Of a stretch of DNA of 64,000 bases, positions 1-64,000 are shown piece by piece. The stretch lies in contig NZ_LNFY01000010.1 in assembly GCF_011057685.1 (NCBI RefSeq), forward strand, positions 124,001 through 188,000, given 5' to 3'. The number at the start of each line of letters is the position of its first letter. Positions within the stretch are counted from its first letter, which is position 1. A model generated the notes under the pieces. That model had not been told where the DNA came from. It saw only the letters and a list, made by a program, of their open reading frames with translations, and ran no database searches. Both the position numbers and the translations under genes were made by a program. This stretch comes from Thermotoga sp. Ku-13t (GTDB lineage Bacteria; Thermotogota; Thermotogae; Thermotogales; DSM-5069).

Positions 1-2031
1 GATGAAATAGAAAAAGCCAGGAAGTTCATCGATATGTTCGTGAGGGAGAGACACACCAAAACCCTTCCACTCGCGATGGACCAGGAACTGTTCGCTGAGC
101 TCAAAATGCTCGTTGAGTCCATGTTCGATGTCAAGCTGGAAGCGAATCTGAGGTCACTCGGCCTGTTATTGCTTAGCTCTGAAGACAAAGATCAGCTCGA
201 ATCCGCGGCGCGAGAGATCGAATCTGTGGTGAAAATGTTGCCCGAAAAGCCCTCTGAGGCGTACGAACTGGTCCCTGCGATCGAAAACGTTGATTTCAAC
301 GATCTGAAGCTCTTGCTATCCGAGATATACAGGGTGAGGATCGAAAGAACTCAGTTCTTCTACCTGCTGGTTGGACAGAAGCAAGCCCTGGACGGAGCCA
401 AACAGCTTCTTGAAAGGATCAGAAACTTAGTTGGTAAACCTGCCGAGATCACGTACAGGCTAGTGAAGGTCAGGGAAGATATCTCAGTTGAAGCCCTGAT
501 CCGCGCCATCAGCAGTGTTGCAAAGGTCGAAGCGATCAGTATCGAAAACCTTCTCTTGCTGAAGGGTGAGGAATCCCAGATTTCGAAGGCACTCGAACTG
601 ATAAGGCTCATCGAAGAGAATGTGCCCGTCAAGGTTGAAGAACCGAAAAAAGTGACCGTGGTGGTGAAGCAACTCGTACCGGAGTTCCCGGCGAGCGAGT
701 TCAGAGTGTACCTCGAGAAGATAGGTCTGAATGTTGATTTCGAGGCTTTCACGTCTCTGAACACGGTGGTCATTTCAGGTGAAGAAGAGACAGTTAGCAG
801 AGCGGCTGAAGAGTACGAAAAGTTTGCCGAAACGTTTCTGAAGCAGTTACAGGCACGTGTTGAAGAGGAAAAGAAAAAGCAAGAGAAACCTCTGAAGGTG
901 CAGAAGGTGTCTGAAAACACCGTTTCAATAGACTGCGATGGAGTTCCGCTGAAGGATGTTGTGGAGGCTGTTTCGCAGGAACTCGGGATTTCGTTGATGT
1001 TTGTGACCTTCCCACAGGAGATCATCACAATGAGGGTTTCTTCCATGAGCTGGGAACAGTTCAAGGACGTCGTGCAGAAGAACTACGGCTACAGCTTCGT
1101 CGAATCAGAAGGCGTCACCGTTCTGCTGAAACCTGTTCCCACACCCGACACAACCGTAGAGCAGAAGTTCATCTACAGAGTCTCCCACAACCTCGATCGG
1201 ATCAAATCCGTGGTGGAATTTTACGGGGGAAAGGTGTACGTGGACGATCTGAACGATTTGATCATCTTGACGAACATCAGTGCTAAAGCCAAGCGAGAAG
1301 TGGAAAAAATCATAGATGAGTTGTCCAAACCTTTGAAGCAGGTGGAAATAGAGGCGCAGTTCATCGACAGGGCCCTGACAGATGAGCTCACAAGAAGGGC
1401 TAACCTCAACCTGACCATGCCACCTGCAACGATCGACGTTGGTAGCTCCGGCAGTTTGAACCTCTCGACTTCGGTGATCGACCTGGTGGATTACAGGAAT
1501 CTACTGAGCCTCCTTGGAGGGGCTCAGTTGACGCTGAACGCCGAGGCGCAGAAATCCAACAGTACGACGGAGCTGCTGGCGAGCCCAAGGATGGTCACCG
1601 TGAGTGGCAAGGAAGCTAAGATCTTGATAGGTGAGCGTGTACCGTACGTTGCCGGTATAGATGAAAACGGTCGGGTCATAATTGATTACATGGACGTCGG
1701 TATTCAGTTGAGGATCACACCAGTGGTGCGCAACGACGGTAGCATACAGCTGAAGGTTTACACAGAGGTCAGCGAAGTTAAGGAGCGAACGCTCTCAGGT
1801 ATGAACACCTACGGTAAGGTCACGAGGCAGGCTGAAACAGAAGTGATTCTGAAGAACAACCAGACTCTGGTGATAGGTGGTCTGGTCCAGGATAAGTCTG
1901 TCAAAACCGTGGCGAAGGTCCCGGTGCTCGGTGACCTTCCTTTCATAGGTCAGATTTTCAGATCCGTGACCGACAGAAAGGACAAAACGGAACTGCTCAT
2001 CTTCATCACCGCGCGGGTGATCGAGCCGTGA
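1..2031 (+). CDS. Secretin (type II/IV pilus-type outer membrane channel), 5' end outside the window
   Basis: This is the C-terminal part of a secretin, the multimeric outer membrane channel of type II secretion or type IV pilus systems. The frame is open to base 1, so the ATG at 34 is probably internal and the N-terminus lies outside. Counting from that ATG, residues 1-280 hold about four repeats of some 70 residues resembling secretin N-domains. Residues 292-368 look like an STN-type domain and about 374-440 like a secretin_N (NolW) repeat. The secretin core fills the rest and carries the family signature VPVLGDLPFIGQIF near the end (about 1918-1956). Thermotogales secretins are unusually large, which fits a truncated open frame. 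The stop overlaps the Memo start by 4 bases, so the two are probably cotranscribed. Whether it serves pili or secretion cannot be told here. Confidence 0.9.
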   Translation, partial: DEIEKARKFIDMFVRERHTKTLPLAMDQELFAELKMLVESMFDVKLEANLRSLGLLLLSSEDKDQLESAAREIESVVKMLPEKPSEAYELVPAIENVDFNDLKLLLSEIYRVRIERTQFFYLLVGQKQALDGAKQLLERIRNLVGKPAEITYRLVKVREDISVEALIRAISSVAKVEAISIENLLLLKGEESQISKALELIRLIEENVPVKVEEPKKVTVVVKQLVPEFPASEFRVYLEKIGLNVDFEAFTSLNTVVISGEEETVSRAAEEYEKFAETFLKQLQARVEEEKKKQEKPLKVQKVSENTVSIDCDGVPLKDVVEAVSQELGISLMFVTFPQEIITMRVSSMSWEQFKDVVQKNYGYSFVESEGVTVLLKPVPTPDTTVEQKFIYRVSHNLDRIKSVVEFYGGKVYVDDLNDLIILTNISAKAKREVEKIIDELSKPLKQVEIEAQFIDRALTDELTRRANLNLTMPPATIDVGSSGSLNLSTSVIDLVDYRNLLSLLGGAQLTLNAEAQKSNSTTELLASPRMVTVSGKEAKILIGERVPYVAGIDENGRVIIDYMDVGIQLRITPVVRNDGSIQLKVYTEVSEVKERTLSGMNTYGKVTRQAETEVILKNNQTLVIGGLVQDKSVKTVAKVPVLGDLPFIGQIFRSVTDRKDKTELLIFITARVIEP

Positions 2032-2861
2032 GAAGGAGTCCAGTTGTCTCTGGCAGTTTCTATCCCGCCTCGGTCAGGGAATTGACGAAGCTCATCGAAA
2101 TCTGTTTCACCTCGGAACTGGGCCCAGGAGAGCTACCGAAGAAGCCAGAAAAATTTCTTGAAAGGTGTGTCGGACTGATAGTCCCACACGCCGGATACAT
2201 CTACAGTGGTCCCGTGGCGGCGCACGGTTATCTGGAGGCAGCAAAGTTTGGCAATCCGAAACTGGTCGTACTGCTTGGTCCAAACCACACAGGATACGGT
2301 GCCCGGATTGGCGTCTGGAACGAGGGTAGCTGGTCCACACCGCTCGGTGAGATTCGTGTCTGCAGTCAGGCAGCCGAGCTGTTCCTGAACAACTGTAATG
2401 AAGCTTCGGCGGACGTCAGAAGCCACATGGCTGAACATTCTCTTGAGGTCCAATTGCCCTTCCTTCAGTACGTCTTTAAAGACTTCGAGATACTTCCAAT
2501 AACGATGTTTCCTGTCGGGCTGACTGTGTGCAGATCAGTCGCGAACGCTCTGGATCAGTTGCTCAAAGATTATCCTTCAGCTCTCGTCGTAGCCTCCAGC
2601 GATTTCAACCACTACGAGGATGATCGAACCACCAGGTGGAAGGACCAGCTCGCGATAGATGAAATACTGAAGAGAGATCCGGAAGGTCTGTACCAGGTGG
2701 TGGCCAGAGAGAGGATCACGATGTGCGGCCTATCGCCTGTGGCGAGTTTGCTTTACATGCAGAGCTTTTCGAAGGTGAGATTGTTGAAGCACGCAACCAG
2801 CGGTGACACGTCGGGCGACAGGTCCCACGTCGTGGGGTACGCCAGCTTCATTTTCGAATGA
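2028..2861 (+). CDS. amrB: Memo family protein (AmmeMemoRadiSam system, AmmeMemo-B)
   Basis: This 277-residue protein belongs to the Memo family, related in fold to extradiol dioxygenases and part of the predicted AmmeMemoRadiSam system with AMMECR1 and a radical SAM enzyme. The conserved putative metal and active-site positions are visible: the His in VPHAGYIYSGP, the His in GPNHTG, the His in SSDFNHY and the Cys in CGLSPVAS. The start is GTG at 2028, overlapping the secretin stop as GTGA. The other two system members sit about 57 kb away at 59.0-60.5 kb. Its end overlaps the convergent murJ end by 14 bases. Family assignment is firm; the reaction is unknown for bacterial Memo proteins. Confidence 0.93.
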   Translation: MRRSPVVSGSFYPASVRELTKLIEICFTSELGPGELPKKPEKFLERCVGLIVPHAGYIYSGPVAAHGYLEAAKFGNPKLVVLLGPNHTGYGARIGVWNEGSWSTPLGEIRVCSQAAELFLNNCNEASADVRSHMAEHSLEVQLPFLQYVFKDFEILPITMFPVGLTVCRSVANALDQLLKDYPSALVVASSDFNHYEDDRTTRWKDQLAIDEILKRDPEGLYQVVARERITMCGLSPVASLLYMQSFSKVRLLKHATSGDTSGDRSHVVGYASFIFE

Positions 2862-4287
2862 ATTTGAAGAGTTGATGAGCCTCTTCCACTTTCAGAACTA
2901 GGCAGAGCGAAAGATAGACGATCACGCCGAGCATGACCAGTGCTATGGTGAAGAGTCTTGACGGACTCACGTGGTCCAGCACCATGAGCATAGTTCCCAT
3001 CACGAAAGATGAGAATAGCACCCTTTGAAAGTGCTTCACGTCGAAATCTGGTCGAATCTTGAGCAACAAATATGCCATTCCGATAACACCAGAGAGAGCC
3101 GTGGCCAGTGCGATGCCTGCGGTTTTGAACGTCAAGCCTAGCACGAAGTCCAATACCGCGTTGGACACAAAAGAAATCACGGTGGCCTTGAACGGAAGTT
3201 TCATGTCTTTCTTTGCGTGGCATGTCCTTGAGAGAAGAGCCATCATCGAATAAAAAGGAAGGCCTAACGAATAAAAAAGTAAAGCCGTGGCAGTCTTGAT
3301 CGCATCCGAATGTGTGAAAGCGCCGTGCTGGTACACGAGGACTATCAACCTTTCGCTGAGCACCATCAAACCGACTGTGGACGGAATACTCAAAAAGAAG
3401 GTAGTCCTCATGGCATCTTTCAGGTGCTGTGAATTCTCTGCATCACCGCTCATGAGGGGCAAAATCACCGTCGAGATCGCCACACCGAAAACTCCAAACG
3501 GTAGCTGGTAAAACCTGTTCGCGTACTGCAATATTGAAACACTTCCCGGGCCAACCAGCGCGGCCACGTTTACATCAATGAGCACGTTGAACTCAGAAAC
3601 GGTCATGGCGAGGAGGGCGGGGAAAAACAGTTTGAAAAAATCACGAACGCCGGCGAAGGTCGGTCTGTAGGAAAATCCTGCTTTCCTCGCTCCGGATATC
3701 AGGCTCAGGAACATCACCGCACCGCCGAGAGTGAAACCAACGGTCGGTCCCACGATGCGTGGATTGAAGAATTTGCACGAAATCACCCCGAGTATGATGC
3801 CCAGATTCATGAACATCGGAGAGAGCGCGGGGAAGAAGAATCGCTCGCTTGTATTCTGTATGGCGTAAAGTACGGCCCAGAGGAATATGAAAACAACGAA
3901 AGGCATGCTTATACGCGCGAGTTTGGCGGCCAGCAGTTTCGTTTCCGTGTTCGCACCGCTTGCAAGGAGTGCGGGCACAATCTGTGGGAAGATCTCCACA
4001 AAGATTGTCAAACCGATGGTCACTATGCCAAGGCTTGTTACGACGGCCGATGCGAACTCATTTTTGTCTGGCTTTTCTTTGTAAAGTGGTATGAAAGCTG
4101 AAGTCATGGCGCCTTCTGCGAAAGCCCTCCTCAAAAGAAAAGGAAAGGCAATGGCAATGGAGTAGGCATCGAACTCGACACCAACGCCGAACCTGTTCGC
4201 AAGAAAAACGTCCCTCAGCAAACCTGTGACCCTGGAGATCAGCGTTGCTAAAGCGAACAGACTACCGTATTTGAGAACTTTGGTCAT
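2848..4287 (-). CDS. murJ: Lipid II flippase MurJ (MviN family)
   Basis: The 479-residue product is an integral membrane protein of the MOP superfamily with about 13-14 hydrophobic segments, the usual size for MurJ. It is expected to flip lipid II across the inner membrane for peptidoglycan synthesis. The N-terminus has the typical LISRVTGLLRDVFLANRFG stretch followed by an FPFLLRRAFAEGA element, both characteristic of MviN/MurJ. It is the last gene of a minus-strand operon and its ATG overlaps the upstream aminotransferase stop by 4 bases. The 3' end overlaps the convergent Memo gene by 14 bases, leaving no room for a separate intergenic terminator. Confidence 0.95.
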   Translation of the reverse strand: MTKVLKYGSLFALATLISRVTGLLRDVFLANRFGVGVEFDAYSIAIAFPFLLRRAFAEGAMTSAFIPLYKEKPDKNEFASAVVTSLGIVTIGLTIFVEIFPQIVPALLASGANTETKLLAAKLARISMPFVVFIFLWAVLYAIQNTSERFFFPALSPMFMNLGIILGVISCKFFNPRIVGPTVGFTLGGAVMFLSLISGARKAGFSYRPTFAGVRDFFKLFFPALLAMTVSEFNVLIDVNVAALVGPGSVSILQYANRFYQLPFGVFGVAISTVILPLMSGDAENSQHLKDAMRTTFFLSIPSTVGLMVLSERLIVLVYQHGAFTHSDAIKTATALLFYSLGLPFYSMMALLSRTCHAKKDMKLPFKATVISFVSNAVLDFVLGLTFKTAGIALATALSGVIGMAYLLLKIRPDFDVKHFQRVLFSSFVMGTMLMVLDHVSPSRLFTIALVMLGVIVYLSLCLVLKVEEAHQLFKFIRK

Positions 4288-5480
4288 GGCATTTTCTTTC
4301 TGTAAGCCTCTATTCCCAGATTCAGAATTCTGACCGCATCCCTCAACTTCTCACGATCCAGAACATAGGCGATCCTCATCTCGTTGATGCCGGCACCCGG
4401 AGTTATGTAGAACCCATCCAGTGGTGCCACCATGGTGGTTTTGCCATCCACTTCAAACTCGGTGAGCATGAACTTGACGAAATTCTCCGTGTTGTCGATA
4501 GGAAGCTTGGCAGCTATGTAGAAGGCCCCGTGGGGTTTTTTGAACACTGCACCTTCTATTTTCGAAAGCTCCTCATAGACCACATCCCGCCTCGCCTGAT
4601 ACTCGAGTCTTATCTGCTGGAAATAGTTCTCATCCAGCGTCAGCAGTCCTATCGTACCGTACTGGGACATCATCGATGGGCAGAGGCGTGCCTGGGCGAA
4701 CTTCATCGCCGCCGCATAGAGGTCTTTGTTTTTCGTCACGAACGTTCCAATCCTTGCGCCACACGCGCTGTATCTCTTCGAAATACTGTCAACAACGATG
4801 ATCCTGTTTGAAATCTCTTCGAACGTCAGCATCGAGATGGCTCTGTAACCATCGAAAACGAACTCTCTGTAAACTTCGTCAGAAATGATGAACAGATCTT
4901 TCTCTATTGCAACGTCTGCGATGGTTCTCAGCTGCTGCTCATCGTACACCGCACCTGTTGGGTTGGAAGGGTTTGAGAAGATGATCGCCTTCGTTTTCGG
5001 TCCGATCACTTCAAGGAATTTTTCCTTCTTCGGTACCGCGTAGCCATATTCAGGGTAGGTCCGAACCGGCACGAGTCTTATACCGAGCTGGCTGGCGAAA
5101 CCGGCGTAGTTCGCGTAGAACGGTTCGAGCACGACGATTTCATCTTCAGGATCCGCGACCACCGACATGGCGAAGATCACAGCTTCGCTTCCACCGTTGG
5201 TGACGATTATGTGTGACGGACTGACCTGGATGCCGAACCTCTCATAGTAACGTGCAAAGGCCTCTCTCAGTTCCGGCAAGCCAGCCGAGTGTGTGTACGC
5301 TATCACGGAGGGTTTGTACCTCTCGGCGTATTCAAAATACACGCCGGGTGTGGGTATGTCGGGTTGGCCTATGTTCAAATAGTAGATCTTCTTCCCTTTC
5401 TGGGTTGCCTCTTCAGCGTAGGGTATGAGTCGCCTTATCGGGCTCGCCGGGGCTTCAACGGCACGCTGTGAAAGTTGCAT
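4284..5480 (-). CDS. PLP-dependent class I/II aminotransferase (aspartate aminotransferase-like)
   Basis: A 398-residue fold-type I aminotransferase. Visible motifs are the N-terminal LNIGQPD, the cofactor-contacting SNPSNPTG, the DEVYREFVFDG segment and the Schiff-base lysine region DSISKRYSACGARIG. It should transfer amino groups between an amino acid and a 2-oxoacid in the cytoplasm. The subfamily resembles bacterial aspartate or broad-specificity aminotransferases; substrate cannot be fixed from sequence. It sits 1 base after the RlmI-like gene and overlaps murJ by 4 bases, so all three are translated from one message, without an evident pathway link. Confidence 0.9.
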   Translation of the reverse strand: MQLSQRAVEAPASPIRRLIPYAEEATQKGKKIYYLNIGQPDIPTPGVYFEYAERYKPSVIAYTHSAGLPELREAFARYYERFGIQVSPSHIIVTNGGSEAVIFAMSVVADPEDEIVVLEPFYANYAGFASQLGIRLVPVRTYPEYGYAVPKKEKFLEVIGPKTKAIIFSNPSNPTGAVYDEQQLRTIADVAIEKDLFIISDEVYREFVFDGYRAISMLTFEEISNRIIVVDSISKRYSACGARIGTFVTKNKDLYAAAMKFAQARLCPSMMSQYGTIGLLTLDENYFQQIRLEYQARRDVVYEELSKIEGAVFKKPHGAFYIAAKLPIDNTENFVKFMLTEFEVDGKTTMVAPLDGFYITPGAGINEMRIAYVLDREKLRDAVRILNLGIEAYRKKMP

Positions 5481-5481
5481 A

Positions 5482-6642
5482 TCAGTACCGCCTCCTCACT
5501 TCGGCTATGATGAACTTCAAGTACCTTGTTTCTGAAACTTCGAGCAAGAAGGGATGGTCGAAACCCTGACCACCTTTGTAAAGAACGTTCAGCAGAACTT
5601 TTGTATCGTTCGCTGCGTCACTCAGCAGCGATTCGAACTCCATTTCGGACAGGACCTGGGTGCAGGAAGCTGTGGCGAGGATGCCAGGTTTTCTTAGAAT
5701 CTTCATCGCTCTGAGGTTTATCTCCTTGTGACCGCGTATCGCAGAATCTTTCGAAGCGGAAGTTTTGGCGAAAGAGGGCGGATCCAGAACCACAAGATCG
5801 AACTGTTCGGAGCGAGAATTTTCCCTCAACCAGTCGAAGGCGTTCGCCTGAACGATCCGGTAATTCGTGAATCCGTTCAGATTCAAAAGTTTCTCTGCGA
5901 TGGACAAACTCCGCTCCGAATAATCGACCAGAACGACAGATCGTGCACCAGCTTTCAGAAGGTGCAGTGCGAAGTTTCCCGTGTAGCAGAAAATGTCTGC
6001 ACACTCTCTATCCTTTGCAAACGCCGAGCAGATGCGACTATTGTAGAGATGATCCAAGAAAGCTCCCGTCTTTTGCCCTCTCAGGTCCGCCGCCAGCAAC
6101 AGTCCGTTGTGTTCGAAATAGATGATGTCGGGACCCTTACCGAGGAGCCAGCCACAGTGCTCCTGTAAACCTTCCTTTGCCCTGGCGGGAGCATCGGACT
6201 TTTCGTACACGCCGATGGGACTTGTGTACTTCACCAGCTTCTGAACTATCAAATCCTTCAGCCTTTCCATGCCAAGCGTGTTGATCTGTATCACGAGATA
6301 ATCTGCGTACTTGTCCACCACCAGCCCCGGTAGTCCATCGGCTTCACCGTTCACGAGACGATAGGCTTGCCCTGAGATGAGTACATTCCTTCGTCTTTCA
6401 ATTGCCTCTTTAATTCGCCTATCTATGATTTGTTCGATCGAAAGCGGTTGCAGAGACAGCAGTCTAACTGTGATCTTTGACTTCGTGTTGATGTAACCAA
6501 CCCCATAGAATTTTCCATCGGAGAGATGAACGTTGACCACGTCTCCATCTTCGAACTCTCCTTCAAACTTCGCTATTTCGTTTCGGAATATCCACGGATG
6601 GAAATCCCTGTGATTGTTCTTCAGAAAGACGCGAGCCTTAAT
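5482..6642 (-). CDS. RlmI-like 23S rRNA (cytosine-C5) methyltransferase, COG1092, apparent ATT start
   Basis: A class I SAM-dependent methyltransferase with an N-terminal PUA domain, the architecture of RlmI and relatives that methylate 23S rRNA cytosine. Motifs include the SAM-binding FCYTGNFALHLL, the catalytic LDPPSFAK and the late Cys motif ATASCTQ. The first conventional start in frame is GTG at 6540, but the conserved PUA start continues upstream: the translated frame runs KARVFLKNN, then HPWIFRNEIAKFEGE, up to an in-frame TGA. The only sensible start there is ATT at 6642-6640, preceded by an AGGGTGA ribosome binding site at a 6-base gap and overlapping the alcohol dehydrogenase stop as ATTAA. 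With ATT the protein is 386 residues. Function is confident, the start is an inference. Confidence 0.85.
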   Translation of the reverse strand: MKARVFLKNNHRDFHPWIFRNEIAKFEGEFEDGDVVNVHLSDGKFYGVGYINTKSKITVRLLSLQPLSIEQIIDRRIKEAIERRRNVLISGQAYRLVNGEADGLPGLVVDKYADYLVIQINTLGMERLKDLIVQKLVKYTSPIGVYEKSDAPARAKEGLQEHCGWLLGKGPDIIYFEHNGLLLAADLRGQKTGAFLDHLYNSRICSAFAKDRECADIFCYTGNFALHLLKAGARSVVLVDYSERSLSIAEKLLNLNGFTNYRIVQANAFDWLRENSRSEQFDLVVLDPPSFAKTSASKDSAIRGHKEINLRAMKILRKPGILATASCTQVLSEMEFESLLSDAANDTKVLLNVLYKGGQGFDHPFLLEVSETRYLKFIIAEVRRRY

Positions 6643-7729
6643 GGATCTTCACCCTCTCGTAGAGATATTTGATCAGTTCTTCGGTAAAGTTGCCACGTGT
6701 CCATTGGAGGTGTGGAACGTTCTTGGCCCTTTTTGTCCAGACCTCGAGTTCCTCTTCGTTTATTTCAACTCGTACGTTGAGCCCCACCAGCTTCAGGAAG
6801 TTGGAGACACCCCCGAGAATCGAATTCACGAATTCGACCTTTTCCGGCACCTCCATCGAAGCCTGCTCAACCACCACGTCCAGGAAAGCGGCGGTTGCCT
6901 CACCGTGTCTGATGTTCTTGAAGGTTGTCAGAGGATAACCGAGTGCGTGCGCGACGGTCGTACTGGTCTGACTGATCACCATTCCTGCGAGACACGATGC
7001 CAGGAGCATGTTCTCACGTGCGCGCAGATTTTCGGGTTGTTTCAGAACTATTGGCAGGTTCTCCACGATGAGTTCGATAGACTTTTTCGCGTAGAGATCA
7101 GAAATCGGGGTCGCCCTTTTTGAAAGAAAACCTTCAACCGAATGGCACAGCGCGTCCAATCCGGTGGACCTCGTCAGAGATTCGCTCAGTTTCAGCGTGT
7201 AACGGGCATCGAGAAACGCGAGCTTTGGGAATGTCAGAACAGGATGTGAAAATCCCCTTTTGAAGCCAGCATCATCTGTCAGCACCGAATACTGAGTCAC
7301 CTCGCTTCCCGTTCCCGCGGTGGTCGGAATGGCAACGATCGGCAAGGCTTCACTGTATTTCGACGGATCGTAGAGGTCTTCCACCTTCAGCGATGGGTTC
7401 TTCAACAGCACTGCGACAGCCTTAGCAGTGTCCATTGGACTGCCACCACCGAGACCTACAACGAAATCGAAAGATTCCTGCGCAAACTCGGAAACAATGG
7501 TTCTCACAAGGTTGAAGGTTGGATTCTCTTCGACGTCATCGAAGAGCTCCATTTCAACACCAATCTGGGCGAGCACCTTCATCAGATCATCGAGCGAGCC
7601 GTTCTCCTTTGAAGATCTCTTGCCAGTCAAAACGAGCGCCCTTTTACCGAGGGACTTCAACGCATCCTTTCCCTGCTCGACACACCTTTCACCGAAGTAG
7701 ACTCTCGTGGGCATGAAATACTGCCACAT
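6638..7729 (-). CDS. Iron-containing alcohol dehydrogenase
   Basis: A 363-residue group III (iron-type) alcohol dehydrogenase, expected to interconvert an aldehyde or ketone and an alcohol with NAD(P). The nucleotide-binding GGGSPMDTAKA motif is present. The metal site is suggested by the His residues in GLDALCHSVEG, STTVAHALGYP and KNIRHGEA. It lies between endonuclease V and the RlmI-like gene in a tight operon, giving no clue to substrate. Such enzymes in fermentative thermophiles usually dispose of reductant, for example as ethanol, but glycerol- or butanol-type specificity is equally possible here. Confidence 0.9.
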   Translation of the reverse strand: MWQYFMPTRVYFGERCVEQGKDALKSLGKRALVLTGKRSSKENGSLDDLMKVLAQIGVEMELFDDVEENPTFNLVRTIVSEFAQESFDFVVGLGGGSPMDTAKAVAVLLKNPSLKVEDLYDPSKYSEALPIVAIPTTAGTGSEVTQYSVLTDDAGFKRGFSHPVLTFPKLAFLDARYTLKLSESLTRSTGLDALCHSVEGFLSKRATPISDLYAKKSIELIVENLPIVLKQPENLRARENMLLASCLAGMVISQTSTTVAHALGYPLTTFKNIRHGEATAAFLDVVVEQASMEVPEKVEFVNSILGGVSNFLKLVGLNVRVEINEEELEVWTKRAKNVPHLQWTRGNFTEELIKYLYERVKIH

Positions 7730-7741
7730 CTTTTCACCTCC

Positions 7742-8419
7742 TCAACCGAACAGCGTGGCTTGCTTGTATTTCTGGGTCAGTTCGTGTGCCAGTCGCGTTG
7801 GTTCTGGCAATCTATGACCCACACAGCAGCGCAACGTCAACTTCAGAGCAGACAACACATCACACTTGTGACCGGGCGATACGAACAGGGGCTTGTTGCC
7901 AACCTTGGTTCTCACGACGGCACCGATCACCTCGTTCTTGTCGTAAAGAAAGGTGTACGAACCCTGAACGTTTGGAGGTTCAATGAAACTGCCGTAGAGG
8001 TGGGACTTCGCAACCCCAACGGTGGGCAGGTCTATGAGTAATCCCATGTGGGACGCGATACCAAGCCTTCTTGGATGCGCGATACCCTGACCGTCGAACA
8101 TGACCACGTCGGGTGGAACCTTCAGTTGCTGCCATGCCTTCAGAAACACTGGTCCTTCTCTGAAGGCCAGTAAACCAGGTACGTAGGGAAATGTCACTTT
8201 TTCGTAAGCAACGACCTGCTCGATCACACGCATGGTCGTAATATCAACAACCACGATCGCTGCGACGCCACTTCCCTTGTCTGGAAAAGCGAGATCGACA
8301 CCAGCAACGTACCTTACATCTTCCAACGGTGTCAATCCTATCAAAGATCCGAGTTGCTTCTGAATCTCGACGGCTTCTTCCGCCGTGACATCCCACGAAT
8401 GAAGGTTTCTGTAATTCAT
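7742..8419 (-). CDS. nfi: Endonuclease V (deoxyinosine 3' endonuclease)
   Basis: Endonuclease V cuts DNA one base 3' of deoxyinosine to start repair of deaminated adenine. The protein has the catalytic Asp in YVAGVDLAF, the Glu in LLAFREGP, the DGQGIAHPRRLG motif with its Asp, and the GVAKSHLYG segment. I place the start at the second ATG (8419), which gives 225 residues beginning MNYRNLH, like the well-studied Thermotoga enzyme. A GGTGAG ribosome binding site is better spaced for it than for the ATG at 8425. It follows the LCP gene by 2 bases. Confidence 0.95.
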   Translation of the reverse strand: MNYRNLHSWDVTAEEAVEIQKQLGSLIGLTPLEDVRYVAGVDLAFPDKGSGVAAIVVVDITTMRVIEQVVAYEKVTFPYVPGLLAFREGPVFLKAWQQLKVPPDVVMFDGQGIAHPRRLGIASHMGLLIDLPTVGVAKSHLYGSFIEPPNVQGSYTFLYDKNEVIGAVVRTKVGNKPLFVSPGHKCDVLSALKLTLRCCVGHRLPEPTRLAHELTQKYKQATLFG

Positions 8420-8421
8420 GT

Positions 8422-9603
8422 TCATCTCACCACTACCAAAGCGTCTATAGGAAATCTGGGATAAATTCTGTTCTTCGATAGCCTATCGACCAGATCGAAG
8501 TACGTTTTCAAAGCATTTGGATCAGAATTCACAAAAATGAAAGTGAATTTCCTGTCTGGATAGACGTTGTTCAAAAGCTTTTCCAGACCTTCTTTCATAC
8601 CTGCGTTCAGTACGAGAACGCTGTTCTCTGTGAAAGATAAACCCAGGTCTTCCCAGACGATGAGGCTCGGCTCGATCCCAACCTTACCCCAGAGGTTCAT
8701 CTGTTTCTCCAGAAAAGTCCTTGTCTTGTCGGGAGTGGCGTTCATCAGAATGACGCGCGGCGCGCTCGTTACTTGCTGGACTTTCATTTCCTTCAAGGTT
8801 TGCCTGTAAGTCTGCAATTTTTTCTCGTCGAGGATCACGTCGCCGTTTTCGTTGACTACGTACGGAAAAGGCAAAAACTCGATGGAAAATCCTTTCCTCA
8901 ACCTAGAAAACAAATACATCAGTTCACCCGTGGAAACTCTCAGATCGATGTTCTTCTGAAGATTATTGAAGATGGACAACAGCTTTTGAAAGCTCACGTT
9001 TTTAGCATTTTCCAGCAATTTCATCAACACTTCCTTCTGCCTCTCTATCCTCGCCAGATCACCCATTGCATCCTTCCTATACCTTATGTAAGCGAGGAGT
9101 TCATCGCCTCTCATCTGATATACACCCGGTTGGAAATCTATATAGAGTTTCTGCGCGCTGTCGGAGTACTTCATGGGCTCTTTCACGTATATGTCAACAG
9201 GTCCAAGTTCATCGCCGAGGTATTTGAACGCCGCATAATCCACGATCACTGCTCCGTTGAAATCGATGTCCAAGAGTTTGGAAAGAGTCTGTTTCAAACC
9301 TGGAATCTGGGACCTCGCATAAATTGCATTTATCTTGCTGTCTCCTACAAGCAGATCTCGCGGGACGTTGCTGATCACAATTTTCCTCTCTTCGTGATCC
9401 ACGAGCGCAATCATGATCACATCTGCTCGGCGCGTGCCCTGGATCACTGCATCCACACCCACGACCAGCAACGAATAGGGATTGACCTGCGGTTTTCTGT
9501 AAACGAAGAATTGAAACAGCCAGCCTGAGAACAGCACCAGAAACAATAAGACGAGAAGAACTACTGCCAGATTTACGATCGATAATATCTTTGCGAGCAT
9601 CAC
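8422..9603 (-). CDS. LytR-CpsA-Psr (LCP) family cell wall protein
   Basis: A 393-residue LCP protein with one N-terminal membrane helix (about residues 8-32), an extracytoplasmic LCP domain and a C-terminal LytR_C-like domain. LCP enzymes transfer polyprenyl-diphosphate-linked glycopolymers to the cell envelope; older annotations call them LytR transcriptional regulators. Conserved elements are LLVVGVDAV, the TRRADVIM segment, SNVPRDLL, and the lipid-phosphate-binding RYRKDAMGDLARIERQ stretch. It is second in an operon behind the DUF167 gene (42-base gap). In an organism with an outer sheath rather than teichoic acids the attached polymer is unknown. Confidence 0.9.
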   Translation of the reverse strand: MMLAKILSIVNLAVVLLVLLFLVLFSGWLFQFFVYRKPQVNPYSLLVVGVDAVIQGTRRADVIMIALVDHEERKIVISNVPRDLLVGDSKINAIYARSQIPGLKQTLSKLLDIDFNGAVIVDYAAFKYLGDELGPVDIYVKEPMKYSDSAQKLYIDFQPGVYQMRGDELLAYIRYRKDAMGDLARIERQKEVLMKLLENAKNVSFQKLLSIFNNLQKNIDLRVSTGELMYLFSRLRKGFSIEFLPFPYVVNENGDVILDEKKLQTYRQTLKEMKVQQVTSAPRVILMNATPDKTRTFLEKQMNLWGKVGIEPSLIVWEDLGLSFTENSVLVLNAGMKEGLEKLLNNVYPDRKFTFIFVNSDPNALKTYFDLVDRLSKNRIYPRFPIDALVVVR

Positions 9604-9645
9604 CTTCGAAGGCTTCCTCCACTGTTCATTTTATCACACACTATC

Positions 9646-9903
9646 CTAATGAACGCTGAGTCTCCGTCGTATTTCTTCCGCGTCGAGAGGTAGCTCGATC
9701 TGCTTGAGTCTCGAGGTCCGGCCATTCACTATTCTCACGTCGGATTTGCTCAAGGAAAGTTCTTCAGCGAGCAGTTCACGAACTGCCTCGTTGGCTTTCC
9801 CCCCAACCGCTGGGGCTATGACGCTCACCTTCAAGGTTCCATCTGCCAGGAGCTCTACCGATTCACTCTTCGCGCCGGGTTTGACCTTCACGAGGATCCT
9901 CAC
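9646..9903 (-). CDS. DUF167 / YggU family protein
   Basis: A small protein of about 85 residues matching the DUF167 (YggU) family. It contains VKPGAK near the N-terminus, the PAVGGKANEAV core and the NGRTSRLKQIEL segment. No biochemical role is established. The frame stays open far upstream, but that part lies opposite the divergent gene at 9959. I chose GTG at 9903, preceded at 11 bases by GGGGTG; GTG at 9915 is the alternative. It is the first gene of the operon running to murJ. Confidence 0.85.
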   Translation of the reverse strand: MRILVKVKPGAKSESVELLADGTLKVSVIAPAVGGKANEAVRELLAEELSLSKSDVRIVNGRTSRLKQIELPLDAEEIRRRLSVH

Positions 9904-9958
9904 CAGCTTGATCACACCCCTCAACCATCGTGTACAATGTGGTTTGGGAGCAGGCTTG

Positions 9959-10357
9959 ATGAAGGTTCTGCTTGAAACAATCATCGCGATCGGACTGAGC
10001 TTTCTGTTCATCATTTTAATCAGAAAACGTAAAACCAAGCTGAAGAATATCGAAAACATCGTTTTTGAGAAGTTCAGCAAGGACGGTTGGACACTGAAGC
10101 TGTCTTCCAGCCAGAACGGTGCCAGATACGTGTTGTTCGTTCGCGGGAGTAAAGCAGCTATGGCTGTCTTCGTTCGGAACTTCAACTTTGAGGTGTTCAA
10201 GCGCACCGTGATCCTGGCGCTTTTGAACCGTGCAGGACGCATAGAAGTCTACCACTCGACAATCACCCACCATGTGCGAAAGGCCGTGAACTTCTTCAAC
10301 AAAAACAGAAGGCTTCACAAAATGAAAATGATCGTTGCCCGGAAAGGGATCACATGA
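9959..10357 (+). CDS. Unknown small membrane-anchored protein
   Basis: I do not recognise this 132-residue protein. It has one N-terminal hydrophobic helix (about residues 5-20, LLETIIAIGLSFLFIILI) followed by a very basic stretch RKRKTKLK, so the soluble part should lie in the cytoplasm. That part, about residues 30-130, reads as mixed alpha/beta, with FSKDGWTLKL, GARYVLFVRG and a basic C-terminus. The ATG at 9959 is the first after GGGAGCAGG; a TACAAT hexamer at 9934-9939 could be its -10 element. It overlaps the nuclease-like gene by 4 bases (ATGA), and both share the layout helix plus basic linker, suggesting a functional pair. Confidence 0.75.
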   Translation: MKVLLETIIAIGLSFLFIILIRKRKTKLKNIENIVFEKFSKDGWTLKLSSSQNGARYVLFVRGSKAAMAVFVRNFNFEVFKRTVILALLNRAGRIEVYHSTITHHVRKAVNFFNKNRRLHKMKMIVARKGIT

Positions 10358-10818
10358 TGTTGCAGTTCGTTGTCTTCGTTTCGCTCACACTATTCTTTTT
10401 GATGGTTCTGATCAAACGGAGGAACGCGAGAAAAAAGATTCGCACAGGATTCGTTGAGAACGGCCAGCAGTTCGAAGCTTATCTGTGCGAAATCTTCAGG
10501 AGGGCAGGCTACAGGGTTCATCCCACCAAACTCTCGCACGATTTCGGTGCCGATCTTTTGATCGAGAACAACGGAAAACTTGTGGTGCTTCAAGCCAAGT
10601 ATTACAACAAGCCGATCGATACCAGCGCGGTTGAGGAGGCCGTCGTTGCGGGTGCAATATACGGAACGGGGTTCGTTGGCATCGTGACGAACAACGAGAT
10701 ACCGGAGCGGGTCAAAGAGTTTGCGAGGCAGTTTGAAGGTAAAACGTTCGTGAGGAAGTTTTACCTCATAGACGGTCCGACTCTGGAGAGGTTGAGGAGG
10801 AAGGAAAGGATCATTTGA
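10354..10818 (+). CDS. Membrane-anchored Mrr-like restriction endonuclease-fold protein
   Basis: A 154-residue protein with an N-terminal helix (about residues 2-21), a basic linker and a Mrr_cat type PD-(D/E)xK nuclease domain. Visible family features are [17 protein letters not shown], the metal-binding Asp in [10 protein letters not shown] and the QAKYY motif (Q-x-K form of the catalytic triad), followed by SAVEEAV. Mrr-like domains cut DNA, often modified DNA, but single-domain membrane-tethered versions are widespread and not characterised. No methyltransferase or specificity subunit is nearby. It overlaps the upstream membrane protein by 4 bases and precedes kamA by 13 bases, with which it may share a transcript. 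Confidence 0.85.
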
Positions 10819-10831
10819 GGGAGGAGAAAAC

Positions 10832-12088
10832 ATGCGTGATTTCAAGCAGATAGCGCTTTGGAAGAACGTGAGTGAGGAAGAGTGGCGTGACTGGAGATGG
10901 CAGCTGGCAAACAGGATAATGACGCTGGAGCAACTCGAGCAGGTGATCAACCTGACGGATCAGGAACGCGAGGGTATAAAGCATTCGCTGAAGTTTTTGA
11001 GAATGGCCATAACACCCTACTATGCAAGCCTCATGGATCCAGACGATCCTAACTGTCCGATAAGAAAACAGGCGGTACCTACATCCAAGGAGCTGCACAT
11101 AAGCGACGGTGAAATGGTGGACCCGTTGCACGAAGATGTCGATTCACCCGTGAAGGGACTGACCCATCGTTACCCAGACAGGGTGTTGTTTCTGGTCACG
11201 GACCAGTGTGCGATGTACTGCAGGCACTGTACCCGCAGGAGATTTGCCGGAGAAACCGACGCCCCACTCGATCGAAAGTACATAGACGCAGCCATAGATT
11301 ACATAAAACAGAACAAGAAGGTGCGTGATGTGCTGATCTCCGGAGGAGACCCGTTGACTCTGTTGGACGAGAGGCTGGAGGAGATCATCTCGAGACTCCG
11401 CGAGATAGAGCACGTGGAAATCATACGCATTGGTACACGCGCGCCTGTGGTCCTTCCCATGAGGATCACAGAATCTCTGGTGAACATGTTGAAAAAGTAC
11501 CACCCGATATGGTTGAACACGCATTTCAACCATCCAAAAGAGTTCACAGAGGACTCGAAAAAAGCCCTCGCGATGCTTGCGGATGCAGGAATACCCTTGG
11601 GTAACCAGACGGTGCTGTTGAGGGGTGTCAACGACTGTCCAAGAATCATGAGACAGCTCGTGCACGAACTCGTCAAGAACCGTGTCAGGCCTTACTACAT
11701 ATACCAGTGCGATCTGTCCAGAGGACTTTCACACTTCAGAACCAGCGTTGCGAAGGGTATAGAGATCATAGAATACCTGCGGGGTCACACCTCAGGGTTC
11801 GCCGTGCCGACGTACGTGATCGATGCGCCTGGTGGGGGAGGAAAGATACCGGTTGGTCCGCAGTATTTGATATCCATGGGCGAGGACAAGGTGGTTCTGA
11901 GAAACTACGAAGGTGGCATCTTTGTCTATCAGGAACCGAAAGACTACAGGAGCAACTGCGAACCTGATGAAGAGGTTGAAGGAGTGGCTTCATTGCTTTC
12001 TGGAAAGGACAAATATCTGCTCCCGCAACAACTCGAAAGGGCCAGGAGGATCAGAGAGTGGAAGGAAAAGAGATCGTCTACATCGTAG
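10832..12088 (+). CDS. kamA: L-lysine 2,3-aminomutase
   Basis: A 418-residue radical SAM, PLP-dependent aminomutase converting L-lysine to L-beta-lysine. The 4Fe-4S ligands are Cys126, Cys130 and Cys133 in [10 protein letters not shown]. The PLP lysine is in APGGGGKIP, and the substrate-contacting aspartates are in QCDLSRG and VIDAPGG. The long C-terminal region and the length fit true lysine 2,3-aminomutase rather than the shorter EF-P-modifying EpmB. A GGGAGG site precedes the ATG. The next gene starts inside its last 31 bases and encodes a KamB-like ATPase, which points to lysine fermentation. The rest of that pathway (kamDE, kdd, kce) is not in the window. A beta-lysine osmolyte role is the alternative. 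Confidence 0.93.
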
Positions 12089-12942
12089 GTACCAAGAAAG
12101 GTGCCGGCAAGACCACGGTGCTGAACAGGATGCTGAGAGATTGCGAAGGTTGTTGTATCACGAGTGTGGGTATGGACGGGGAAGAGAAAGACAGTCTGAC
12201 GGGTGAGCCCAAACCTCGGGTGAGGGTCAACACGGCGCAGTTTGTTCTCACAGGTGAAAGGTTCCTCGATCTTTCAAAGTTCGAAATTCTGGAGGTTTTC
12301 TCTTACAATCCGATCGCGGGCTACGAAACGCTCGCCCGTCCAGTGATCGAAACAGACGTCATCGTGGCGGGGGCAAGCGGTTCCACGATCAAGCAGCTCT
12401 CACAAAATTTTCATCTTACCCGGATCATCGTCGATGGAGCTTTGGATAGGCTCGTTCATGCAGGAGTCGTGGATGGAGCGAAGATCTTCCTGGTGGTTCA
12501 CAGTGAGAGCGCCGATAGCCTGAGAATCTTCAGGAAGGTTCTTTTCGCCTCGAAGTTGGCCAAGCCGCCCAACGAGGTTGAGATTATCGTGAAAGATCTG
12601 AAGGGTGTGTGGGGCATAACGAAATCCGGTCAGCTTGTGAAAATTTCAGATTCCTGTCTAACGCTCGGAGAAACGAACTACGATGAGTTTGAATGGCTCT
12701 ACGTTTCGGGCATCGTCACGGCGTCGGTGCTGAGATTGAAGAACAGGTTGAGTCTGTGTTTGAACAATCCTCTGGCCGTTGCAGAAGTGCCGGACAGTTT
12801 TGATAACATATATACTGTGAACAAAGTTGCGCTCGAAAAGGTTTTCATCAATTCATCCTCTCAACGTGGCCTGTCAACAACCTTGCGACGGCTCTTGAAG
12901 GATTCATCCATCGAGATCGAGGATGTGCTCACTCTCGATTGA
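12058..12942 (+). CDS. P-loop ATPase resembling KamB (lysine 5,6-aminomutase reactivase subunit)
   Basis: A 294-residue protein with a Walker A motif [10 protein letters not shown] at residues 11-20, followed by [15 protein letters not shown] and a KPRV element. This layout matches what I remember of KamB proteins of lysine fermenters, proposed with the MutS-like KamC to reactivate the B12-dependent lysine 5,6-aminomutase. The GTG start at 12058 lies inside kamA (31-base overlap) behind a strong AGGAGG site. No KamC and no lysine 5,6-aminomutase genes are seen here, so the client enzyme must lie elsewhere or be different. The P-loop is certain; the KamB identity is moderate. Confidence 0.6.
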
Positions 12943-12954
12943 GGAGGTGTGATT

Positions 12955-14064
12955 GTGGCGAGGATAGCTGTAGACACGCAGGAACTGGTGAACAAGATAT
13001 CTGTGGTTTCCAAGGTGGTTCCTTCCAAGGCGATAAAACCGATCCTCGGTTGTGTCCTGTTCGATCTGAACGAGGACGGGGTATACCTTCTGGCTTCGGA
13101 TCTTGAGACAGGCGTCAAGGCGAGACTGAACTGCGAGTACGAGGGATTCGGAAGGTTCGCTGTGGATGGGAAAGTTCTCTACGAGGTCGTGAAAACGTTG
13201 CCGTCGGATGTTGGAGCCAACCTTGAGATCACTCCCACAAGTTTGTCCATTGAGTGTGGCAGGAGCAAGTTCAAGCTGTCTGTTGTGGACCCGAGCGATT
13301 TTCCAGAAGTGTCCCTATCCGAGTCCAGTGTGAGCTTTGAAATCGATGCGAGCGTTCTTCATAGCATGCTCGATAGGGTCATCTTTTGTGCTGCCACCGA
13401 CGAATTCATGAGAAACCTCAACGGGGTTTACTGGGAACTCGGCAACGGTTTTCTCAGACTGGTGGCGTCGGACGGTTTCAGGCTCGCCCTGGCGGAAGAA
13501 AAACTTGACATACAGACTGAGGAAGGCTTAGGTTTCCTGTTGTCCCTCAAGAGTATGAAGGAGCTCGTGAACGTTGCACAGAGTTGCGAGGGGAAGAGCC
13601 TGAGGGTCGAATACGATGGAAAGAGGATCGGCATCCTGACGACGGACGTGGAAACTTTGATGAGGATCGTCGAAGTGGAGTTCCCCGACTACAAGAGGGT
13701 CTTACCGAAGGCGTTCAAGACCAAGGTCGTGGCATCGACCAACGACCTTGTGGAAGCTCTCAGAAGAACGATGGTAATAGCCAAACGCGGCAGCGAATCC
13801 ATAAGGGTTGAAGTGATGGAGAACACACTCGTTTTGAGCAGCAGAAGTCCGGACTTTGGCGAAGTGAGTGAGGAATTAGAGGTGAAGAAGGAAGGCGAAG
13901 ACGTGATCGCGGCTTTCAATCCGAAGTTCCTCATCGAAGCGTTGAGGCGTATAGAAACAGAGGAAGTCGAGTTGAACTTCATAGACAGCACCAGCCCTCT
14001 GCAGATCAACCCGCTCGAGGTTGAAGGATATCTGTACGTCGTGATGCCGATAAGGATCGTGTGA
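12955..14064 (+). CDS. dnaN: DNA polymerase III sliding clamp, beta subunit
   Basis: The 369-residue sliding clamp forms a ring around DNA and tethers the replicative polymerase. The three-fold clamp domain layout is present, with FMRNLNGVYWEL, LVASDGFRLALAE, VEFPDYKRVLP and the C-terminal GYLYVVMPIRIV, all typical of bacterial DnaN. I moved the start from GTG 12949 to GTG 12955 because GAGGAGG lies 7 bases before 12955 but only 1 base before 12949. It is not beside dnaA, recF or gyrB. It follows the KamB-like gene by 12 bases and overlaps the ABC ATPase by 4. Confidence 0.97.
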   Translation: MARIAVDTQELVNKISVVSKVVPSKAIKPILGCVLFDLNEDGVYLLASDLETGVKARLNCEYEGFGRFAVDGKVLYEVVKTLPSDVGANLEITPTSLSIECGRSKFKLSVVDPSDFPEVSLSESSVSFEIDASVLHSMLDRVIFCAATDEFMRNLNGVYWELGNGFLRLVASDGFRLALAEEKLDIQTEEGLGFLLSLKSMKELVNVAQSCEGKSLRVEYDGKRIGILTTDVETLMRIVEVEFPDYKRVLPKAFKTKVVASTNDLVEALRRTMVIAKRGSESIRVEVMENTLVLSSRSPDFGEVSEELEVKKEGEDVIAAFNPKFLIEALRRIETEEVELNFIDSTSPLQINPLEVEGYLYVVMPIRIV

Positions 14065-14723
14065 GAAAGATGGAGTTGATCTTCGAACGTGTAACGAAGA
14101 AGTTTTCAGACACCGTGGCCATCAAAGATGTGAGCTTCGACGTTTGCGCATCCTGTATAGTTGTCATCGGTGGAAATGCTGCGGGTAAATCTACACTGCT
14201 CAAGCTGATTGCCACCGTTCTCAAACCTGACGAAGGCAAAATCGTGATAAACGGTATCGACGCTGTGAAGCAACCCGGATTGATAAGAAAAGATCTGTCG
14301 TACGTGCCCGAAGAACCTGCCCTTGTGGAGACGTTGACGGCGCGTGAGAACCTTGCGCTGTTCAGTAGGATCAAGAAAGCAGAATGCGATCATGGATTGC
14401 CCCAGATGTTGCAGTTGGAAATCGACGGTAGAAAACTCGTCAGGAAATTGTCCAAGGGAACGCGCAGGAAACTTTCTCTCTGCATGGCTCTGCTTGGAGA
14501 ACCAAAAATCTTGGTGCTGGATGAGCCCACGAATGGACTGGACGAGGAAGCGAAGCGAATTTTCTGGAAAAAGCTTGCCGAATTGAAAGAAAAAGGCGTG
14601 GCACTGGTCATCGCCACGCACGATGTTGAAGAGGTACGAATGCTCGCAGATGTTGTGATCAGCCTGGACAAAGGTCAGGTTGTGGACATCCAGCACGTGA
14701 ATTCAGCTGCCAGCCACATCTAA
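14061..14723 (+). CDS. ABC transporter ATP-binding protein, no permease adjacent
   Basis: A 220-residue ABC ATPase with Walker A GGNAAGKST (residues 37-45), a signature LSKGTRRKLS in place of canonical LSGGQ, Walker B ILVLDEPTNGLD and the switch His in IATHDVEE. The LSKG-type signature and compact size fit the exporter or drug/lipid class that pairs with ABC-2 permeases. No permease is next to it; the only one in the window is the ABC-2 type gene at 38607, and a partnership is speculative. The GTG at 14061 overlaps the dnaN stop; ATG at 14070 is an alternative start. Its 3' end overlaps the convergent tldE by 21 bases. Confidence 0.9.
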   Translation: MRKMELIFERVTKKFSDTVAIKDVSFDVCASCIVVIGGNAAGKSTLLKLIATVLKPDEGKIVINGIDAVKQPGLIRKDLSYVPEEPALVETLTARENLALFSRIKKAECDHGLPQMLQLEIDGRKLVRKLSKGTRRKLSLCMALLGEPKILVLDEPTNGLDEEAKRIFWKKLAELKEKGVALVIATHDVEEVRMLADVVISLDKGQVVDIQHVNSAASHI

Positions 14724-16025
14724 CTCCGACACGATCACAGATGGTCCGTACCAGTTGACGGAGACTACGTCGCAGTCAGCGCCCACCAGTTCGATTCTCT
14801 GGAGCAGTTCGAGGAAATTGCCAGAAATTGTGAACTGTTCGACGGGCTCAACGATCTCACCGCCCACCACCCTGTAACCGTTGGCGCCCAGAGAAAATTC
14901 CCCGGATACCGGTCTGACACCCGAGTGAAGTCCGTCGAGCGCGATGACTATCAAACCCTCCTTCAGATGCTTGACCAGACCTTCGTAATCGAGAGAACCC
15001 GCGGGCAAAACCACGTTCAGAGGCACACACCTTTGATTGAACACGTTTCCGGTGGGCCTGACGTTGTCCTTCCTGGCCGACTTTATGGAATGAAAGAACG
15101 TGGTGAGTACACCGCGATCGATGAACGTCTTCCTCGACGTTGCCACACCTTCGTTGTCGAAAGAACGTTTCAGCGGAAGCTTTTCGAAAAACGGATCTTC
15201 CATCAAATTCAACACTTCTGTGCCGATTCTCTGGCTCAGTTTTCCCTTCAGTGGGGAAAGACCTTTCTGCACGGCTTCGGCGGAGAAGATGGATGAGAAC
15301 GCGAAGAAAAGCTGCGCGAAGACGTCTCGACGTAACAAAATTCTGTACTTCCCGCTCTTCACATTCTGGGCTCCGAGCTGGGAAACAGCTTCAGAAGCTG
15401 CTTCCTCCGCGATCCCATCGACATCGATCTCGTTCGGCTGCGAACCGTATCTGGCGCGAAAGCCCCTCTTGGGTTTTTTTCCATCGGAGGCCACCAGATA
15501 GACGAAGGCTGCACCGTAACCGAAGCTTTCTTCCAGCTCCAGACCCTTCGTGTTGAACAGAAGGATTTCAGAGTTCTGATGCCCATAGCCGCTCATGATA
15601 ACGTTCTGAATCCTTTTGTCGTACGATAGTGATTTTTCCTCCATTCTTTTCGCCAGTTCTATCTTCTCCCTGACCGACATTCGTTCGAAAGGATCATTGT
15701 AGCTGAAAGGTTCGCGTTCCGGACGCTCGTGCCAGACATCGTCCTCATCGAGGGTGTCCGTGATCATGAAATTCTCGTAGGCGCTCTCGACGAGGAATTT
15801 TGCGGAAGTTTCATCCAGGATCTCTGTGGTCGCGAAGCAGGATTTCTTGTTCTTCACGGCTTTCAACGTAACCCTTCTCGAAGAAGCGTCTGTGTAGTTC
15901 TCGATCTTTCCCTTGCTGACAACGACCTCGAATTCTTTCTGGCTGAAGATGAGCACTTCACAATCGTCGAATCCCTTCTTCTTTGCTAGTGAAAAAACAG
16001 TTTCGGCGAACTGTTTTTCTCTCAT
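14703..16025 (-). CDS. pmbA: TldE/PmbA family metalloprotease-partner protein
   Basis: A 440-residue TldE (PmbA) protein, the non-metal partner of TldD. In characterised cases the TldD-TldE heterodimer degrades unfolded or modified peptides, including microcin and CcdA. Typical segments are the N-terminal CEVLIFSQKEFEVVVSKG, LMEDPFFEKLP, FDNEGVATSRKTFID and the C-terminal FSLGANGYRVVGGEIVEPV. The start ATG at 16025 overlaps the tldD stop as ATGA; the open frame extends upstream but that is tldD sequence. It lacks an HExxxH metal site, as expected for TldE. Confidence 0.93.
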   Translation of the reverse strand: MREKQFAETVFSLAKKKGFDDCEVLIFSQKEFEVVVSKGKIENYTDASSRRVTLKAVKNKKSCFATTEILDETSAKFLVESAYENFMITDTLDEDDVWHERPEREPFSYNDPFERMSVREKIELAKRMEEKSLSYDKRIQNVIMSGYGHQNSEILLFNTKGLELEESFGYGAAFVYLVASDGKKPKRGFRARYGSQPNEIDVDGIAEEAASEAVSQLGAQNVKSGKYRILLRRDVFAQLFFAFSSIFSAEAVQKGLSPLKGKLSQRIGTEVLNLMEDPFFEKLPLKRSFDNEGVATSRKTFIDRGVLTTFFHSIKSARKDNVRPTGNVFNQRCVPLNVVLPAGSLDYEGLVKHLKEGLIVIALDGLHSGVRPVSGEFSLGANGYRVVGGEIVEPVEQFTISGNFLELLQRIELVGADCDVVSVNWYGPSVIVSELDVAGS

Positions 16026-17410
16026 CTCTTTCGCCCCCCAACGATCAGCTCTTTCACGCGGATCGTAGGTTGTCCAACATCTGCAGGTACGGAACCGGAT
16101 ATGGAACCGCACATGCCTTGACCCCTCGCGAGGTCGTTTCCGACCATGTCTATGTTGTTTATCACTTCGATACCTTTACCTATCAGTGTCGCACCACGCA
16201 CGGGCTTGGTGATCCTGCCTTTTTCGATCAGGTAACCTTCCATGACGGCGAAGTTGAACTCGCCTGTGGCAGGATGCACCGAGCCGCCTCCCATGCGTTT
16301 GGCGTAGAGTCCGTAATCTGTGGCGGAGATGATCTCTTCCGGCAGGTACTTGCCCGGCATTATGAAGGTGTTGCTCATTCTGGATGTCGGTATGAACTTG
16401 TAACTTTCCCTGCGTCCACAGCCGTTGGGCTTCATGTTCATCTTCTTCGCGTGGAACCTGTCGACCAGATAGTTTTTCAACACACCGTTTTCGATCAACA
16501 CGTTGCACTGGGTTGGAGTTCCCTCATCGTCGATGTTGCTCGAACCCCACGCGTTCGGTATCGTCCCATCGTCCACGGCCGTGACGCAGTCTGCGGCGAC
16601 TTTCTGACCGAGTTTGTTCGCGAAAACCGAAGCGCTCTTCGCGACGGATGTCGCCTCCAGGGCATGCCCACACGCTTCGTGGAAGATGACGCCTCCGAAT
16701 TCGTTCGCTATCACCACGGGCATCTTGCCGGCTGGTGCGTATTCGGCTCGAACCATTCTGTCTGCTATCCTCGCGGCCTCCGCACCTATGTCTTTCGGGT
16801 CGTGAAAGTTGAAGAATTCGAGTCCCATGGAAGCACCAGGTCCGTAGAAGCCCGATTCCTGTTCACCATCCTTCGATGCGACTGCGGTGACCATCAGCCT
16901 TGTCTTGATACGTCTATCGCTCGCCATGATCCCTTCAGAATTCGCGATGAAAACTTTCTGATCGTAATCCCAGTACCGGACCACAACCTGCGAGATGAAG
17001 TTCGAATAATTCTTCGCTCCTTCATACGCGAGTTTCATGATCTTCGCTTTGTCCATTTTCGAAACTTCCAGAGGGTGCAGAACGATAATGTGGGAATTCT
17101 TCACGTCCAGGTTCGTGAGGTTCAACGGTTTGAACTGTGCAGGCTGTGTTTCCAGCACTTCGATCAACCTGTCCACCATGGCGAAAAGTTGTTTCTCCGA
17201 AGGATCGTTCGTGTAAGCGTAGACCTGCTGATCTTCCTTGAACAATCTCAAGCCGAGCCCGAAATCTCTCTCGCTGCTCGCAGAATCGATCCTTCCGTCG
17301 ATCAGAGTTATCCTCGTGTCGAACCTGTCCTCCACGAAGATCTCGACGAAATCTGCACCCTTACTTAGACCGTAATTGATGACTTTCTCCACCAAACTCG
17401 CTTCGAGCAA
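16022..17410 (-). CDS. tldD: TldD family zinc metalloprotease
   Basis: A 462-residue TldD, catalytic subunit of the TldD-TldE protease. The zinc motif HExxxH is seen in GGVIFHEACGHALEA, with the downstream region MRMSNTFI-like (SRMSNTFIMPG) and the C-terminal GTLIGKG-like and MVGNDLARGQGMCGS segments of the family. I chose TTG at 17410, six bases after GGGGTG in a GGGGTGATC ribosome binding site; the upstream GTG-like start at 17440 has no such site. It is translated with tldE through a 4-base overlap and is divergent from the THUMP methyltransferase gene. Confidence 0.94.
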   Translation of the reverse strand: MLEASLVEKVINYGLSKGADFVEIFVEDRFDTRITLIDGRIDSASSERDFGLGLRLFKEDQQVYAYTNDPSEKQLFAMVDRLIEVLETQPAQFKPLNLTNLDVKNSHIIVLHPLEVSKMDKAKIMKLAYEGAKNYSNFISQVVVRYWDYDQKVFIANSEGIMASDRRIKTRLMVTAVASKDGEQESGFYGPGASMGLEFFNFHDPKDIGAEAARIADRMVRAEYAPAGKMPVVIANEFGGVIFHEACGHALEATSVAKSASVFANKLGQKVAADCVTAVDDGTIPNAWGSSNIDDEGTPTQCNVLIENGVLKNYLVDRFHAKKMNMKPNGCGRRESYKFIPTSRMSNTFIMPGKYLPEEIISATDYGLYAKRMGGGSVHPATGEFNFAVMEGYLIEKGRITKPVRGATLIGKGIEVINNIDMVGNDLARGQGMCGSISGSVPADVGQPTIRVKELIVGGRKR

Positions 17411-17484
17411 GCTGATCACCCCTAAAACGAATTCTACCACTTTAAGTTCGCATCCCGTACTTGTTTCGTCTTATACTTTTGAGG
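17411..17484. promoter_or_regulatory. Divergent promoter region between tldD and the THUMP methyltransferase
   Basis: On the plus strand TATACT at 17472-17477 is a good -10 element for the methyltransferase gene; transcription would start at about 17484, essentially at the GTG codon. On the minus strand TAGAAT, reading from about 17437 down, could be the -10 for tldD and leaves room for the GGGGTGATC ribosome binding site. No good -35 hexamer is evident on either strand. Confidence 0.4.
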
Positions 17485-18570
17485 GTGAGAGTTCTGGAGC
17501 TGGTCGCGCTCTGTACGTCGGGGCTGGAAGGAGCAGTTTGTAAAGAGCTGAAGGATATGAATTTCAAGATTTTGAAAGTGACCGCGGGTCACATACACTT
17601 CGCTGGCGAGCTTTCCGACATCGCGAAGCTCAATCTAACGTTGCGCAGCGCGGAGCGCGTGTTGATAAAAATGGCCGAGTTTGAAGCAAAGACCTTCGAC
17701 GAACTCTTCGAAGGAACCTTCAGCGCTGACTGGCAGGACCTGGTCCACAATCGAGCCTCGCTGATCGTTGAGAAGGTGAAAGTGCGTAACTCCAAGTTAT
17801 CAGCGACCGGAGCAATTGCTTCGGTGATCAAGAAGGCCATCTATGAAAAAATTGAATCCAGGAACGAACCGGACGGAACTGTCTATCCTCTGTACGTGTA
17901 TCTGAAAAACGACATTGCGAGCGTGTTTCTGGACACCACAGGTTCACGCGCACTGAGCAAACGTGGCTACAGGTTGAAAACTTCGATCGCTCCACTGAGA
18001 GAGACGATAGCAGCTGGCTTGATCATCGTGAGTGGTTGGAACACCCAGAGACTGCTGGTCGATCCTTTCTGTGGCAGCGGGACGATCTGCATAGAGGCTG
18101 CGCGGATGGCACTGGGTATTCTCAACGATGGGAGGGAGTTCGCGTTCCAGAGCTGGCCGATTTTCAAAGGTGTGAAAATGGAAAAGACGGATGTCAAGAA
18201 GCGGGAGAATCGACTCGTTTCGCTTGGCTTCGACAGAGATCCGTCGATGGTATCGATCGCCCGCGAGAACGCGCTGAGAGCAGGTGTGATCGATTCTGTC
18301 AGGTTCTCAAACAAGGCTTTCGAAGTGCTGGAAAGCTTCAAAAATGTTCATGTGGTGACAAATCCACCGTATGGGCTCAGAATCAAAAACGTTGACGAAG
18401 ATTTTTACTCACGCCTTGCAAGGTTGTTCGATGTTTTCGAAGATTCGACGATTTGTTTCTTGAGTCCCGCAGAGAATTTAGAACGTGTTTTCGGCCGGAA
18501 AGCATCGAAGAGGGTCAAGTTTCAAAACAGCGGTGTGTGGACCTACTTTTACATTTTCGAATCCAGATGA
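17485..18570 (+). CDS. THUMP-domain class I RNA methyltransferase (RlmL N-terminal / Trm-like)
   Basis: A protein of about 361 residues with an N-terminal ferredoxin-like plus THUMP region (residues 1-150) and a Rossmann methyltransferase domain. The motifs are DPFCGSGTICIEAA and the catalytic NPPYGLR, as in RlmL/YpsC guanine-N2 methyltransferases. It probably makes m2G in 23S rRNA or tRNA. Conserved homology starts at LVALCTSGLEG. GTG at 17485 is the likely start, but it has almost no space for a ribosome binding site behind the -10 TATACT, so the message may be leaderless. The open frame begins at TTG 17461. It ends just before the shared rpoC terminator. Confidence 0.87.
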   Translation: MRVLELVALCTSGLEGAVCKELKDMNFKILKVTAGHIHFAGELSDIAKLNLTLRSAERVLIKMAEFEAKTFDELFEGTFSADWQDLVHNRASLIVEKVKVRNSKLSATGAIASVIKKAIYEKIESRNEPDGTVYPLYVYLKNDIASVFLDTTGSRALSKRGYRLKTSIAPLRETIAAGLIIVSGWNTQRLLVDPFCGSGTICIEAARMALGILNDGREFAFQSWPIFKGVKMEKTDVKKRENRLVSLGFDRDPSMVSIARENALRAGVIDSVRFSNKAFEVLESFKNVHVVTNPPYGLRIKNVDEDFYSRLARLFDVFEDSTICFLSPAENLERVFGRKASKRVKFQNSGVWTYFYIFESR

Positions 18571-18580
18571 AAAACAGAAA

Positions 18581-18598
18581 GGGCCCCTCGCGGGGCCC
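18581..18598. terminator. Bidirectional intrinsic terminator between the THUMP methyltransferase and rpoC
   Basis: A perfect 7-bp GC stem, GGGCCCC / GGGGCCC, with a 4-base loop lies between two convergent genes. On the minus strand (end of rpoC) it is followed by TTTCTGTTTTTC, a proper U-tract. On the plus strand the tail is only AAATCC, so it should terminate the RNA polymerase operon more efficiently than the methyltransferase transcript. Confidence 0.85.
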
Positions 18599-18608
18599 AA
18601 ATCCATGT

Positions 18609-21600
18609 TCACGCCATCTTTTCTTCTTCAGCTGCGCGTGGAGTTTCTTCGATTTGAATGTTCGCGAATATCTCAAGGCCTGTGCCAGACGGTATGAGCT
18701 GACCTACGATCACGTTTTCTTTCAGTCCCTTCAGGTAATCGATCCTGCCTTCGATCGCGGCTTCCGTTAGCACCTGTGGTGTTTGCTGGAACGAGGCCGC
18801 ACTGAGCCATCCTTCCTGTTCCAGCGATGCTTTCGTGATTCTCAGCAGCCTTCTTCTGTACTTCATGGGCTCCTTGGGTGCGATCTGGTAGGTTGTGGGT
18901 CTGCCTTCCTCCATCACAACGATCTCTTTCACACCTGCAGCGACGGCTTTTTCAACGATCTCTTCTGTGACTTCTGTGCCCTCTGGAGCTATTTCCTCGA
19001 CCTCGTCTTTGAGCTTCGCCACGATCTTCTTGGCAAGAATTTTCCCAATCACGGCGTTCCTGTTGCTCTGCACGTGTGCGTTCGCTTTCAGTATTTCGTC
19101 GTTTATTCGTCTCGCTTCGGCGAGTGTCAGCAGTTCACCGGGCAGATAGTCTGTATCTCCAGGATCGATGACTTCCACCCTGCTGAGCATCTGCCTAATG
19201 ATTATCTCGAAATGTTTGTTGTGTATTTCCACACCCTGTTCGCGGTAAACTTTTTGCGTTTCTGTGAGCAGGTACATCGCCGTAGCTTCAACACCGAGCG
19301 TGTCCATGAGTTTTCTGAGTTTTACGGCTCCAGTGGTGAGCATCTGACCAGGCAGTACTTTCTGACCTTTGCTCACATTCTCTTTCACCTTTTCCGGAAC
19401 CTCGTACTCGTGTATTTCTCCGGAGAGGTCTTCAACGTAAATCTTCTTCTTTCCGTCGACTTCCTTTATGTCTTTCACCCAGCCCGAGATGGTGCAGAAC
19501 ACTCCTTCGGGTTCCTTGAGCTTCTTTCTCGCTTCAAAGAGTTCTTCAGCCCTAGGCAGACCCTGCGTTATATCGGCCGCCGTCGCAATACCACCGGTGT
19601 GGAAGGTTCTCATGGTGAGCTGTGTTCCAGGTTCTCCTATGGATTGTGCCGCGATTATTCCCACAGCCTCACCGACGTTGACCACTTTGTGGTTCGACAG
19701 GTCCATGCCGTAGCACATCGCACAAACACCATGTTCAGCTTCGCAGGTCAAAGGCGATCTCACGTAGATGTTCGGCCTCACTTTGATGGAACTGACACCG
19801 TTCTGTTCGAGCACCATCGCCGTCACTTCATCGATCTCTTCCTGGAACACGATTAACTGCCTTTCACCTTTCTTGTCCATGACCGTTTCCTGAGCGATCG
19901 TGCCGACAGCGGGATAGACCTTTATCTTGATCTGTTTCTTACCGGCGTTGCGAGCGTTTCTAACCAGATCCCAGGTGACCTCGCTTCCAGCTTCGTAAAC
20001 AGAACCGTCTTCGAGTCTGATTTCCTCATCCGTAACCGCATATGCAGATGGTAACTGCAGGCTCTGCAGATCCAGGACCTGTTCAACGCAAACGGGGACA
20101 GAAACAACGTATTCTGAGAGGAATTTCGCGTCATCGTCGGACAGCATCGTGTTTCTGATGTACTCACGTCCCGTGTTTGGATTTTTCACGACTTCCCCTG
20201 TGAGCGGATCGATGACGTCCCTTGCGAGAATTCTACCGAACAGGAAGTCCTTCAGCTCCTGTACGGTCAGGGTGCCGCTTGTGAGCTTCATCGCTTTGAT
20301 ACCGTTTTCTGTACCGCAATCAGTCATCGTTATGAACACACCCTGAGCCACGTCGACGAGTCTCCTGGTGAGGTATCCTGCCGAAGATGTCCTGAGTGCG
20401 GTGTCAGCGGCTCCCTTTCTTGCACCGTGCGTCGAGATGAAGAACTCGAGTGAACTCAAGCCTTCGCGAAAGTTCGAGATTATTGGTATTTCGATCGTTT
20501 TTCCTGACGGATCTGCCATCAGACCCCTCATGCCCGCGAGTTGCTTGACCTGATCTATGTTACCCCTCGCACCGGACTTAACCATCATGAACACGGGGTT
20601 GAAGGGGTTCTCACCGAGCGCTTCATAAGTGACCTTCTGTACTTCTTTCGTCGCGTCTGTCCATATCTTTATGATCTCCTTGTACCTTTCTTCATAGGTG
20701 AGGAACCCTTCCAGGTACTCTTGTTCGACCTTTTCAACCCTGCTCAGGGCGTCTTTTATGATCTCGTCCTTCTTCGGTGACACGACCAGGTCTTTGAGCG
20801 AGATCGTGAGTCCGGAAACGGTAGCGTAGTGAAAACCGAGATCTTTTATGTCATCGAGCAGATCTGCCGTCGTTTCCATGCCATGTCGCTTGAAGGTTTC
20901 GTATATGAGTTCTTTGATCTCATTCTTGCCGAATGTTTTGGAGTAGTCCCTCAGATCTTCTGGAACGATCTCGTTGAATATGATGCGTCCGACGGTGGTT
21001 TTGACAATTCTTTCTTCACCGTTCTGTTTGACTCTGGCCATCACGGGTGTATGCAATCCGACCCAGCCTAGCGAATGGGCCAGGATGGCCTCTTCAGGCG
21101 AACTGAACCTGAACTTGATCTTGTCGATGCTCGTGGAGTCGTAGTTTTTGTTCACTGCGGTGAGATAGTAGATGCCGACTATGATATCCTTTCCTGGCAT
21201 TGAAATGGGTTGTCCGTGCGCGGGAGATATGATGTTGTACCTCGATAGCATCAGGTAGCGGGCCTCTGCCTGTGCGGCAGCCGAAAGAGGTACGTGCACT
21301 GCCATCTGGTCTCCATCGAAATCAGCGTTGAAGGGGGGACAGACCAGGGGGTGCAACTGTATCGCGTTGCCTTCTATCAGCTTTGGCTCAAAGGCCTGTA
21401 TCGACATTCTGTGCAGTGTCGGAGCGCGGTTGAGGAGCACGGTTTGGCCTTTGATGACTTCCTCCAGGACGTCCCATGCTTCAGGCATCTCGCGTTCTAT
21501 GATGGCTTTCTTCAGTTTTCTGGCAGTCCTGCTGCTTTCTCCACCATCTTCGAGCAGTTTGGCGAGCACGAACGGTTTGAAGAGTTCCAGAGCCATCTTC

Positions 21601-23561
21601 TTCGGCAAACCGCACTGGTGGATCTTCAGCTCCGGACCAACTACGATGACGGCCCTTCCGGAATAATCTACGCGCTTACCCAACAAGTTCCTCCTGAAGC
21701 GACCCTTTTTGCCCTTGACGAGATCCGTTAGAGATTTCAGAGGCCTGCCATTTCTGTCGGTGACAGGTCTGCCGATCCTGCCGTTGTATATCAGACTGTC
21801 GACGGCTTCCTGGAGCATCCTCATCTCGTTTCTGATCATGATTTCCGGTGCGTTCAGTTCCAGGAACCTCTTCAACCTGTTGTTCCTGTTTATAACCCTC
21901 CTGTAGAGATCGTTCAGGTCAGTTGTTGCGAACCTTCCTCCGTCGATCTGGATCATGGGTCTCAGCTCAGGAGGTATCACCGGGAGCGCTTCCAGAACCA
22001 TCCATTCAGGTCTCGTACCGGATTTGATGAGATTCTTGACGATCTTCAACCTTCTCAGCAGCTTCAGAGCCCTGCCACTGCTCTTTGGAAGCTCCGCGAG
22101 TTCGGCTTCTATTTGAGCTCTCAGTTTTTCGAGGTCTATCATTTCGAGCAGTTTCTTCACGGCAGCGGCACCGTAATGCGCCTCGATCTTGCCTGGATAG
22201 AGCTCTTTGTAAGCCTCGTATTCATTCTCCGTTATGATAGAACCCACCGTCAACCCGGTTTCCTTGGCGAGTTCTTTGTCTATCCTGGTGACGGCGAGGA
22301 TAGGTCTATCGTTCTCAACTTCCGCTTCCACAGTGAACTGATCAGGATAGTATTCTTGGAAGATTCTGTACTCACTCAGAGACAGATGTTCATCTTCAAA
22401 GAGAAACCTGTCTGCGAGGTAGTCACCAGCCTTCACCTTGTCACCATCGTTGACGTATGCGAGAGCACTCTCGAATATGGGATACTTCCTCTCTGCTGCA
22501 ACCTGTTCGATGTAGACAGATCCCGAGGACAGAACTTCGTAAGAACCGTCCTCGAGAGGTCTGACGTTCAGTTCTTTTCCAAACACGACCCGTCCTGAGG
22601 CAGGGCTCTTTAGAGCCTGAATCACTCCTGCAGTCCAGATCTGGTCTCCAGCTTTGACCTTCGCACCATTTTTAACGGTGAGCCTGCAACAGTAAGGGAT
22701 GGAAAGCGTCAGCGGCTGTTCTTTGCTCGCCGCGTGTGGTTTCAAAGTCAGACTGGAAGTCAGCTCATCGATCTCGACAGTCCCGTCGAACGGCGCGTAG
22801 AACGCTGGTATCTGTTTTTCAGCGACCAGGATATCGTTCTCGGATACCTCCTGGTTGTTCTTAACCAGAAGGATCATCCCGGGGAAGAGCTGTACCTGAG
22901 ACCTGACAACGTTCCTGACGGTGATCCAGGTGATGGTCCTTCCAGTGTTGGAGCGCTCGTTCTTCACGCTCACCTCGCCGTCTATCTCGGAGATGACCGG
23001 GGTCTTCGGGTTCTTAACTATGACCGCCTGTTCGGCCTCGAAATCCAGAACTTTCTTGTATATGTTGTACTCCGTTTCGTATATTATGTCACCTTCAGCG
23101 AACTGAGTCTTCTTCGAATTGGTAACGATGTAAGCTTTCTCTATGATGCGTCTGCTTCCGTAGTAGATGATGTTCTCAAGGTCCCGGGTTGGTATGTTGA
23201 GCAGAGTGGACAGGATGCTCGGTGTACTCTTCAGGTACCATATGTGAACTACCGGTGCGGCGAGCTCTATGTGACCCATCCTCTTCCTTCTGGATTCTTT
23301 CGATTCCACTCTCACGCCGCACCTCTCGCAGACTGTTCCTTCATATTTTTTGCCCTTGTACTTTCCACAAGCGCACTCGTAATCCTTCGTGGGTCCGAAT
23401 ATCTTCTCACAGAAGAGTCCATCGCGTTCAGGCTTGAAGGTTCTGTAGTTTATGGTTTCTGGCTTTTTGACTTCCCCGCTCGACCAGCTCCTGATCGTGT
23501 CGGGGGAAGCCACACCTATCTTCACTGCGGCTATCTTCCTTTTGAAGGTGGAAATGGCCAT
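18609..23561 (-). CDS. rpoC: RNA polymerase beta' subunit
   Basis: The 1650-residue beta' subunit of RNA polymerase. The catalytic magnesium motif [12 protein letters not shown], the N-terminal zinc site (CACGKYKG ... CERCG), the second zinc region around [13 protein letters not shown] and the trigger-loop area are present. A roughly 300-residue insertion follows the N-terminal zinc domain (about residues 140-440), as is characteristic of Thermotogales and Aquificales; it has repeated barrel-sandwich-like elements such as the A-P-F-D-G-T and I-D-G-E-V segments. I moved the start to ATG 23561 (MAISTFKRK), preceded by GAGGAGGGAAG, rather than 23612 inside rpoB. It lies 25 bases after rpoB and ends at a strong terminator. 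Confidence 0.98.
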
Positions 23562-23586
23562 CCTTCTTCCCTCCTCGGCGCTCACA

Positions 23587-26500
23587 TCAGAACCTGTCGA
23601 TGTCGATTTCATTACCGTTCTCGTCGTAGACTCTCACATCGAGCGCCAATCCTCTGAGTTCCTTTATCAAAACTCTGAAGCTTTCGGGTATCCCTGGTTC
23701 GGGTATGTTCTTACCCTTGAGGATCGCTTTGTAGACTTCGTTTCGGCCCCTGATGTCGTCGGATTTTATTGTGAGCATTTCGTTCAATGTGTGGGCGGCA
23801 CCGTGCGCTTCCAGCGCCCAGACTTCCATTTCTCCGAACCTTTGACCACCGAACTGGGCCTTTCCTCCCAGAGGTTGCTGGTGAATGAGTGAGTACGGTC
23901 CTGTCGATCTGGCGTGGATCTTGTCGCGGGCTATGTGGATGAGCTTCATCATGTAGATGTATCCAACGACCACGGGTTCTGCAAATGGTTCACCTGTTCT
24001 ACCATCCCTCAGCAGAACTTTACCGGAAGGATTGTTTTCATCGTCGCCTTCCTCCAGCCCCACAGCTTTGCGTTCTTTGTACAGCCAGGGCAGGATATCA
24101 TCTTCTTTTGCACCATCGAATACAGGAGTAGCGAACCAGCTGTTCGTCAGTTTTGCAAGCCATCCCAGGTGTGTTTCCAGGATCTGACCAACGTTCATCC
24201 TCGATGGCACTCCGAGAGGGCTAAGCACGATCTGCACCGGCGTTCCATCTGGTAAGAACGGCATGTCTTCTCGTGGCAGGATCTTCGAAACAACACCCTT
24301 GTTTCCATGCCTACCCGCGAGCTTATCTCCAACTTCGAGGGTCTTCTTGCATGCTACGTACACTTTCACGAGCTTGTTCACACCCGGTCCGAGTTCCGCA
24401 ACATCTTCTTTGTCAAACACCTGAACGTCGATGACCCTGCCTTCCGTTCCGTGTGGTAACCTCAACGAGGTATCCTTAACGTCCTTTCCTCTTTCACCGA
24501 AGACGGATTGTATGATCTTTTCCTCTGGTGTCGTTTCTCCTTCTCCCTTCGGAGTGACCTTTCCAACGAGTATGTCCTGTGGCCCGACGTACGCTCCGAT
24601 CCTGACTATCCCGTTCTCATCGAGGTTCCTCAGAGACTCCTTGGGGACATTTGGAATGTCTGCAGTGATCTCTTCCGGCCCAAGGCGTGTATCACGTGCC
24701 TGGGTTTCGTAAACTTCTATATGAACGGAGGTGAACACATCTTCCTCGAGCAACTCTTCGCTGACCAGAATGGCGTCTTCAAAATTGTACCCTTCCCAAG
24801 ACATGAACGCGACCAGAACGTTGCGTCCGAGCGCGAGCTCGCCCATGTCTGTCGCCGGTCCGTCAGCTATGACCTCACCCTTTTTGACCCGATCACCGAC
24901 GTTCACAATGGGTCTCTGGTTTATGACCGTGTCCTGGTTCGTTCTGACGAACTTCATCAACTTATATTCATCGAGCACTGGCACGCCATTCTTGTACAGT
25001 GGATTGCCTTTTTCGTCGGTCCTGTGTATGACGATCCTTCTCGCATCGGCCTTTTTAACGATGCCATCGTGTTTGGCGGTGACCAGGTAACCAGAATACA
25101 GGGCCGCTTCGTGTTCCACACCGGTGGCGACGAACGGTGCTTCGGGTTTCAGCAAAGGCACAGCCTGTCTCTGCATGTTCGAACCCATGAGTGCCCTGTT
25201 CGCGTCGTCGTGCTCCAAGAAGGGTATAAGAGAGGTCGAAACGGAAACGATCTGTTTCGTGGATACGTCCATGAACTGGACCTTTTCTTTCTCAACGTAG
25301 AGGATCTTCTGCATGTACCTGGCAGGAACCTTGTCTTCAATGATGTTTCCGTTTTCATCGACTTTGATCGTGCATGGGGCGATGTAATAGTGTTCTTCCT
25401 CGTCGGCTGTCAGATAGACTATTTCGTCGGTGACCTTACCTTTTTTCACGCGCCTGTATGGGGTTATCAGGAAACCGAACTCATCGACCGTTGCGTAGAC
25501 GGCCAGCGAAGTGATGAGACCTATGTTCGCTCCTTCGGGTGTCTCGATCGGACACATTCTTCCATAGTGAGAATGGTGAACGTCTCGGACCTCGAACCTC
25601 GCCCTTTCTCTCTTCAAGCCGCCTGGTCCCACGGCGGTCAGCCTTCTTTTGTGTGTCAGTTCGGCGAGCGGGTTCACCTGTTCCATGAACTGCGAAAGAG
25701 GGCTGGTGGCGAAAAACTGATTGATACCTGCTATGATCGTTTTTATGTTGATCAGGCTCTGCACGGAGATCTTGTCGAGTGAGTTGTAAAGGGTGAGCCT
25801 CTCCTGAATGAGGCGCTGCGCTTTCGAGAAGGCCCTTTCGAATTCAAGCTTGATGAGTTCCCCAACCGTTCTCACTCTTTTGTTACCAAGATGGTCCTTG
25901 GTGTCCATTATCTCTGGATTTTTGCTCACTTCCAGCAAATATCTGGTGGCCAGAACTATGTCCAGCGGCGTGAGAACAAGATCGGCCGGATTGTACTCCA
26001 TCTGTTCAGCTTCGGCTTCGCTCATCTTTTTGACCTGGACCAGGTACTTTCGGTAGGCTTGCTGGAGCTTGCGATTTATCTTGTAACGTCCAACCTGAGA
26101 AAGTTCGAACCTCTCCGGGGTGAAGTAAAGGCTATTGAGGTAAGCCTTTGCGGCGTTCACCCTTGGAATTTCGCCAGGTTTCAGTTTCCTGTAGATTTCC
26201 ACGTACGCTTTGTTGGAATCCACCTCTCCATAAGTGCTGTTGAGTTTTTCCAGCGTTTTCTGTGCTGCCGGGTGTGCCCTGACAATGGTTGTGATCCTGG
26301 ATTCCAGGATCGCTTTAGCGGCGTGTTCCGTGAGTACTCCGCCACGTTCGACGACCTTTTCACCGTTGATGCTCACATCTTCGAGTATGATCGAGCCAAC
26401 GGCTTTCATCATCGTGTATTCATCATCTGCATCGATCTGTTCGGGGAAAAGATCGAGTATGTCCAGATCGTTCTCAAAACCGAGAGCCTTGAGCAGCAGA

Positions 26501-27105
26501 AAGAGGTTGATTCTCCTTTTTCTGTCTATTCGCGCGTAGAACATATCGTCCGCCGTGTTGTAAAGGATTTCGAGCCAGGCACCTCTCACGGGCAAGAAGT
26601 GGGCAACGTAAACAGGAGCCGCAGCTTGAGTTTTGGGTATCTCATCAACGAAGTAGACACCGGGCGCCCTCACGAGCTGGTTGACAACCACGCGCTCCGC
26701 ACCGTTGATGATGAAGGTCCCATTTTCCGTCATGTACGGGATGGAGCCTAGGAACGCTTCCTCTTCCCTCATTTCTCCAGTGTTGACATCTACAATTCTG
26801 ACGGTCGCGTATATCGGTACTTGGTAAGTCAATCCCTTCTGCTTGCATTCCTCTATCGTGGCGTTGGGTTCTCCAACACGCGTCGAAACGAACTCGAGTA
26901 TGAAACCCTTCTCTCCTTTTCTCAGATCGCCTTTGTGGGGTTGCGACACTATTGGGGAGAACTTTTTCAGAATTTCCATCAAACCTTTTTCCAGAAATTC
27001 TCTGTAGGATTCAAGCTGGATGGCTATCAGATTCGGGACCCTCAGGGCATCAACAGTGCGACCGAACGTTAACCGTTCGCGTTTGCCATACACGACTGTT
27101 CGCAT
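23587..27105 (-). CDS. rpoB: RNA polymerase beta subunit
   Basis: The 1172-residue beta subunit of RNA polymerase, full length for the family. It shows the rifampicin-region sequences [27 protein letters not shown], followed by [24 protein letters not shown], and the C-terminal [15 protein letters not shown] and [23 protein letters not shown] blocks. The rifampicin-cluster residues look like the sensitive type except for variations I cannot judge without alignment. An AGGTG site precedes the ATG. It is separated from rplL by 157 bases containing a hairpin, and followed by rpoC after 25 bases. Confidence 0.98.
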
Positions 27106-27195
27106 TTTATCACCTCGTCAGATCAACGGAGTGGAAACGCAGGGAAATGGATGAAGCCCGGGACGCAGACACGCCTAATTATCATAGCATAAAAC

Positions 27196-27224
27196 AACCT
27201 ATACCAGCAGAGCTGGTATAGGTT
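27196..27224 (-). terminator. Hairpin between rplL and rpoB (probable partial terminator / attenuator)
   Basis: A perfect 13-bp inverted repeat (27196-27208 with 27212-27224, 3-base loop) lies in the 157-base gap between rplL and rpoB. On the transcribed strand it is followed by GTTTTATG, a weak U-tract. In other bacteria a partial terminator at this place sets the ratio of ribosomal protein to RNA polymerase mRNA; the same role is inferred here. A TATGATAAT box just downstream could also add an rpoB promoter, without a clear -35. The rest of the gap (about 27106-27180) holds nothing I recognise. Confidence 0.7.
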
Positions 27225-27262
27225 TGATACAATCTTTTTGCAATTGGGAAAATTCGTTCACA

Positions 27263-27664
27263 TCACTTCAAAATGACCTCTGCACCGGCTTCTTCGAGCT
27301 TCTTCTTGATCTCCTCAGCCTCGTTCTTCGGGACACCGCTCTTGACCACTGCGTCGGGACTACCAGCTTTTTCGACGAGGTCCTTCGCCTCTTTCAGACC
27401 AAGGCCAGTGATTTCCCTAACGACCTTTATCACGTTGATCTTGTTGGCACCGTGGCTCTTCAAAATGACGTCGAACTCAGTCTTTTCCTCAGCGGCTGCT
27501 GCTTGGGCTGCTGGTGCTGCTCCAGCTGCTGGCGCTGCAACGGCTGCCACTGCAACGGGTGCTGCCGCAGTCACGCCGAACTTTTCTTCCAACGCCTTAA
27601 CTAGTTGTGCCAACTCCGCTACTGTGAGTTTTTCAATCGCCTCTACGATCTGTTCCACTGTCAT
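27263..27664 (-). CDS. rplL: 50S ribosomal protein L7/L12
   Basis: The 133-residue L7/L12 stalk protein recruits translation GTPases to the ribosome. It has the N-terminal dimerisation helices ([20 protein letters not shown]), an Ala/Pro-rich hinge of about 25 residues and the C-terminal domain with [21 protein letters not shown] chose ATG at 27664, seven bases after GGAGGTG; the TTG at 27670 is too close to that site. It starts 2 bases after the rplJ stop. Confidence 0.97.
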
Positions 27665-27666
27665 CC

Positions 27667-28227
27667 TCAAACACCTCCAACGCTTTCAGATTTCTTTTTC
27701 TCTTCAATCGCATTGAGAACGTACACAAGTTTTCTCAAAATACCACTCAGAGCGAACACCGTACCGTAAATTGGACCTTGCAGTCTGCCGACGACCATCG
27801 CGTACAGCTCTTTCCTGGTGGGCAGATTGGCCAGCTCCGCCGCCTGTTCGCTGCTGAACGGTTGGCGCTCGAGAAAACCACCTTTGAAGAAGTTCTCGAG
27901 CTTCTTTTCTTTCGCGAAATTCACCAGAAGTTTCAGCGCGTCTACGGGATCACCGTTCAGCAAGCAGAAAACTGCTGTTGGTCCTTTCAAGAATTTCTCG
28001 TACTGAGCTTCATCGTATTTTGCCGCAGCCAGAGCTATTGAAGCAAGGGAGTTTTTGACAACGGTCAGCTTGGCATCTTTTCCGAATTTCGAGCTGATCC
28101 TCCTGCGCAACTCCCTGAACATCGCAACGTCGAGACCAAAGAAGTTCACGAACACAAGCAGGTTTGCCTTCGGAAACACTTCTTTCAGGTTCTCCAGAAT
28201 CTGCCGCTTCTTCTCCTTCGTTATCAA
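27667..28227 (-). CDS. rplJ: 50S ribosomal protein L10
   Basis: The 186-residue L10 protein anchors L7/L12 dimers at the ribosome stalk base. The N-terminal 23S-binding domain includes [17 protein letters not shown] and [11 protein letters not shown]; the C-terminal helix region ends in a Lys/Ser-rich tail. TTG at 28227 is preferred because GGAGGTG ends 6 bases before it; the GTG at 28236 is inside that ribosome binding site. It is preceded by a leader with a terminator-like hairpin that could mediate autoregulation of rplJ-rplL. Confidence 0.95.
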
Positions 28228-28388
28228 CTGTTGCACCTCCTTTCAACAAAAAGGGTCTCTTATCACAAGAGACCCCCGCACAACCAAAGCGCTCACTTCC
28301 AGTTCGCCTCGGTAGGCGGGGACGACCCCTTTATGAACGTACCTACTTTCTTCGGCGATCCAGCGATTTTCCTTTTCAGAACGACTGT
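28228..28388 (-). promoter_or_regulatory. rplJ leader with terminator-like hairpin (L10 leader candidate)
   Basis: The 161-base gap between rplA and rplJ holds a perfect 9-bp stem GGGTCTCTT / AAGAGACCC (28253-28261 with 28267-28275, 5-base loop). On the transcribed minus strand it is followed at once by TTTTT (28252-28248), and the rplJ ribosome binding site comes only 8 bases later. Upstream GC-rich segments around 28310-28325 could pair with it. L10 leaders in other bacteria bind the L10-L12 complex and control termination or translation; the position and form fit such a switch, and the exact fold is inference. Confidence 0.65.
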
Positions 28389-29096
28389 TCAGATTTTTGC
28401 AGCTTCCAGCTCAGAAAGGTTGAGTTTCACACCAACTCCCATCGTTGACGTCAGTACAGCCTTTCTGATGAACTGACCTTTGATGCCCGCAGGTCTCATG
28501 GCTGCTATTTGTTTATAAGCTGAGATGAGGTTCTCCTTGAGCTTTTGAGAATCGAAAGAACACTTACCGATGGGAAGATGGATCGAGCCTGTTTTGTCAC
28601 TCCTGACTTCGACCCTTCCCATTTTGAACTCCTTCACCGCGGTTACAACATCGTCGGTGACGGTGTTCGATTTTGGAGATGGCATCAAACCGCGAGGTCC
28701 AAGGATTTTACCGAGCTTTCCAACTGATTTCATCATGTCTGGTGTTGCGATGGCCACGTCGAAATCCGTGAAACTCTCGTTGAGGATCTTTTCGACCAGT
28801 TCGTCTCCTCCGACGATATCTGCGCCGGCCTTTTTGGCTTCTTCGGCTTTTTCACCCTTGGCGAACACCAACACTCTCACCGTTCTTCCAGTCCCGTGCG
28901 GTAAGACCACCGTTCCTCGAACTTGCTGTTCGGGCCGTTTTGGATCTATGTTCGTCGCAAGGTGGAGCTCAACCGTTTCGTCGAATTTCGCCGTTGCGTT
29001 CTTCTTAACGAGCTCGATAGCTTCATCGATGCTGTAGAATTTCGTTCTGTCCACCCTTTGTCTTATTTCAAGGTACCTCTTGGAGTGTCTCGGCAT
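28389..29096 (-). CDS. rplA: 50S ribosomal protein L1
   Basis: The 235-residue L1 protein of the ribosome exit-side stalk. Family segments seen are the N-terminal [51 protein letters not shown] split in two domains, and the signature [20 protein letters not shown]. Length is usual. In many bacteria L1 represses its own operon by binding mRNA near rplK; no such site was identified here. It lies 21 bases after rplK. Confidence 0.98.
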
Positions 29097-29117
29097 AAAG
29101 CCTCCTCCTTTTCTTCA

Positions 29118-29543
29118 TCAGTCAACTATTTCGATGCCCATGCTCTTTGCTGTACCTTCGATGATTCTTATAGCGGCCTCCAGATCGTTCGCTGTCAGGT
29201 CTGGCATTTTGATCTTCGCGATTTCTTCGATCTGCTTTCTCGTGACTTTTCCTACGATCTTCCTTTTTGGTTCTCCTGATCCAGACTCGATGTTTGCCGC
29301 CTTTTTGAGCAGGAAGGATGCTGGTGGTGTTTTGACAACGAAGCTGAAGGAACGATCCTCATAGACCGTCACTATGACTGGCAGAATCATACCAGCTTTG
29401 TCTGCCGTTTCTGCGTTGAACCTCTTGCAGAACTCCATTATGTTAACGCCACGCTGACCGAGCGCAGGTCCAACTGGTGGTGCAGGTGTGGCTTTACCTG
29501 CTGGTAACTGCAACCTCACCTGTGCTACGACTTTCTTAGCCAT
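29118..29543 (-). CDS. rplK: 50S ribosomal protein L11
   Basis: The 141-residue L11 protein binds the GTPase-associated region of 23S rRNA and is the target area of thiostrepton. Diagnostic parts are [20 protein letters not shown] with its proline-rich switch, [13 protein letters not shown], and the C-terminal rRNA-binding domain ending in [13 protein letters not shown]. It stands between nusG and rplA in the standard order. Confidence 0.98.
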
Positions 29544-29592
29544 TCACGTTTCCCTCCTTTGTGGTTGCTGGGAACGAATCCCTCCCACGTTT

Positions 29593-30657
29593 TCATTGGA
29601 TTTTCTCCACCTCAGAGACCCTCACCGTCACTGGTGTCTCTCTACCGAAGATGGTGACGGCCACCCTGAGTTCTTGTTTCATAGGATCTATTTCTTTCAC
29701 GACTCCGGCGAAGTCTTCGAACGGGCCATAGGTGATCTTCACCACGTCTCCGACCTTTATGTCCATCTCGACGCGCACGGGCTTTGCTTTTTCTTCAAAC
29801 GATTCGATACCCGCAAGCCTCAGGATCGCTCTCGCTTCACGTTGTTTCAATTCAAGCGGCTGGCCACCAGATGCAACGAAATCTATTATTCCTGGTACGG
29901 TTCTTGCGAATTGCCAGGTGTCGTCGTTCATCATCATTTCAACGAATATGTAGCCTGGAAACATTCTCTTCTTCTGGGTTTTGGCTATTCTTATTTCTTT
30001 GCGTGTCCCCAGATCCACAACTTCTACCCTTCCATTCATGGTAGAGTATATTTTTCTACCTTCGGCGAGCAGTTCCCCATTCCTAACTTGCTTGCCCTTG
30101 TAAGCCTTGTTCGCATCGTAGAGCTCGTAAGGAATGTGATAAACATCTATCTCTCCATCTTCGCGTTGAACTTCCACACGTTTGACGCGTTCGTTCTCGA
30201 TCACTTTACCATCGATCTCGCATATGTATTCAGCATCTTGAGTGAGTGGCATTCCCTGTCTTATGCGTGCGCCAACTTTGATGCCACTCACCAGTTTCGA
30301 ACTTTCTGGTACGAAGTACGTTTTGGAGTATTTCTTGTCGATGGTCTCTATGGTTATCTTCCTGTAGTTCTTCACAGACACAATGGTCCCGCTGTGCCTG
30401 GCATGAACCGCGGGTTCCTCCGAGAGAAGATCACCTTTTTTGACGTCCGAGCCGGTTTTCACGTACAACTTTGCGTTCGGGGACACCGAGAACCTCTTCA
30501 AAGACTTGCCAGTTGCATCTATTATGGTTTCCTCGGGAATGACGATACGGCCGAAGAACCTCTCATAACCGGCAGATTTGATCTTGGTTTCCAGATTCTC
30601 CTTTGCGCTCTCTTCTTGACCGGCTATAGTCCTGAGTATGTACCATTTTTTTCTCAT
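29593..30657 (-). CDS. nusG: Transcription elongation/antitermination factor NusG with large insertion
   Basis: NusG binds RNA polymerase and links it to Rho or the ribosome. The protein is 354 residues, about twice the usual size. The N-terminal NGN domain begins with KKWYILRTIAGQEESAKENL and resumes near residue 228 with RMFPGYIFVEM. Between them, about residues 45-225, sits the insertion known from Thermotoga NusG, rich in beta structure and lysine. The C-terminal KOW domain carries KVGDVVKITYGPFEDFAGVV. It follows secE by 5 bases and precedes rplK. Confidence 0.97.
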   Translation of the reverse strand: MRKKWYILRTIAGQEESAKENLETKIKSAGYERFFGRIVIPEETIIDATGKSLKRFSVSPNAKLYVKTGSDVKKGDLLSEEPAVHARHSGTIVSVKNYRKITIETIDKKYSKTYFVPESSKLVSGIKVGARIRQGMPLTQDAEYICEIDGKVIENERVKRVEVQREDGEIDVYHIPYELYDANKAYKGKQVRNGELLAEGRKIYSTMNGRVEVVDLGTRKEIRIAKTQKKRMFPGYIFVEMMMNDDTWQFARTVPGIIDFVASGGQPLELKQREARAILRLAGIESFEEKAKPVRVEMDIKVGDVVKITYGPFEDFAGVVKEIDPMKQELRVAVTIFGRETPVTVRVSEVEKIQ

Positions 30658-30662
30658 TCACA

Positions 30663-30860
30663 TCACCCGATACCGAGCGCGCGCAGGATCGCCCTCACCC
30701 CACCGGACAGAGCGAGGTCCAGCAGGAAGAAATAGATACCCATCACTGCGAGGATCAATATGACAACGGAAGTTGAGACCAAAAGTTCTTGTCTGTTTGG
30801 CCAGTGGGTCTTCTTCGCTTCTCCCCACACTTCCCGAAAGAACTTTCTGAGTTTTTCCAC
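30663..30860 (-). CDS. secE: Preprotein translocase subunit SecE
   Basis: A 65-residue SecE with an amphipathic N-terminal helix containing VWGEAKKTHWPNRQEL, the family hallmark, and one membrane helix (about residues 27-50). It stabilises SecY in the translocon. The start is GTG at 30860, seven bases after GGAGGG. It lies between tRNA-Trp and nusG, the usual order in Thermotogales and many other bacteria. Confidence 0.95.
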   Translation of the reverse strand: MEKLRKFFREVWGEAKKTHWPNRQELLVSTSVVILILAVMGIYFFLLDLALSGGVRAILRALGIG

Positions 30861-30889
30861 AGATTATCCCTCCGACTGGCACAAAAAAT

Positions 30890-30966
30890 TGGCAGGGCCG
30901 GCAGGACTCGAACCTGCAACCGCCGATTTTGGAGACCGGCGCTCTACCCAGTTGAGCTACGGCCCT
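30890..30966 (-). tRNA. tRNA-Trp (anticodon CCA)
   Basis: A 77-base cloverleaf including an encoded CCA end. The acceptor stem AGGGCCG pairs with CGGCCCT. The D-arm is GCTC...GAGC, the anticodon stem CCGGT / ATCGG encloses loop CTCCAAA with anticodon CCA, and the T-arm GCAGG / CCTGC encloses TTCGAGT. It is embedded between rpmG and secE and should be cut out of the operon transcript. The A-G... start base pairs as A-T in the acceptor. Confidence 0.97.
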
Positions 30967-30970
30967 GCGC

Positions 30971-31117
30971 TCATTTCGTTTCGACGTGCTCCGTATGCTT
31001 GTTGCAGTTCGGACAGTACTTTCTGAGACTCAGTTTGGTTTTCTTGGTGTTGTTCTTCTCGGTGTAGTAGTTTTTATGACCACACACGGAACACTTCAAA
31101 GCTATTTTAACTCTCAT
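30971..31117 (-). CDS. rpmG: 50S ribosomal protein L33
   Basis: A 48-residue L33, too small to be picked up by length filters. Translation of the minus strand from ATG 31117 gives MRVKIALKCSVCGHKNYYT and ends in HTEHVETK. Two CxxC pairs (CSVC and CPNC) mark the zinc-binding form of L33. A GGTGT-type site lies upstream. It sits between tRNA-Tyr and tRNA-Trp, the arrangement common ahead of secE-nusG. Confidence 0.96.
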   Translation of the reverse strand: MRVKIALKCSVCGHKNYYTEKNNTKKTKLSLRKYCPNCNKHTEHVETK

Positions 31118-31145
31118 TCCTTACACCTCTTTCGTCGAAAGATGC

Positions 31146-31232
31146 TGGTGGTGAGGGGAGGATTCGAACCTCCGAAGGCAATCCGCCAGCGGATTTACAG
31201 TCCGCCCCCTTAGGCCACTCGGGCACCTCACC
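31146..31232 (-). tRNA. tRNA-Tyr (anticodon GTA)
   Basis: An 87-base class II tRNA with encoded CCA and a long variable arm (CTGGCGG...CCTTCGG region). Acceptor stem GGTGAGG pairs with CCTCACC, the anticodon stem GCGGA / TCCGC encloses CTGTAAA with anticodon GTA, and the T-arm GGAGG / CCTCC encloses TTCGAAT. It lies 11 bases after tRNA-Thr and 28 bases before rpmG. Confidence 0.97.
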
Positions 31233-31243
31233 ACCTCGCGGGC

Positions 31244-31319
31244 TGGAGCCAGCGAAGGGACTCGAACCCCCAACCTGCTGATTACAAGTCAGCCGCTCTG
31301 CCGATTGAGCTACGCTGGC
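31244..31319 (-). tRNA. tRNA-Thr (anticodon TGT)
   Basis: A 76-base cloverleaf with encoded CCA. Acceptor stem GCCAGCG pairs with CGCTGGC, the D-arm is GCTC...GAGC, the anticodon stem GCTGA / TCAGC encloses CTTGTAA with anticodon TGT, and the T-arm GGGGG / TCCCT encloses the TTCGAGT loop. It is the first gene of the operon, directly downstream of the consensus promoter. Confidence 0.97.
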
Positions 31320-31333
31320 CCGTGGCCCTGAAA

Positions 31334-31363
31334 ATTATATGCAAAATAACACCGTGTTGTCAA
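31334..31363 (-). promoter_or_regulatory. Consensus sigma-70 type promoter of the tRNA-rpmG-secE-nusG-rpl-rpoBC operon
   Basis: On the minus strand a perfect TTGACA (31363-31358) and a perfect TATAAT (31339-31334) are separated by 18 bases. Transcription would start around 31327, about 8 bases before tRNA-Thr. The stretch upstream (31380-31425) is AT-rich and could act as an UP element. It is the best promoter in the window, as expected for a stable RNA and RNA polymerase operon. Confidence 0.92.
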
Positions 31364-31439
31364 TGATCGACCGCAATGATTAAAATACTACAAATCCACA
31401 CCTTTTGCTATTAAATATTCGTTAGCTCAAAGTTGCGAT

Positions 31440-33251
31440 TCATCTCAGGAAAGGCTCCAACTCTCCGATGACGAAATCCAGATTGAGCCTCTTCAACGTT
31501 TCGATGGTCGGCACACCCCGCTCGTCCCAGCCGCGAATCCTGTAATATTCGCTCAGGAGCCGATCGTACTGCTCCGGGTCCAGGTGCTGGCCATCCACAC
31601 CGTCCTGGAACCATCGTTTTGGTGGATAATCCATCTTTCGATCCCAGTTTCCCTTGAATTCCCTCACCCAGTAGGACCTTATCAAGGTGTAAATCCTGTC
31701 TGCGGCCAAGAAGATGTCATCCAGAGTGTAGTTCTTACCAACGATGCTGCTCAGAATCTTTGCGTACCATTCCAGATCGAGCCCGAGTTCGACCCACGGC
31801 AATCTGCAGGCTGTGAGCATCTCGAACATACCACCCCTGATCCTCTGCTGCTCCACGACTTTCTTTGCTTTTTCCGGAGAGTAATCCACCACGTATTCCT
31901 TGCCCGTCGACTCTTCCATGGGTGTCGAGCCGATCTCCCACGCTATGACCCACGCTTCCTTGTGGTGTGCACCGATGGCGCAGGTTCCATAGGCGAGAGC
32001 CATCGCCGGGTATATGTAGCAGTTGTAGGCGGAAACTTCCAGGCCTTTCACGTGCATCGCGATGTCTTCAAGACCGAGTTGTTCGGATGCTTTCTTGACC
32101 CCCTCAGCCAGGAGCTTGCCCACTTCGTCCTGTTTGAACACGATTCTTTTCGTCAGTTCTACTGCGCCCTCGTAATCTCCGAATTTTGGACAATCCTTAA
32201 GCACACCACGTTCGGCCGCTTCCATGGCGAATCCTAAAACGGCTCCGAGGGAAATGGTATCGACGCCATATTCGTCTGCCAGCCTGTTGATATGTGCCAC
32301 CCTGTTCAGGAAAGCTATCCCGGTGTTCGGGCCCAGCATCCCTACGTTCTCGTAGTCCAGTTCGCTCTCTTTTCCTTCGATGTCCAGCACGACGTTTCCA
32401 CAGATCATGTTGCAGTTGGGACAGCCTCTTCTCGAGATTTTCATAGCCTCCATAGCGTAACCGTCTACGGTCCTGGCGTACTCGAACCTGACCTGCGAGA
32501 AATTCCTCGTTGGAAGCGCCCTGTTCTTGTTCGCCCATTCGACGGTGGCCATGGTTCCCTGACGTATCCAGAAATTGTACGCCGGCAGGGTGGGAATCAA
32601 CTTGAACACTTCACGGGTGTATCTTTCGAAGTTCTCTTTATCTTTAACCTTGACATCCTTCGTGCCTCGAACGACTATCGCCTTCAGTTTCTTGCTTCCC
32701 ATCACCGCACCAATGCCGGGTCTTCCACCCGCCCTTCCTTCTTGAGATATCACGACCGCATACTTCACCAGGTTTTCTCCTGCAGGTCCGATGCTCAAAA
32801 CGCCCACGTTACCGTGAACCTGCTTCAACCTCTTTTCCGTTTCGAAAGTGGACAGTCCCCAGAGGCCCTCAGCACTCATTATGTGCACATCGTCGTCGTC
32901 CACGTAGAGGTACACAGGCCTGTCAGAAGCACCCTCAACGATGATAGCCATGTAACCTGCCTTTCTCAGATACATCGACACCATGGTTCCGATGTTGCCA
33001 TCGCCGTAACCACCAGTGAGGGGACTCTTCGCCGCCACGACGAGTTTTCCTCCGCTCGGCGTTCTGAGCCCGTTGAACGGTCCTGCGGCAACTATCAGCT
33101 TGTTGTCCGGAGAAAGGGGATCGACGTTTTTGACCTCATCCCAGAGGATCTTGGCTGCCAGACCGCGTCCACCTATGAACCAATCCAGAACTTTTTCATC
33201 GATGGGTTCCTTCGTGATTTTCTTCGTCGTGAGATTGACCCGCAGTATCAT
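31440..33251 (-). CDS. aor: Aldehyde:ferredoxin oxidoreductase (tungsten enzyme)
   Basis: A 603-residue enzyme of the AOR family, which oxidises aldehydes to carboxylic acids with ferredoxin as acceptor, using tungsto-bispterin and one 4Fe-4S cluster. The cluster ligands appear as CPNCNMIC plus a late Cys in TACRLPWVE. Pterin-binding elements such as [29 protein letters not shown] and the LGPNTGIA segment are visible. The likely partners (ferredoxin, pterin and tungstate uptake genes) are not nearby. Which aldehyde is used (AOR, FOR or GOR subtype) is open. The AAGGGGG site precedes ATG 33251. No terminator hairpin is evident in the 120 bases downstream. Confidence 0.93.
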
Positions 33252-33305
33252 TGAATCAGCCCCCTTGTTAATTTTTTCGCGTGATTATTCTACCACGAGG
33301 TCGCT

Positions 33306-33311
33306 TATAAT
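33306..33311 (+). promoter_or_regulatory. glyQS -10 element
   Basis: TATAAT at 33306-33311 lies 21 bases before the glyQ TTG start and leaves room for the GGAGGTGG ribosome binding site. A -35 hexamer is weak (GATTAT at 33283). The gap 33252-33332 is shared with the divergent AOR gene, for which TAGAAT read on the minus strand near 33291 is a possible -10. Confidence 0.6.
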
Positions 33312-33332
33312 CTGTGCAGTGGAGGTGGCACG

Positions 33333-34172
33333 TTGTACCTACAGGATGTGATAGCAAAACTCAACGAATACTGGGCTTCGCTCGGCTGCATGATCGATCA
33401 ACCTTACGATCTCGAAGTCGGCGCGGGTACGTTCCACCCATCGACGTTTTTCGGCTGCCTGAGAGAGGGAGAATGGAAGGTCGCGTTCGTTCAACCGAGC
33501 CGTCGACCCACGGATGGAAGATACGGAGAAAACCCGAACAGGTTACAGAGGTACTTTCAATACCAAGTCATCATCAAACCCTCCCCGGAGAACGCGCAGA
33601 AGGTTTATCTGGATTCTTTAACGGCGCTGGGTATTGATCTGAAAAAGCACGACGTTCGCTTCATTGAGGATAACTGGGAATCACCGACGCTCGGCGCCTG
33701 GGGTGTTGGATGGGAAGTGTGGCTCGATGGCATGGAGATCACGCAGTTCACTTACTTCCAGCAGATAGGTGGTATAAGTTTGAAGTCGATCCCCCTCGAG
33801 ATCACTTATGGTCTTGAAAGGATCGCGATGTATCTGCAAGGCAAGAGCAACATCTTCGAAGTCATGTGGAACGAGAAAATATCCTACGGAGAACTTTACA
33901 AAGAGAACGAAAGACAGTTCTCCGAATACAATTTTGAGTCTGCAGACGTGGAAAAGCTCTTCACGCTCTACGAAATTTTCTCCTCCGAATTCGAATCGCA
34001 GATAAGATCGGGTCGGTATCTGGTTGCCTACGACTACATGGCGAAGTGCTCGCACATCTTCAACCTCCTGGATGCGAGGAACGCGTTCAGTGTGACGCAA
34101 AGACAAGAGTTCATAAGGTCGATACGATCGATGGCCAGGCGCTGTGCAGAGGCTTTCAGAGGAGGGAACTGA
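33333..34172 (+). CDS. glyQ: Glycyl-tRNA synthetase alpha subunit
   Basis: The 279-residue alpha chain of the tetrameric bacterial glycyl-tRNA synthetase, carrying the class II catalytic core. It shows [23 protein letters not shown] broken across motif 1 and the [20 protein letters not shown] region conserved in GlyQ. The start is TTG at 33333, 4 bases after GGAGGTGG. The beta subunit begins directly after the stop, so the two are translationally coupled. Charging of tRNA-Gly therefore uses the alpha2beta2 form rather than the single-chain enzyme. Confidence 0.97.
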
Positions 34173-36188
34173 ATGGAAAACTGGGTCCTGTTCGAACTCG
34201 GTGTCGAAGAACTGCCCGCGAGTGAAATGGATTCGATAAAGCAACAACTGAGCGAGCTCGTTCCAAATTTGCTCAACGAAGCCCGTGTAGGCTTTGACTC
34301 GTACGAGGTGTTCGTGACGAACCGAAGGATCGCCGTGCGTTTGAAAAACGTTGCGGATAGACAACAAGATATGGTGATAGAAAAGCGTGGACCATCGGAA
34401 ACAATTGCATTCTCCAACGGTCAGCCGACGAAGGCACTCCTTGGGTTTTTATCGTCGAATGGAGCTAGCTTGGAAGACGTTTTCGTGAAAGATGGATACG
34501 TACACATAAGGAAGTCCGTTGAAGGTAAACACATACGGCAGATAATTCCCGAGGTGCTCGTTAAACTCGTGGCTGGGTTGAAATTCACCAAACCGATGCG
34601 CTGGGGAGATGGAAACTTCGAATTCGTCAGACCTGTCAAATGGGTTCTTGCGTTGCTGAACAACGAGTTGATTCCCCTGGAGATTTTCGGCAAAAAATCC
34701 GATAAGCGCACTATGTCTCATCCTTATCTGGAGAGGTGGATCGATGTCGAACATCCCAAAGATTACGTTGGTTTGTTGAGAGAGAACCTGGTGCTCGTCG
34801 AGGAGAGTGAGAGGAAAAAATCGATCGAAAAACAGCTGGCTGAGATAGAAAAAGAATTCGCACTTGTTTGCGAAAGAGACCCCGCGCTCATCGAAAAGGT
34901 TTGCAAGATCACGGAATGGCCGCAGGCCATCGTTGGAAGGTTCAGCGAGAAATTCCTTCAATTACCTCAAGAGCTGATAACAGTCACCGTGAAGCACCAC
35001 CTAAGCGCTTTCTCAACGAGCAGAGACGGTAAACTCACACCTTATTTCGTCGCTTTCATCGACAGGCCGAAAAACGATTCTCACGTCATCGTGAAAGGTT
35101 ACGAGAACGTGGTGAACGCGAGACTTGAGGACGCCCGTTATTACTTCGATATAGATAGAAGATACAGACTCGAAGATTTCAACGAGAAACTGAAGCAGAT
35201 GGTCTTTCAGAAAGAGCTCGGAACGCTGTACGACAAGGTGCTTCGAATCAAGTCTCTGGTCTGTTACCTCGTCGAGAAGCTGTCTAAACGTTCCATTCTC
35301 GACAAGGCCCTGCGTGCCGCTGAGCTGAGCAAAGCTGATACGGCGACGCATGTCGTGTACGAATTTCCAGAGTTGCAGGGTGTCATCGGAAGGATCTACG
35401 CGGAGCTGGACGGCGAGGATAAGTCCGTCGCGTTCGCTCTGCAGGACCAGTACTCGCAGGAACCCGAGAGCGAACTCGGTGCACTGATCGGTGTGTGCGA
35501 CAGGGTGGACACCATCGTGGGTAACATCGCGATAGGTAATCTGCCAAGTGGATCGAAGGATCCTTACGGTTTGAGGACCAAAGCTGATACGATCTACTCG
35601 TCGATCGTTCGTTTCGGATGGGACATCGATCTTTCCGAACTGTTACTCGAGTCAACGAGATATTTGAATGTGGAATTCGATGAAGAAAAATTGTTCGAAT
35701 TCATGAAATCTCGTTTCTACGCTTTTCTCATATCTCAGGACTTACCGTTCGATATTGCGCGCGCCGTGAACCACCTTTGGTCCAGACCTCTGCGCGGTCA
35801 TCTGTCTGCCAGATCTCTCATGAAGGCGTGCCAAAGTGAGGATTTCAACAACGTCGCCATAGGTTTTGAAAGGGTGCACAACATCACAAAGAATCACGAC
35901 AATAAGCACTTCGACGGTGCCCTTTTCGAAGAACAGGCAGAGATAGACCTGTTGAACCAGTTCGTATCCGTAAAGCCGAGAGTGATAGAAAGTATATCGA
36001 AACTCGACTACGACGAAGCGATCAGATACCTATCCTCTCTGAAACCCTACATAGACAGGTACTTCGACGAAGTGTTCGTCATGGTCGATCGTGAGGACAT
36101 CAGGCGCAACAGGCTCGGTTTCCTCAAGAATATCGACGAACTGTTCATGCTCGTTGGCGATCTGACACACCTTGTGAGAAGAGATTGA
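34173..36188 (+). CDS. glyS: Glycyl-tRNA synthetase beta subunit
   Basis: The 671-residue beta chain, of normal length, which supplies tRNA recognition. Typical features are the N-terminal FELGVEELPASE, the FTKPMRWGDG and FVRPVKWVLALL segments, an HD-like middle region with KADTATHVVYEFPELQGVIG, and a C-terminal anticodon-binding helical domain with FFDEVFV-like (YFDEVFVM). The ATG follows the glyQ stop with no gap. Its stop is 3 bases from the convergent guaB stop. Confidence 0.97.
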   Translation: MENWVLFELGVEELPASEMDSIKQQLSELVPNLLNEARVGFDSYEVFVTNRRIAVRLKNVADRQQDMVIEKRGPSETIAFSNGQPTKALLGFLSSNGASLEDVFVKDGYVHIRKSVEGKHIRQIIPEVLVKLVAGLKFTKPMRWGDGNFEFVRPVKWVLALLNNELIPLEIFGKKSDKRTMSHPYLERWIDVEHPKDYVGLLRENLVLVEESERKKSIEKQLAEIEKEFALVCERDPALIEKVCKITEWPQAIVGRFSEKFLQLPQELITVTVKHHLSAFSTSRDGKLTPYFVAFIDRPKNDSHVIVKGYENVVNARLEDARYYFDIDRRYRLEDFNEKLKQMVFQKELGTLYDKVLRIKSLVCYLVEKLSKRSILDKALRAAELSKADTATHVVYEFPELQGVIGRIYAELDGEDKSVAFALQDQYSQEPESELGALIGVCDRVDTIVGNIAIGNLPSGSKDPYGLRTKADTIYSSIVRFGWDIDLSELLLESTRYLNVEFDEEKLFEFMKSRFYAFLISQDLPFDIARAVNHLWSRPLRGHLSARSLMKACQSEDFNNVAIGFERVHNITKNHDNKHFDGALFEEQAEIDLLNQFVSVKPRVIESISKLDYDEAIRYLSSLKPYIDRYFDEVFVMVDREDIRRNRLGFLKNIDELFMLVGDLTHLVRRD

Positions 36189-36191
36189 ATT

Positions 36192-37995
<1,804 letters not shown>

Positions 37996-38005
37996 GGTGA
38001 CGAGT

Positions 38006-38605
38006 ATGTTCGTAAGCTTTGAAGGCATCGATGGGAGCGGCAAGGGTACTCAGGTCAGTCTGTTCATGGATTATCTCAGTAAAAAGGGAGTAGATTTCGT
38101 TTACGTGAGAGAACCTGGTAGTACTCCGCTGGGGGAACAGATCAGGAATATCTTGCTGTTTTCAGAAGAGATCACTCCGAAGGCGGAGCTATTGATGTTT
38201 CTCGCAAGCCGGGCCCAGATGGTAGAAAGAGTTGTGAAACCTGCTCTCGCGCTGGAAAAGATTGTCATCGCCGATAGGTTCATCGATTCCAGTGTTGCAT
38301 ACCAGGGTTTTGCCAGAGGGCTGGGAGTCGAGCTGGTCAAGAAGTTGAACGATTTCGCAACGGGTGGTTTGAAACCGGATCTGACCTTTTACATAGACGT
38401 TCCTGTGGAGGTGGCCATGGTACGAAAAAAGCAGCTGGACAGGATCGAGACCGAGGGTGAGGAATTTCTCAGGAAGGTCAGACAGGCGTATCTGAGCCTG
38501 GTGAAAGAGGAGCCTGAGAGGTTCGTCCTCATAGATGGCAACGCGGACCAGCTGACCGTGCACAGAAAGATCGTCGAAGAATTCGAAAAGAGGAGGAAAG
38601 GATGA
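38006..38605 (+). CDS. tmk: Thymidylate kinase
   Basis: A 199-residue dTMP kinase making dTDP for DNA synthesis. Visible are the P-loop FEGIDGSGKGTQ, the DR(H/Y)-type motif in IADRFIDSSVAYQGFARG, and EPGSTPLGEQIR. I placed the start at ATG 38006, six bases after GAGGTG; GTG at 37997 is part of that ribosome binding site. Its stop lies 1 base before the ABC-2 permease start. Confidence 0.96.
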   Translation: MFVSFEGIDGSGKGTQVSLFMDYLSKKGVDFVYVREPGSTPLGEQIRNILLFSEEITPKAELLMFLASRAQMVERVVKPALALEKIVIADRFIDSSVAYQGFARGLGVELVKKLNDFATGGLKPDLTFYIDVPVEVAMVRKKQLDRIETEGEEFLRKVRQAYLSLVKEEPERFVLIDGNADQLTVHRKIVEEFEKRRKG

Positions 38606-38606
38606 C

Positions 38607-39713
38607 GTGTTCTTCGGCATGTTCATGATGGAATTGAAGAGAACTCTGAAAAATCCTTACTCCTTGGCGCTGATACTGGCCGTGCCATTGATCATAACCG
38701 TTACTGCCGTCGTGCTGTTTTCCAGCCTCGGGTTTCTACACACAAAGATAGGCATATTCAACCTCGATACGGATCCTTTGTCCCGCTTCACGGTTGGCAT
38801 AGTGATGTCGATGTTCAAGGGCGGTAACATCAGTTACGTGGGGGAAGATTACGATCAGAAATTGCTCAACGGTGAACTGCAAGCGGTGGTCGTGATTCCG
38901 AAGGATTTCTCTAAGAAACTCTACGCCGCCGAGCAAACCGAACTGATCTTCATACCCAGCCCGGTAGACCTGCAGCTATCCACGATCATCTACAGAACCT
39001 TCCGTTCCATGTTCGAAGATCTCAACGGAAGTCCTTTCTTCGATCCCAAAGTCATCAGGTACCTGTTCACCTCTCCGGGGTATCCTGCACCGAAGCTCTC
39101 GGCGTTCGAAAAAGAGAGCGTTCTGAGCTTTAGCTCCATGCTCGTTCCGATAGTTGTCTTTCTCTCGACGGCATGTGTCTTGTTCTCAATCGCCGCGAGT
39201 TCGTTCCAGCAAGACGAGCAGTCGCGGTTGACAGAGTTGTTCATTTCGATGGGTGTGGGCAAGCTGAGCTACGCACTGTCGAAAATGGCCGCTTACACGA
39301 CGGTGGGTTTGCTCGTCTCGTTCTCATCGCTTCTGATACTTTCGCTTTTCGGTGCGATCTCTGTAACACCAATGATTTTGGTCCTGCTGTTCTTGAATGC
39401 CCTGTTCCACGCGTGCGTTGGGTTGATCGTGTCCTCTCTGTCTCCAAATGTACAGGTTTCATCGATGCTGAGCGTGGGTCTCACACTCGTCAGCTTCTAC
39501 TTTAGTGGCACCGTTGTGCCACTTTCAGCTATGCCGTCGAAGTTGCAGGCCATCGCATGGAATTATCCCCTCTTCTTGATGAGTTACGTTCTGAGAAAGC
39601 AACAGCTCTTTTTGTTCAACTCAGCGGATGATATGAAAAAGATCCTGCTGTATGTCTTCATCACCTTCAGCACGTGTCTGGTGCTCGGTTCAATGGAGTT
39701 GAGGAGGAGATGA
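38607..39713 (+). CDS. ABC-2 type permease, no ATPase adjacent
   Basis: A 368-residue membrane protein with the ABC-2 exporter layout. A membrane helix at residues 15-40 is followed by an extracytoplasmic domain of about 130 residues. Five to six helices then fill residues 175-365, including LVPIVVFLSTACVLFSIAASSF and a final helix near the C-terminus. It would export a lipid, drug or polysaccharide precursor with a partner ATPase, which is absent from this neighbourhood. The only lone ABC ATPase in the window is at 14061. GTG at 38607 follows AGGAGG at 10 bases. Confidence 0.8.
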   Translation: MFFGMFMMELKRTLKNPYSLALILAVPLIITVTAVVLFSSLGFLHTKIGIFNLDTDPLSRFTVGIVMSMFKGGNISYVGEDYDQKLLNGELQAVVVIPKDFSKKLYAAEQTELIFIPSPVDLQLSTIIYRTFRSMFEDLNGSPFFDPKVIRYLFTSPGYPAPKLSAFEKESVLSFSSMLVPIVVFLSTACVLFSIAASSFQQDEQSRLTELFISMGVGKLSYALSKMAAYTTVGLLVSFSSLLILSLFGAISVTPMILVLLFLNALFHACVGLIVSSLSPNVQVSSMLSVGLTLVSFYFSGTVVPLSAMPSKLQAIAWNYPLFLMSYVLRKQQLFLFNSADDMKKILLYVFITFSTCLVLGSMELRRR

Positions 39714-39714
39714 G

Positions 39715-40269
39715 ATGAGGAAGGTCCTGGTGGTGTCAGATACACACGGTTCTTTCACGAGCTGGCAGAGATTGAAATCTCTGGTGGGACAGGTTGATGA
39801 ACTTTACCATCTTGGAGACGTACTCTACCATGGCCCAAGAAATCCGATACCAGAAGGATACGATCCCGCAAGGCTCGCCGAGGCCTTGAGGAGCGAGAAT
39901 CTCTTTCTGGTTCGGGGCAACTGCGACGCAGACGTTGATCTGCTCGTGCTTGGAATATCGGAAGCACCGAAGATTCTCACCGCGAGTTTCGGTCAGATCA
40001 GTTTCGTGATGAGCCACGGCGAACTGTTTGAAAACGATGAACAGATGTTGAGCATCCTCGAAGAACATAACGCGCAAGTTCTCTTTTACGGTCACACACA
40101 CATTCCAAGGTTCGAATGGCTGGATTCGAAGCTGATCATTAATCCGGGTAGTCTCTCTTTACCAAAATCACGGTCTGAGCCAGGATTCGTGCTCATCCAC
40201 GCAGAAGAAACTGTTGAGATTGCTCTGGTTTCTCTGAGTGGAAAGATCGTTAAGGAGGTCTCGCTGTGA
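39715..40269 (+). CDS. YfcE/MJ0936-type metallophosphodiesterase
   Basis: A 184-residue calcineurin-like phosphodiesterase. Metal-binding motifs are VVSDTHG, HLGDVLYHG, VRGNCD, MSHGE and YGHTHIP, and the family sequence IINPGSLSLPK is present. Relatives cleave phosphodiester bonds of unknown natural substrate. It starts 1 base after the permease stop and overlaps the next gene by 4 bases, so it is translated with the unknown protein at 40266. Confidence 0.92.
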   Translation: MRKVLVVSDTHGSFTSWQRLKSLVGQVDELYHLGDVLYHGPRNPIPEGYDPARLAEALRSENLFLVRGNCDADVDLLVLGISEAPKILTASFGQISFVMSHGELFENDEQMLSILEEHNAQVLFYGHTHIPRFEWLDSKLIINPGSLSLPKSRSEPGFVLIHAEETVEIALVSLSGKIVKEVSL

Positions 40270-41225
40270 ACGATCTGGCGGGTTTGATACGTTCTTCCTT
40301 CGCGAGAATATCCATGATCGAGCATCACGAAGAGATCGTTCCGGAGGATGTGAGATTTGGTCCTTCTTCGTGGATCGTTGAGAGTGGAGAGGCAGTCGCG
40401 CGCGAAGAACTTAACAGGGTCGTTTTTGTAGACAGCAGGAGAAGGAGGTTCGCATCCATAGAGGTCGAAGGTTACGTACTGTTGATCTCTCAAATCGTCA
40501 CCGGTGCAGTGCTCTTGGAAAACGATCGCTGTAAACCCCTCTTCTCTTCGGAAGAACCTCCCGTAGTGAAACTCGTGTTAGGCGTTCCTGATCCCATAGC
40601 AGCGCTCTGGGAGTTGAGCAAAGGCGAGCAAGTAACAATAGGAAACTTGATATGCGATGTGGCCGTAGGGCCGACGGCTGAGGACGCCACAGATTCCTAC
40701 ATGCAGGATGTGGAAAGAGAAACGGTGGAACGTTACGTTGAAGATTATCTCGTCGTGAAAGATGGGGTCATAAACTTTCAGAGCCCCACCTTCAAACCTG
40801 GACGCGGCCCGCTGGGATTGGTCAAAAACATACACATACCTTACGTGGATCCTGAGAAGTTCAAAGCGTTCGGTTTGATGAAGAAAGGCCAGCGATCCAG
40901 ATGCATCGCCACGGAGCTCGGAAAAGGTGGTGAACTGCTCAAAGTGATGAGCTATTTGAAGCTCTCGAACATCCCAGGATTGCGGGGACTGGTCAGAATA
41001 GAAACGGTGGTTCACAAGGACGAGTTGAGCGCTGTGAAGGAAGATATATTCAAACTCTTTGAGGCTATCTCCCACACGCTGACCAGGGTGAGCGATGATA
41101 CCGGACTGATTCCGAGAACGCCCGAAGACACCCTTCCCGTCGTGTTTTTAGAGAAGTATCTGGACCGCTACTTCTACAACGAAACCTACGTCAAATGCGC
41201 CCTCTTAGAAGCGATCAGAAGCTGA
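40266..41225 (+). CDS. Unknown protein, possibly NurA/RNase H-fold related
   Basis: I do not recognise this 319-residue protein firmly. It has VVFVDSRRRRFASI near residue 57, an acidic helix ERETVERYVEDY, a GLVKNIHIPYVDPE segment near residue 187, and a C-terminal helix-rich part with RIETVVHKDEL. The VDS start of a strand, the GLVK element and a late acidic helix recall NurA-type nuclease domains, but the key DGS motif is not clear. No HerA helicase is nearby. GTG at 40266 overlaps the phosphodiesterase stop by 4 bases, and a terminator follows at 41254. Confidence 0.75.
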   Translation: MNDLAGLIRSSFARISMIEHHEEIVPEDVRFGPSSWIVESGEAVAREELNRVVFVDSRRRRFASIEVEGYVLLISQIVTGAVLLENDRCKPLFSSEEPPVVKLVLGVPDPIAALWELSKGEQVTIGNLICDVAVGPTAEDATDSYMQDVERETVERYVEDYLVVKDGVINFQSPTFKPGRGPLGLVKNIHIPYVDPEKFKAFGLMKKGQRSRCIATELGKGGELLKVMSYLKLSNIPGLRGLVRIETVVHKDELSAVKEDIFKLFEAISHTLTRVSDDTGLIPRTPEDTLPVVFLEKYLDRYFYNETYVKCALLEAIRS

Positions 41226-41253
41226 ACGCGATGACCCTTCAAACTGACGAAAA

Positions 41254-41269
41254 GGCCCCGAGCGGGGCC
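41254..41269. terminator. Bidirectional terminator between the unknown protein and tsf
   Basis: A 6-bp GC stem GGCCCC / GGGGCC with a 4-base loop lies between convergent genes. On the minus strand it is followed by TTTT and then CGTC, which suits the end of tsf. On the plus strand the tail is CACCTTTCC, a poorer U-tract. Confidence 0.8.
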
Positions 41270-41297
41270 CACCTTTCCTCTGAAGCGTGGTGTTCTT

Positions 41298-41894
41298 TTA
41301 CTCTTCACCCACCTGCATCCTTACGAACCTCGTGACCTGGATGTTCTCCCTGATTTTCGCAATCGCCTCATCGATGATCTGTTTAACAGTTTTCGTGTCA
41401 TCAAATATGTACTTTTGGTCGTACAGACAAACCTCTTCGAAGAACTTTTCGAGTTTTCCCTGGACGATCTTCTCGATGACCTGTTGCGGCTTGTTGGAAT
41501 CCTTCAGCTGTGCCAGGTATATTTCTTTTTCCTTCTCGATTACCTCCTGTGGAACGTCCTCTCTCGATACGTACTTTGGATTCATCGCGGCTACCTGCTT
41601 TGCAAGGTTGTAAGCGAGCTCTTTGAACTCCGGCAGGCGAGCCACGAAGTCGGTTTCACAACCGAGTTCGAGCAGAACACCTATCTTGTCGTTGAAGTGA
41701 ACGTACGCGGTTATGATGCCTTCCTTCGTGGCACGGGATGCCTTCTTCTGAGCGACTGCCATGCCTCTTTTCCTCAGTATCTCAACAGCCTTTTCAAAGT
41801 CGCCGTTCGCTTCGCTCAGTGCGGTCTTGCATTCCATCACTCCTGCACCGGTCATTTCTCTCAATTTCTTCACCATTTCTGCGCTGATTTCCAT
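41298..41894 (-). CDS. tsf: Elongation factor Ts
   Basis: The 198-residue EF-Ts is the nucleotide exchange factor of EF-Tu. It contains the N-terminal UBA-like domain [20 protein letters not shown] and the conserved [15 protein letters not shown]. It is a short form, with one EF-Ts dimerisation domain reduced compared with E. coli, as in other thermophiles. GAGGAGG precedes the ATG. rpsB, its usual neighbour, is not here; the gene has its own promoter at the end of coaD. Confidence 0.97.
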
Positions 41895-41941
41895 CGTCCG
41901 AGACCTCCTCAGATCAGATTTATTGAAACGAGCCGTGCGAT

Positions 41942-41950
41942 ATTATAGCA
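41942..41950 (-). promoter_or_regulatory. Extended -10 promoter of tsf overlapping the coaD stop
   Basis: On the minus strand TGCTATAAT (41950-41942) matches the extended -10 TGnTATAAT. The coaD stop TAA is inside the hexamer. Transcription would start near 41935, 40 bases before the tsf ATG. No good -35 is visible. Confidence 0.6.
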
Positions 41951-42428
41951 CACCTTTACCGTACAGTTCCTTGAGAGCTTCCAATACGTTGGCAGGAACC
42001 CACCTGCTGACGTCTCCACCCATGGAAGCCACTTCTCTGACCAGACTGGACGAGAGGAAAGAATACCTCTCATCGGTCATCAGAAAGACGGTTTCCAGTT
42101 CTGGCCACAGGTGCTTGTTCGCGATGGCCATTTCTAACTCGTACTGGAAGTCTGTCACCGCACGCAAACCACGAACGATGATCTTTATGTTCCTGTTCTT
42201 GGCATATTCGACGAGCAGCCCATCATGATTGTCTACATGAACGCGTGGCTCGTTCTCGAACAGTTCCCTGATCAGCTCGAGTCTTCTTTCCAACGGCAGC
42301 AGCGGCTTCTTCTTAGGGTTCACCATGACAACGACCCACAGTTCGTCGAATATCTTCAACGCCCTCTGAATCACGTCCAAATGGCCGTAAGTGATCGGAT
42401 CGAACGAACCGGGGTACATGGCTTTCAC
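41943..42428 (-). CDS. coaD: Phosphopantetheine adenylyltransferase
   Basis: A 161-residue enzyme of coenzyme A synthesis, transferring AMP to 4'-phosphopantetheine. Nucleotidylyltransferase motifs are [16 protein letters not shown] and the C-terminal [10 protein letters not shown] chose GTG at 42428 ([10 protein letters not shown]), eight bases after GGAGG, since the upstream part of the open frame belongs to the preceding phosphatase gene. The length then equals that of known bacterial CoaD. Confidence 0.97.
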
Positions 42429-42432
42429 GTTC

Positions 42433-43056
42433 TCAACCTCCGCACGAAACTTGAAAGATTTGCATCGTCTCCAGCGCGATCGCGGAAAGCTTGTTTCCAT
42501 AAACGCATCCTGTGTCCAGTCCCACTTTGTCCTTCAAGATCAAAACATCCTGAAAAGGCGTATGGCCAAAGAAGATCCTGTAGCCAGGCAACGGGTTCTC
42601 GCTGTATATGAACTCGTATCTGATCCAGAGCATGTCGAATTCGCTCTGCTCTTCCAGCGGCACGTTTGGTCTAACGCCCGCATGAACGAATAGATCGTTC
42701 CCCTGAACGTAGTAGATCGAGGTTGACTTCAGGAACTCTATGTGATCCTTCAAAATCCTGTCCACACCGCCGTAACTTCTGAGCGTGGCGCTTGCCCCGT
42801 TCATGAGCCACAGATCGAGGTTCGTTCCATTAAGAACATAATCGAGCATCATCTGCTCGTGGTTACCTCTTATGAAAATGCAATCATAATTCTCTGAAAG
42901 CTCCAGCAGTGTTTCAACAACACCTTTGCTGTCTGGCCCTCTGTCCACGTAGTCACCCAGGAAGATGAGTCTTGAATCCTTGGTCAGGGGTATCTTGCTG
43001 AGCAACTTTGTGAGACAGTCCAGACATCCGTGCACGTCACCTATCACGAACGTCAA
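42433..43056 (-). CDS. PP2A/ApaH-like metallophosphoesterase
   Basis: A 207-residue phosphoesterase with the calcineurin-like motifs [20 protein letters not shown] and IRGNHEQMM, and later His positions in FVHAGVRPN and FGHTP. The pattern fits bacterial PPP-type protein phosphatases and symmetric diadenosine tetraphosphatases; I cannot separate the two. The start is TTG at 43056, five bases after GAGGGGTGG, and it overlaps the lgt end by 20 bases. It precedes coaD by 4 bases. Confidence 0.9.
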
Positions 43057-43906
43057 TCATGCCACCCCTCAGCACGATGTACAGAGTGAACCCGATCAGT
43101 ATCGACAGAGCGCTGATGAGCTGAGCCAACCTGATCGATCCGACGTACATGCTGTCTAATCTGAGCCTTTCGATGCAGATCCGTCCCAGCGAATAAAGGC
43201 ACAGATAGAGTGAGAAAACTTCACCAAAGTTCTTTCTCTGGTGTTTCAGATACCGCGTCAGTAGAAGGAACACGAAGAAGTCCCACAGGGATTCGTACAG
43301 AAACGTGGGATGAAAGTAATCGTACTGCCTGTATTCAAACGGTCTCATCGCGACAGGAACGTACATCTTCCAGGGAAGGTTCGTGGGCTCTCCAAAGGCT
43401 TCATAGTTGAAGAAATTTCCCCACCTTCCGATCGCCTGTCCCAGCGGTAAATAGGCAGCGCCAAGGTCCAGTGCCTGTAACGGTTTGAAGGTGACGTTTT
43501 TCTTTATCAGGGAATACAGAAGAAAGACCGCTATTCCTGCCAGCACTGCTCCCTGTATGGAAAGACCACCGTGCCAGATTTTCACGATCTCGGCGGGATT
43601 TCTTGAATAGAATTTCCAGTTCGAAAGCACGTACAGGGCTCTCGCACCGACTATTCCGAACACGACTGAATAGAAGACGAGCTCATCCACCTGTTCGGGA
43701 TCGACATTCTCTTGCTTGGCTTGTCTTCTTGCCAGCGAGTAAGAAAGGAGCACACCGGTGAGGACGAATAACGAATAGAACCGAAGCTCAAAATTACCGA
43801 TCTTGATCAGATACTGTGGGAGGATCAATGTGCCCCGAAAAACGAGCGCAACGAAGATGGCAAGCAAAACTAACAGCAAAAACAGTAGAACTTTCTTCAT
43901 GGTCAT
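43037..43906 (-). CDS. lgt: Prolipoprotein diacylglyceryl transferase
   Basis: A 289-residue polytopic membrane enzyme that attaches diacylglycerol to the lipobox Cys of prolipoproteins. The Lgt signature GRWGNFFNYEAFGEPT is complete, and HGGLSIQGAVLAG contains a conserved region. About seven membrane helices are predicted by eye; the N-terminal helix (residues 4-25) is extra compared with many Lgts. The ATG overlaps the UVR protein stop by 4 bases. Confidence 0.95.
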   Translation of the reverse strand: MTMKKVLLFLLLVLLAIFVALVFRGTLILPQYLIKIGNFELRFYSLFVLTGVLLSYSLARRQAKQENVDPEQVDELVFYSVVFGIVGARALYVLSNWKFYSRNPAEIVKIWHGGLSIQGAVLAGIAVFLLYSLIKKNVTFKPLQALDLGAAYLPLGQAIGRWGNFFNYEAFGEPTNLPWKMYVPVAMRPFEYRQYDYFHPTFLYESLWDFFVFLLLTRYLKHQRKNFGEVFSLYLCLYSLGRICIERLRLDSMYVGSIRLAQLISALSILIGFTLYIVLRGGMIDVRDR

Positions 43907-44337
43907 TTCTCCAGCAGGGTTTTCTCTATCATGCTTATCTGATTCTTGATCTTGTGGGCGGACCTGTAATCCTCTTTCTTCAGCGCTTCTTCTAACCTGT
44001 GCCTCAGAATGTAAAGGTGCCGCATGATGACTTCTTTCTGCTGCACATGACCTGCACTTTCTTTTCCGAACAGCTTTCCAAGCACTCCGACAGGAACGAT
44101 GGAAAAAACCAGATCCCTCGGTGATAGCTGGTCGGCGAGGAGTTCACCGAGGTTTGAGTCCTGCACCACGCGCGTGTACCCCGCGATGTATTTCAGGTTC
44201 TTGCGATCGAAAGAATCCGCTTCCTTCAACGTTTTCCTCAGACAACCAATGCACAGGTGAACTTCTTTTGGTACACCGTCGGACAGAAACCTGTATGTTC
44301 TAACGTTGACATCAGTTTTGCACACATCGCAATTCAC
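43903..44337 (-). CDS. UVR-motif zinc protein (McsA-like)
   Basis: A 144-residue protein with an N-terminal zinc ribbon, CDVC near residue 3 and CIGC near residue 29, and a C-terminal UvrB/UvrC (UVR) motif, LRHRLEEALKKEDYRSAHKIKNQI. This is the layout of the N- and C-terminal parts of McsA, which activates the arginine kinase McsB in Firmicutes. No mcsB or clpC is nearby, so its partner is unknown. The gene overlaps both pth and lgt by 4 bases. Confidence 0.8.
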   Translation of the reverse strand: MNCDVCKTDVNVRTYRFLSDGVPKEVHLCIGCLRKTLKEADSFDRKNLKYIAGYTRVVQDSNLGELLADQLSPRDLVFSIVPVGVLGKLFGKESAGHVQQKEVIMRHLYILRHRLEEALKKEDYRSAHKIKNQISMIEKTLLEK

Positions 44338-44906
44338 ACGATCACCTCTACCGAATTGAACAAGGACATAGCCTTTTGGACACCATCTGTAAGGATCGTT
44401 TTGACGGCTTCCACAGCGACATCGAGCACCTTGTCTAATACCGATCGTTCTTCTTCTGAGAAGTCGCTCAGGACGAATTCTGCGAGGTCCGCACCCTCTG
44501 GTTTTGGGCCTATCCCGATCCTCAATCTCACGAACTCGTTCGTTCCCAGTACTTCAATTATGGATTTCAAACCGTTATGCCCACCAGCACTGCCCTTCTG
44601 CCTGATCCTTATCTTTCCGAGTGGAAGATCAACGTCGTCGTACACAACAATTATATCACCGGCCGAAAGGCTGTATCTCTCCATCAAGGATTTCACGGCC
44701 TGTCCACTGACGTTCATGTACGTCAAGGGTTTCACCAGGAAACAGCCACCGCATTTCGCCAATTCGTAGTTCGATTCACGTACGAAATTGGAACTGCAAC
44801 CGGTTTTTTGAACGAATCTCTCCAGAAACATAAAACCCACGTTATGCCTGTTTGAGGCATAACGTGGTCCCGGGTTGCCCAAGCCTATTATGTACCGCAC
44901 GGTCAT
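44334..44906 (-). CDS. pth: Peptidyl-tRNA hydrolase
   Basis: A 190-residue Pth that frees peptides from peptidyl-tRNA drop-off products. Motifs are the N-terminal [20 protein letters not shown] with its catalytic His, [26 protein letters not shown] and [12 protein letters not shown]. Length is normal. Its ATG overlaps the rplY stop, the usual rplY-pth pairing, and its own stop overlaps the UVR protein. Confidence 0.97.
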
Positions 44907-45553
44907 TCTTTTTCTTCTTCAGTCTCCTCTGCCTTCTTTCCTTTCTTTATGACCTCGGGCTCGGTCTCAGCAGGAGCGGCAGCCACTTCCGTGACTTCCA
45001 GTCCTCTCGGCACGATGATCGTGACCAACGCTTCTTCGGCTGGGAGTAACGCCTTCATCCCCTTTGGAAGTCGCAAATCGCGCACGTGGTATGACTGTCC
45101 CAGGTCGAGCTGTGTGACATCTATTTCAATGTGTTCGAGCAGCACATCCGGCAGGGTCTCGACGGGTAGTTCTGTGTGTATTATTTCCATTATGCCTCCC
45201 TTTTCTACTCCAACGGGTTTTCCGACCACGCGTATGGGTATCTCGATCCTCATAGTGTGACCCTTGGCAGGTTTGTAGAAATCGATGTGGACAACTTCGT
45301 CCGTTACTTTGTCAATCTGAACTTTCTTTACGAACACTTCTATTTCCTGTTCTCCTGTGTCTGTTTTGATCTTCAGTGTGATCGGCTTAGCCTCAGAGAA
45401 TGCGTGAACGAATTTCTCAACCTCCTGTTTCTTGAGCTTGATGGCTAAAGGTTCCATCTCTGGACCGTAAACGATCCCAGGGATCATACCTTGCCTTCTG
45501 AGCCTTCTTACAGGCCTCTTACCTTGTTCCGTTCTGATCTCAGCCGTAAGCAT
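44903..45553 (-). CDS. rplY: 50S ribosomal protein L25, CTC (general stress) form
   Basis: A 216-residue long-form L25 binding 5S rRNA. The N-terminal L25 domain includes [22 protein letters not shown], and the C-terminal TL5/CTC domain includes [20 protein letters not shown]. An acidic and lysine-rich tail rich in E and K closes the protein. It follows prs and leads pth. AGGAGGTG precedes the ATG. Confidence 0.96.
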
Positions 45554-45568
45554 TCCAACACCTCCTCG

Positions 45569-46519
45569 TCATTTGAACAGGATACTCACCGACAGATTCT
45601 TTCTGATCCGCATGATGGCTTCTCCCAAGAGGTTCGCTATGCTCACCACATGGAACTTACTTGGGAGACTCTTGTGGTACACCGTATCAGTTATGTAGAC
45701 TTCGTCTATCTGGCTGTTTTGAATCTTTTCCACGGCGTTACCTGAAAGGACACCGTGTGTTGCACAAGCAAGTATACGCTCTGCCCCGGCATTTTTCAAG
45801 GCCTGTGCCCCCTGGATCATGGTTCCACCGGTGTCGATTATGTCGTCGAACATCAATGCGATCTTTCCCTTGACGTCTCCTATTATGTTGACAATTTCCG
45901 CAACGTTGTCTGCCGGTCGACGCTTGTCGAGGATCGCCAGAGGTACCTGAAGCTTTTCTGCGAGTTTGCTGGCGCGCCTCACCGCTCCAACGTCTGGTGA
46001 AACAACTACGATGTCGTTTTTGATGTTTCCATACCTCTTCGTGATCTCTTCTATGAACACCGGGAAGCTGTAGAGGTTGTCGAGTGGTATATCGAAGAAA
46101 CCCTGTATCTGCTCGGCGTGGAGGTCTATCGTCAAAACGCGTGTGGCACCCGCCACAGTAATGATGTTCGCCACGAGCTTTGCCGTTATCGGATCTCTAC
46201 CTTTGGCTTTTCTGTCCTGCCGCGCATAGCCGAAGTACGGTATAACGACGGCGATGCTGTTCGCAGACGCACGTTTGAACGCATCCACCATCACCAACAG
46301 TTCCATGATGTTTTCGTTGACTGGTGGTGAGAAAGACTGAAGGACGAACACGTCGTGTCCCCTGACCGTTTCGTTTATCCGCACGTTTATCTCGCCGTCG
46401 GAAAACCTCGATACCTGACAGTCTCCAAGTCTCAGGCCCAGATACTCCGCAACTTTCTGCGCGAGGGGAAGGTTGGAGTTTCCTGCGAAAAACTTCAGAT
46501 CGTTACGTTGAAAAGGCAT
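45569..46519 (-). CDS. prs: Ribose-phosphate pyrophosphokinase
   Basis: A 316-residue PRPP synthetase using ATP and ribose 5-phosphate; PRPP supplies nucleotide, His and Trp synthesis. Class I features are DGEINVRI, YFGYARQDRKAKGRDPI and the PRPP loop VSPDVGAVRRA / FDDIIDTGGTM. I set the start at ATG 46519 (MPFQRNDLKFF), 7 bases after GGGAGGAG; the longer frame is inside glmU. The start overlaps the glmU end by 17 bases. Confidence 0.97.
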   Translation of the reverse strand: MPFQRNDLKFFAGNSNLPLAQKVAEYLGLRLGDCQVSRFSDGEINVRINETVRGHDVFVLQSFSPPVNENIMELLVMVDAFKRASANSIAVVIPYFGYARQDRKAKGRDPITAKLVANIITVAGATRVLTIDLHAEQIQGFFDIPLDNLYSFPVFIEEITKRYGNIKNDIVVVSPDVGAVRRASKLAEKLQVPLAILDKRRPADNVAEIVNIIGDVKGKIALMFDDIIDTGGTMIQGAQALKNAGAERILACATHGVLSGNAVEKIQNSQIDEVYITDTVYHKSLPSKFHVVSIANLLGEAIMRIRKNLSVSILFK

Positions 46520-47867
46520 TTCCCGACTCCTCCCTTTTTTTGATGACCCATCCAGGCTTGTTCGTCTGCCTGCAACGTGCGATGGCCAGGCTCCATTCTG
46601 GTACATCCTGGTTTATCACAGAACCTGCCGCAATGATGGCTCCTCTTCCAATCTTCACAGGCGCTATCAAAGAGCTGTTACTCCCTATGAAGGCTTCATC
46701 ATCGATGAACGTTGGATTCTTCTTTTTGCCATCGAAGTTACACGTTATGGTTCCTGCACCGATGTTCACATTCTCGCCGATGGTCGCATCTCCAAGGTAA
46801 GCGAGATGCTGTGCTTTGGTATGGGAACCTATCTTCGAGTTCTTGACTTCAACAAAGTTTCCGATCTTGACGTTCGATTTGAGCACAGTACCTTCCCTTA
46901 ACCTTGCGTATGGTCCCACGGACACGTCGTCTTCGATCGTTGCACCAACGCAATCCGAACTGATTATACGCACCCTGTTACCGACAGTACAGTTCTCTAT
47001 TCTCGTCATAGGACCTATAACGCACTGCTCACCTATCTTGGTTTTGCCGATCAGGAAAGTCATAGGATAAAGCGTGGTATCGGGACCGACTTCCACGTCC
47101 GCATCCACGTACGTGGTTTCCGGATCCAGAACTGTAACACCGTTGAGCATGAGTTCTTCGAGGATTTCTCTCTGCTTGATCTTTTGAACGAACGCCAGCT
47201 GCACCTTGTCGTTCACCCCAACGAATTGCTTCCAGTCGCGAACTTGGTGTATTCCGACTTTGTTCATCAGAGTCACTGCATCGGTTAAATAATACTCTTT
47301 CTTAGAATTGTCAGGCCTTATTTTTGGTAAAGCTTCGAGCAAGCTGCTCCCTCTGAAAACGTAGATGCCGGTGTTGACCTCCCGTATCGACTTTTCCTCG
47401 TCGCTCGCGTCGGATTCTTCCACGATCCTCACGAACTTTCCCGTTTGGTCCCTAAGTATTCTTCCATAACCGGTGGGGTCCGTCATCAGTGTTGAGACAA
47501 TTGTCACATCATTTTCATCAGTTTTGTGTCGATCTAAAACTTCCTTCAAAGTCTCAACCTTTATCAACGGCATATCACCGTAGAGAATCATCAGATCGTC
47601 GTTAGGATCTATAAAGTCCTGGGCACTCATCACTGCATGTGCGGTGCCAAGCTGTTCACCCTGGATACGAACCTCAACGTCGGGTGGAACAACCTGCATT
47701 ATTTGCTCGGCAGCGTGTCCCAGCACGACACAAACGTGTCCACCCAATTTCTTGGCAGTTTCGAGAACCCACAACAGCATCGCTCTGCCACACACTGGAT
47801 GCAAAACTTTTGGCAGTTTCGATTTCATCCTCACTCCCTTACCCGCGGCCAGGATCATCGTACGCAT
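46503..47867 (-). CDS. glmU: Bifunctional N-acetylglucosamine-1-phosphate uridyltransferase / glucosamine-1-phosphate acetyltransferase
   Basis: A 454-residue bifunctional enzyme making UDP-GlcNAc for peptidoglycan and envelope. The N-terminal pyrophosphorylase has ILAAGKGVRMKSKLPKVLH, GEQLGTAHAV and YGDMPL. The C-terminal left-handed beta-helix is visible from about residue 250 as hexapeptide repeats, with the acetyltransferase residues in KAQHLAYLGDATIGENVNIGAG broken across. It lies between priA and prs in an operon that also contains pth and rplY. Confidence 0.96.
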   Translation of the reverse strand: MRTMILAAGKGVRMKSKLPKVLHPVCGRAMLLWVLETAKKLGGHVCVVLGHAAEQIMQVVPPDVEVRIQGEQLGTAHAVMSAQDFIDPNDDLMILYGDMPLIKVETLKEVLDRHKTDENDVTIVSTLMTDPTGYGRILRDQTGKFVRIVEESDASDEEKSIREVNTGIYVFRGSSLLEALPKIRPDNSKKEYYLTDAVTLMNKVGIHQVRDWKQFVGVNDKVQLAFVQKIKQREILEELMLNGVTVLDPETTYVDADVEVGPDTTLYPMTFLIGKTKIGEQCVIGPMTRIENCTVGNRVRIISSDCVGATIEDDVSVGPYARLREGTVLKSNVKIGNFVEVKNSKIGSHTKAQHLAYLGDATIGENVNIGAGTITCNFDGKKKNPTFIDDEAFIGSNSSLIAPVKIGRGAIIAAGSVINQDVPEWSLAIARCRQTNKPGWVIKKREESGNAFST

Positions 47868-47879
47868 CCTTTCGCCCCC

Positions 47880-50084
47880 TCACCAGATTTTCGGTGGGTT
47901 AACGAAGATACGCCAGCCGACCTTTCCCGTTTTGATCAGGACCTCGTTGAGCCTGGACAGAGTTCTCGTAACATCGTTCGTCTTGATCAAAAAGTGGTGC
48001 CTGAATTTGCCTGATCTTTTGAATATCGGATGTTCTACAGGTCCCAGCACGGTTTCACCCTCGAGCGAGTCAACGCAGTATTTTGCGATCTCCCATCCCG
48101 TCTGGGGAAGATCGCTTTCGAGTACCACCTGGATCAGGTCGCAGAACGGAGGATAGTTCACCTCCTGTCTTTTCTTGAGCTCTTCCATGTAGAACTTTTC
48201 GACTTCCTGTTCGAAAACATCTTTCAGGAACGTATCCTGCGGATGGAACGTCTGGATCAGGATCCTGGCTGAATTGAAGTAGTTACGGATCTTTCTGAAC
48301 AGATGAAACATCCTGAGCCTGGTGTTGTAGTCGGGCTGGTTCAGCAAACCGTCGTAATCGAGGATGGATATCAAACCCACTCTGCTCGTGTCGAAGCCAT
48401 GGACGACAAGCTTGCTGCCTATGAGGATATCGATTTCTCCAGCTTGAAGCTTGGCAAACTGTTCCTGAACTTCGAATGGTTCAAACTCCTCCGATTCCAC
48501 CCTTACGATCCTCGCGTTTGGAAAATGGTACTTCATCAGTTTTTCGATCCTCTCCGTGCCGACACCCTTGGGATAGAGTGCCCTGGCGCCGCAGTTTGGA
48601 CACTCGGCCTGAGCTTTCTGCGTGTATCCGCACTGGTGGCATTTGAAGACGTTTTCCGACCTGTGAAAGCTGAGCGTGACATCGCAGTTAGGGCACATCA
48701 GCACGTAGTTACACGCGAAACACAACACGTAAGGTGCAAATCCTTTTCTTCGCACGAGCATTACAACCGAACGACCTTCACACATCGTTTCTTCAACGTT
48801 TCTGATGAGTTCTTCAGAAAGGATGGACTTGCTGTGCCTGACGTCCACGATATTGATGCTCGATTCGTGCGGTTGAGGAACTGAGATTCTGAACCAGTTG
48901 AAACGCTCTCTTCTGTGAAAATCGATGAGCCTTGGTTCGCACGAGGCCAGAACAAGTGGGATGTTTCTCAGTTTCGCTCTCATTTCGATCAGTTCGATCG
49001 CGTCGTACACTGGATCTTCGAACTGGTAGTACGCATCCTCGTCACTTTCCTCAACGACGATCAAACCAAGATTCTTCACCGGCAGAAACGCCGCGATTCT
49101 TGTGCCAATGACCAGCTGAACCGCGCCACTCACCGCATCCAGCCAAACTTTTGCCCTTTGAGATTTCGACATACGTGCGTGATAGACGTTCACGTTCACA
49201 TCGAGGAATCTTCTTATGAAACCTGCGGTCACGTAAGCAAGGGAGGAAAATGGTACTAAGAAGAGCACCGCCTTTCCCTCGTCGACGACGCTCTCGATCA
49301 GTTTGACGATCCTGCGAACGCGCGCTTCCATCGTGTGACCCGTCAGGATGAGGTCGGTTTGTGGCAGGGCCTCCTCTGGGTTCCCCCACTCACGTGAACC
49401 TTCCATGTGCGGCGGTAAAAACTGAGTCAGTTCGATGAGACCTCTTTGCTGCATGTGCCTGAGCTTCTTGGGGTTGATACCGAAAGATTCGACCAGTTGT
49501 TCCACGGTTGCATAGTTGTTGGTCAGCAGATAACCGATCACGTCGTACTCGGTTTCATCGTCAGCGTGGGACAACGCTCTGAGTCCACCTTTAACGACCA
49601 CGTACCATTTCGAGAAGCGGGGTTTCGGCATCTTGCGGCCAAAGCATTTCCTCAGTCGGACGTAACCTCTGTTCAAATAGCCTTTGAGAGTCTTGTGACC
49701 GTAACGTTCCAGAAATTCCTCCAGTGGGAGCGACTCGAAACCGAGCATGGGTGTGAGCGATTCCACGATCGTTTCTGCATAATCATCTATGAACGATGGG
49801 AAGGCGAGATCGAAGAGCAAGCCAGGTGGTGAGAAAAATTTCTCTGAAATGATTCTGATCGCCTCAACGTCGGCCCGGTCCAGGAAACTCGCTCGATCGA
49901 GTCTTTGAGTGATCTCCTTGAGGCTGTGATCGGCGGGTCGATCTGAAGCTCGAACGACGTAACCCATCGTTTTTCTTCCATGAAAGTCGACGAGTACCCG
50001 TTCTCCAGGTTCGAGTGGCTCATGACTCGTATAAGAGTAAAGACAGCGGAGCGGAACTTTTGAGATCGCCAGATCGTACACCAT
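47880..50084 (-). CDS. priA: Primosomal protein N' (PriA) with degenerate helicase motifs
   Basis: A 734-residue PriA that by position and overall alignment should load the replisome at stalled forks. The zinc region is intact, with CFAC, CPNC, CHQC and CPNC pairs between about residues 450 and 495. The ATPase core is degraded: the Walker A site reads LTGHTMEARV where GSGKT is expected, motif II reads VEESDEDAYYQF where DEEH is expected, and the motif VI arginines of the GRAGR type are missing in MFHLFRKIRNYF. The 3'-DNA-binding N-terminus is present. It probably acts without helicase activity. No frameshift is seen, so this is evolved loss, not a broken gene. Confidence 0.93.
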   Translation of the reverse strand: MVYDLAISKVPLRCLYSYTSHEPLEPGERVLVDFHGRKTMGYVVRASDRPADHSLKEITQRLDRASFLDRADVEAIRIISEKFFSPPGLLFDLAFPSFIDDYAETIVESLTPMLGFESLPLEEFLERYGHKTLKGYLNRGYVRLRKCFGRKMPKPRFSKWYVVVKGGLRALSHADDETEYDVIGYLLTNNYATVEQLVESFGINPKKLRHMQQRGLIELTQFLPPHMEGSREWGNPEEALPQTDLILTGHTMEARVRRIVKLIESVVDEGKAVLFLVPFSSLAYVTAGFIRRFLDVNVNVYHARMSKSQRAKVWLDAVSGAVQLVIGTRIAAFLPVKNLGLIVVEESDEDAYYQFEDPVYDAIELIEMRAKLRNIPLVLASCEPRLIDFHRRERFNWFRISVPQPHESSINIVDVRHSKSILSEELIRNVEETMCEGRSVVMLVRRKGFAPYVLCFACNYVLMCPNCDVTLSFHRSENVFKCHQCGYTQKAQAECPNCGARALYPKGVGTERIEKLMKYHFPNARIVRVESEEFEPFEVQEQFAKLQAGEIDILIGSKLVVHGFDTSRVGLISILDYDGLLNQPDYNTRLRMFHLFRKIRNYFNSARILIQTFHPQDTFLKDVFEQEVEKFYMEELKKRQEVNYPPFCDLIQVVLESDLPQTGWEIAKYCVDSLEGETVLGPVEHPIFKRSGKFRHHFLIKTNDVTRTLSRLNEVLIKTGKVGWRIFVNPPKIW

Positions 50085-50089
50085 GTGGT

Positions 50090-50311
50090 TCAGGATTGAG
50101 TGCCCCGCACCCAGATCGTCTTGTTACCGTCGATGATCGCTTTTATCTCCTGGGGGATGCTTATATCACAGCTTTTGATGATCTCTATGATGAGATCTAC
50201 GGGGATCGATGTGTCGATCCATATCTCGGAAACGTCCGCACGGTCTTTTTCCCTCAGAGCTATCTGTGTCAAGCTCTTTTCTATCGCTCGTGCGTATTTC
50301 TCGAGGTCCAT
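50090..50311 (-). CDS. Unknown 73-residue protein
   Basis: I do not recognise this small protein. It starts DLEKYARAIEKSLTQIAL with a likely amphipathic helix, then has IPVDLIIEIIKSCDI and ends GNKTIWVRGTQS. ATG at 50311 has GGAGG at 7 bases; the upstream GTG overlaps the pyrR stop. Tight spacing (2 bases after pyrR, 5 before priA) supports a translated gene. It does not look like RpoZ, which often lies near these genes in other bacteria. Confidence 0.65.
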   Translation of the reverse strand: MDLEKYARAIEKSLTQIALREKDRADVSEIWIDTSIPVDLIIEIIKSCDISIPQEIKAIIDGNKTIWVRGTQS

Positions 50312-50313
50312 TC

Positions 50314-51686
<1,373 letters not shown>

Positions 51687-52762
51687 AAACTTCAGCCACC
51701 TCCTTTCTCATCTCCTCGAGTCCACCATCCATTATAGCTTTTCTCACACGTTCCATGAACCTGAACATGAAATAAAGGTTGTGGTAGGTCAGGAGCATTC
51801 CTGCGAGTGTCTCTCCTCTGTTGAACAGGTGGTGCACGTAAGATCTAGTGTGACTTTTACACACCAGACAGTCACAGCGGGGATCTATGGGTGAAAGATC
51901 CTTTCTGTACTGGGACGATTTTATGTTGATTCTCCCCTCAGAGGTCAGCGCCGCTCCGTGACGTGCCAGTCGCGTCGGATAGACGCTGTCGAACATATCT
52001 ACTCCGAGTGATACCAGCTCGATGATCGTTCTCGGAGAGCCACCACCCATGAAGTACCTGGGTTTATCTTCTGGCAATTCCGATATCGTTGCGTATGCAA
52101 GCTGGAGCGTCATCTCGAAAGGTTCTCCCAGGCTCAGACCTCCTATGGCAAAACCGTCGAAATCCATTTGAGAAAGATGCCTCGCACTGGCTTTCCTGAG
52201 ATCTTCGAACGCCCCACCCTGAGCGATCGCAAAAAGCAACTGTCCCTCCCTGACACCGTGTCTGAGACATTTCTCTGCCCATGCGTGGGTCCTCTTCGTT
52301 GCCTCCAAGGCTTCCGTGTAGCTGGCATCTATGGCGGGGCAGTGATCCAGAACCATTACAATGTCTGAACCGAGGATCATTTGGATGTCCATTGACAGTT
52401 CGGGTGTCAGGAACAGTTTCGAACCGTCGTATGGGGAAACGAAAATCACACCGTCGTCGGAGACCTTTCTGAAGTTCTTCAGGCTGAACATCTGGAATCC
52501 TCCACTGTCCGTGAGGATTCCTCCGTCCCACGACATGAACCTGTGCAGACCCCCGTGCAGCTCTATGACGTCCAGGCCGGGTCTCACGGCCACATGGTAA
52601 GCGTTCGCCAGAATTATGGTTGCGCCGATCTTTTTCAGCTCATCGCTCCTCATGAGCTTCACATTGGCGTTCGTACCGACAGGCATAAAAATCGGAGTTT
52701 CGAACGCTCCGTGTGAGGTTTTTATTCTCCCAAGTCTCGCTGCACCGTTCTTATAAACCACT

Positions 52763-53401
52763 TCAAACTTCGATTCCCGCGCGTTGCTTGGCGCTCTCTC
52801 TGACATCTCTTAAAGCTCCCTCCACTTCACCAGTGAACGTTCTGAGTTCATGTTTCATGTTTTCAACGAAGGCCTCATCTTTTATCGATTTGAGATTTAT
52901 CAAAACATTCGCCTTCGCGGCCTGGAACGCCCCGTAGGCGAGTTCTGCGGCGCTGACTGCGTCCGATATGGCGTTGACGTTTCCCCATTTGGCGACCGCC
53001 TGGGCAGTTTTGACGACATCTCTGGAATATCTGCAGATTTCGTAAGGAACCTGTGCGGCATGTTTCAACGCTTCCTGTATGCACTTTTTCCTTTTCTCTT
53101 TCTCCTCTTCCGTCTCCTTGGGCATTCTGTACGCATTCATGACCTCGTCGAAAGCTTTCGCGTCCGCTTCAGACAATTCTAGCAGTGCGTGCCTGATTTC
53201 CTCCATCTCCTCGGTCACGCGTTCCATTTCTGCATGCCAGTCTGCATAATCTTGCCTGCTCAACGTCAGCTGGGCCACCATTTCGTTCAAGGCGGCAGCC
53301 AAACACGCCACGATGGCACTCACAGCCCCTCCACCAGGCGTCGGACTCTTGTCGGCCACTCTCTCCACGAAGTCTCTGATCTGCATCTTTTCAAAACTCA
53401 T
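52763..53401 (-). CDS. Formiminotetrahydrofolate cyclodeaminase family protein
   Basis: A 212-residue all-helical protein matching the cyclodeaminase domain of FTCD, found also as a stand-alone protein near folate genes. The signature DKSPTPGGGAVSA and the middle KHAAQVPYEICRY are typical. It would release ammonia from formimino-THF to give methenyl-THF, but no formiminotransferase is seen. It overlaps deoC by 4 bases and tgt by 44 bases. Confidence 0.9.
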   Translation of the reverse strand: MSFEKMQIRDFVERVADKSPTPGGGAVSAIVACLAAALNEMVAQLTLSRQDYADWHAEMERVTEEMEEIRHALLELSEADAKAFDEVMNAYRMPKETEEEKEKRKKCIQEALKHAAQVPYEICRYSRDVVKTAQAVAKWGNVNAISDAVSAAELAYGAFQAAKANVLINLKSIKDEAFVENMKHELRTFTGEVEGALRDVRESAKQRAGIEV

Positions 53402-54138
53402 CTCGAAACCCCCTCTTTCACTATGTTAACACCAGAACTGGTTCCGATCCTGCAGGCGCCGGCGAGCAACATCTGCACCGCCTGCTGGTAAGTTCTTATG
53501 CCACCGGACGCCTTGACACCGAGCTCTGGAACGCACCATTTCATGAGATGGACATCTTCTACTACCGCTCCAGCCGGACCAAATCCGGTGGACGTTTTGA
53601 CGAACTGAGCGCCTGCAAGTTTTGCAATGACACAGGCCGCGATCTTTTCTTCCTGCGTCAGATAACACGTTTCGATGATGACCTTCACGGACTTTCCCTG
53701 ACTCGCTTCGACGACGGATCTGATATCCTCGTAGACGTATTTGTAGTCCTTCGATTTGATCATGGGAATACTCAACACCATGTCGAGCTCATCGGCACCG
53801 AGTTCGACTAGCTCCTCAGCTTCTCTCGCTTTGCAGTACTGGGTGTTCGTGCCCAGCGGGAATCCTACAACGCTGACCACTTTCACGTTCGAACCTTTGA
53901 GACGTTCCACCGCCCGCCTGACGTACACGGGACTGACACATACACCGTAGAATCCGTACTCGACAGCTTCATCGCAGAGCCTATCTATCTCCTCCTCTGT
54001 GGCTGTAGGCCTCAAAAGTGTGTGCTCTATCGCGGACGTAACCTCCTGAACACCGATGTTCCTCTGCGGCAGCTCAAAGCGGTAGTATTTCTGATATTCG
54101 ACTATCCTTTCTTCTATTTTTTCTTCGAGACTGCTCAA
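53398..54138 (-). CDS. deoC: Deoxyribose-phosphate aldolase
   Basis: A 246-residue TIM-barrel aldolase splitting 2-deoxyribose 5-phosphate into glyceraldehyde 3-phosphate and acetaldehyde. The Schiff-base lysine lies in FVKTSTGFGPAG and the other active-site lysine in GVKASGGIRT; CVSPVYV is conserved. About 30 extra N-terminal residues form a helix, as in thermophilic homologues. It follows the HD protein by 12 bases. Confidence 0.96.
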   Translation of the reverse strand: MSSLEEKIEERIVEYQKYYRFELPQRNIGVQEVTSAIEHTLLRPTATEEEIDRLCDEAVEYGFYGVCVSPVYVRRAVERLKGSNVKVVSVVGFPLGTNTQYCKAREAEELVELGADELDMVLSIPMIKSKDYKYVYEDIRSVVEASQGKSVKVIIETCYLTQEEKIAACVIAKLAGAQFVKTSTGFGPAGAVVEDVHLMKWCVPELGVKASGGIRTYQQAVQMLLAGACRIGTSSGVNIVKEGVSR

Positions 54139-54150
54139 TTTTTCACCCCC

Positions 54151-54699
54151 TCACAAACCGAGATCTTCCTTGATCGCCTTCATGGCATTGAGTGATATGT
54201 CAAAGAATTCATCCAGTGAGAGGCCCATCTCTTCACATTTCATCATCTGTTCTCTGCTTGCCCCCTTGGCGAAAAGTTTCTCTTTGAACCTTCGTTTCAG
54301 AAAATCCACATCGACGACTGATAAGGATTTTTCGGGGTTAATGAGCGCAGCCGCAACTATGAAACCGGACGTCGGGTCGGCGGCGTAGATGGCTTTTTCC
54401 ATCAAAGTTTCTCGTTCTTTCTTTTCACAGTGAGCAAGTATCGCGTCCAGAACTTGCCTTGGAACGTCGTAAGATTGAAGAATTTCGACAGTCTTGAACC
54501 CGTGCAACTCAGGTTTATCCTTCGTGTATTCGTAGTCCAGATCGTGGAGCAAACCCGCAAGACCCCAGAGATCTTTGTCCTGGCCGAACCTTCGTGCTAA
54601 AGCTTTCATGATCGCTTCCACCGCCAGACAGTGTTTCACCAGGTTCTTCGTTTTCACATGCTCGTTCAACAGGTTCAAAGCCGTCTGCCTGTCAAGCAT
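54151..54699 (-). CDS. HD-domain hydrolase family protein
   Basis: A 182-residue HD protein. Motifs are the N-terminal His in LVKHCLAVE, GLLHDLDYE (the HD pair) and the later His region LAHCEKKERE. Such small HD proteins are phosphohydrolases or nucleotidases with unknown substrates. I set the start at ATG 54699 (MLDRQTALNLL), eight bases after GGGAGGG. It starts 4 bases after the stop of the unknown gene upstream. Confidence 0.85.
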   Translation of the reverse strand: MLDRQTALNLLNEHVKTKNLVKHCLAVEAIMKALARRFGQDKDLWGLAGLLHDLDYEYTKDKPELHGFKTVEILQSYDVPRQVLDAILAHCEKKERETLMEKAIYAADPTSGFIVAAALINPEKSLSVVDVDFLKRRFKEKLFAKGASREQMMKCEEMGLSLDEFFDISLNAMKAIKEDLGL

Positions 54700-54703
54700 T
54701 CGT

Positions 54704-55897
54704 TCAACCCTCCCAAAGGCATGTGTTCTTACAGTGTCTCTCTCCGAAGTAAAGCCTAAGATACTCCGGGTCTTTGAAGAACAACCGCACATCGGAAGAA
54801 GACAGTGTCCTGAACAAGCCTTCCAGTTCTTCCTCCTTGGAAACGATCTTGAAACCTTTCTGGAATTTGCGCGGCTCGATCACGTTTCTTATCAGTGGTG
54901 GCTTGTCTTCGAGATTCGCTTCAACGTAGGATATCTCACCAACACTGTTGAACAGAGCCCTCATGTGTTCAAAACTCTTTGCCGGATCGTTCCTCAGGTT
55001 CACACTCGCGAGGACTAACCTGGCCATGGGATCTCTCGTGACGATCTGCTCGAGCAAGGTCTGATTCACTTCTTCGCCCTTGATGAATTTCAAAGCTTCG
55101 TTGTATATGAGCAATCTCGGACAATAAGGAAAGAGCTTCGTTACTCTGCCAGCACCCATCGTAGAAATGTACTGCGCACAGGCGAAATTTCTTTTTTCCA
55201 GCACGCTTGCCACTTTCAAAAGTTTTTCTTCCGCTTCCACGAGTGCTGAAACTATCAGAAGCATGGACTTGTAGCCATCTTTCGAAACGCAGCTGGCGAA
55301 CGTCGAAGAGTCGATCTGACCATCTCTGTAGGCTTCGAGCACCAGCTGGGCGTAAGGATCTTTCGATAGATCGACATAGATTTGAAACAACTTGGCAGCC
55401 TCGATGAACTTCCCAAAGGCCAAAAAAACTTCTGAAGCGGCTATGTAGGTGAGCGCGTGGGCTGGGTAACTCTTAAGCAGCTGAATCGTGTCCTTTATGA
55501 CGTCTGGATCCATCGAATACAGCTCGCTCAGGACCCTCAACGAGTCGAGGTGAACAGAACTGTGCCCGAGCGTTTCGAGCTTTTCTTTCCTCAGGAACTT
55601 GATCAAGTTCACCAGCACACTCCTGTGTTCCTCGTCTCTCACCGTGTGAAGCCTTCTCTGCAGAGATTTTTGAACGAGATCATCGGAAACGCCATAAGCG
55701 AAGTGGTTCAGATCGTGAACAGACCAGATTCTTTCCACAGGCAGATCTATGTCGGGTTCGAGCTCTATCTTCAACTGCTCGGGCTGTTTCTTCACTTCGG
55801 TGCGGCGCTCTCGCAGAATGCCTTTTTTCCTGAGCTCCTTCTCCATCTCTTCCTTCAAACGCAAAAGGTTCAGGATCCTTTCGTCCTGTTCCTGCAC
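54704..55897 (-). CDS. Unknown helical (TPR-like) protein
   Basis: I cannot name this protein of about 397 residues. It has a charged N-terminal helix with EEMEKELRKKGILRERR, an acidic linker and then repeated helical pairs, for example SYPAHALTYIAASEVFLAFGKF and EAAKLFQIYVDLSKD, that read like TPR or Sel1-type solenoids. GTG at 55897 has GGAGTGGAGA before it and is preferred; TTG at 55948, right after the radC stop, lacks a ribosome binding site. No signal peptide or membrane helix. It may scaffold other proteins. Confidence 0.65.
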   Translation of the reverse strand: MQEQDERILNLLRLKEEMEKELRKKGILRERRTEVKKQPEQLKIELEPDIDLPVERIWSVHDLNHFAYGVSDDLVQKSLQRRLHTVRDEEHRSVLVNLIKFLRKEKLETLGHSSVHLDSLRVLSELYSMDPDVIKDTIQLLKSYPAHALTYIAASEVFLAFGKFIEAAKLFQIYVDLSKDPYAQLVLEAYRDGQIDSSTFASCVSKDGYKSMLLIVSALVEAEEKLLKVASVLEKRNFACAQYISTMGAGRVTKLFPYCPRLLIYNEALKFIKGEEVNQTLLEQIVTRDPMARLVLASVNLRNDPAKSFEHMRALFNSVGEISYVEANLEDKPPLIRNVIEPRKFQKGFKIVSKEEELEGLFRTLSSSDVRLFFKDPEYLRLYFGERHCKNTCLWEG

Positions 55898-55948
55898 GAT
55901 TCTCCACTCCAGTTTTATTCTTTCATCGCCAATTTTATCACAACTCAA

Positions 55949-56608
55949 TCAGTTTTCGCTGATCTTTCTCGCTGCTCTGAAACTGTAATAGCTGTTTCTG
56001 CCAATTATGACGTGATCCACAAGTTTTATGCCCAAGATGCGTCCGGCTTCAACCATGCTCAGTGTGATCGTCTCATCGTCTCTGCTGGGAGAAGGATCAC
56101 CGGATGGGTGGTTGTGCACGAGGATCAGGGCGTTGGCGTTCGCGCGCACGGCGAGTCGAAAAACATCTCTAGGGTGCAGGAGCGTTTGGTTGTTCGTGCC
56201 AACGGTTACATCGCTGTAAGTGATCAGGGAAAGTTTGCTATCAAGGAGTAAAACGCGTGCGATCTCCTTATCATACAACCTCATGTCGTGGCAGAATTCG
56301 AATACGGCTGTAGGATTGGTCAAAACTGTCCGTGGTTTTGCGAGTTCTGTGTAAAGACGCTTCCCAAGCTCGAGTGCGGCCTTGACACTTGCTGCTTTCG
56401 CCAGTCCCACACCGTCTATGGCTGCTATTTCTTCGAGCGACGCGTTCGACAAAGCTCTCAACGAACCATCGAACCTGTGGATGATTTCCTGTGCCAGCTC
56501 GTACACACTCTTGCCTTTTTTGCCAGTTCTCAGAATTATGGCAAGGAGTTCTTCGATCGACAGACCTTCGGAACCAGCGGCTTTCATTCTCTCACGTGGT
56601 TTCAACAC
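55949..56608 (-). CDS. radC: RadC/YsxA family JAB1/MPN-domain protein
   Basis: A 219-residue RadC-type protein. The N-terminal helix-hairpin-helix region is seen at LKPRERMKAAGSEGLSIEELLAI, and the JAMM metal motif at VHNHPSGDPSPSRDD. RadC is not the DNA repair factor once supposed and its activity is not settled. GTG at 56608 is the start, 7 bases after GGGGG, overlapping the maf end by 17 bases. Confidence 0.93.
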   Translation of the reverse strand: MLKPRERMKAAGSEGLSIEELLAIILRTGKKGKSVYELAQEIIHRFDGSLRALSNASLEEIAAIDGVGLAKAASVKAALELGKRLYTELAKPRTVLTNPTAVFEFCHDMRLYDKEIARVLLLDSKLSLITYSDVTVGTNNQTLLHPRDVFRLAVRANANALILVHNHPSGDPSPSRDDETITLSMVEAGRILGIKLVDHVIIGRNSYYSFRAARKISEN

Positions 56609-57161
56609 GCCATATCCCCCTCGAATACAGATAATTCCAGACCTCGTAAACTGGTAGGCCAATGACAACGTACGGATCTCCAACCACACGTTCAACAAAG
56701 ACTGCTCCGATGTCCTGGAGCCCGTAAGAACCAGCTTTGTCCAGTGAGTATCTCGAGGAGTAGAAAAAAACGAAATCCGAGGGAACATCCCTGAATTTCA
56801 CGCTCGCAGACTTGAGATTGAGCCACGTTTCATGTTCGCTCACTATTGCGACCGCAGTGTGTACCTGGTGCCACCGACCCATGAGTTTGAGCAATTGCTC
56901 ACGCGCTTCGAACTCGTCCGATGGTTTACCCAGTATTTCGCCATCCAGATCGACTACCGTGTCGGCGGCGATGACCAGGGCGTCTCTGTTGCTTTCAAAA
57001 ACGCTCACGGCTTTGAGCAATGCAAGTTTTTCGACTGTTTCCTGGGGTGTGGAAAAGTGTGGTTCGTCAACCTTCGGTGTGATGATTTCGAATCTTTCAA
57101 GTATCATTCCCATTATCTGTGCTCTCCTGGGCGACGCTGAAGCCAGAATTATCCTTCGCAC
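56592..57161 (-). CDS. maf: Maf/Ham1-like nucleoside triphosphate pyrophosphatase
   Basis: A 189-residue Maf protein, a house-cleaning pyrophosphatase for dTTP/UTP or modified pyrimidine triphosphates. Motifs include ILASASPRRAQIM and VIAADTVVDLDGEILGKP, with the ARE Q/H-type RWHQVHT segment and the late QDIGAVFVERVVGDPYVVIGLP. It overlaps the membrane protein gene upstream by 65 bases and radC downstream by 17. Confidence 0.94.
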   Translation of the reverse strand: MRRIILASASPRRAQIMGMILERFEIITPKVDEPHFSTPQETVEKLALLKAVSVFESNRDALVIAADTVVDLDGEILGKPSDEFEAREQLLKLMGRWHQVHTAVAIVSEHETWLNLKSASVKFRDVPSDFVFFYSSRYSLDKAGSYGLQDIGAVFVERVVGDPYVVIGLPVYEVWNYLYSRGIWRVETT

Positions 57162-57633
57162 GTCTCACCACTCTCTCTGCCAGATAAGCGTTGAGAATCG
57201 CTCCAGGTACACCGAGAAAAAGCATTTGTGGAAGGATGAGCAGGAAAGACCAGCTTTTTATACTCATGGCACCGACGAGTGCCTGTACCACATTGTTGGC
57301 AACACTGCCAAGAACGCTGATGCCGACCAGCCCAAATATGGAAGTCTTGTAAGCGACGTATTCGCTCGTCGCAGCTGCTACCGAGCCTGCCACAGACATG
57401 AGAGACACAATGCTGAAGAGCCTTCCAGTGATAAGGGAACCAACGACGCTCTTCAGAAAGCTCACGGCTAAAACCGTCTTGAAGTCATACAGCATCACCG
57501 CAACCAGAACAACCAGGTTTGATAAACCCCAGCGACCGTAAGGCAGCGGGAACGGTATGAAGGTTTCAAGAAAATAGATGATACTGCCGAGGGAGGCGAG
57601 GGACGAAATTAAAGCCATCCTTCGAACGTTCAC
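57097..57633 (-). CDS. Gx transporter / heptaprenyl diphosphate synthase component I-like membrane protein
   Basis: A 178-residue protein with about five membrane helices and the family start LETFIPFPLPYGRWGLSNLVVL. It belongs to the group annotated heptaprenyl diphosphate synthase component I or Gx transporter, which often lies beside NusG-II and ApbE genes, as here. It may import or handle a quinone-like or flavin-related substrate; this is inference from context. GTG at 57633 overlaps the NusG-II stop (GTGA), and the end overlaps maf by 65 bases. Confidence 0.8.
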   Translation of the reverse strand: MNVRRMALISSLASLGSIIYFLETFIPFPLPYGRWGLSNLVVLVAVMLYDFKTVLAVSFLKSVVGSLITGRLFSIVSLMSVAGSVAAATSEYVAYKTSIFGLVGISVLGSVANNVVQALVGAMSIKSWSFLLILPQMLFLGVPGAILNAYLAERVVRRAKDNSGFSVAQESTDNGNDT

Positions 57634-57998
57634 CAGGTCATCACATCCACGCCTTCGCTGGAAATCTTTCTAAACTTTATGAGCACTTTATTGGGTACGC
57701 AGATGATCACACCGCCAGGTCCTACACGCCCAGTCTTCTCACAGATTTTCAGAGGGCAATTGGCATCTTCGACATGAACCTTTTGACCGTCGAAGATCAC
57801 TTTCATCAAGTATTTGCCGCCATCGTAAAGCTCGTACGATCCGGCTGTTCTGATCCGCATGGACAGTTTCCCGCCAACGAAAATTTCAACTGTTTGAGCA
57901 TCTCGAGTTCTTCCCCAGTAAAGACCAAGAAAAACTGCCACCAGTGATATGATGAGAAAAAGATCACGCTTCTTGAAGAGCTTATCGCGTTTGTTCAT
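57630..57998 (-). CDS. Membrane-anchored NusG domain II protein
   Basis: A 122-residue protein with one N-terminal helix (about residues 13-29) and a NusG-II type domain (PF07009-like) on the outer side. It carries VEIFVGGKLSMRI, YLMKVIFDGQKVHVEDANCPLKICE and the GRVGPGGVIICVPNK end. The Cys pair in CPLKIC is conserved in such proteins. They occur next to ApbE and Gx transporter genes and are thought to assist extracytoplasmic flavinylated proteins; the function is inference. It overlaps apbE by 17 bases and the next gene by 4. Confidence 0.85.
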   Translation of the reverse strand: MNKRDKLFKKRDLFLIISLVAVFLGLYWGRTRDAQTVEIFVGGKLSMRIRTAGSYELYDGGKYLMKVIFDGQKVHVEDANCPLKICEKTGRVGPGGVIICVPNKVLIKFRKISSEGVDVMTW

Positions 57999-59034
57999 AG
58001 ACAGCCATCGCTGGTGAGCGTCTTATCGAGCCGTCTTCTGTGACCATGAGAACGTTTCCTCCAAACTTTGGGAACTCGAGTACCACGTATTCCCACTCTG
58101 TTCCCATGACAAACCCGGCCGTTGAAAGTGCATCCGCCGTTACCGCGTTGTCCGCAACTACGGTGACCGAGATGGCCCCTCTGGCGGGAAAACCGGTCCT
58201 GGGATCGAGTATGTGATGATAACGAACCCCTCCGATCTCGAAGTATCTTTCATAATCACCGGAAGTTGCAACCGCGCCTGAGGTCAAATACAGATATGCT
58301 ATGACTGCATCACCCTGCCTGGGGTTCCTCACACCAATCACCCAGGGCCTGGAGCCGAACTTCGGGCCGAGTATCCTGATATCCCCACCAGCTTCAACGA
58401 AGCCCGTGCAATCCTTATCGACTTCTTTTGCCACCTGGTACGCCCTATCCAGGGCGTAACCTTTCGCTATTCCTCCAAGATCCAGCTTTGCCCCATTCAG
58501 AAGTCGCACCCTTCTTCTTTGAAAATCCAGTTCTAATTTGTCTGTTCCAGCGTGCTTGAGAGCTTCTTCAATTTCCTTGGGCGAAGGAACCCTGCTTGGA
58601 ATTGTTTCTGCGATCTTATCGAAACCCCAGAGGCGGATCAGTTCGCCCAGGGTTGGATCGAAAGCACCGTTGGTGAGTTTGCTGAGACGGACGGCTGCAT
58701 CGAGTAGGACGAAAGTTTCCTCATCGATGTCGACCCAATCGTTCGAAGCATTGATCCTGCTGATCACGCTCGCCGGATCGTTGGGATTGAACTTCTTGTA
58801 AATTCTATCGAGTTCGTTGAATATGACTTGGGCCAGAACTTTGGAACCTTTTTTGGAAGAGACCACGATCCTGCAATAGGTTCCGAGGGTGAAACCGGTC
58901 AGTTCGTAATAGCTCGGAGGTGATTTCAGAAAAGACGTTAAAAAAATGATCAGCACAACGGAAACGAGAGAAACGGCAGCCAGCAGGATCCTTCTATCAA
59001 GCTTCAAAAGATTCTTACTATCTTTCTGCCGCAC
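57982..59034 (-). CDS. apbE: FAD:protein FMN transferase
   Basis: A 350-residue ApbE, which moves FMN from FAD to a Thr or Ser of exported proteins. It has an N-terminal membrane anchor (about residues 18-36), GFTLGTYCRIVV, the LDLGGIAKGYALDRA block, EAGGDIRILG, and the metal-binding HHILDPRTGFPA and VTADALSTAGFVMG motifs. I chose GTG at 59034 (6 bases after AAGGTG); GTG at 59043 is an alternative. No obvious target protein with a flavinylation motif is encoded in the window. It overlaps the radical SAM gene by 31 bases. Confidence 0.93.
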   Translation of the reverse strand: MRQKDSKNLLKLDRRILLAAVSLVSVVLIIFLTSFLKSPPSYYELTGFTLGTYCRIVVSSKKGSKVLAQVIFNELDRIYKKFNPNDPASVISRINASNDWVDIDEETFVLLDAAVRLSKLTNGAFDPTLGELIRLWGFDKIAETIPSRVPSPKEIEEALKHAGTDKLELDFQRRRVRLLNGAKLDLGGIAKGYALDRAYQVAKEVDKDCTGFVEAGGDIRILGPKFGSRPWVIGVRNPRQGDAVIAYLYLTSGAVATSGDYERYFEIGGVRYHHILDPRTGFPARGAISVTVVADNAVTADALSTAGFVMGTEWEYVVLEFPKFGGNVLMVTEDGSIRRSPAMAVYEQTR

Positions 59035-59993
59035 TTGCTGCACCTTCCCTCCGTGTCGAGTCCAACGATCTGCACCTCGTAACCTCTACGAACGATTGAT
59101 AACGTTCCGCAGTCCGGACACACCGTTTTCTCGTATTCGGGATCCCAGAGGTTCCCGATGTAGACGAAGTCGAGATACTTCTTGGCGAGATTGTAAGCTT
59201 CGATCAAGAACGCTGGCGACGTTGCCGGAGCGTTATATTTGTAAGATGGATAGTATCTGGAAAGATGCAAGGGTATGGACCTATCGAGACTTGCTATCCA
59301 GCGGAACTCTTCTTCGAGAAGTTTCAGATCGTCGTTCACCTGTGGCACGATCAACGTCGTGATCTCGACGTGCACGTTGGCTTTAACGCACATTTCTATA
59401 GTGTTCAGCACCGTTTTGAGGTCTCCGCCAAGTCTCGCGTAAGTACGTTCGTCGAAGGCTTTGAGGTCGATGTTCACAGCATGAATAGATTGAAGCAGGA
59501 GTTTCAAAGGTTCTTTTTCGATCATACCGTTTGTTACGAGCGCGTTGTAGAGACCTTCTTTCGCCGCAACTCTCGATGTGTCGAGGACGAACTCGTACCA
59601 GATGAACGGCTCGTTGTACGTGTACGCTATGCCTCGGGATCCCCTGCTCTGCGCGATCGAGACAAGCTGCTGTGGCGAGACGCGTTTCGTTGGTGCAACC
59701 TGCTGTGAGATCTCCCAGTTCTGGCAAAAGAAGCATTTCATGTTACAACCGAACGTTCCCACAGAGAGTATGTACTCCGAGGGGTTGAAGTGGAACAGCG
59801 GTTTTTTCTCGATCGGATCCAGAGCGATGGAGGTTATTTCGCCGTAGTTCAGCGCCTCCATCACTCCACCCTGATTGCGCCGGGCAAGGCAAAGGCCAAC
59901 CTGTCCATCTTCGAGCACGCAGTGATGGGGGCACAGTTCGCATTTGATTTTGTTTTCATCCAGGGTGGAAAAGTAAAGCGCCATCCTCTGCAC
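59004..59993 (-). CDS. amrS: AmmeMemoRadiSam system radical SAM enzyme
   Basis: A 329-residue radical SAM enzyme of the AmmeMemoRadiSam type, similar to pyruvate formate-lyase activating enzymes. The SAM cluster motif is TFGCNMKCFFCQNWEIS (CxxxCxxC). An N-terminal cysteine pair CELCPHHCVLE and a C-terminal zinc ribbon (CPDC ... CSKCG) are also visible. The GTG at 59993 lies 5 bases after GAGGTG; ATG at 59984 is possible. It follows AMMECR1 by 11 bases. The Memo component is at 2.0 kb. The modified substrate is unknown. Confidence 0.93.
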   Translation of the reverse strand: MQRMALYFSTLDENKIKCELCPHHCVLEDGQVGLCLARRNQGGVMEALNYGEITSIALDPIEKKPLFHFNPSEYILSVGTFGCNMKCFFCQNWEISQQVAPTKRVSPQQLVSIAQSRGSRGIAYTYNEPFIWYEFVLDTSRVAAKEGLYNALVTNGMIEKEPLKLLLQSIHAVNIDLKAFDERTYARLGGDLKTVLNTIEMCVKANVHVEITTLIVPQVNDDLKLLEEEFRWIASLDRSIPLHLSRYYPSYKYNAPATSPAFLIEAYNLAKKYLDFVYIGNLWDPEYEKTVCPDCGTLSIVRRGYEVQIVGLDTEGRCSKCGRKIVRIF

Positions 59994-60004
59994 CAGATCA
60001 CCTC

Positions 60005-60529
60005 TCAATGGTACCGCTCGACTGTGAACCTGTACACATCAAAACGTTCTCGCTCCGAAATCCCCGCCTTTCTGAGTGCTATTCGGAGTTGTTCTTCAAC
60101 GCTGTCCACACCGGGCAAATCGGGCAGCAGCAACCCTCTCCTGTAACCACTCACAACGATCACGCCGTACTTTTTCGGATCGAGCTGACTGGTGTCTGTT
60201 ACCTTCTCCGGCTCGCTGAGTATATCCACTGTGACTTCGATATCGTCCAACTCTTCCGCCGTCACCGGTTCAAATCGAGGATCCTGTGTTGCGGCAGCGA
60301 TCGCGTTGTCTCTGATCTCGAGCGCCAGATTTGATCTGGTCGGCATGAAAGTCCCGATGCATCCTCTCAAAGACCCATCGAGAAGATGCAGGCTGACGAA
60401 AGCCCCTGCCCTGCGATTCAACAATTCTTCCGGTGCACCATCTTTGATTGGATCAACCATCCTTCTATCCAGAATGTAACTCTCGATGCTCTTGATCGCC
60501 CACTTCACGAACGGATGATGACCCTTCAT
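60005..60529 (-). CDS. AMMECR1 family protein (AmmeMemoRadiSam system)
   Basis: A 174-residue AMMECR1 domain protein. The strictly conserved LRGCIGTF motif is present near residue 55, as are ATQDPRFEPVTAEEL and the C-terminal VYRFTVERYH. The conserved Arg-Gly-Cys suggests a catalytic or binding site, but no activity is established. AAGGTGA lies before ATG 60529, inside the 3' end of the unknown upstream gene, with a 65-base overlap. Confidence 0.95.
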   Translation of the reverse strand: MKGHHPFVKWAIKSIESYILDRRMVDPIKDGAPEELLNRRAGAFVSLHLLDGSLRGCIGTFMPTRSNLALEIRDNAIAAATQDPRFEPVTAEELDDIEVTVDILSEPEKVTDTSQLDPKKYGVIVVSGYRRGLLLPDLPGVDSVEEQLRIALRKAGISERERFDVYRFTVERYH

Positions 60530-61208
60530 CTTCCTTCACCTTCTTCCAGAGTTCGTAAATCTTTGAAATCGGAACCGGCTCTTCATCAAAACAGAAAACA
60601 TGGTGGACTTTCTTCCATTCTGTGAAGGCTTCGGATAAACTTTGTGCCAGCGTTTCTAAGCGTCGTTTTTCTTGTTCATCGATATCTAAGCAGTTGAGAA
60701 ATTCTCTGAGATCGATCCTGGTTTCCTTCATCCGAATACCTGCAATCAACAGAAAACAATGCTCCTCTCCGTCGATCAATTCGAAGAGCGGTTCAAACTT
60801 TGACAGAAGACCTCTCAAACCGCCAGGCAGCAGAATCTTCATCGTGTTACAGCATCTCATCTCCTTTGCCAGGGTTAACAAGTGAACGAGAAATCTTGTG
60901 ACTGTTGAGGCGCCCAGGGCCTTTCCTACCAGGCTCGAATCTGCTGAAGGAACGTAGGCCACCTGAAAGCCTGCCGAACAAACACCGTAAGCGAGTTTCA
61001 AAAGCTCATCATTCCCAATGATCAGAACTTTTCTTGCGCGAAGCTTGTGGAGTATATCGATGGTCATTTTCAAAGTTTCACGCGAAGAAATGTTTTGTGA
61101 GAAAACAGCGTGTTCGTTGATCTCTACCGGGTTCAATCCCTCACGTTTCAGTCGCTCGAGCAACACTTCAAAGCCAGGACAGATCCCTCGAGTAAGAACT
61201 GCGAGCAT
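60465..61208 (-). CDS. Unknown protein heading the AMMECR1-radical SAM operon
   Basis: I do not recognise this 247-residue protein. The N-terminal half reads like a Rossmann or kinase-type alpha/beta fold, with MLAVLTRGICPGFEVLLERLK split at the first helix, VLIIGNDELLKLAYGV and VAYVPSADSSLVGKALGA. The pattern GNDELLKLAYG recalls the GGDGT loop of NAD kinase/diacylglycerol kinase folds without its key residues. The C-terminal part is helical and Lys/Glu-rich. It starts at ATG 61208 under a TATAAT -10, the probable start of the operon down to radC. Confidence 0.7.
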   Translation of the reverse strand: MLAVLTRGICPGFEVLLERLKREGLNPVEINEHAVFSQNISSRETLKMTIDILHKLRARKVLIIGNDELLKLAYGVCSAGFQVAYVPSADSSLVGKALGASTVTRFLVHLLTLAKEMRCCNTMKILLPGGLRGLLSKFEPLFELIDGEEHCFLLIAGIRMKETRIDLREFLNCLDIDEQEKRRLETLAQSLSEAFTEWKKVHHVFCFDEEPVPISKIYELWKKVKEDEGSSSVREVGDQEHRELHSG

Positions 61209-61227
61209 TCACGTTGCCCTGAGATAA

Positions 61228-61233
61228 ATTATA
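61228..61233 (-). promoter_or_regulatory. -10 element for the AMMECR1 / radical SAM / apbE operon
   Basis: TATAAT (61233-61228 on the minus strand) lies 20 bases before the ATG at 61208. No -35 matches well at 17 or 18 bases. The 220-base stretch 61209-61428 between the two minus-strand operons contains this promoter and the fabD terminator; I see nothing else in it. Confidence 0.6.
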
Positions 61234-61390
61234 GAACAGAAACCAGGTATTTCGGCGTGGGGGTACAGGAAGGTGCGGTCGTGGATCAGGGACGTTCGAG
61301 GAAGTGAGAAAACGTGACGATCTCATTTGGCTTCAAAGGATCGAACAAAAAGTTTCTGCGCGGACGTCTCACGGGATGTACAAAAAGAAA

Positions 61391-61409
61391 AGGCGGGATA
61401 ACCCCGCCT
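61391..61409 (-). terminator. Terminator after fabD
   Basis: A 7-bp stem AGGCGGG / CCCGCCT with a 5-base loop lies 20 bases after the fabD stop on the minus strand and is followed by TTTTCTTTTTG. It separates the fatty acid operon from the AMMECR1 operon. Confidence 0.88.
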
Positions 61410-61428
61410 CTTCTATCAAGATCACAGT

Positions 61429-62337
61429 TCACACAACTTGTGGGATCGGTTTCTTTTCTTCTTCCAGAATTTCTGAAAAATGCCGCGAGGCCTCTGGTTT
61501 CGTTTTCTTGATGAGGTTCGTCAGAACTTTCTGAGGTCCGACTTCCACGAAGCTGTGAACACCCATAGATACCATTCTCTCTATCGACTGGTACCATTTC
61601 ACCGGACCGCTTATCTGTGCAAGGATGTTTTCTTTGATTTCTTCTGGGTCCGTCGTTTCCCGAGCAGTACTGTTCATGACGATCGGCCATCTTGGCCTCC
61701 GGAACTTGACTCCTCTCAGTTCCTTCGCCATCTTTTCGCGTGCGGATTCAAGCAACGGTGTGTGGAACGGTCCACTCACTTTCAGTTCTATCACTCGCTT
61801 CGCAACAGTTCTCAACTTCTCAGATGCCTTTCTCACTGCTTCCACTGAACCGCTGATCACGATCTGATCCGGTGCGTTGTAGTTCGCGATCCACACCCCT
61901 TCTATGTCTGCGATGGCTTCCTCGACTTTCGATGCGTCGGCTCCGATCACGGCAGCCATGCCACCCAGTCCCGGTGGAACGGCCTGCGAGATGTACTCAC
62001 CCCTCTTTCTCACGAGATACAGACCAAGCTCGAAATCGTAAACATCTGCTGCGGCAAGCGCGGTGTACTCACCAAGGCTGTGACCCGCCACAACATTAGG
62101 CACGACACCGTATCGGATCAACTCGTCGAAGGCTATGTAACTCGCGAGATATATCGCCGGTTGAGCGTTCTCTGTTATTTTGAGGATTTCCTCTTCCGCG
62201 TTCATCAGCTGGTACATGTCTATACCCAGCACTTCCTTCGCCCGCTCGAAGAAGTATCGTGCCCTTGGATAAGACATGAATTCTCTTCCCATGCCGGAAT
62301 ATTGTGAGCCCTGACCGGGAAAGACGAAGGCTAGCAC
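61429..62337 (-). CDS. fabD: Malonyl CoA-acyl carrier protein transacylase
   Basis: A 302-residue FabD, loading malonyl groups from CoA to ACP. The active-site Ser is in GHSLGEYTALAAA, the oxyanion element is FPGQGSQ, and the catalytic His is in SGPFHTPLL. It is the last gene of the fab operon here, overlapping fabK by 7 bases and followed by a terminator. Confidence 0.97.
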   Translation of the reverse strand: MLAFVFPGQGSQYSGMGREFMSYPRARYFFERAKEVLGIDMYQLMNAEEEILKITENAQPAIYLASYIAFDELIRYGVVPNVVAGHSLGEYTALAAADVYDFELGLYLVRKRGEYISQAVPPGLGGMAAVIGADASKVEEAIADIEGVWIANYNAPDQIVISGSVEAVRKASEKLRTVAKRVIELKVSGPFHTPLLESAREKMAKELRGVKFRRPRWPIVMNSTARETTDPEEIKENILAQISGPVKWYQSIERMVSMGVHSFVEVGPQKVLTNLIKKTKPEASRHFSEILEEEKKPIPQVV

Positions 62338-63272
62338 ACTTTCACCTCCCTGCAGAGTTTTTGTACCGTTTCATAAAACTCTTTCACGATCCTATCGATC
62401 AACTCTTTTACTGTGGGTATGTCCTCTATGAGACCGACCACCTGACCTGCCATGAAAGAACCAGAGTCGAGATCCCCGTCGATCACAGCCTTTCTCAAAC
62501 TCCCGACGAGTATCGATTCTGCTTCTTCTGGACTCTTCACTTCGAGTTCGAGAACCTGTCTCGCAAACGGTGTTTTAATAACGCGTGCGGGATGACCGAG
62601 TTTTGCGCCGGTCACAACGGTGTCTCTTATCGACGCGTTGAGGATCTTCTTCTTGTAATTCTCGTGTACCTCAGCTTCAACGGTGGCGAGAAATCTCGTT
62701 CCCATCTGGATACCCTCAGCTCCGAGCGCGAATGCGGCTGCCATACCACGACCGTCTGCGATACCACCAGCGGCGATCACAGGTATGTTCACGGACCTTG
62801 CAACCTTGTTGACAAGCACGAGTGTGGTGACTTCTCCAATGTGCCCTCCGGATTCCATTCCCTCGGCCACGACGGCATCGGCACCGGCCCTTTCGACGAG
62901 TTTCGCCAGCGAATCGGAAGCGACCACCACGATAACCTTGATGCCCCGATCCTTCAGCTTCGGAATGTACTTGACAGGATTGCCTGCGCCGAACGAAACC
63001 ACAGGCACGCCCTCTTGAACGATGACGTCCAGAAGTTCTTCGACGTATGGGGAAGCGAGCATCACGTTCGCACCAAAAGGCCTATCGGTGAGTTTTCTGA
63101 TCTGCCCGATCGCATCCTTCAGTTGCTGTGCCCTCATCGCGCCGGAGCCAATCATTCCCAGGCCACCCGCGTTCGACACGGCCGCGGCGAGCCTGGCTGT
63201 CCCGGCCCAGGCCATGCCACCCATGATGATGGGATAATCGATGCCGAAGAGTTCAGTCACCCTGTTCTTCAC
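62331..63272 (-). CDS. fabK: FMN-dependent enoyl-ACP reductase II (FabK)
   Basis: A 313-residue TIM-barrel flavoprotein of the FabK / nitronate monooxygenase family, placed among fab genes and so very likely the enoyl-ACP reductase. Family motifs are IIMGGMAWAGT, PFGANVML, GAGNPVKYIPKLKD, VAEGMESGGHIGEV, IPVIAAGGIADGRGMAAA and LGAEGIQMGTRFLAT, with conserved His in ESGGH. FabK replaces FabI and is not inhibited by triclosan. It overlaps fabZ by 20 bases and fabD by 7. Confidence 0.93.
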   Translation of the reverse strand: MKNRVTELFGIDYPIIMGGMAWAGTARLAAAVSNAGGLGMIGSGAMRAQQLKDAIGQIRKLTDRPFGANVMLASPYVEELLDVIVQEGVPVVSFGAGNPVKYIPKLKDRGIKVIVVVASDSLAKLVERAGADAVVAEGMESGGHIGEVTTLVLVNKVARSVNIPVIAAGGIADGRGMAAAFALGAEGIQMGTRFLATVEAEVHENYKKKILNASIRDTVVTGAKLGHPARVIKTPFARQVLELEVKSPEEAESILVGSLRKAVIDGDLDSGSFMAGQVVGLIEDIPTVKELIDRIVKEFYETVQKLCREVKVC

Positions 63273-63684
63273 GTCTCTTCACTCCCAAAAGAAGTTCGGC
63301 GCTCGCGACGAGCCTTTCGTCCACAGTCGCCCTCGCTCTCACTTTCACCACGTTGAGCTTGCTCTCGACGATTTCTACTTCGTAACGTAGAACGTCCCCA
63401 GGCCTGACGGGCGACTTGAACCGTGCGTTATCTATGCCCAGGAACAGAGGAACCACCTTTTCTCCAGGTTTCAGGAGCAACAATCCTGCTGCCTGGGCCA
63501 TGCCTTCGATGATCAGGACACCAGGATAGATGGGATACTCCGGAAAATGTCCCAGAAAGACGATTTCCGAGATCGTTACGTTCTTGATCGCCGCTATTCT
63601 CTTCTCATCTTTCTCCAGAACTCTATCCACGAGGAGTATGGGAAATCTGTGCGGCAAAATTTGAAGCACTTCGTCCACGTTCAC
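63253..63684 (-). CDS. fabZ: 3-hydroxyacyl-ACP dehydratase
   Basis: A 143-residue hot-dog fold dehydratase removing water from 3-hydroxyacyl-ACP. The active His is in ILPHRFPILLVD, and the Glu in YPGVLIIEGMAQAAG. Length is usual. Its ATG overlaps the fabF stop by 4 bases. There is no accA or acpP in the window; they should lie beyond its right end. Confidence 0.97.
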   Translation of the reverse strand: MNVDEVLQILPHRFPILLVDRVLEKDEKRIAAIKNVTISEIVFLGHFPEYPIYPGVLIIEGMAQAAGLLLLKPGEKVVPLFLGIDNARFKSPVRPGDVLRYEVEIVESKLNVVKVRARATVDERLVASAELLLGVKRREEQGD

Positions 63685-64000
63685 GGCTCGTACCTCCCGA
63701 TGACGATCGACACGTTGTGACCTCCGAAACCGAAGGAATTCTTGACGAAGTTATCGATCGTGGTTTTGACCGGTTCCTTTTCGACGACGTTTATGTTCAC
63801 CTCTGGGTCCTTCTCGTCCAGATTTGGCATCGCGTGGAGGAAGCCTTTCTGCATCTGCAGAATTCCGATCACCGTTTCGGCAGCTGCCGCTGCCCCGAGC
63901 AGATGACCCATCAAAGCCTTGCCGCTGTTCACCAGTACGTTTTTTCCAAAGATCCTCTCGATCGCCTTGGCTTCCGCAACGTCTCCGGCAGGTGTGCTCG
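63681..64000 (-). CDS. fabF: 3-oxoacyl-ACP synthase II, C-terminal part, cut by the window edge
   Basis: The last 105 residues or so of FabF, the condensing enzyme that extends acyl-ACP. The frame is open to base 64000, reading STPAGDVAEAKAIERIFG near the edge and then KALMGHLLGAAAAAE, which contains the conserved Lys and catalytic His of the KAS C-terminal lobe. NSFGFGGHNVSIVIG is the typical end. The ATG 63932 inside is not the real start. Confidence 0.95.
   Translation of the reverse strand, partial: STPAGDVAEAKAIERIFGKNVLVNSGKALMGHLLGAAAAAETVIGILQMQKGFLHAMPNLDEKDPEVNINVVEKEPVKTTIDNFVKNSFGFGGHNVSIVIGRYEP

Follow-up and report, generated by a model that had tools for sequence, protein, structure and literature searches.

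What the helicase activity of PriA is for is an open question, since this activity is dispensable for viability of E. coli, yet it is conserved in nearly all bacteria (PMC4504706). In E. coli, recognition of the fork involves several PriA domains; where a duplex lagging arm requires it, PriA unwinds this arm, and it then closes its pore around the lagging-strand single-stranded DNA (ssDNA) for recruitment of PriB, DnaT, and DnaB (PMC10175261; PMC13377028). The priA gene of Thermotoga sp. Ku-13t raises this question from the other side: can replication be restarted with a PriA that does not unwind DNA? The gene is located in a stretch of 64,000 nucleotides of contig NZ_LNFY01000010.1, which was analysed as a whole and is referred to as the window. 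An earlier note on this DNA had described the encoded protein as a PriA with intact zinc site and lost ATPase motifs.

The score of Ku-13t PriA against the whole-protein profile TIGR00595 was 350.9 bits, above the cut-off of 230.35, and the profiles of the 3'-DNA-binding, zinc, and C-terminal domains (PF17764, PF18319, and PF18074) were all matched above cut-off. By genome search, PriA was found to be single-copy in the 2.08 Mb Ku-13t genome, and one PriA per genome was also observed across members of the GTDB family of Ku-13t (the Ku-13t family; its sisters, the other two families of the order, are f2 and f3). An active PriA paralogue was rejected, because the remaining matches in Ku-13t scored low, and their lengths were those of Mfd and UvrB. 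The features of the locus are listed in Table 1. Farther downstream, the longest prs frame (45569-46606, minus strand) overlaps glmU by about 100 bases, and the true prs start is probably internal.

Table 1. Features in and around priA of Thermotoga sp. Ku-13t (positions in the window; residues of the PriA protein)
Feature	Position	Strand	Residues	Remarks
priA coding sequence	47880..50084	-		ATG open reading frame, 734 aa; PriA orthologue, catalytic helicase motifs lost; TIGR00595 match
3'-DNA-binding domain PF17764, kept	49797..50060	-	9-96	49.2 bits, cut-off 22.7
Motif I (Walker A), degenerate	49317..49340	-	249-256	GHTMEARV; E. coli alignment and family census
Motif II (Walker B), degenerate	49041..49052	-	345-348	EESD; E. 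coli alignment and family census
Segment directly after motif II, kept	49005..49028	-	353-360	YQFEDPVY; at the position of the E. coli aromatic-rich loop; alignment
Motif III, degenerate	48933..48944	-	381-384	SCEP (elsewhere SATP); alignment
Cysteine-rich zinc region, kept	48591..48722	-	455-498	eight Cys; profile and alignment
Motif V, degenerate	48396..48419	-	556-563	GSKLVVHG, Lys562 lost; alignment
Motif VI, degenerate	48267..48293	-	598-606	GRxxR lost and 4-aa deletion; alignment
PriA C-terminal domain PF18074, kept	47895..48149	-		Pfam profile
glmU, downstream neighbour	46503..47867	-		adjoins priA in 10/10 members of the Ku-13t family
pyrR, upstream neighbour	50314..50847	-		adjoins priA in 10/10 members of the Ku-13t family

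In the alignment with E. coli PriA, each of the SF2 ATPase motifs I, II, V, and VI was found in a degenerate form, and the protein thus lacks the motif set of an active helicase. The segment opposite the E. coli Walker A sequence GVTGSGKT (G224-T231) reads TGHTMEARV (residues 248-256), with Arg255 opposite K230, and EESD (345-348) is aligned with the motif II sequence DEEH (320-323). In motif III, SCE replaces SAT, and in motif V, His replaces the Lys of E. coli K544. Motif VI reads KIRNYFN----SA for the E. coli sequence QVAGRAGRAGKQG (QVAGRAGR core); both motif arginines are gone, and four residues are deleted. The coordinates of the reading frame given in the earlier note are exact, and the replacements of Walker A and of DEEH and the missing motif VI arginines are as the note had described them, the deletion being an addition. 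Its statement that the eight zinc cysteines and the overall length are kept was also borne out: the length is 734 aa compared with 732 aa in E. coli, and Cys455, 458, 464, 467, 482, 485, 495, and 498 are present not only in Ku-13t (8/8) but in 10/10 members of the family. The combination of a Walker Lys changed to Arg, a degenerate Walker B, and an otherwise complete PriA is that of a pseudohelicase of the D. radiodurans type. Judged from its sequence, the Ku-13t protein is to be filed as a PriA orthologue, not as a PriA helicase.

How far this state extends was determined by a census of the phylum, which covered 103 genomes, 98 of them with a PriA match. The Ku-13t family contributed 10 genomes with detectable priA, belonging to three genera; PriA was not matched in an eleventh, which is 71% complete. 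Motifs I and II, the motif V Lys, and motif VI were lost in all 10 PriA sequences of this family. G[ST]GKT was found in 87/87 other sequences covering motif I, and DExH or DExQ likewise in 87/87 covering motif II, and the motifs were intact in f2, f3, and all remaining families of the phylum. The alignment across Thermotogota proposed in the earlier note therefore gave a loss common to the Ku-13t family and absent elsewhere; its description of a Thermotogales-type state applies to this family, in which the loss is fixed, but not to Thermotogales or Thermotogota in general. These observations indicate that loss of the helicase motifs is confined to one family. Chance or an assembly error was rejected, because the same state is found in 10 separate genomes and in 0/87 other sequences of the phylum covering the motif. 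The PriA proteins of f2 and f3 resemble Ku-13t PriA in domain order and in the eight zinc cysteines, with 31-37% identity, but have intact GxGKT, DExH/Q, motif V Lys, and motif VI Arg, and glmU and pyrR were not found adjoining their genes. In a literature search with subscription journals mostly outside its reach, no earlier report of motif loss in PriA of the Ku-13t family was found.

In the maximum-likelihood tree, the ten PriA sequences of the Ku-13t family formed one clade (100/100), sister to f2 plus f3, which argues for vertical descent and a single loss on the stem of the family. Horizontal origin of priA was rejected, as the tree follows the families. The stem is long, 0.75 changes per column. 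By trees for each domain, the stem took 3.4% of total tree length for the helicase lobes versus 0.6% for the 3'-binding, zinc, and C-terminal domains combined, a concentration of stem change in the lobes of about fivefold; the zinc region alone gave 2.4%, a noisy value based on 50 columns. Identity in lobe 1 was 29-31% between the Ku-13t genus and the sister families and 46% between the sister families, and no comparable gap was observed for the 3'-binding and C-terminal domains. Within the Ku-13t family, dN/dS of the closest pair was 0.10 and that of other pairs 0.08-0.12, lobes included; the intact relatives gave 0.05-0.13. Thus, priA of this family is now under ordinary purifying selection. 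Among 67 columns that are near-invariant outside the family, 30 were lost within it and 37 were kept. The lost columns fell mostly in the helicase lobes (27/30; Fisher p 0.0014, which is a guide only because columns are not independent). The kept columns include the eight Cys, His302, Arg329, the conserved C-terminal prolines, and Tyr360, which stands just after motif II at the position of the aromatic-rich loop.

Could such a protein still unwind DNA as an active helicase, with motifs that are atypical or have moved elsewhere? His302 and the GTR residues preceding motif II are indeed kept, but a search of the whole Ku-13t protein gave no GK[TS] at all, and hence no displaced, intact GKT, which had been set beforehand as the observation against motif loss. 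Some relatives have a GKS at residue 272, but this was rejected as a displaced P-loop, as it belongs to the strand before motif Ia and is without the Gxxxx lead. Since motifs I, II, V, and VI are in addition degenerate together and drift among members, an active helicase is barely conceivable. The opposite reading, in which PriA has dropped out of restart and the gene either serves some other role or is slowly decaying, would fit the disappearance of the core catalytic motifs. It is, however, highly unlikely in view of the full-length open frame in 10/10 members, the constraint on both lobes, and the retention of DNA-binding and zinc residues; a decaying gene as such was rejected by the dN/dS of about 0.1.

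The lost columns themselves are informative on the fate of the ATP site. One identical replacement in 10/10 was observed for only two of the 30, Lys255 to Arg and Asp345 to Glu, and the rest drift, including the Walker A glycines and Mg-binding Thr256, which is Val, Leu, or Phe depending on the member. Because only these two columns share one residue throughout, the uniform Arg255 and Glu345 suggest selection for a filled pocket, perhaps by a salt bridge, and they probably close the empty nucleotide pocket. It is possible, though rather less than probable, that the dead ATP site has been rebuilt as an Arg255-Glu345 latch holding the lobes in the fork-bound, ssDNA-clamping state; restart by DciA and DnaB would then be switched by fork shape alone, with no ATP-driven PriA step. 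The same uniformity could reflect an ATP-binding switch without hydrolysis, in which Arg255 and Glu345 would hold the nucleotide and binding alone would move the lobes and the zinc region. Such a switch is clearly improbable, however, given that the glycines and Thr256 are lost as well and vary among members, and that K230R alone abolishes both ATPase and helicase activities of E. coli PriA (PMC4504706). Structure prediction was poor (mean pLDDT 43.1 with a two-row alignment), and no conclusion rests on the model; relatives for the structure alignment were not found in viral contigs, and named genome contigs gave one distant locus only. E. coli Asp17 of the 3'-binding domain and Trp186 of the linker were not conserved in the Thermotogota sequences inspected, and thus the E. 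coli model of fork binding may hold only in part.

The closest known parallel is PriA of Deinococcus-Thermus, in which Walker A and B are degenerate, the Walker Lys is changed to Arg, and the remaining protein is kept; DciA is present in both groups. D. radiodurans PriA exhibits no measurable ATPase and about 4% unwinding, versus 56% for E. coli PriA, but near-normal binding to ssDNA and forks, with evidence of DnaB contact (PMC4504706), in agreement with the helicase deficiency that the earlier note had attributed to Deinococcus PriA. Deinococcus-Thermus differs in being another phylum. As the Ku-13t family is nested in a phylum otherwise keeping all motifs, its loss is independent of that in Deinococcus-Thermus; the PriA pseudohelicase is thus a known type, of which this family is, by its phylogenetic position, a separate and independent instance. 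Actinobacterial PriA, which the earlier note also named as helicase-deficient, would likewise lack helicase motifs. No confirmation of the actinobacterial motif loss was found in the literature searched, and Ku-13t PriA scored at most 103 bits with the actinobacterial models (PRK14873), far below its scores with ordinary PriA models. The second parallel is the pair of E. coli mutants K230R and K230A, helicase-dead and primosome-competent, of which K230R carries the same Lys-to-Arg change at the same aligned residue. The K230R allele priA300 reportedly does not prevent primosome assembly (PMC7326373) and suppresses recG defects (PMC7326373; PMC4752480), and K230A has been used in DnaB-loading assays (PMC10175261). 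These mutants make it natural to infer a restart in which PriA does not unwind DNA, although they are laboratory alleles with a single change, and E. coli uses PriB, DnaT, and DnaC.

DnaB, DciA, and RecG were detected in 10/10 genomes of the Ku-13t family. The IstB-type model for the DnaC/DnaI loader gave only weak matches in this family, of the sizes of DnaA or other AAA+ proteins, and DciA is therefore the presumed partner as judged from gene content. As for IS21-type helper genes, five equal-score copies were observed in G024 of f3 and partial or broken copies in G026, G028, and G030, and none was seen in the Ku-13t family. With respect to helicases, each genome of the Ku-13t family encodes one strong UvrD-type protein (1-4 matches in the sisters) and 4-11 DEAD-type matches (8-15 in the sisters); SNF2 matches were found in two of its genomes only, and RadA-like proteins are present. 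The search for a separate restart helicase thus gave no clade-specific gain among the UvrD-type, DEAD, AAA_12, and SNF2 families, the counts being equal to or below those of the sisters, and a clade-specific replacement from these four families was rejected. Recruitment of another helicase in the Ku-13t family for opening the lagging strand at restart is nevertheless worth weighing, as duplex lagging arms still need opening, and RecG, UvrD-type, and RadA-like proteins are available. The lack of gain speaks against it, but the enzyme could be an existing one or belong to a family outside these four; we regard such recruitment as somewhat unlikely. Two further differences in helicase content were observed. 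A Dna2/Upf1-like helicase of about 650 aa (AAA_12, PF13087) is present in the sampled f2 genomes and several f3 genomes and missing from the Ku-13t family; it is also missing from G020 and G024 of f3, both with intact PriA, and so the losses of AAA_12 and of the PriA motifs are not strictly linked. A second large UvrD-type protein of about 1000-1200 aa was found in f3 (G012, G014, G016, G018, G022, G024, G026, G028, and G030) and not in the other two families.

The most probable reading, to which we assign a probability of about 0.82, is that Ku-13t PriA is an independently evolved pseudohelicase that arose once at the base of the family and has been kept as a structural, fork-recognizing restart factor. 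By analogy with D. radiodurans PriA, which shares the Lys-to-Arg change, it would serve in fork recognition and as a loading platform. PriA would bind the abandoned fork or D-loop through its 3'-binding, winged-helix, and C-terminal domains, and the zinc region together with the dead helicase lobes would clamp the lagging strand where it is already single-stranded. The bound protein would then present a platform for DnaB loading, presumably with DciA; on a duplex lagging arm, RecG, the single UvrD-type helicase, or nucleases would have to expose the ssDNA. The restart route without PriA unwinding suggested in the earlier note thus stands as the natural reading of a motif loss that is real and fixed in the family, while the clade-specific restart helicase that might have accompanied it was not found among the four helicase families searched.

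PriA of the Ku-13t family should therefore not be annotated as a restart helicase. The Lys-to-Arg change, the same as in Deinococcus-Thermus, points to convergence. A second independent loss, family-wide and amid close relatives with intact motifs, constitutes a natural experiment, a matched comparison of intact with degenerate PriA between related thermophiles that share the genes for DnaB, DciA, and RecG. Replication restart in cells of the Ku-13t family probably relies on a clamp that recognizes the fork but does not unwind it.
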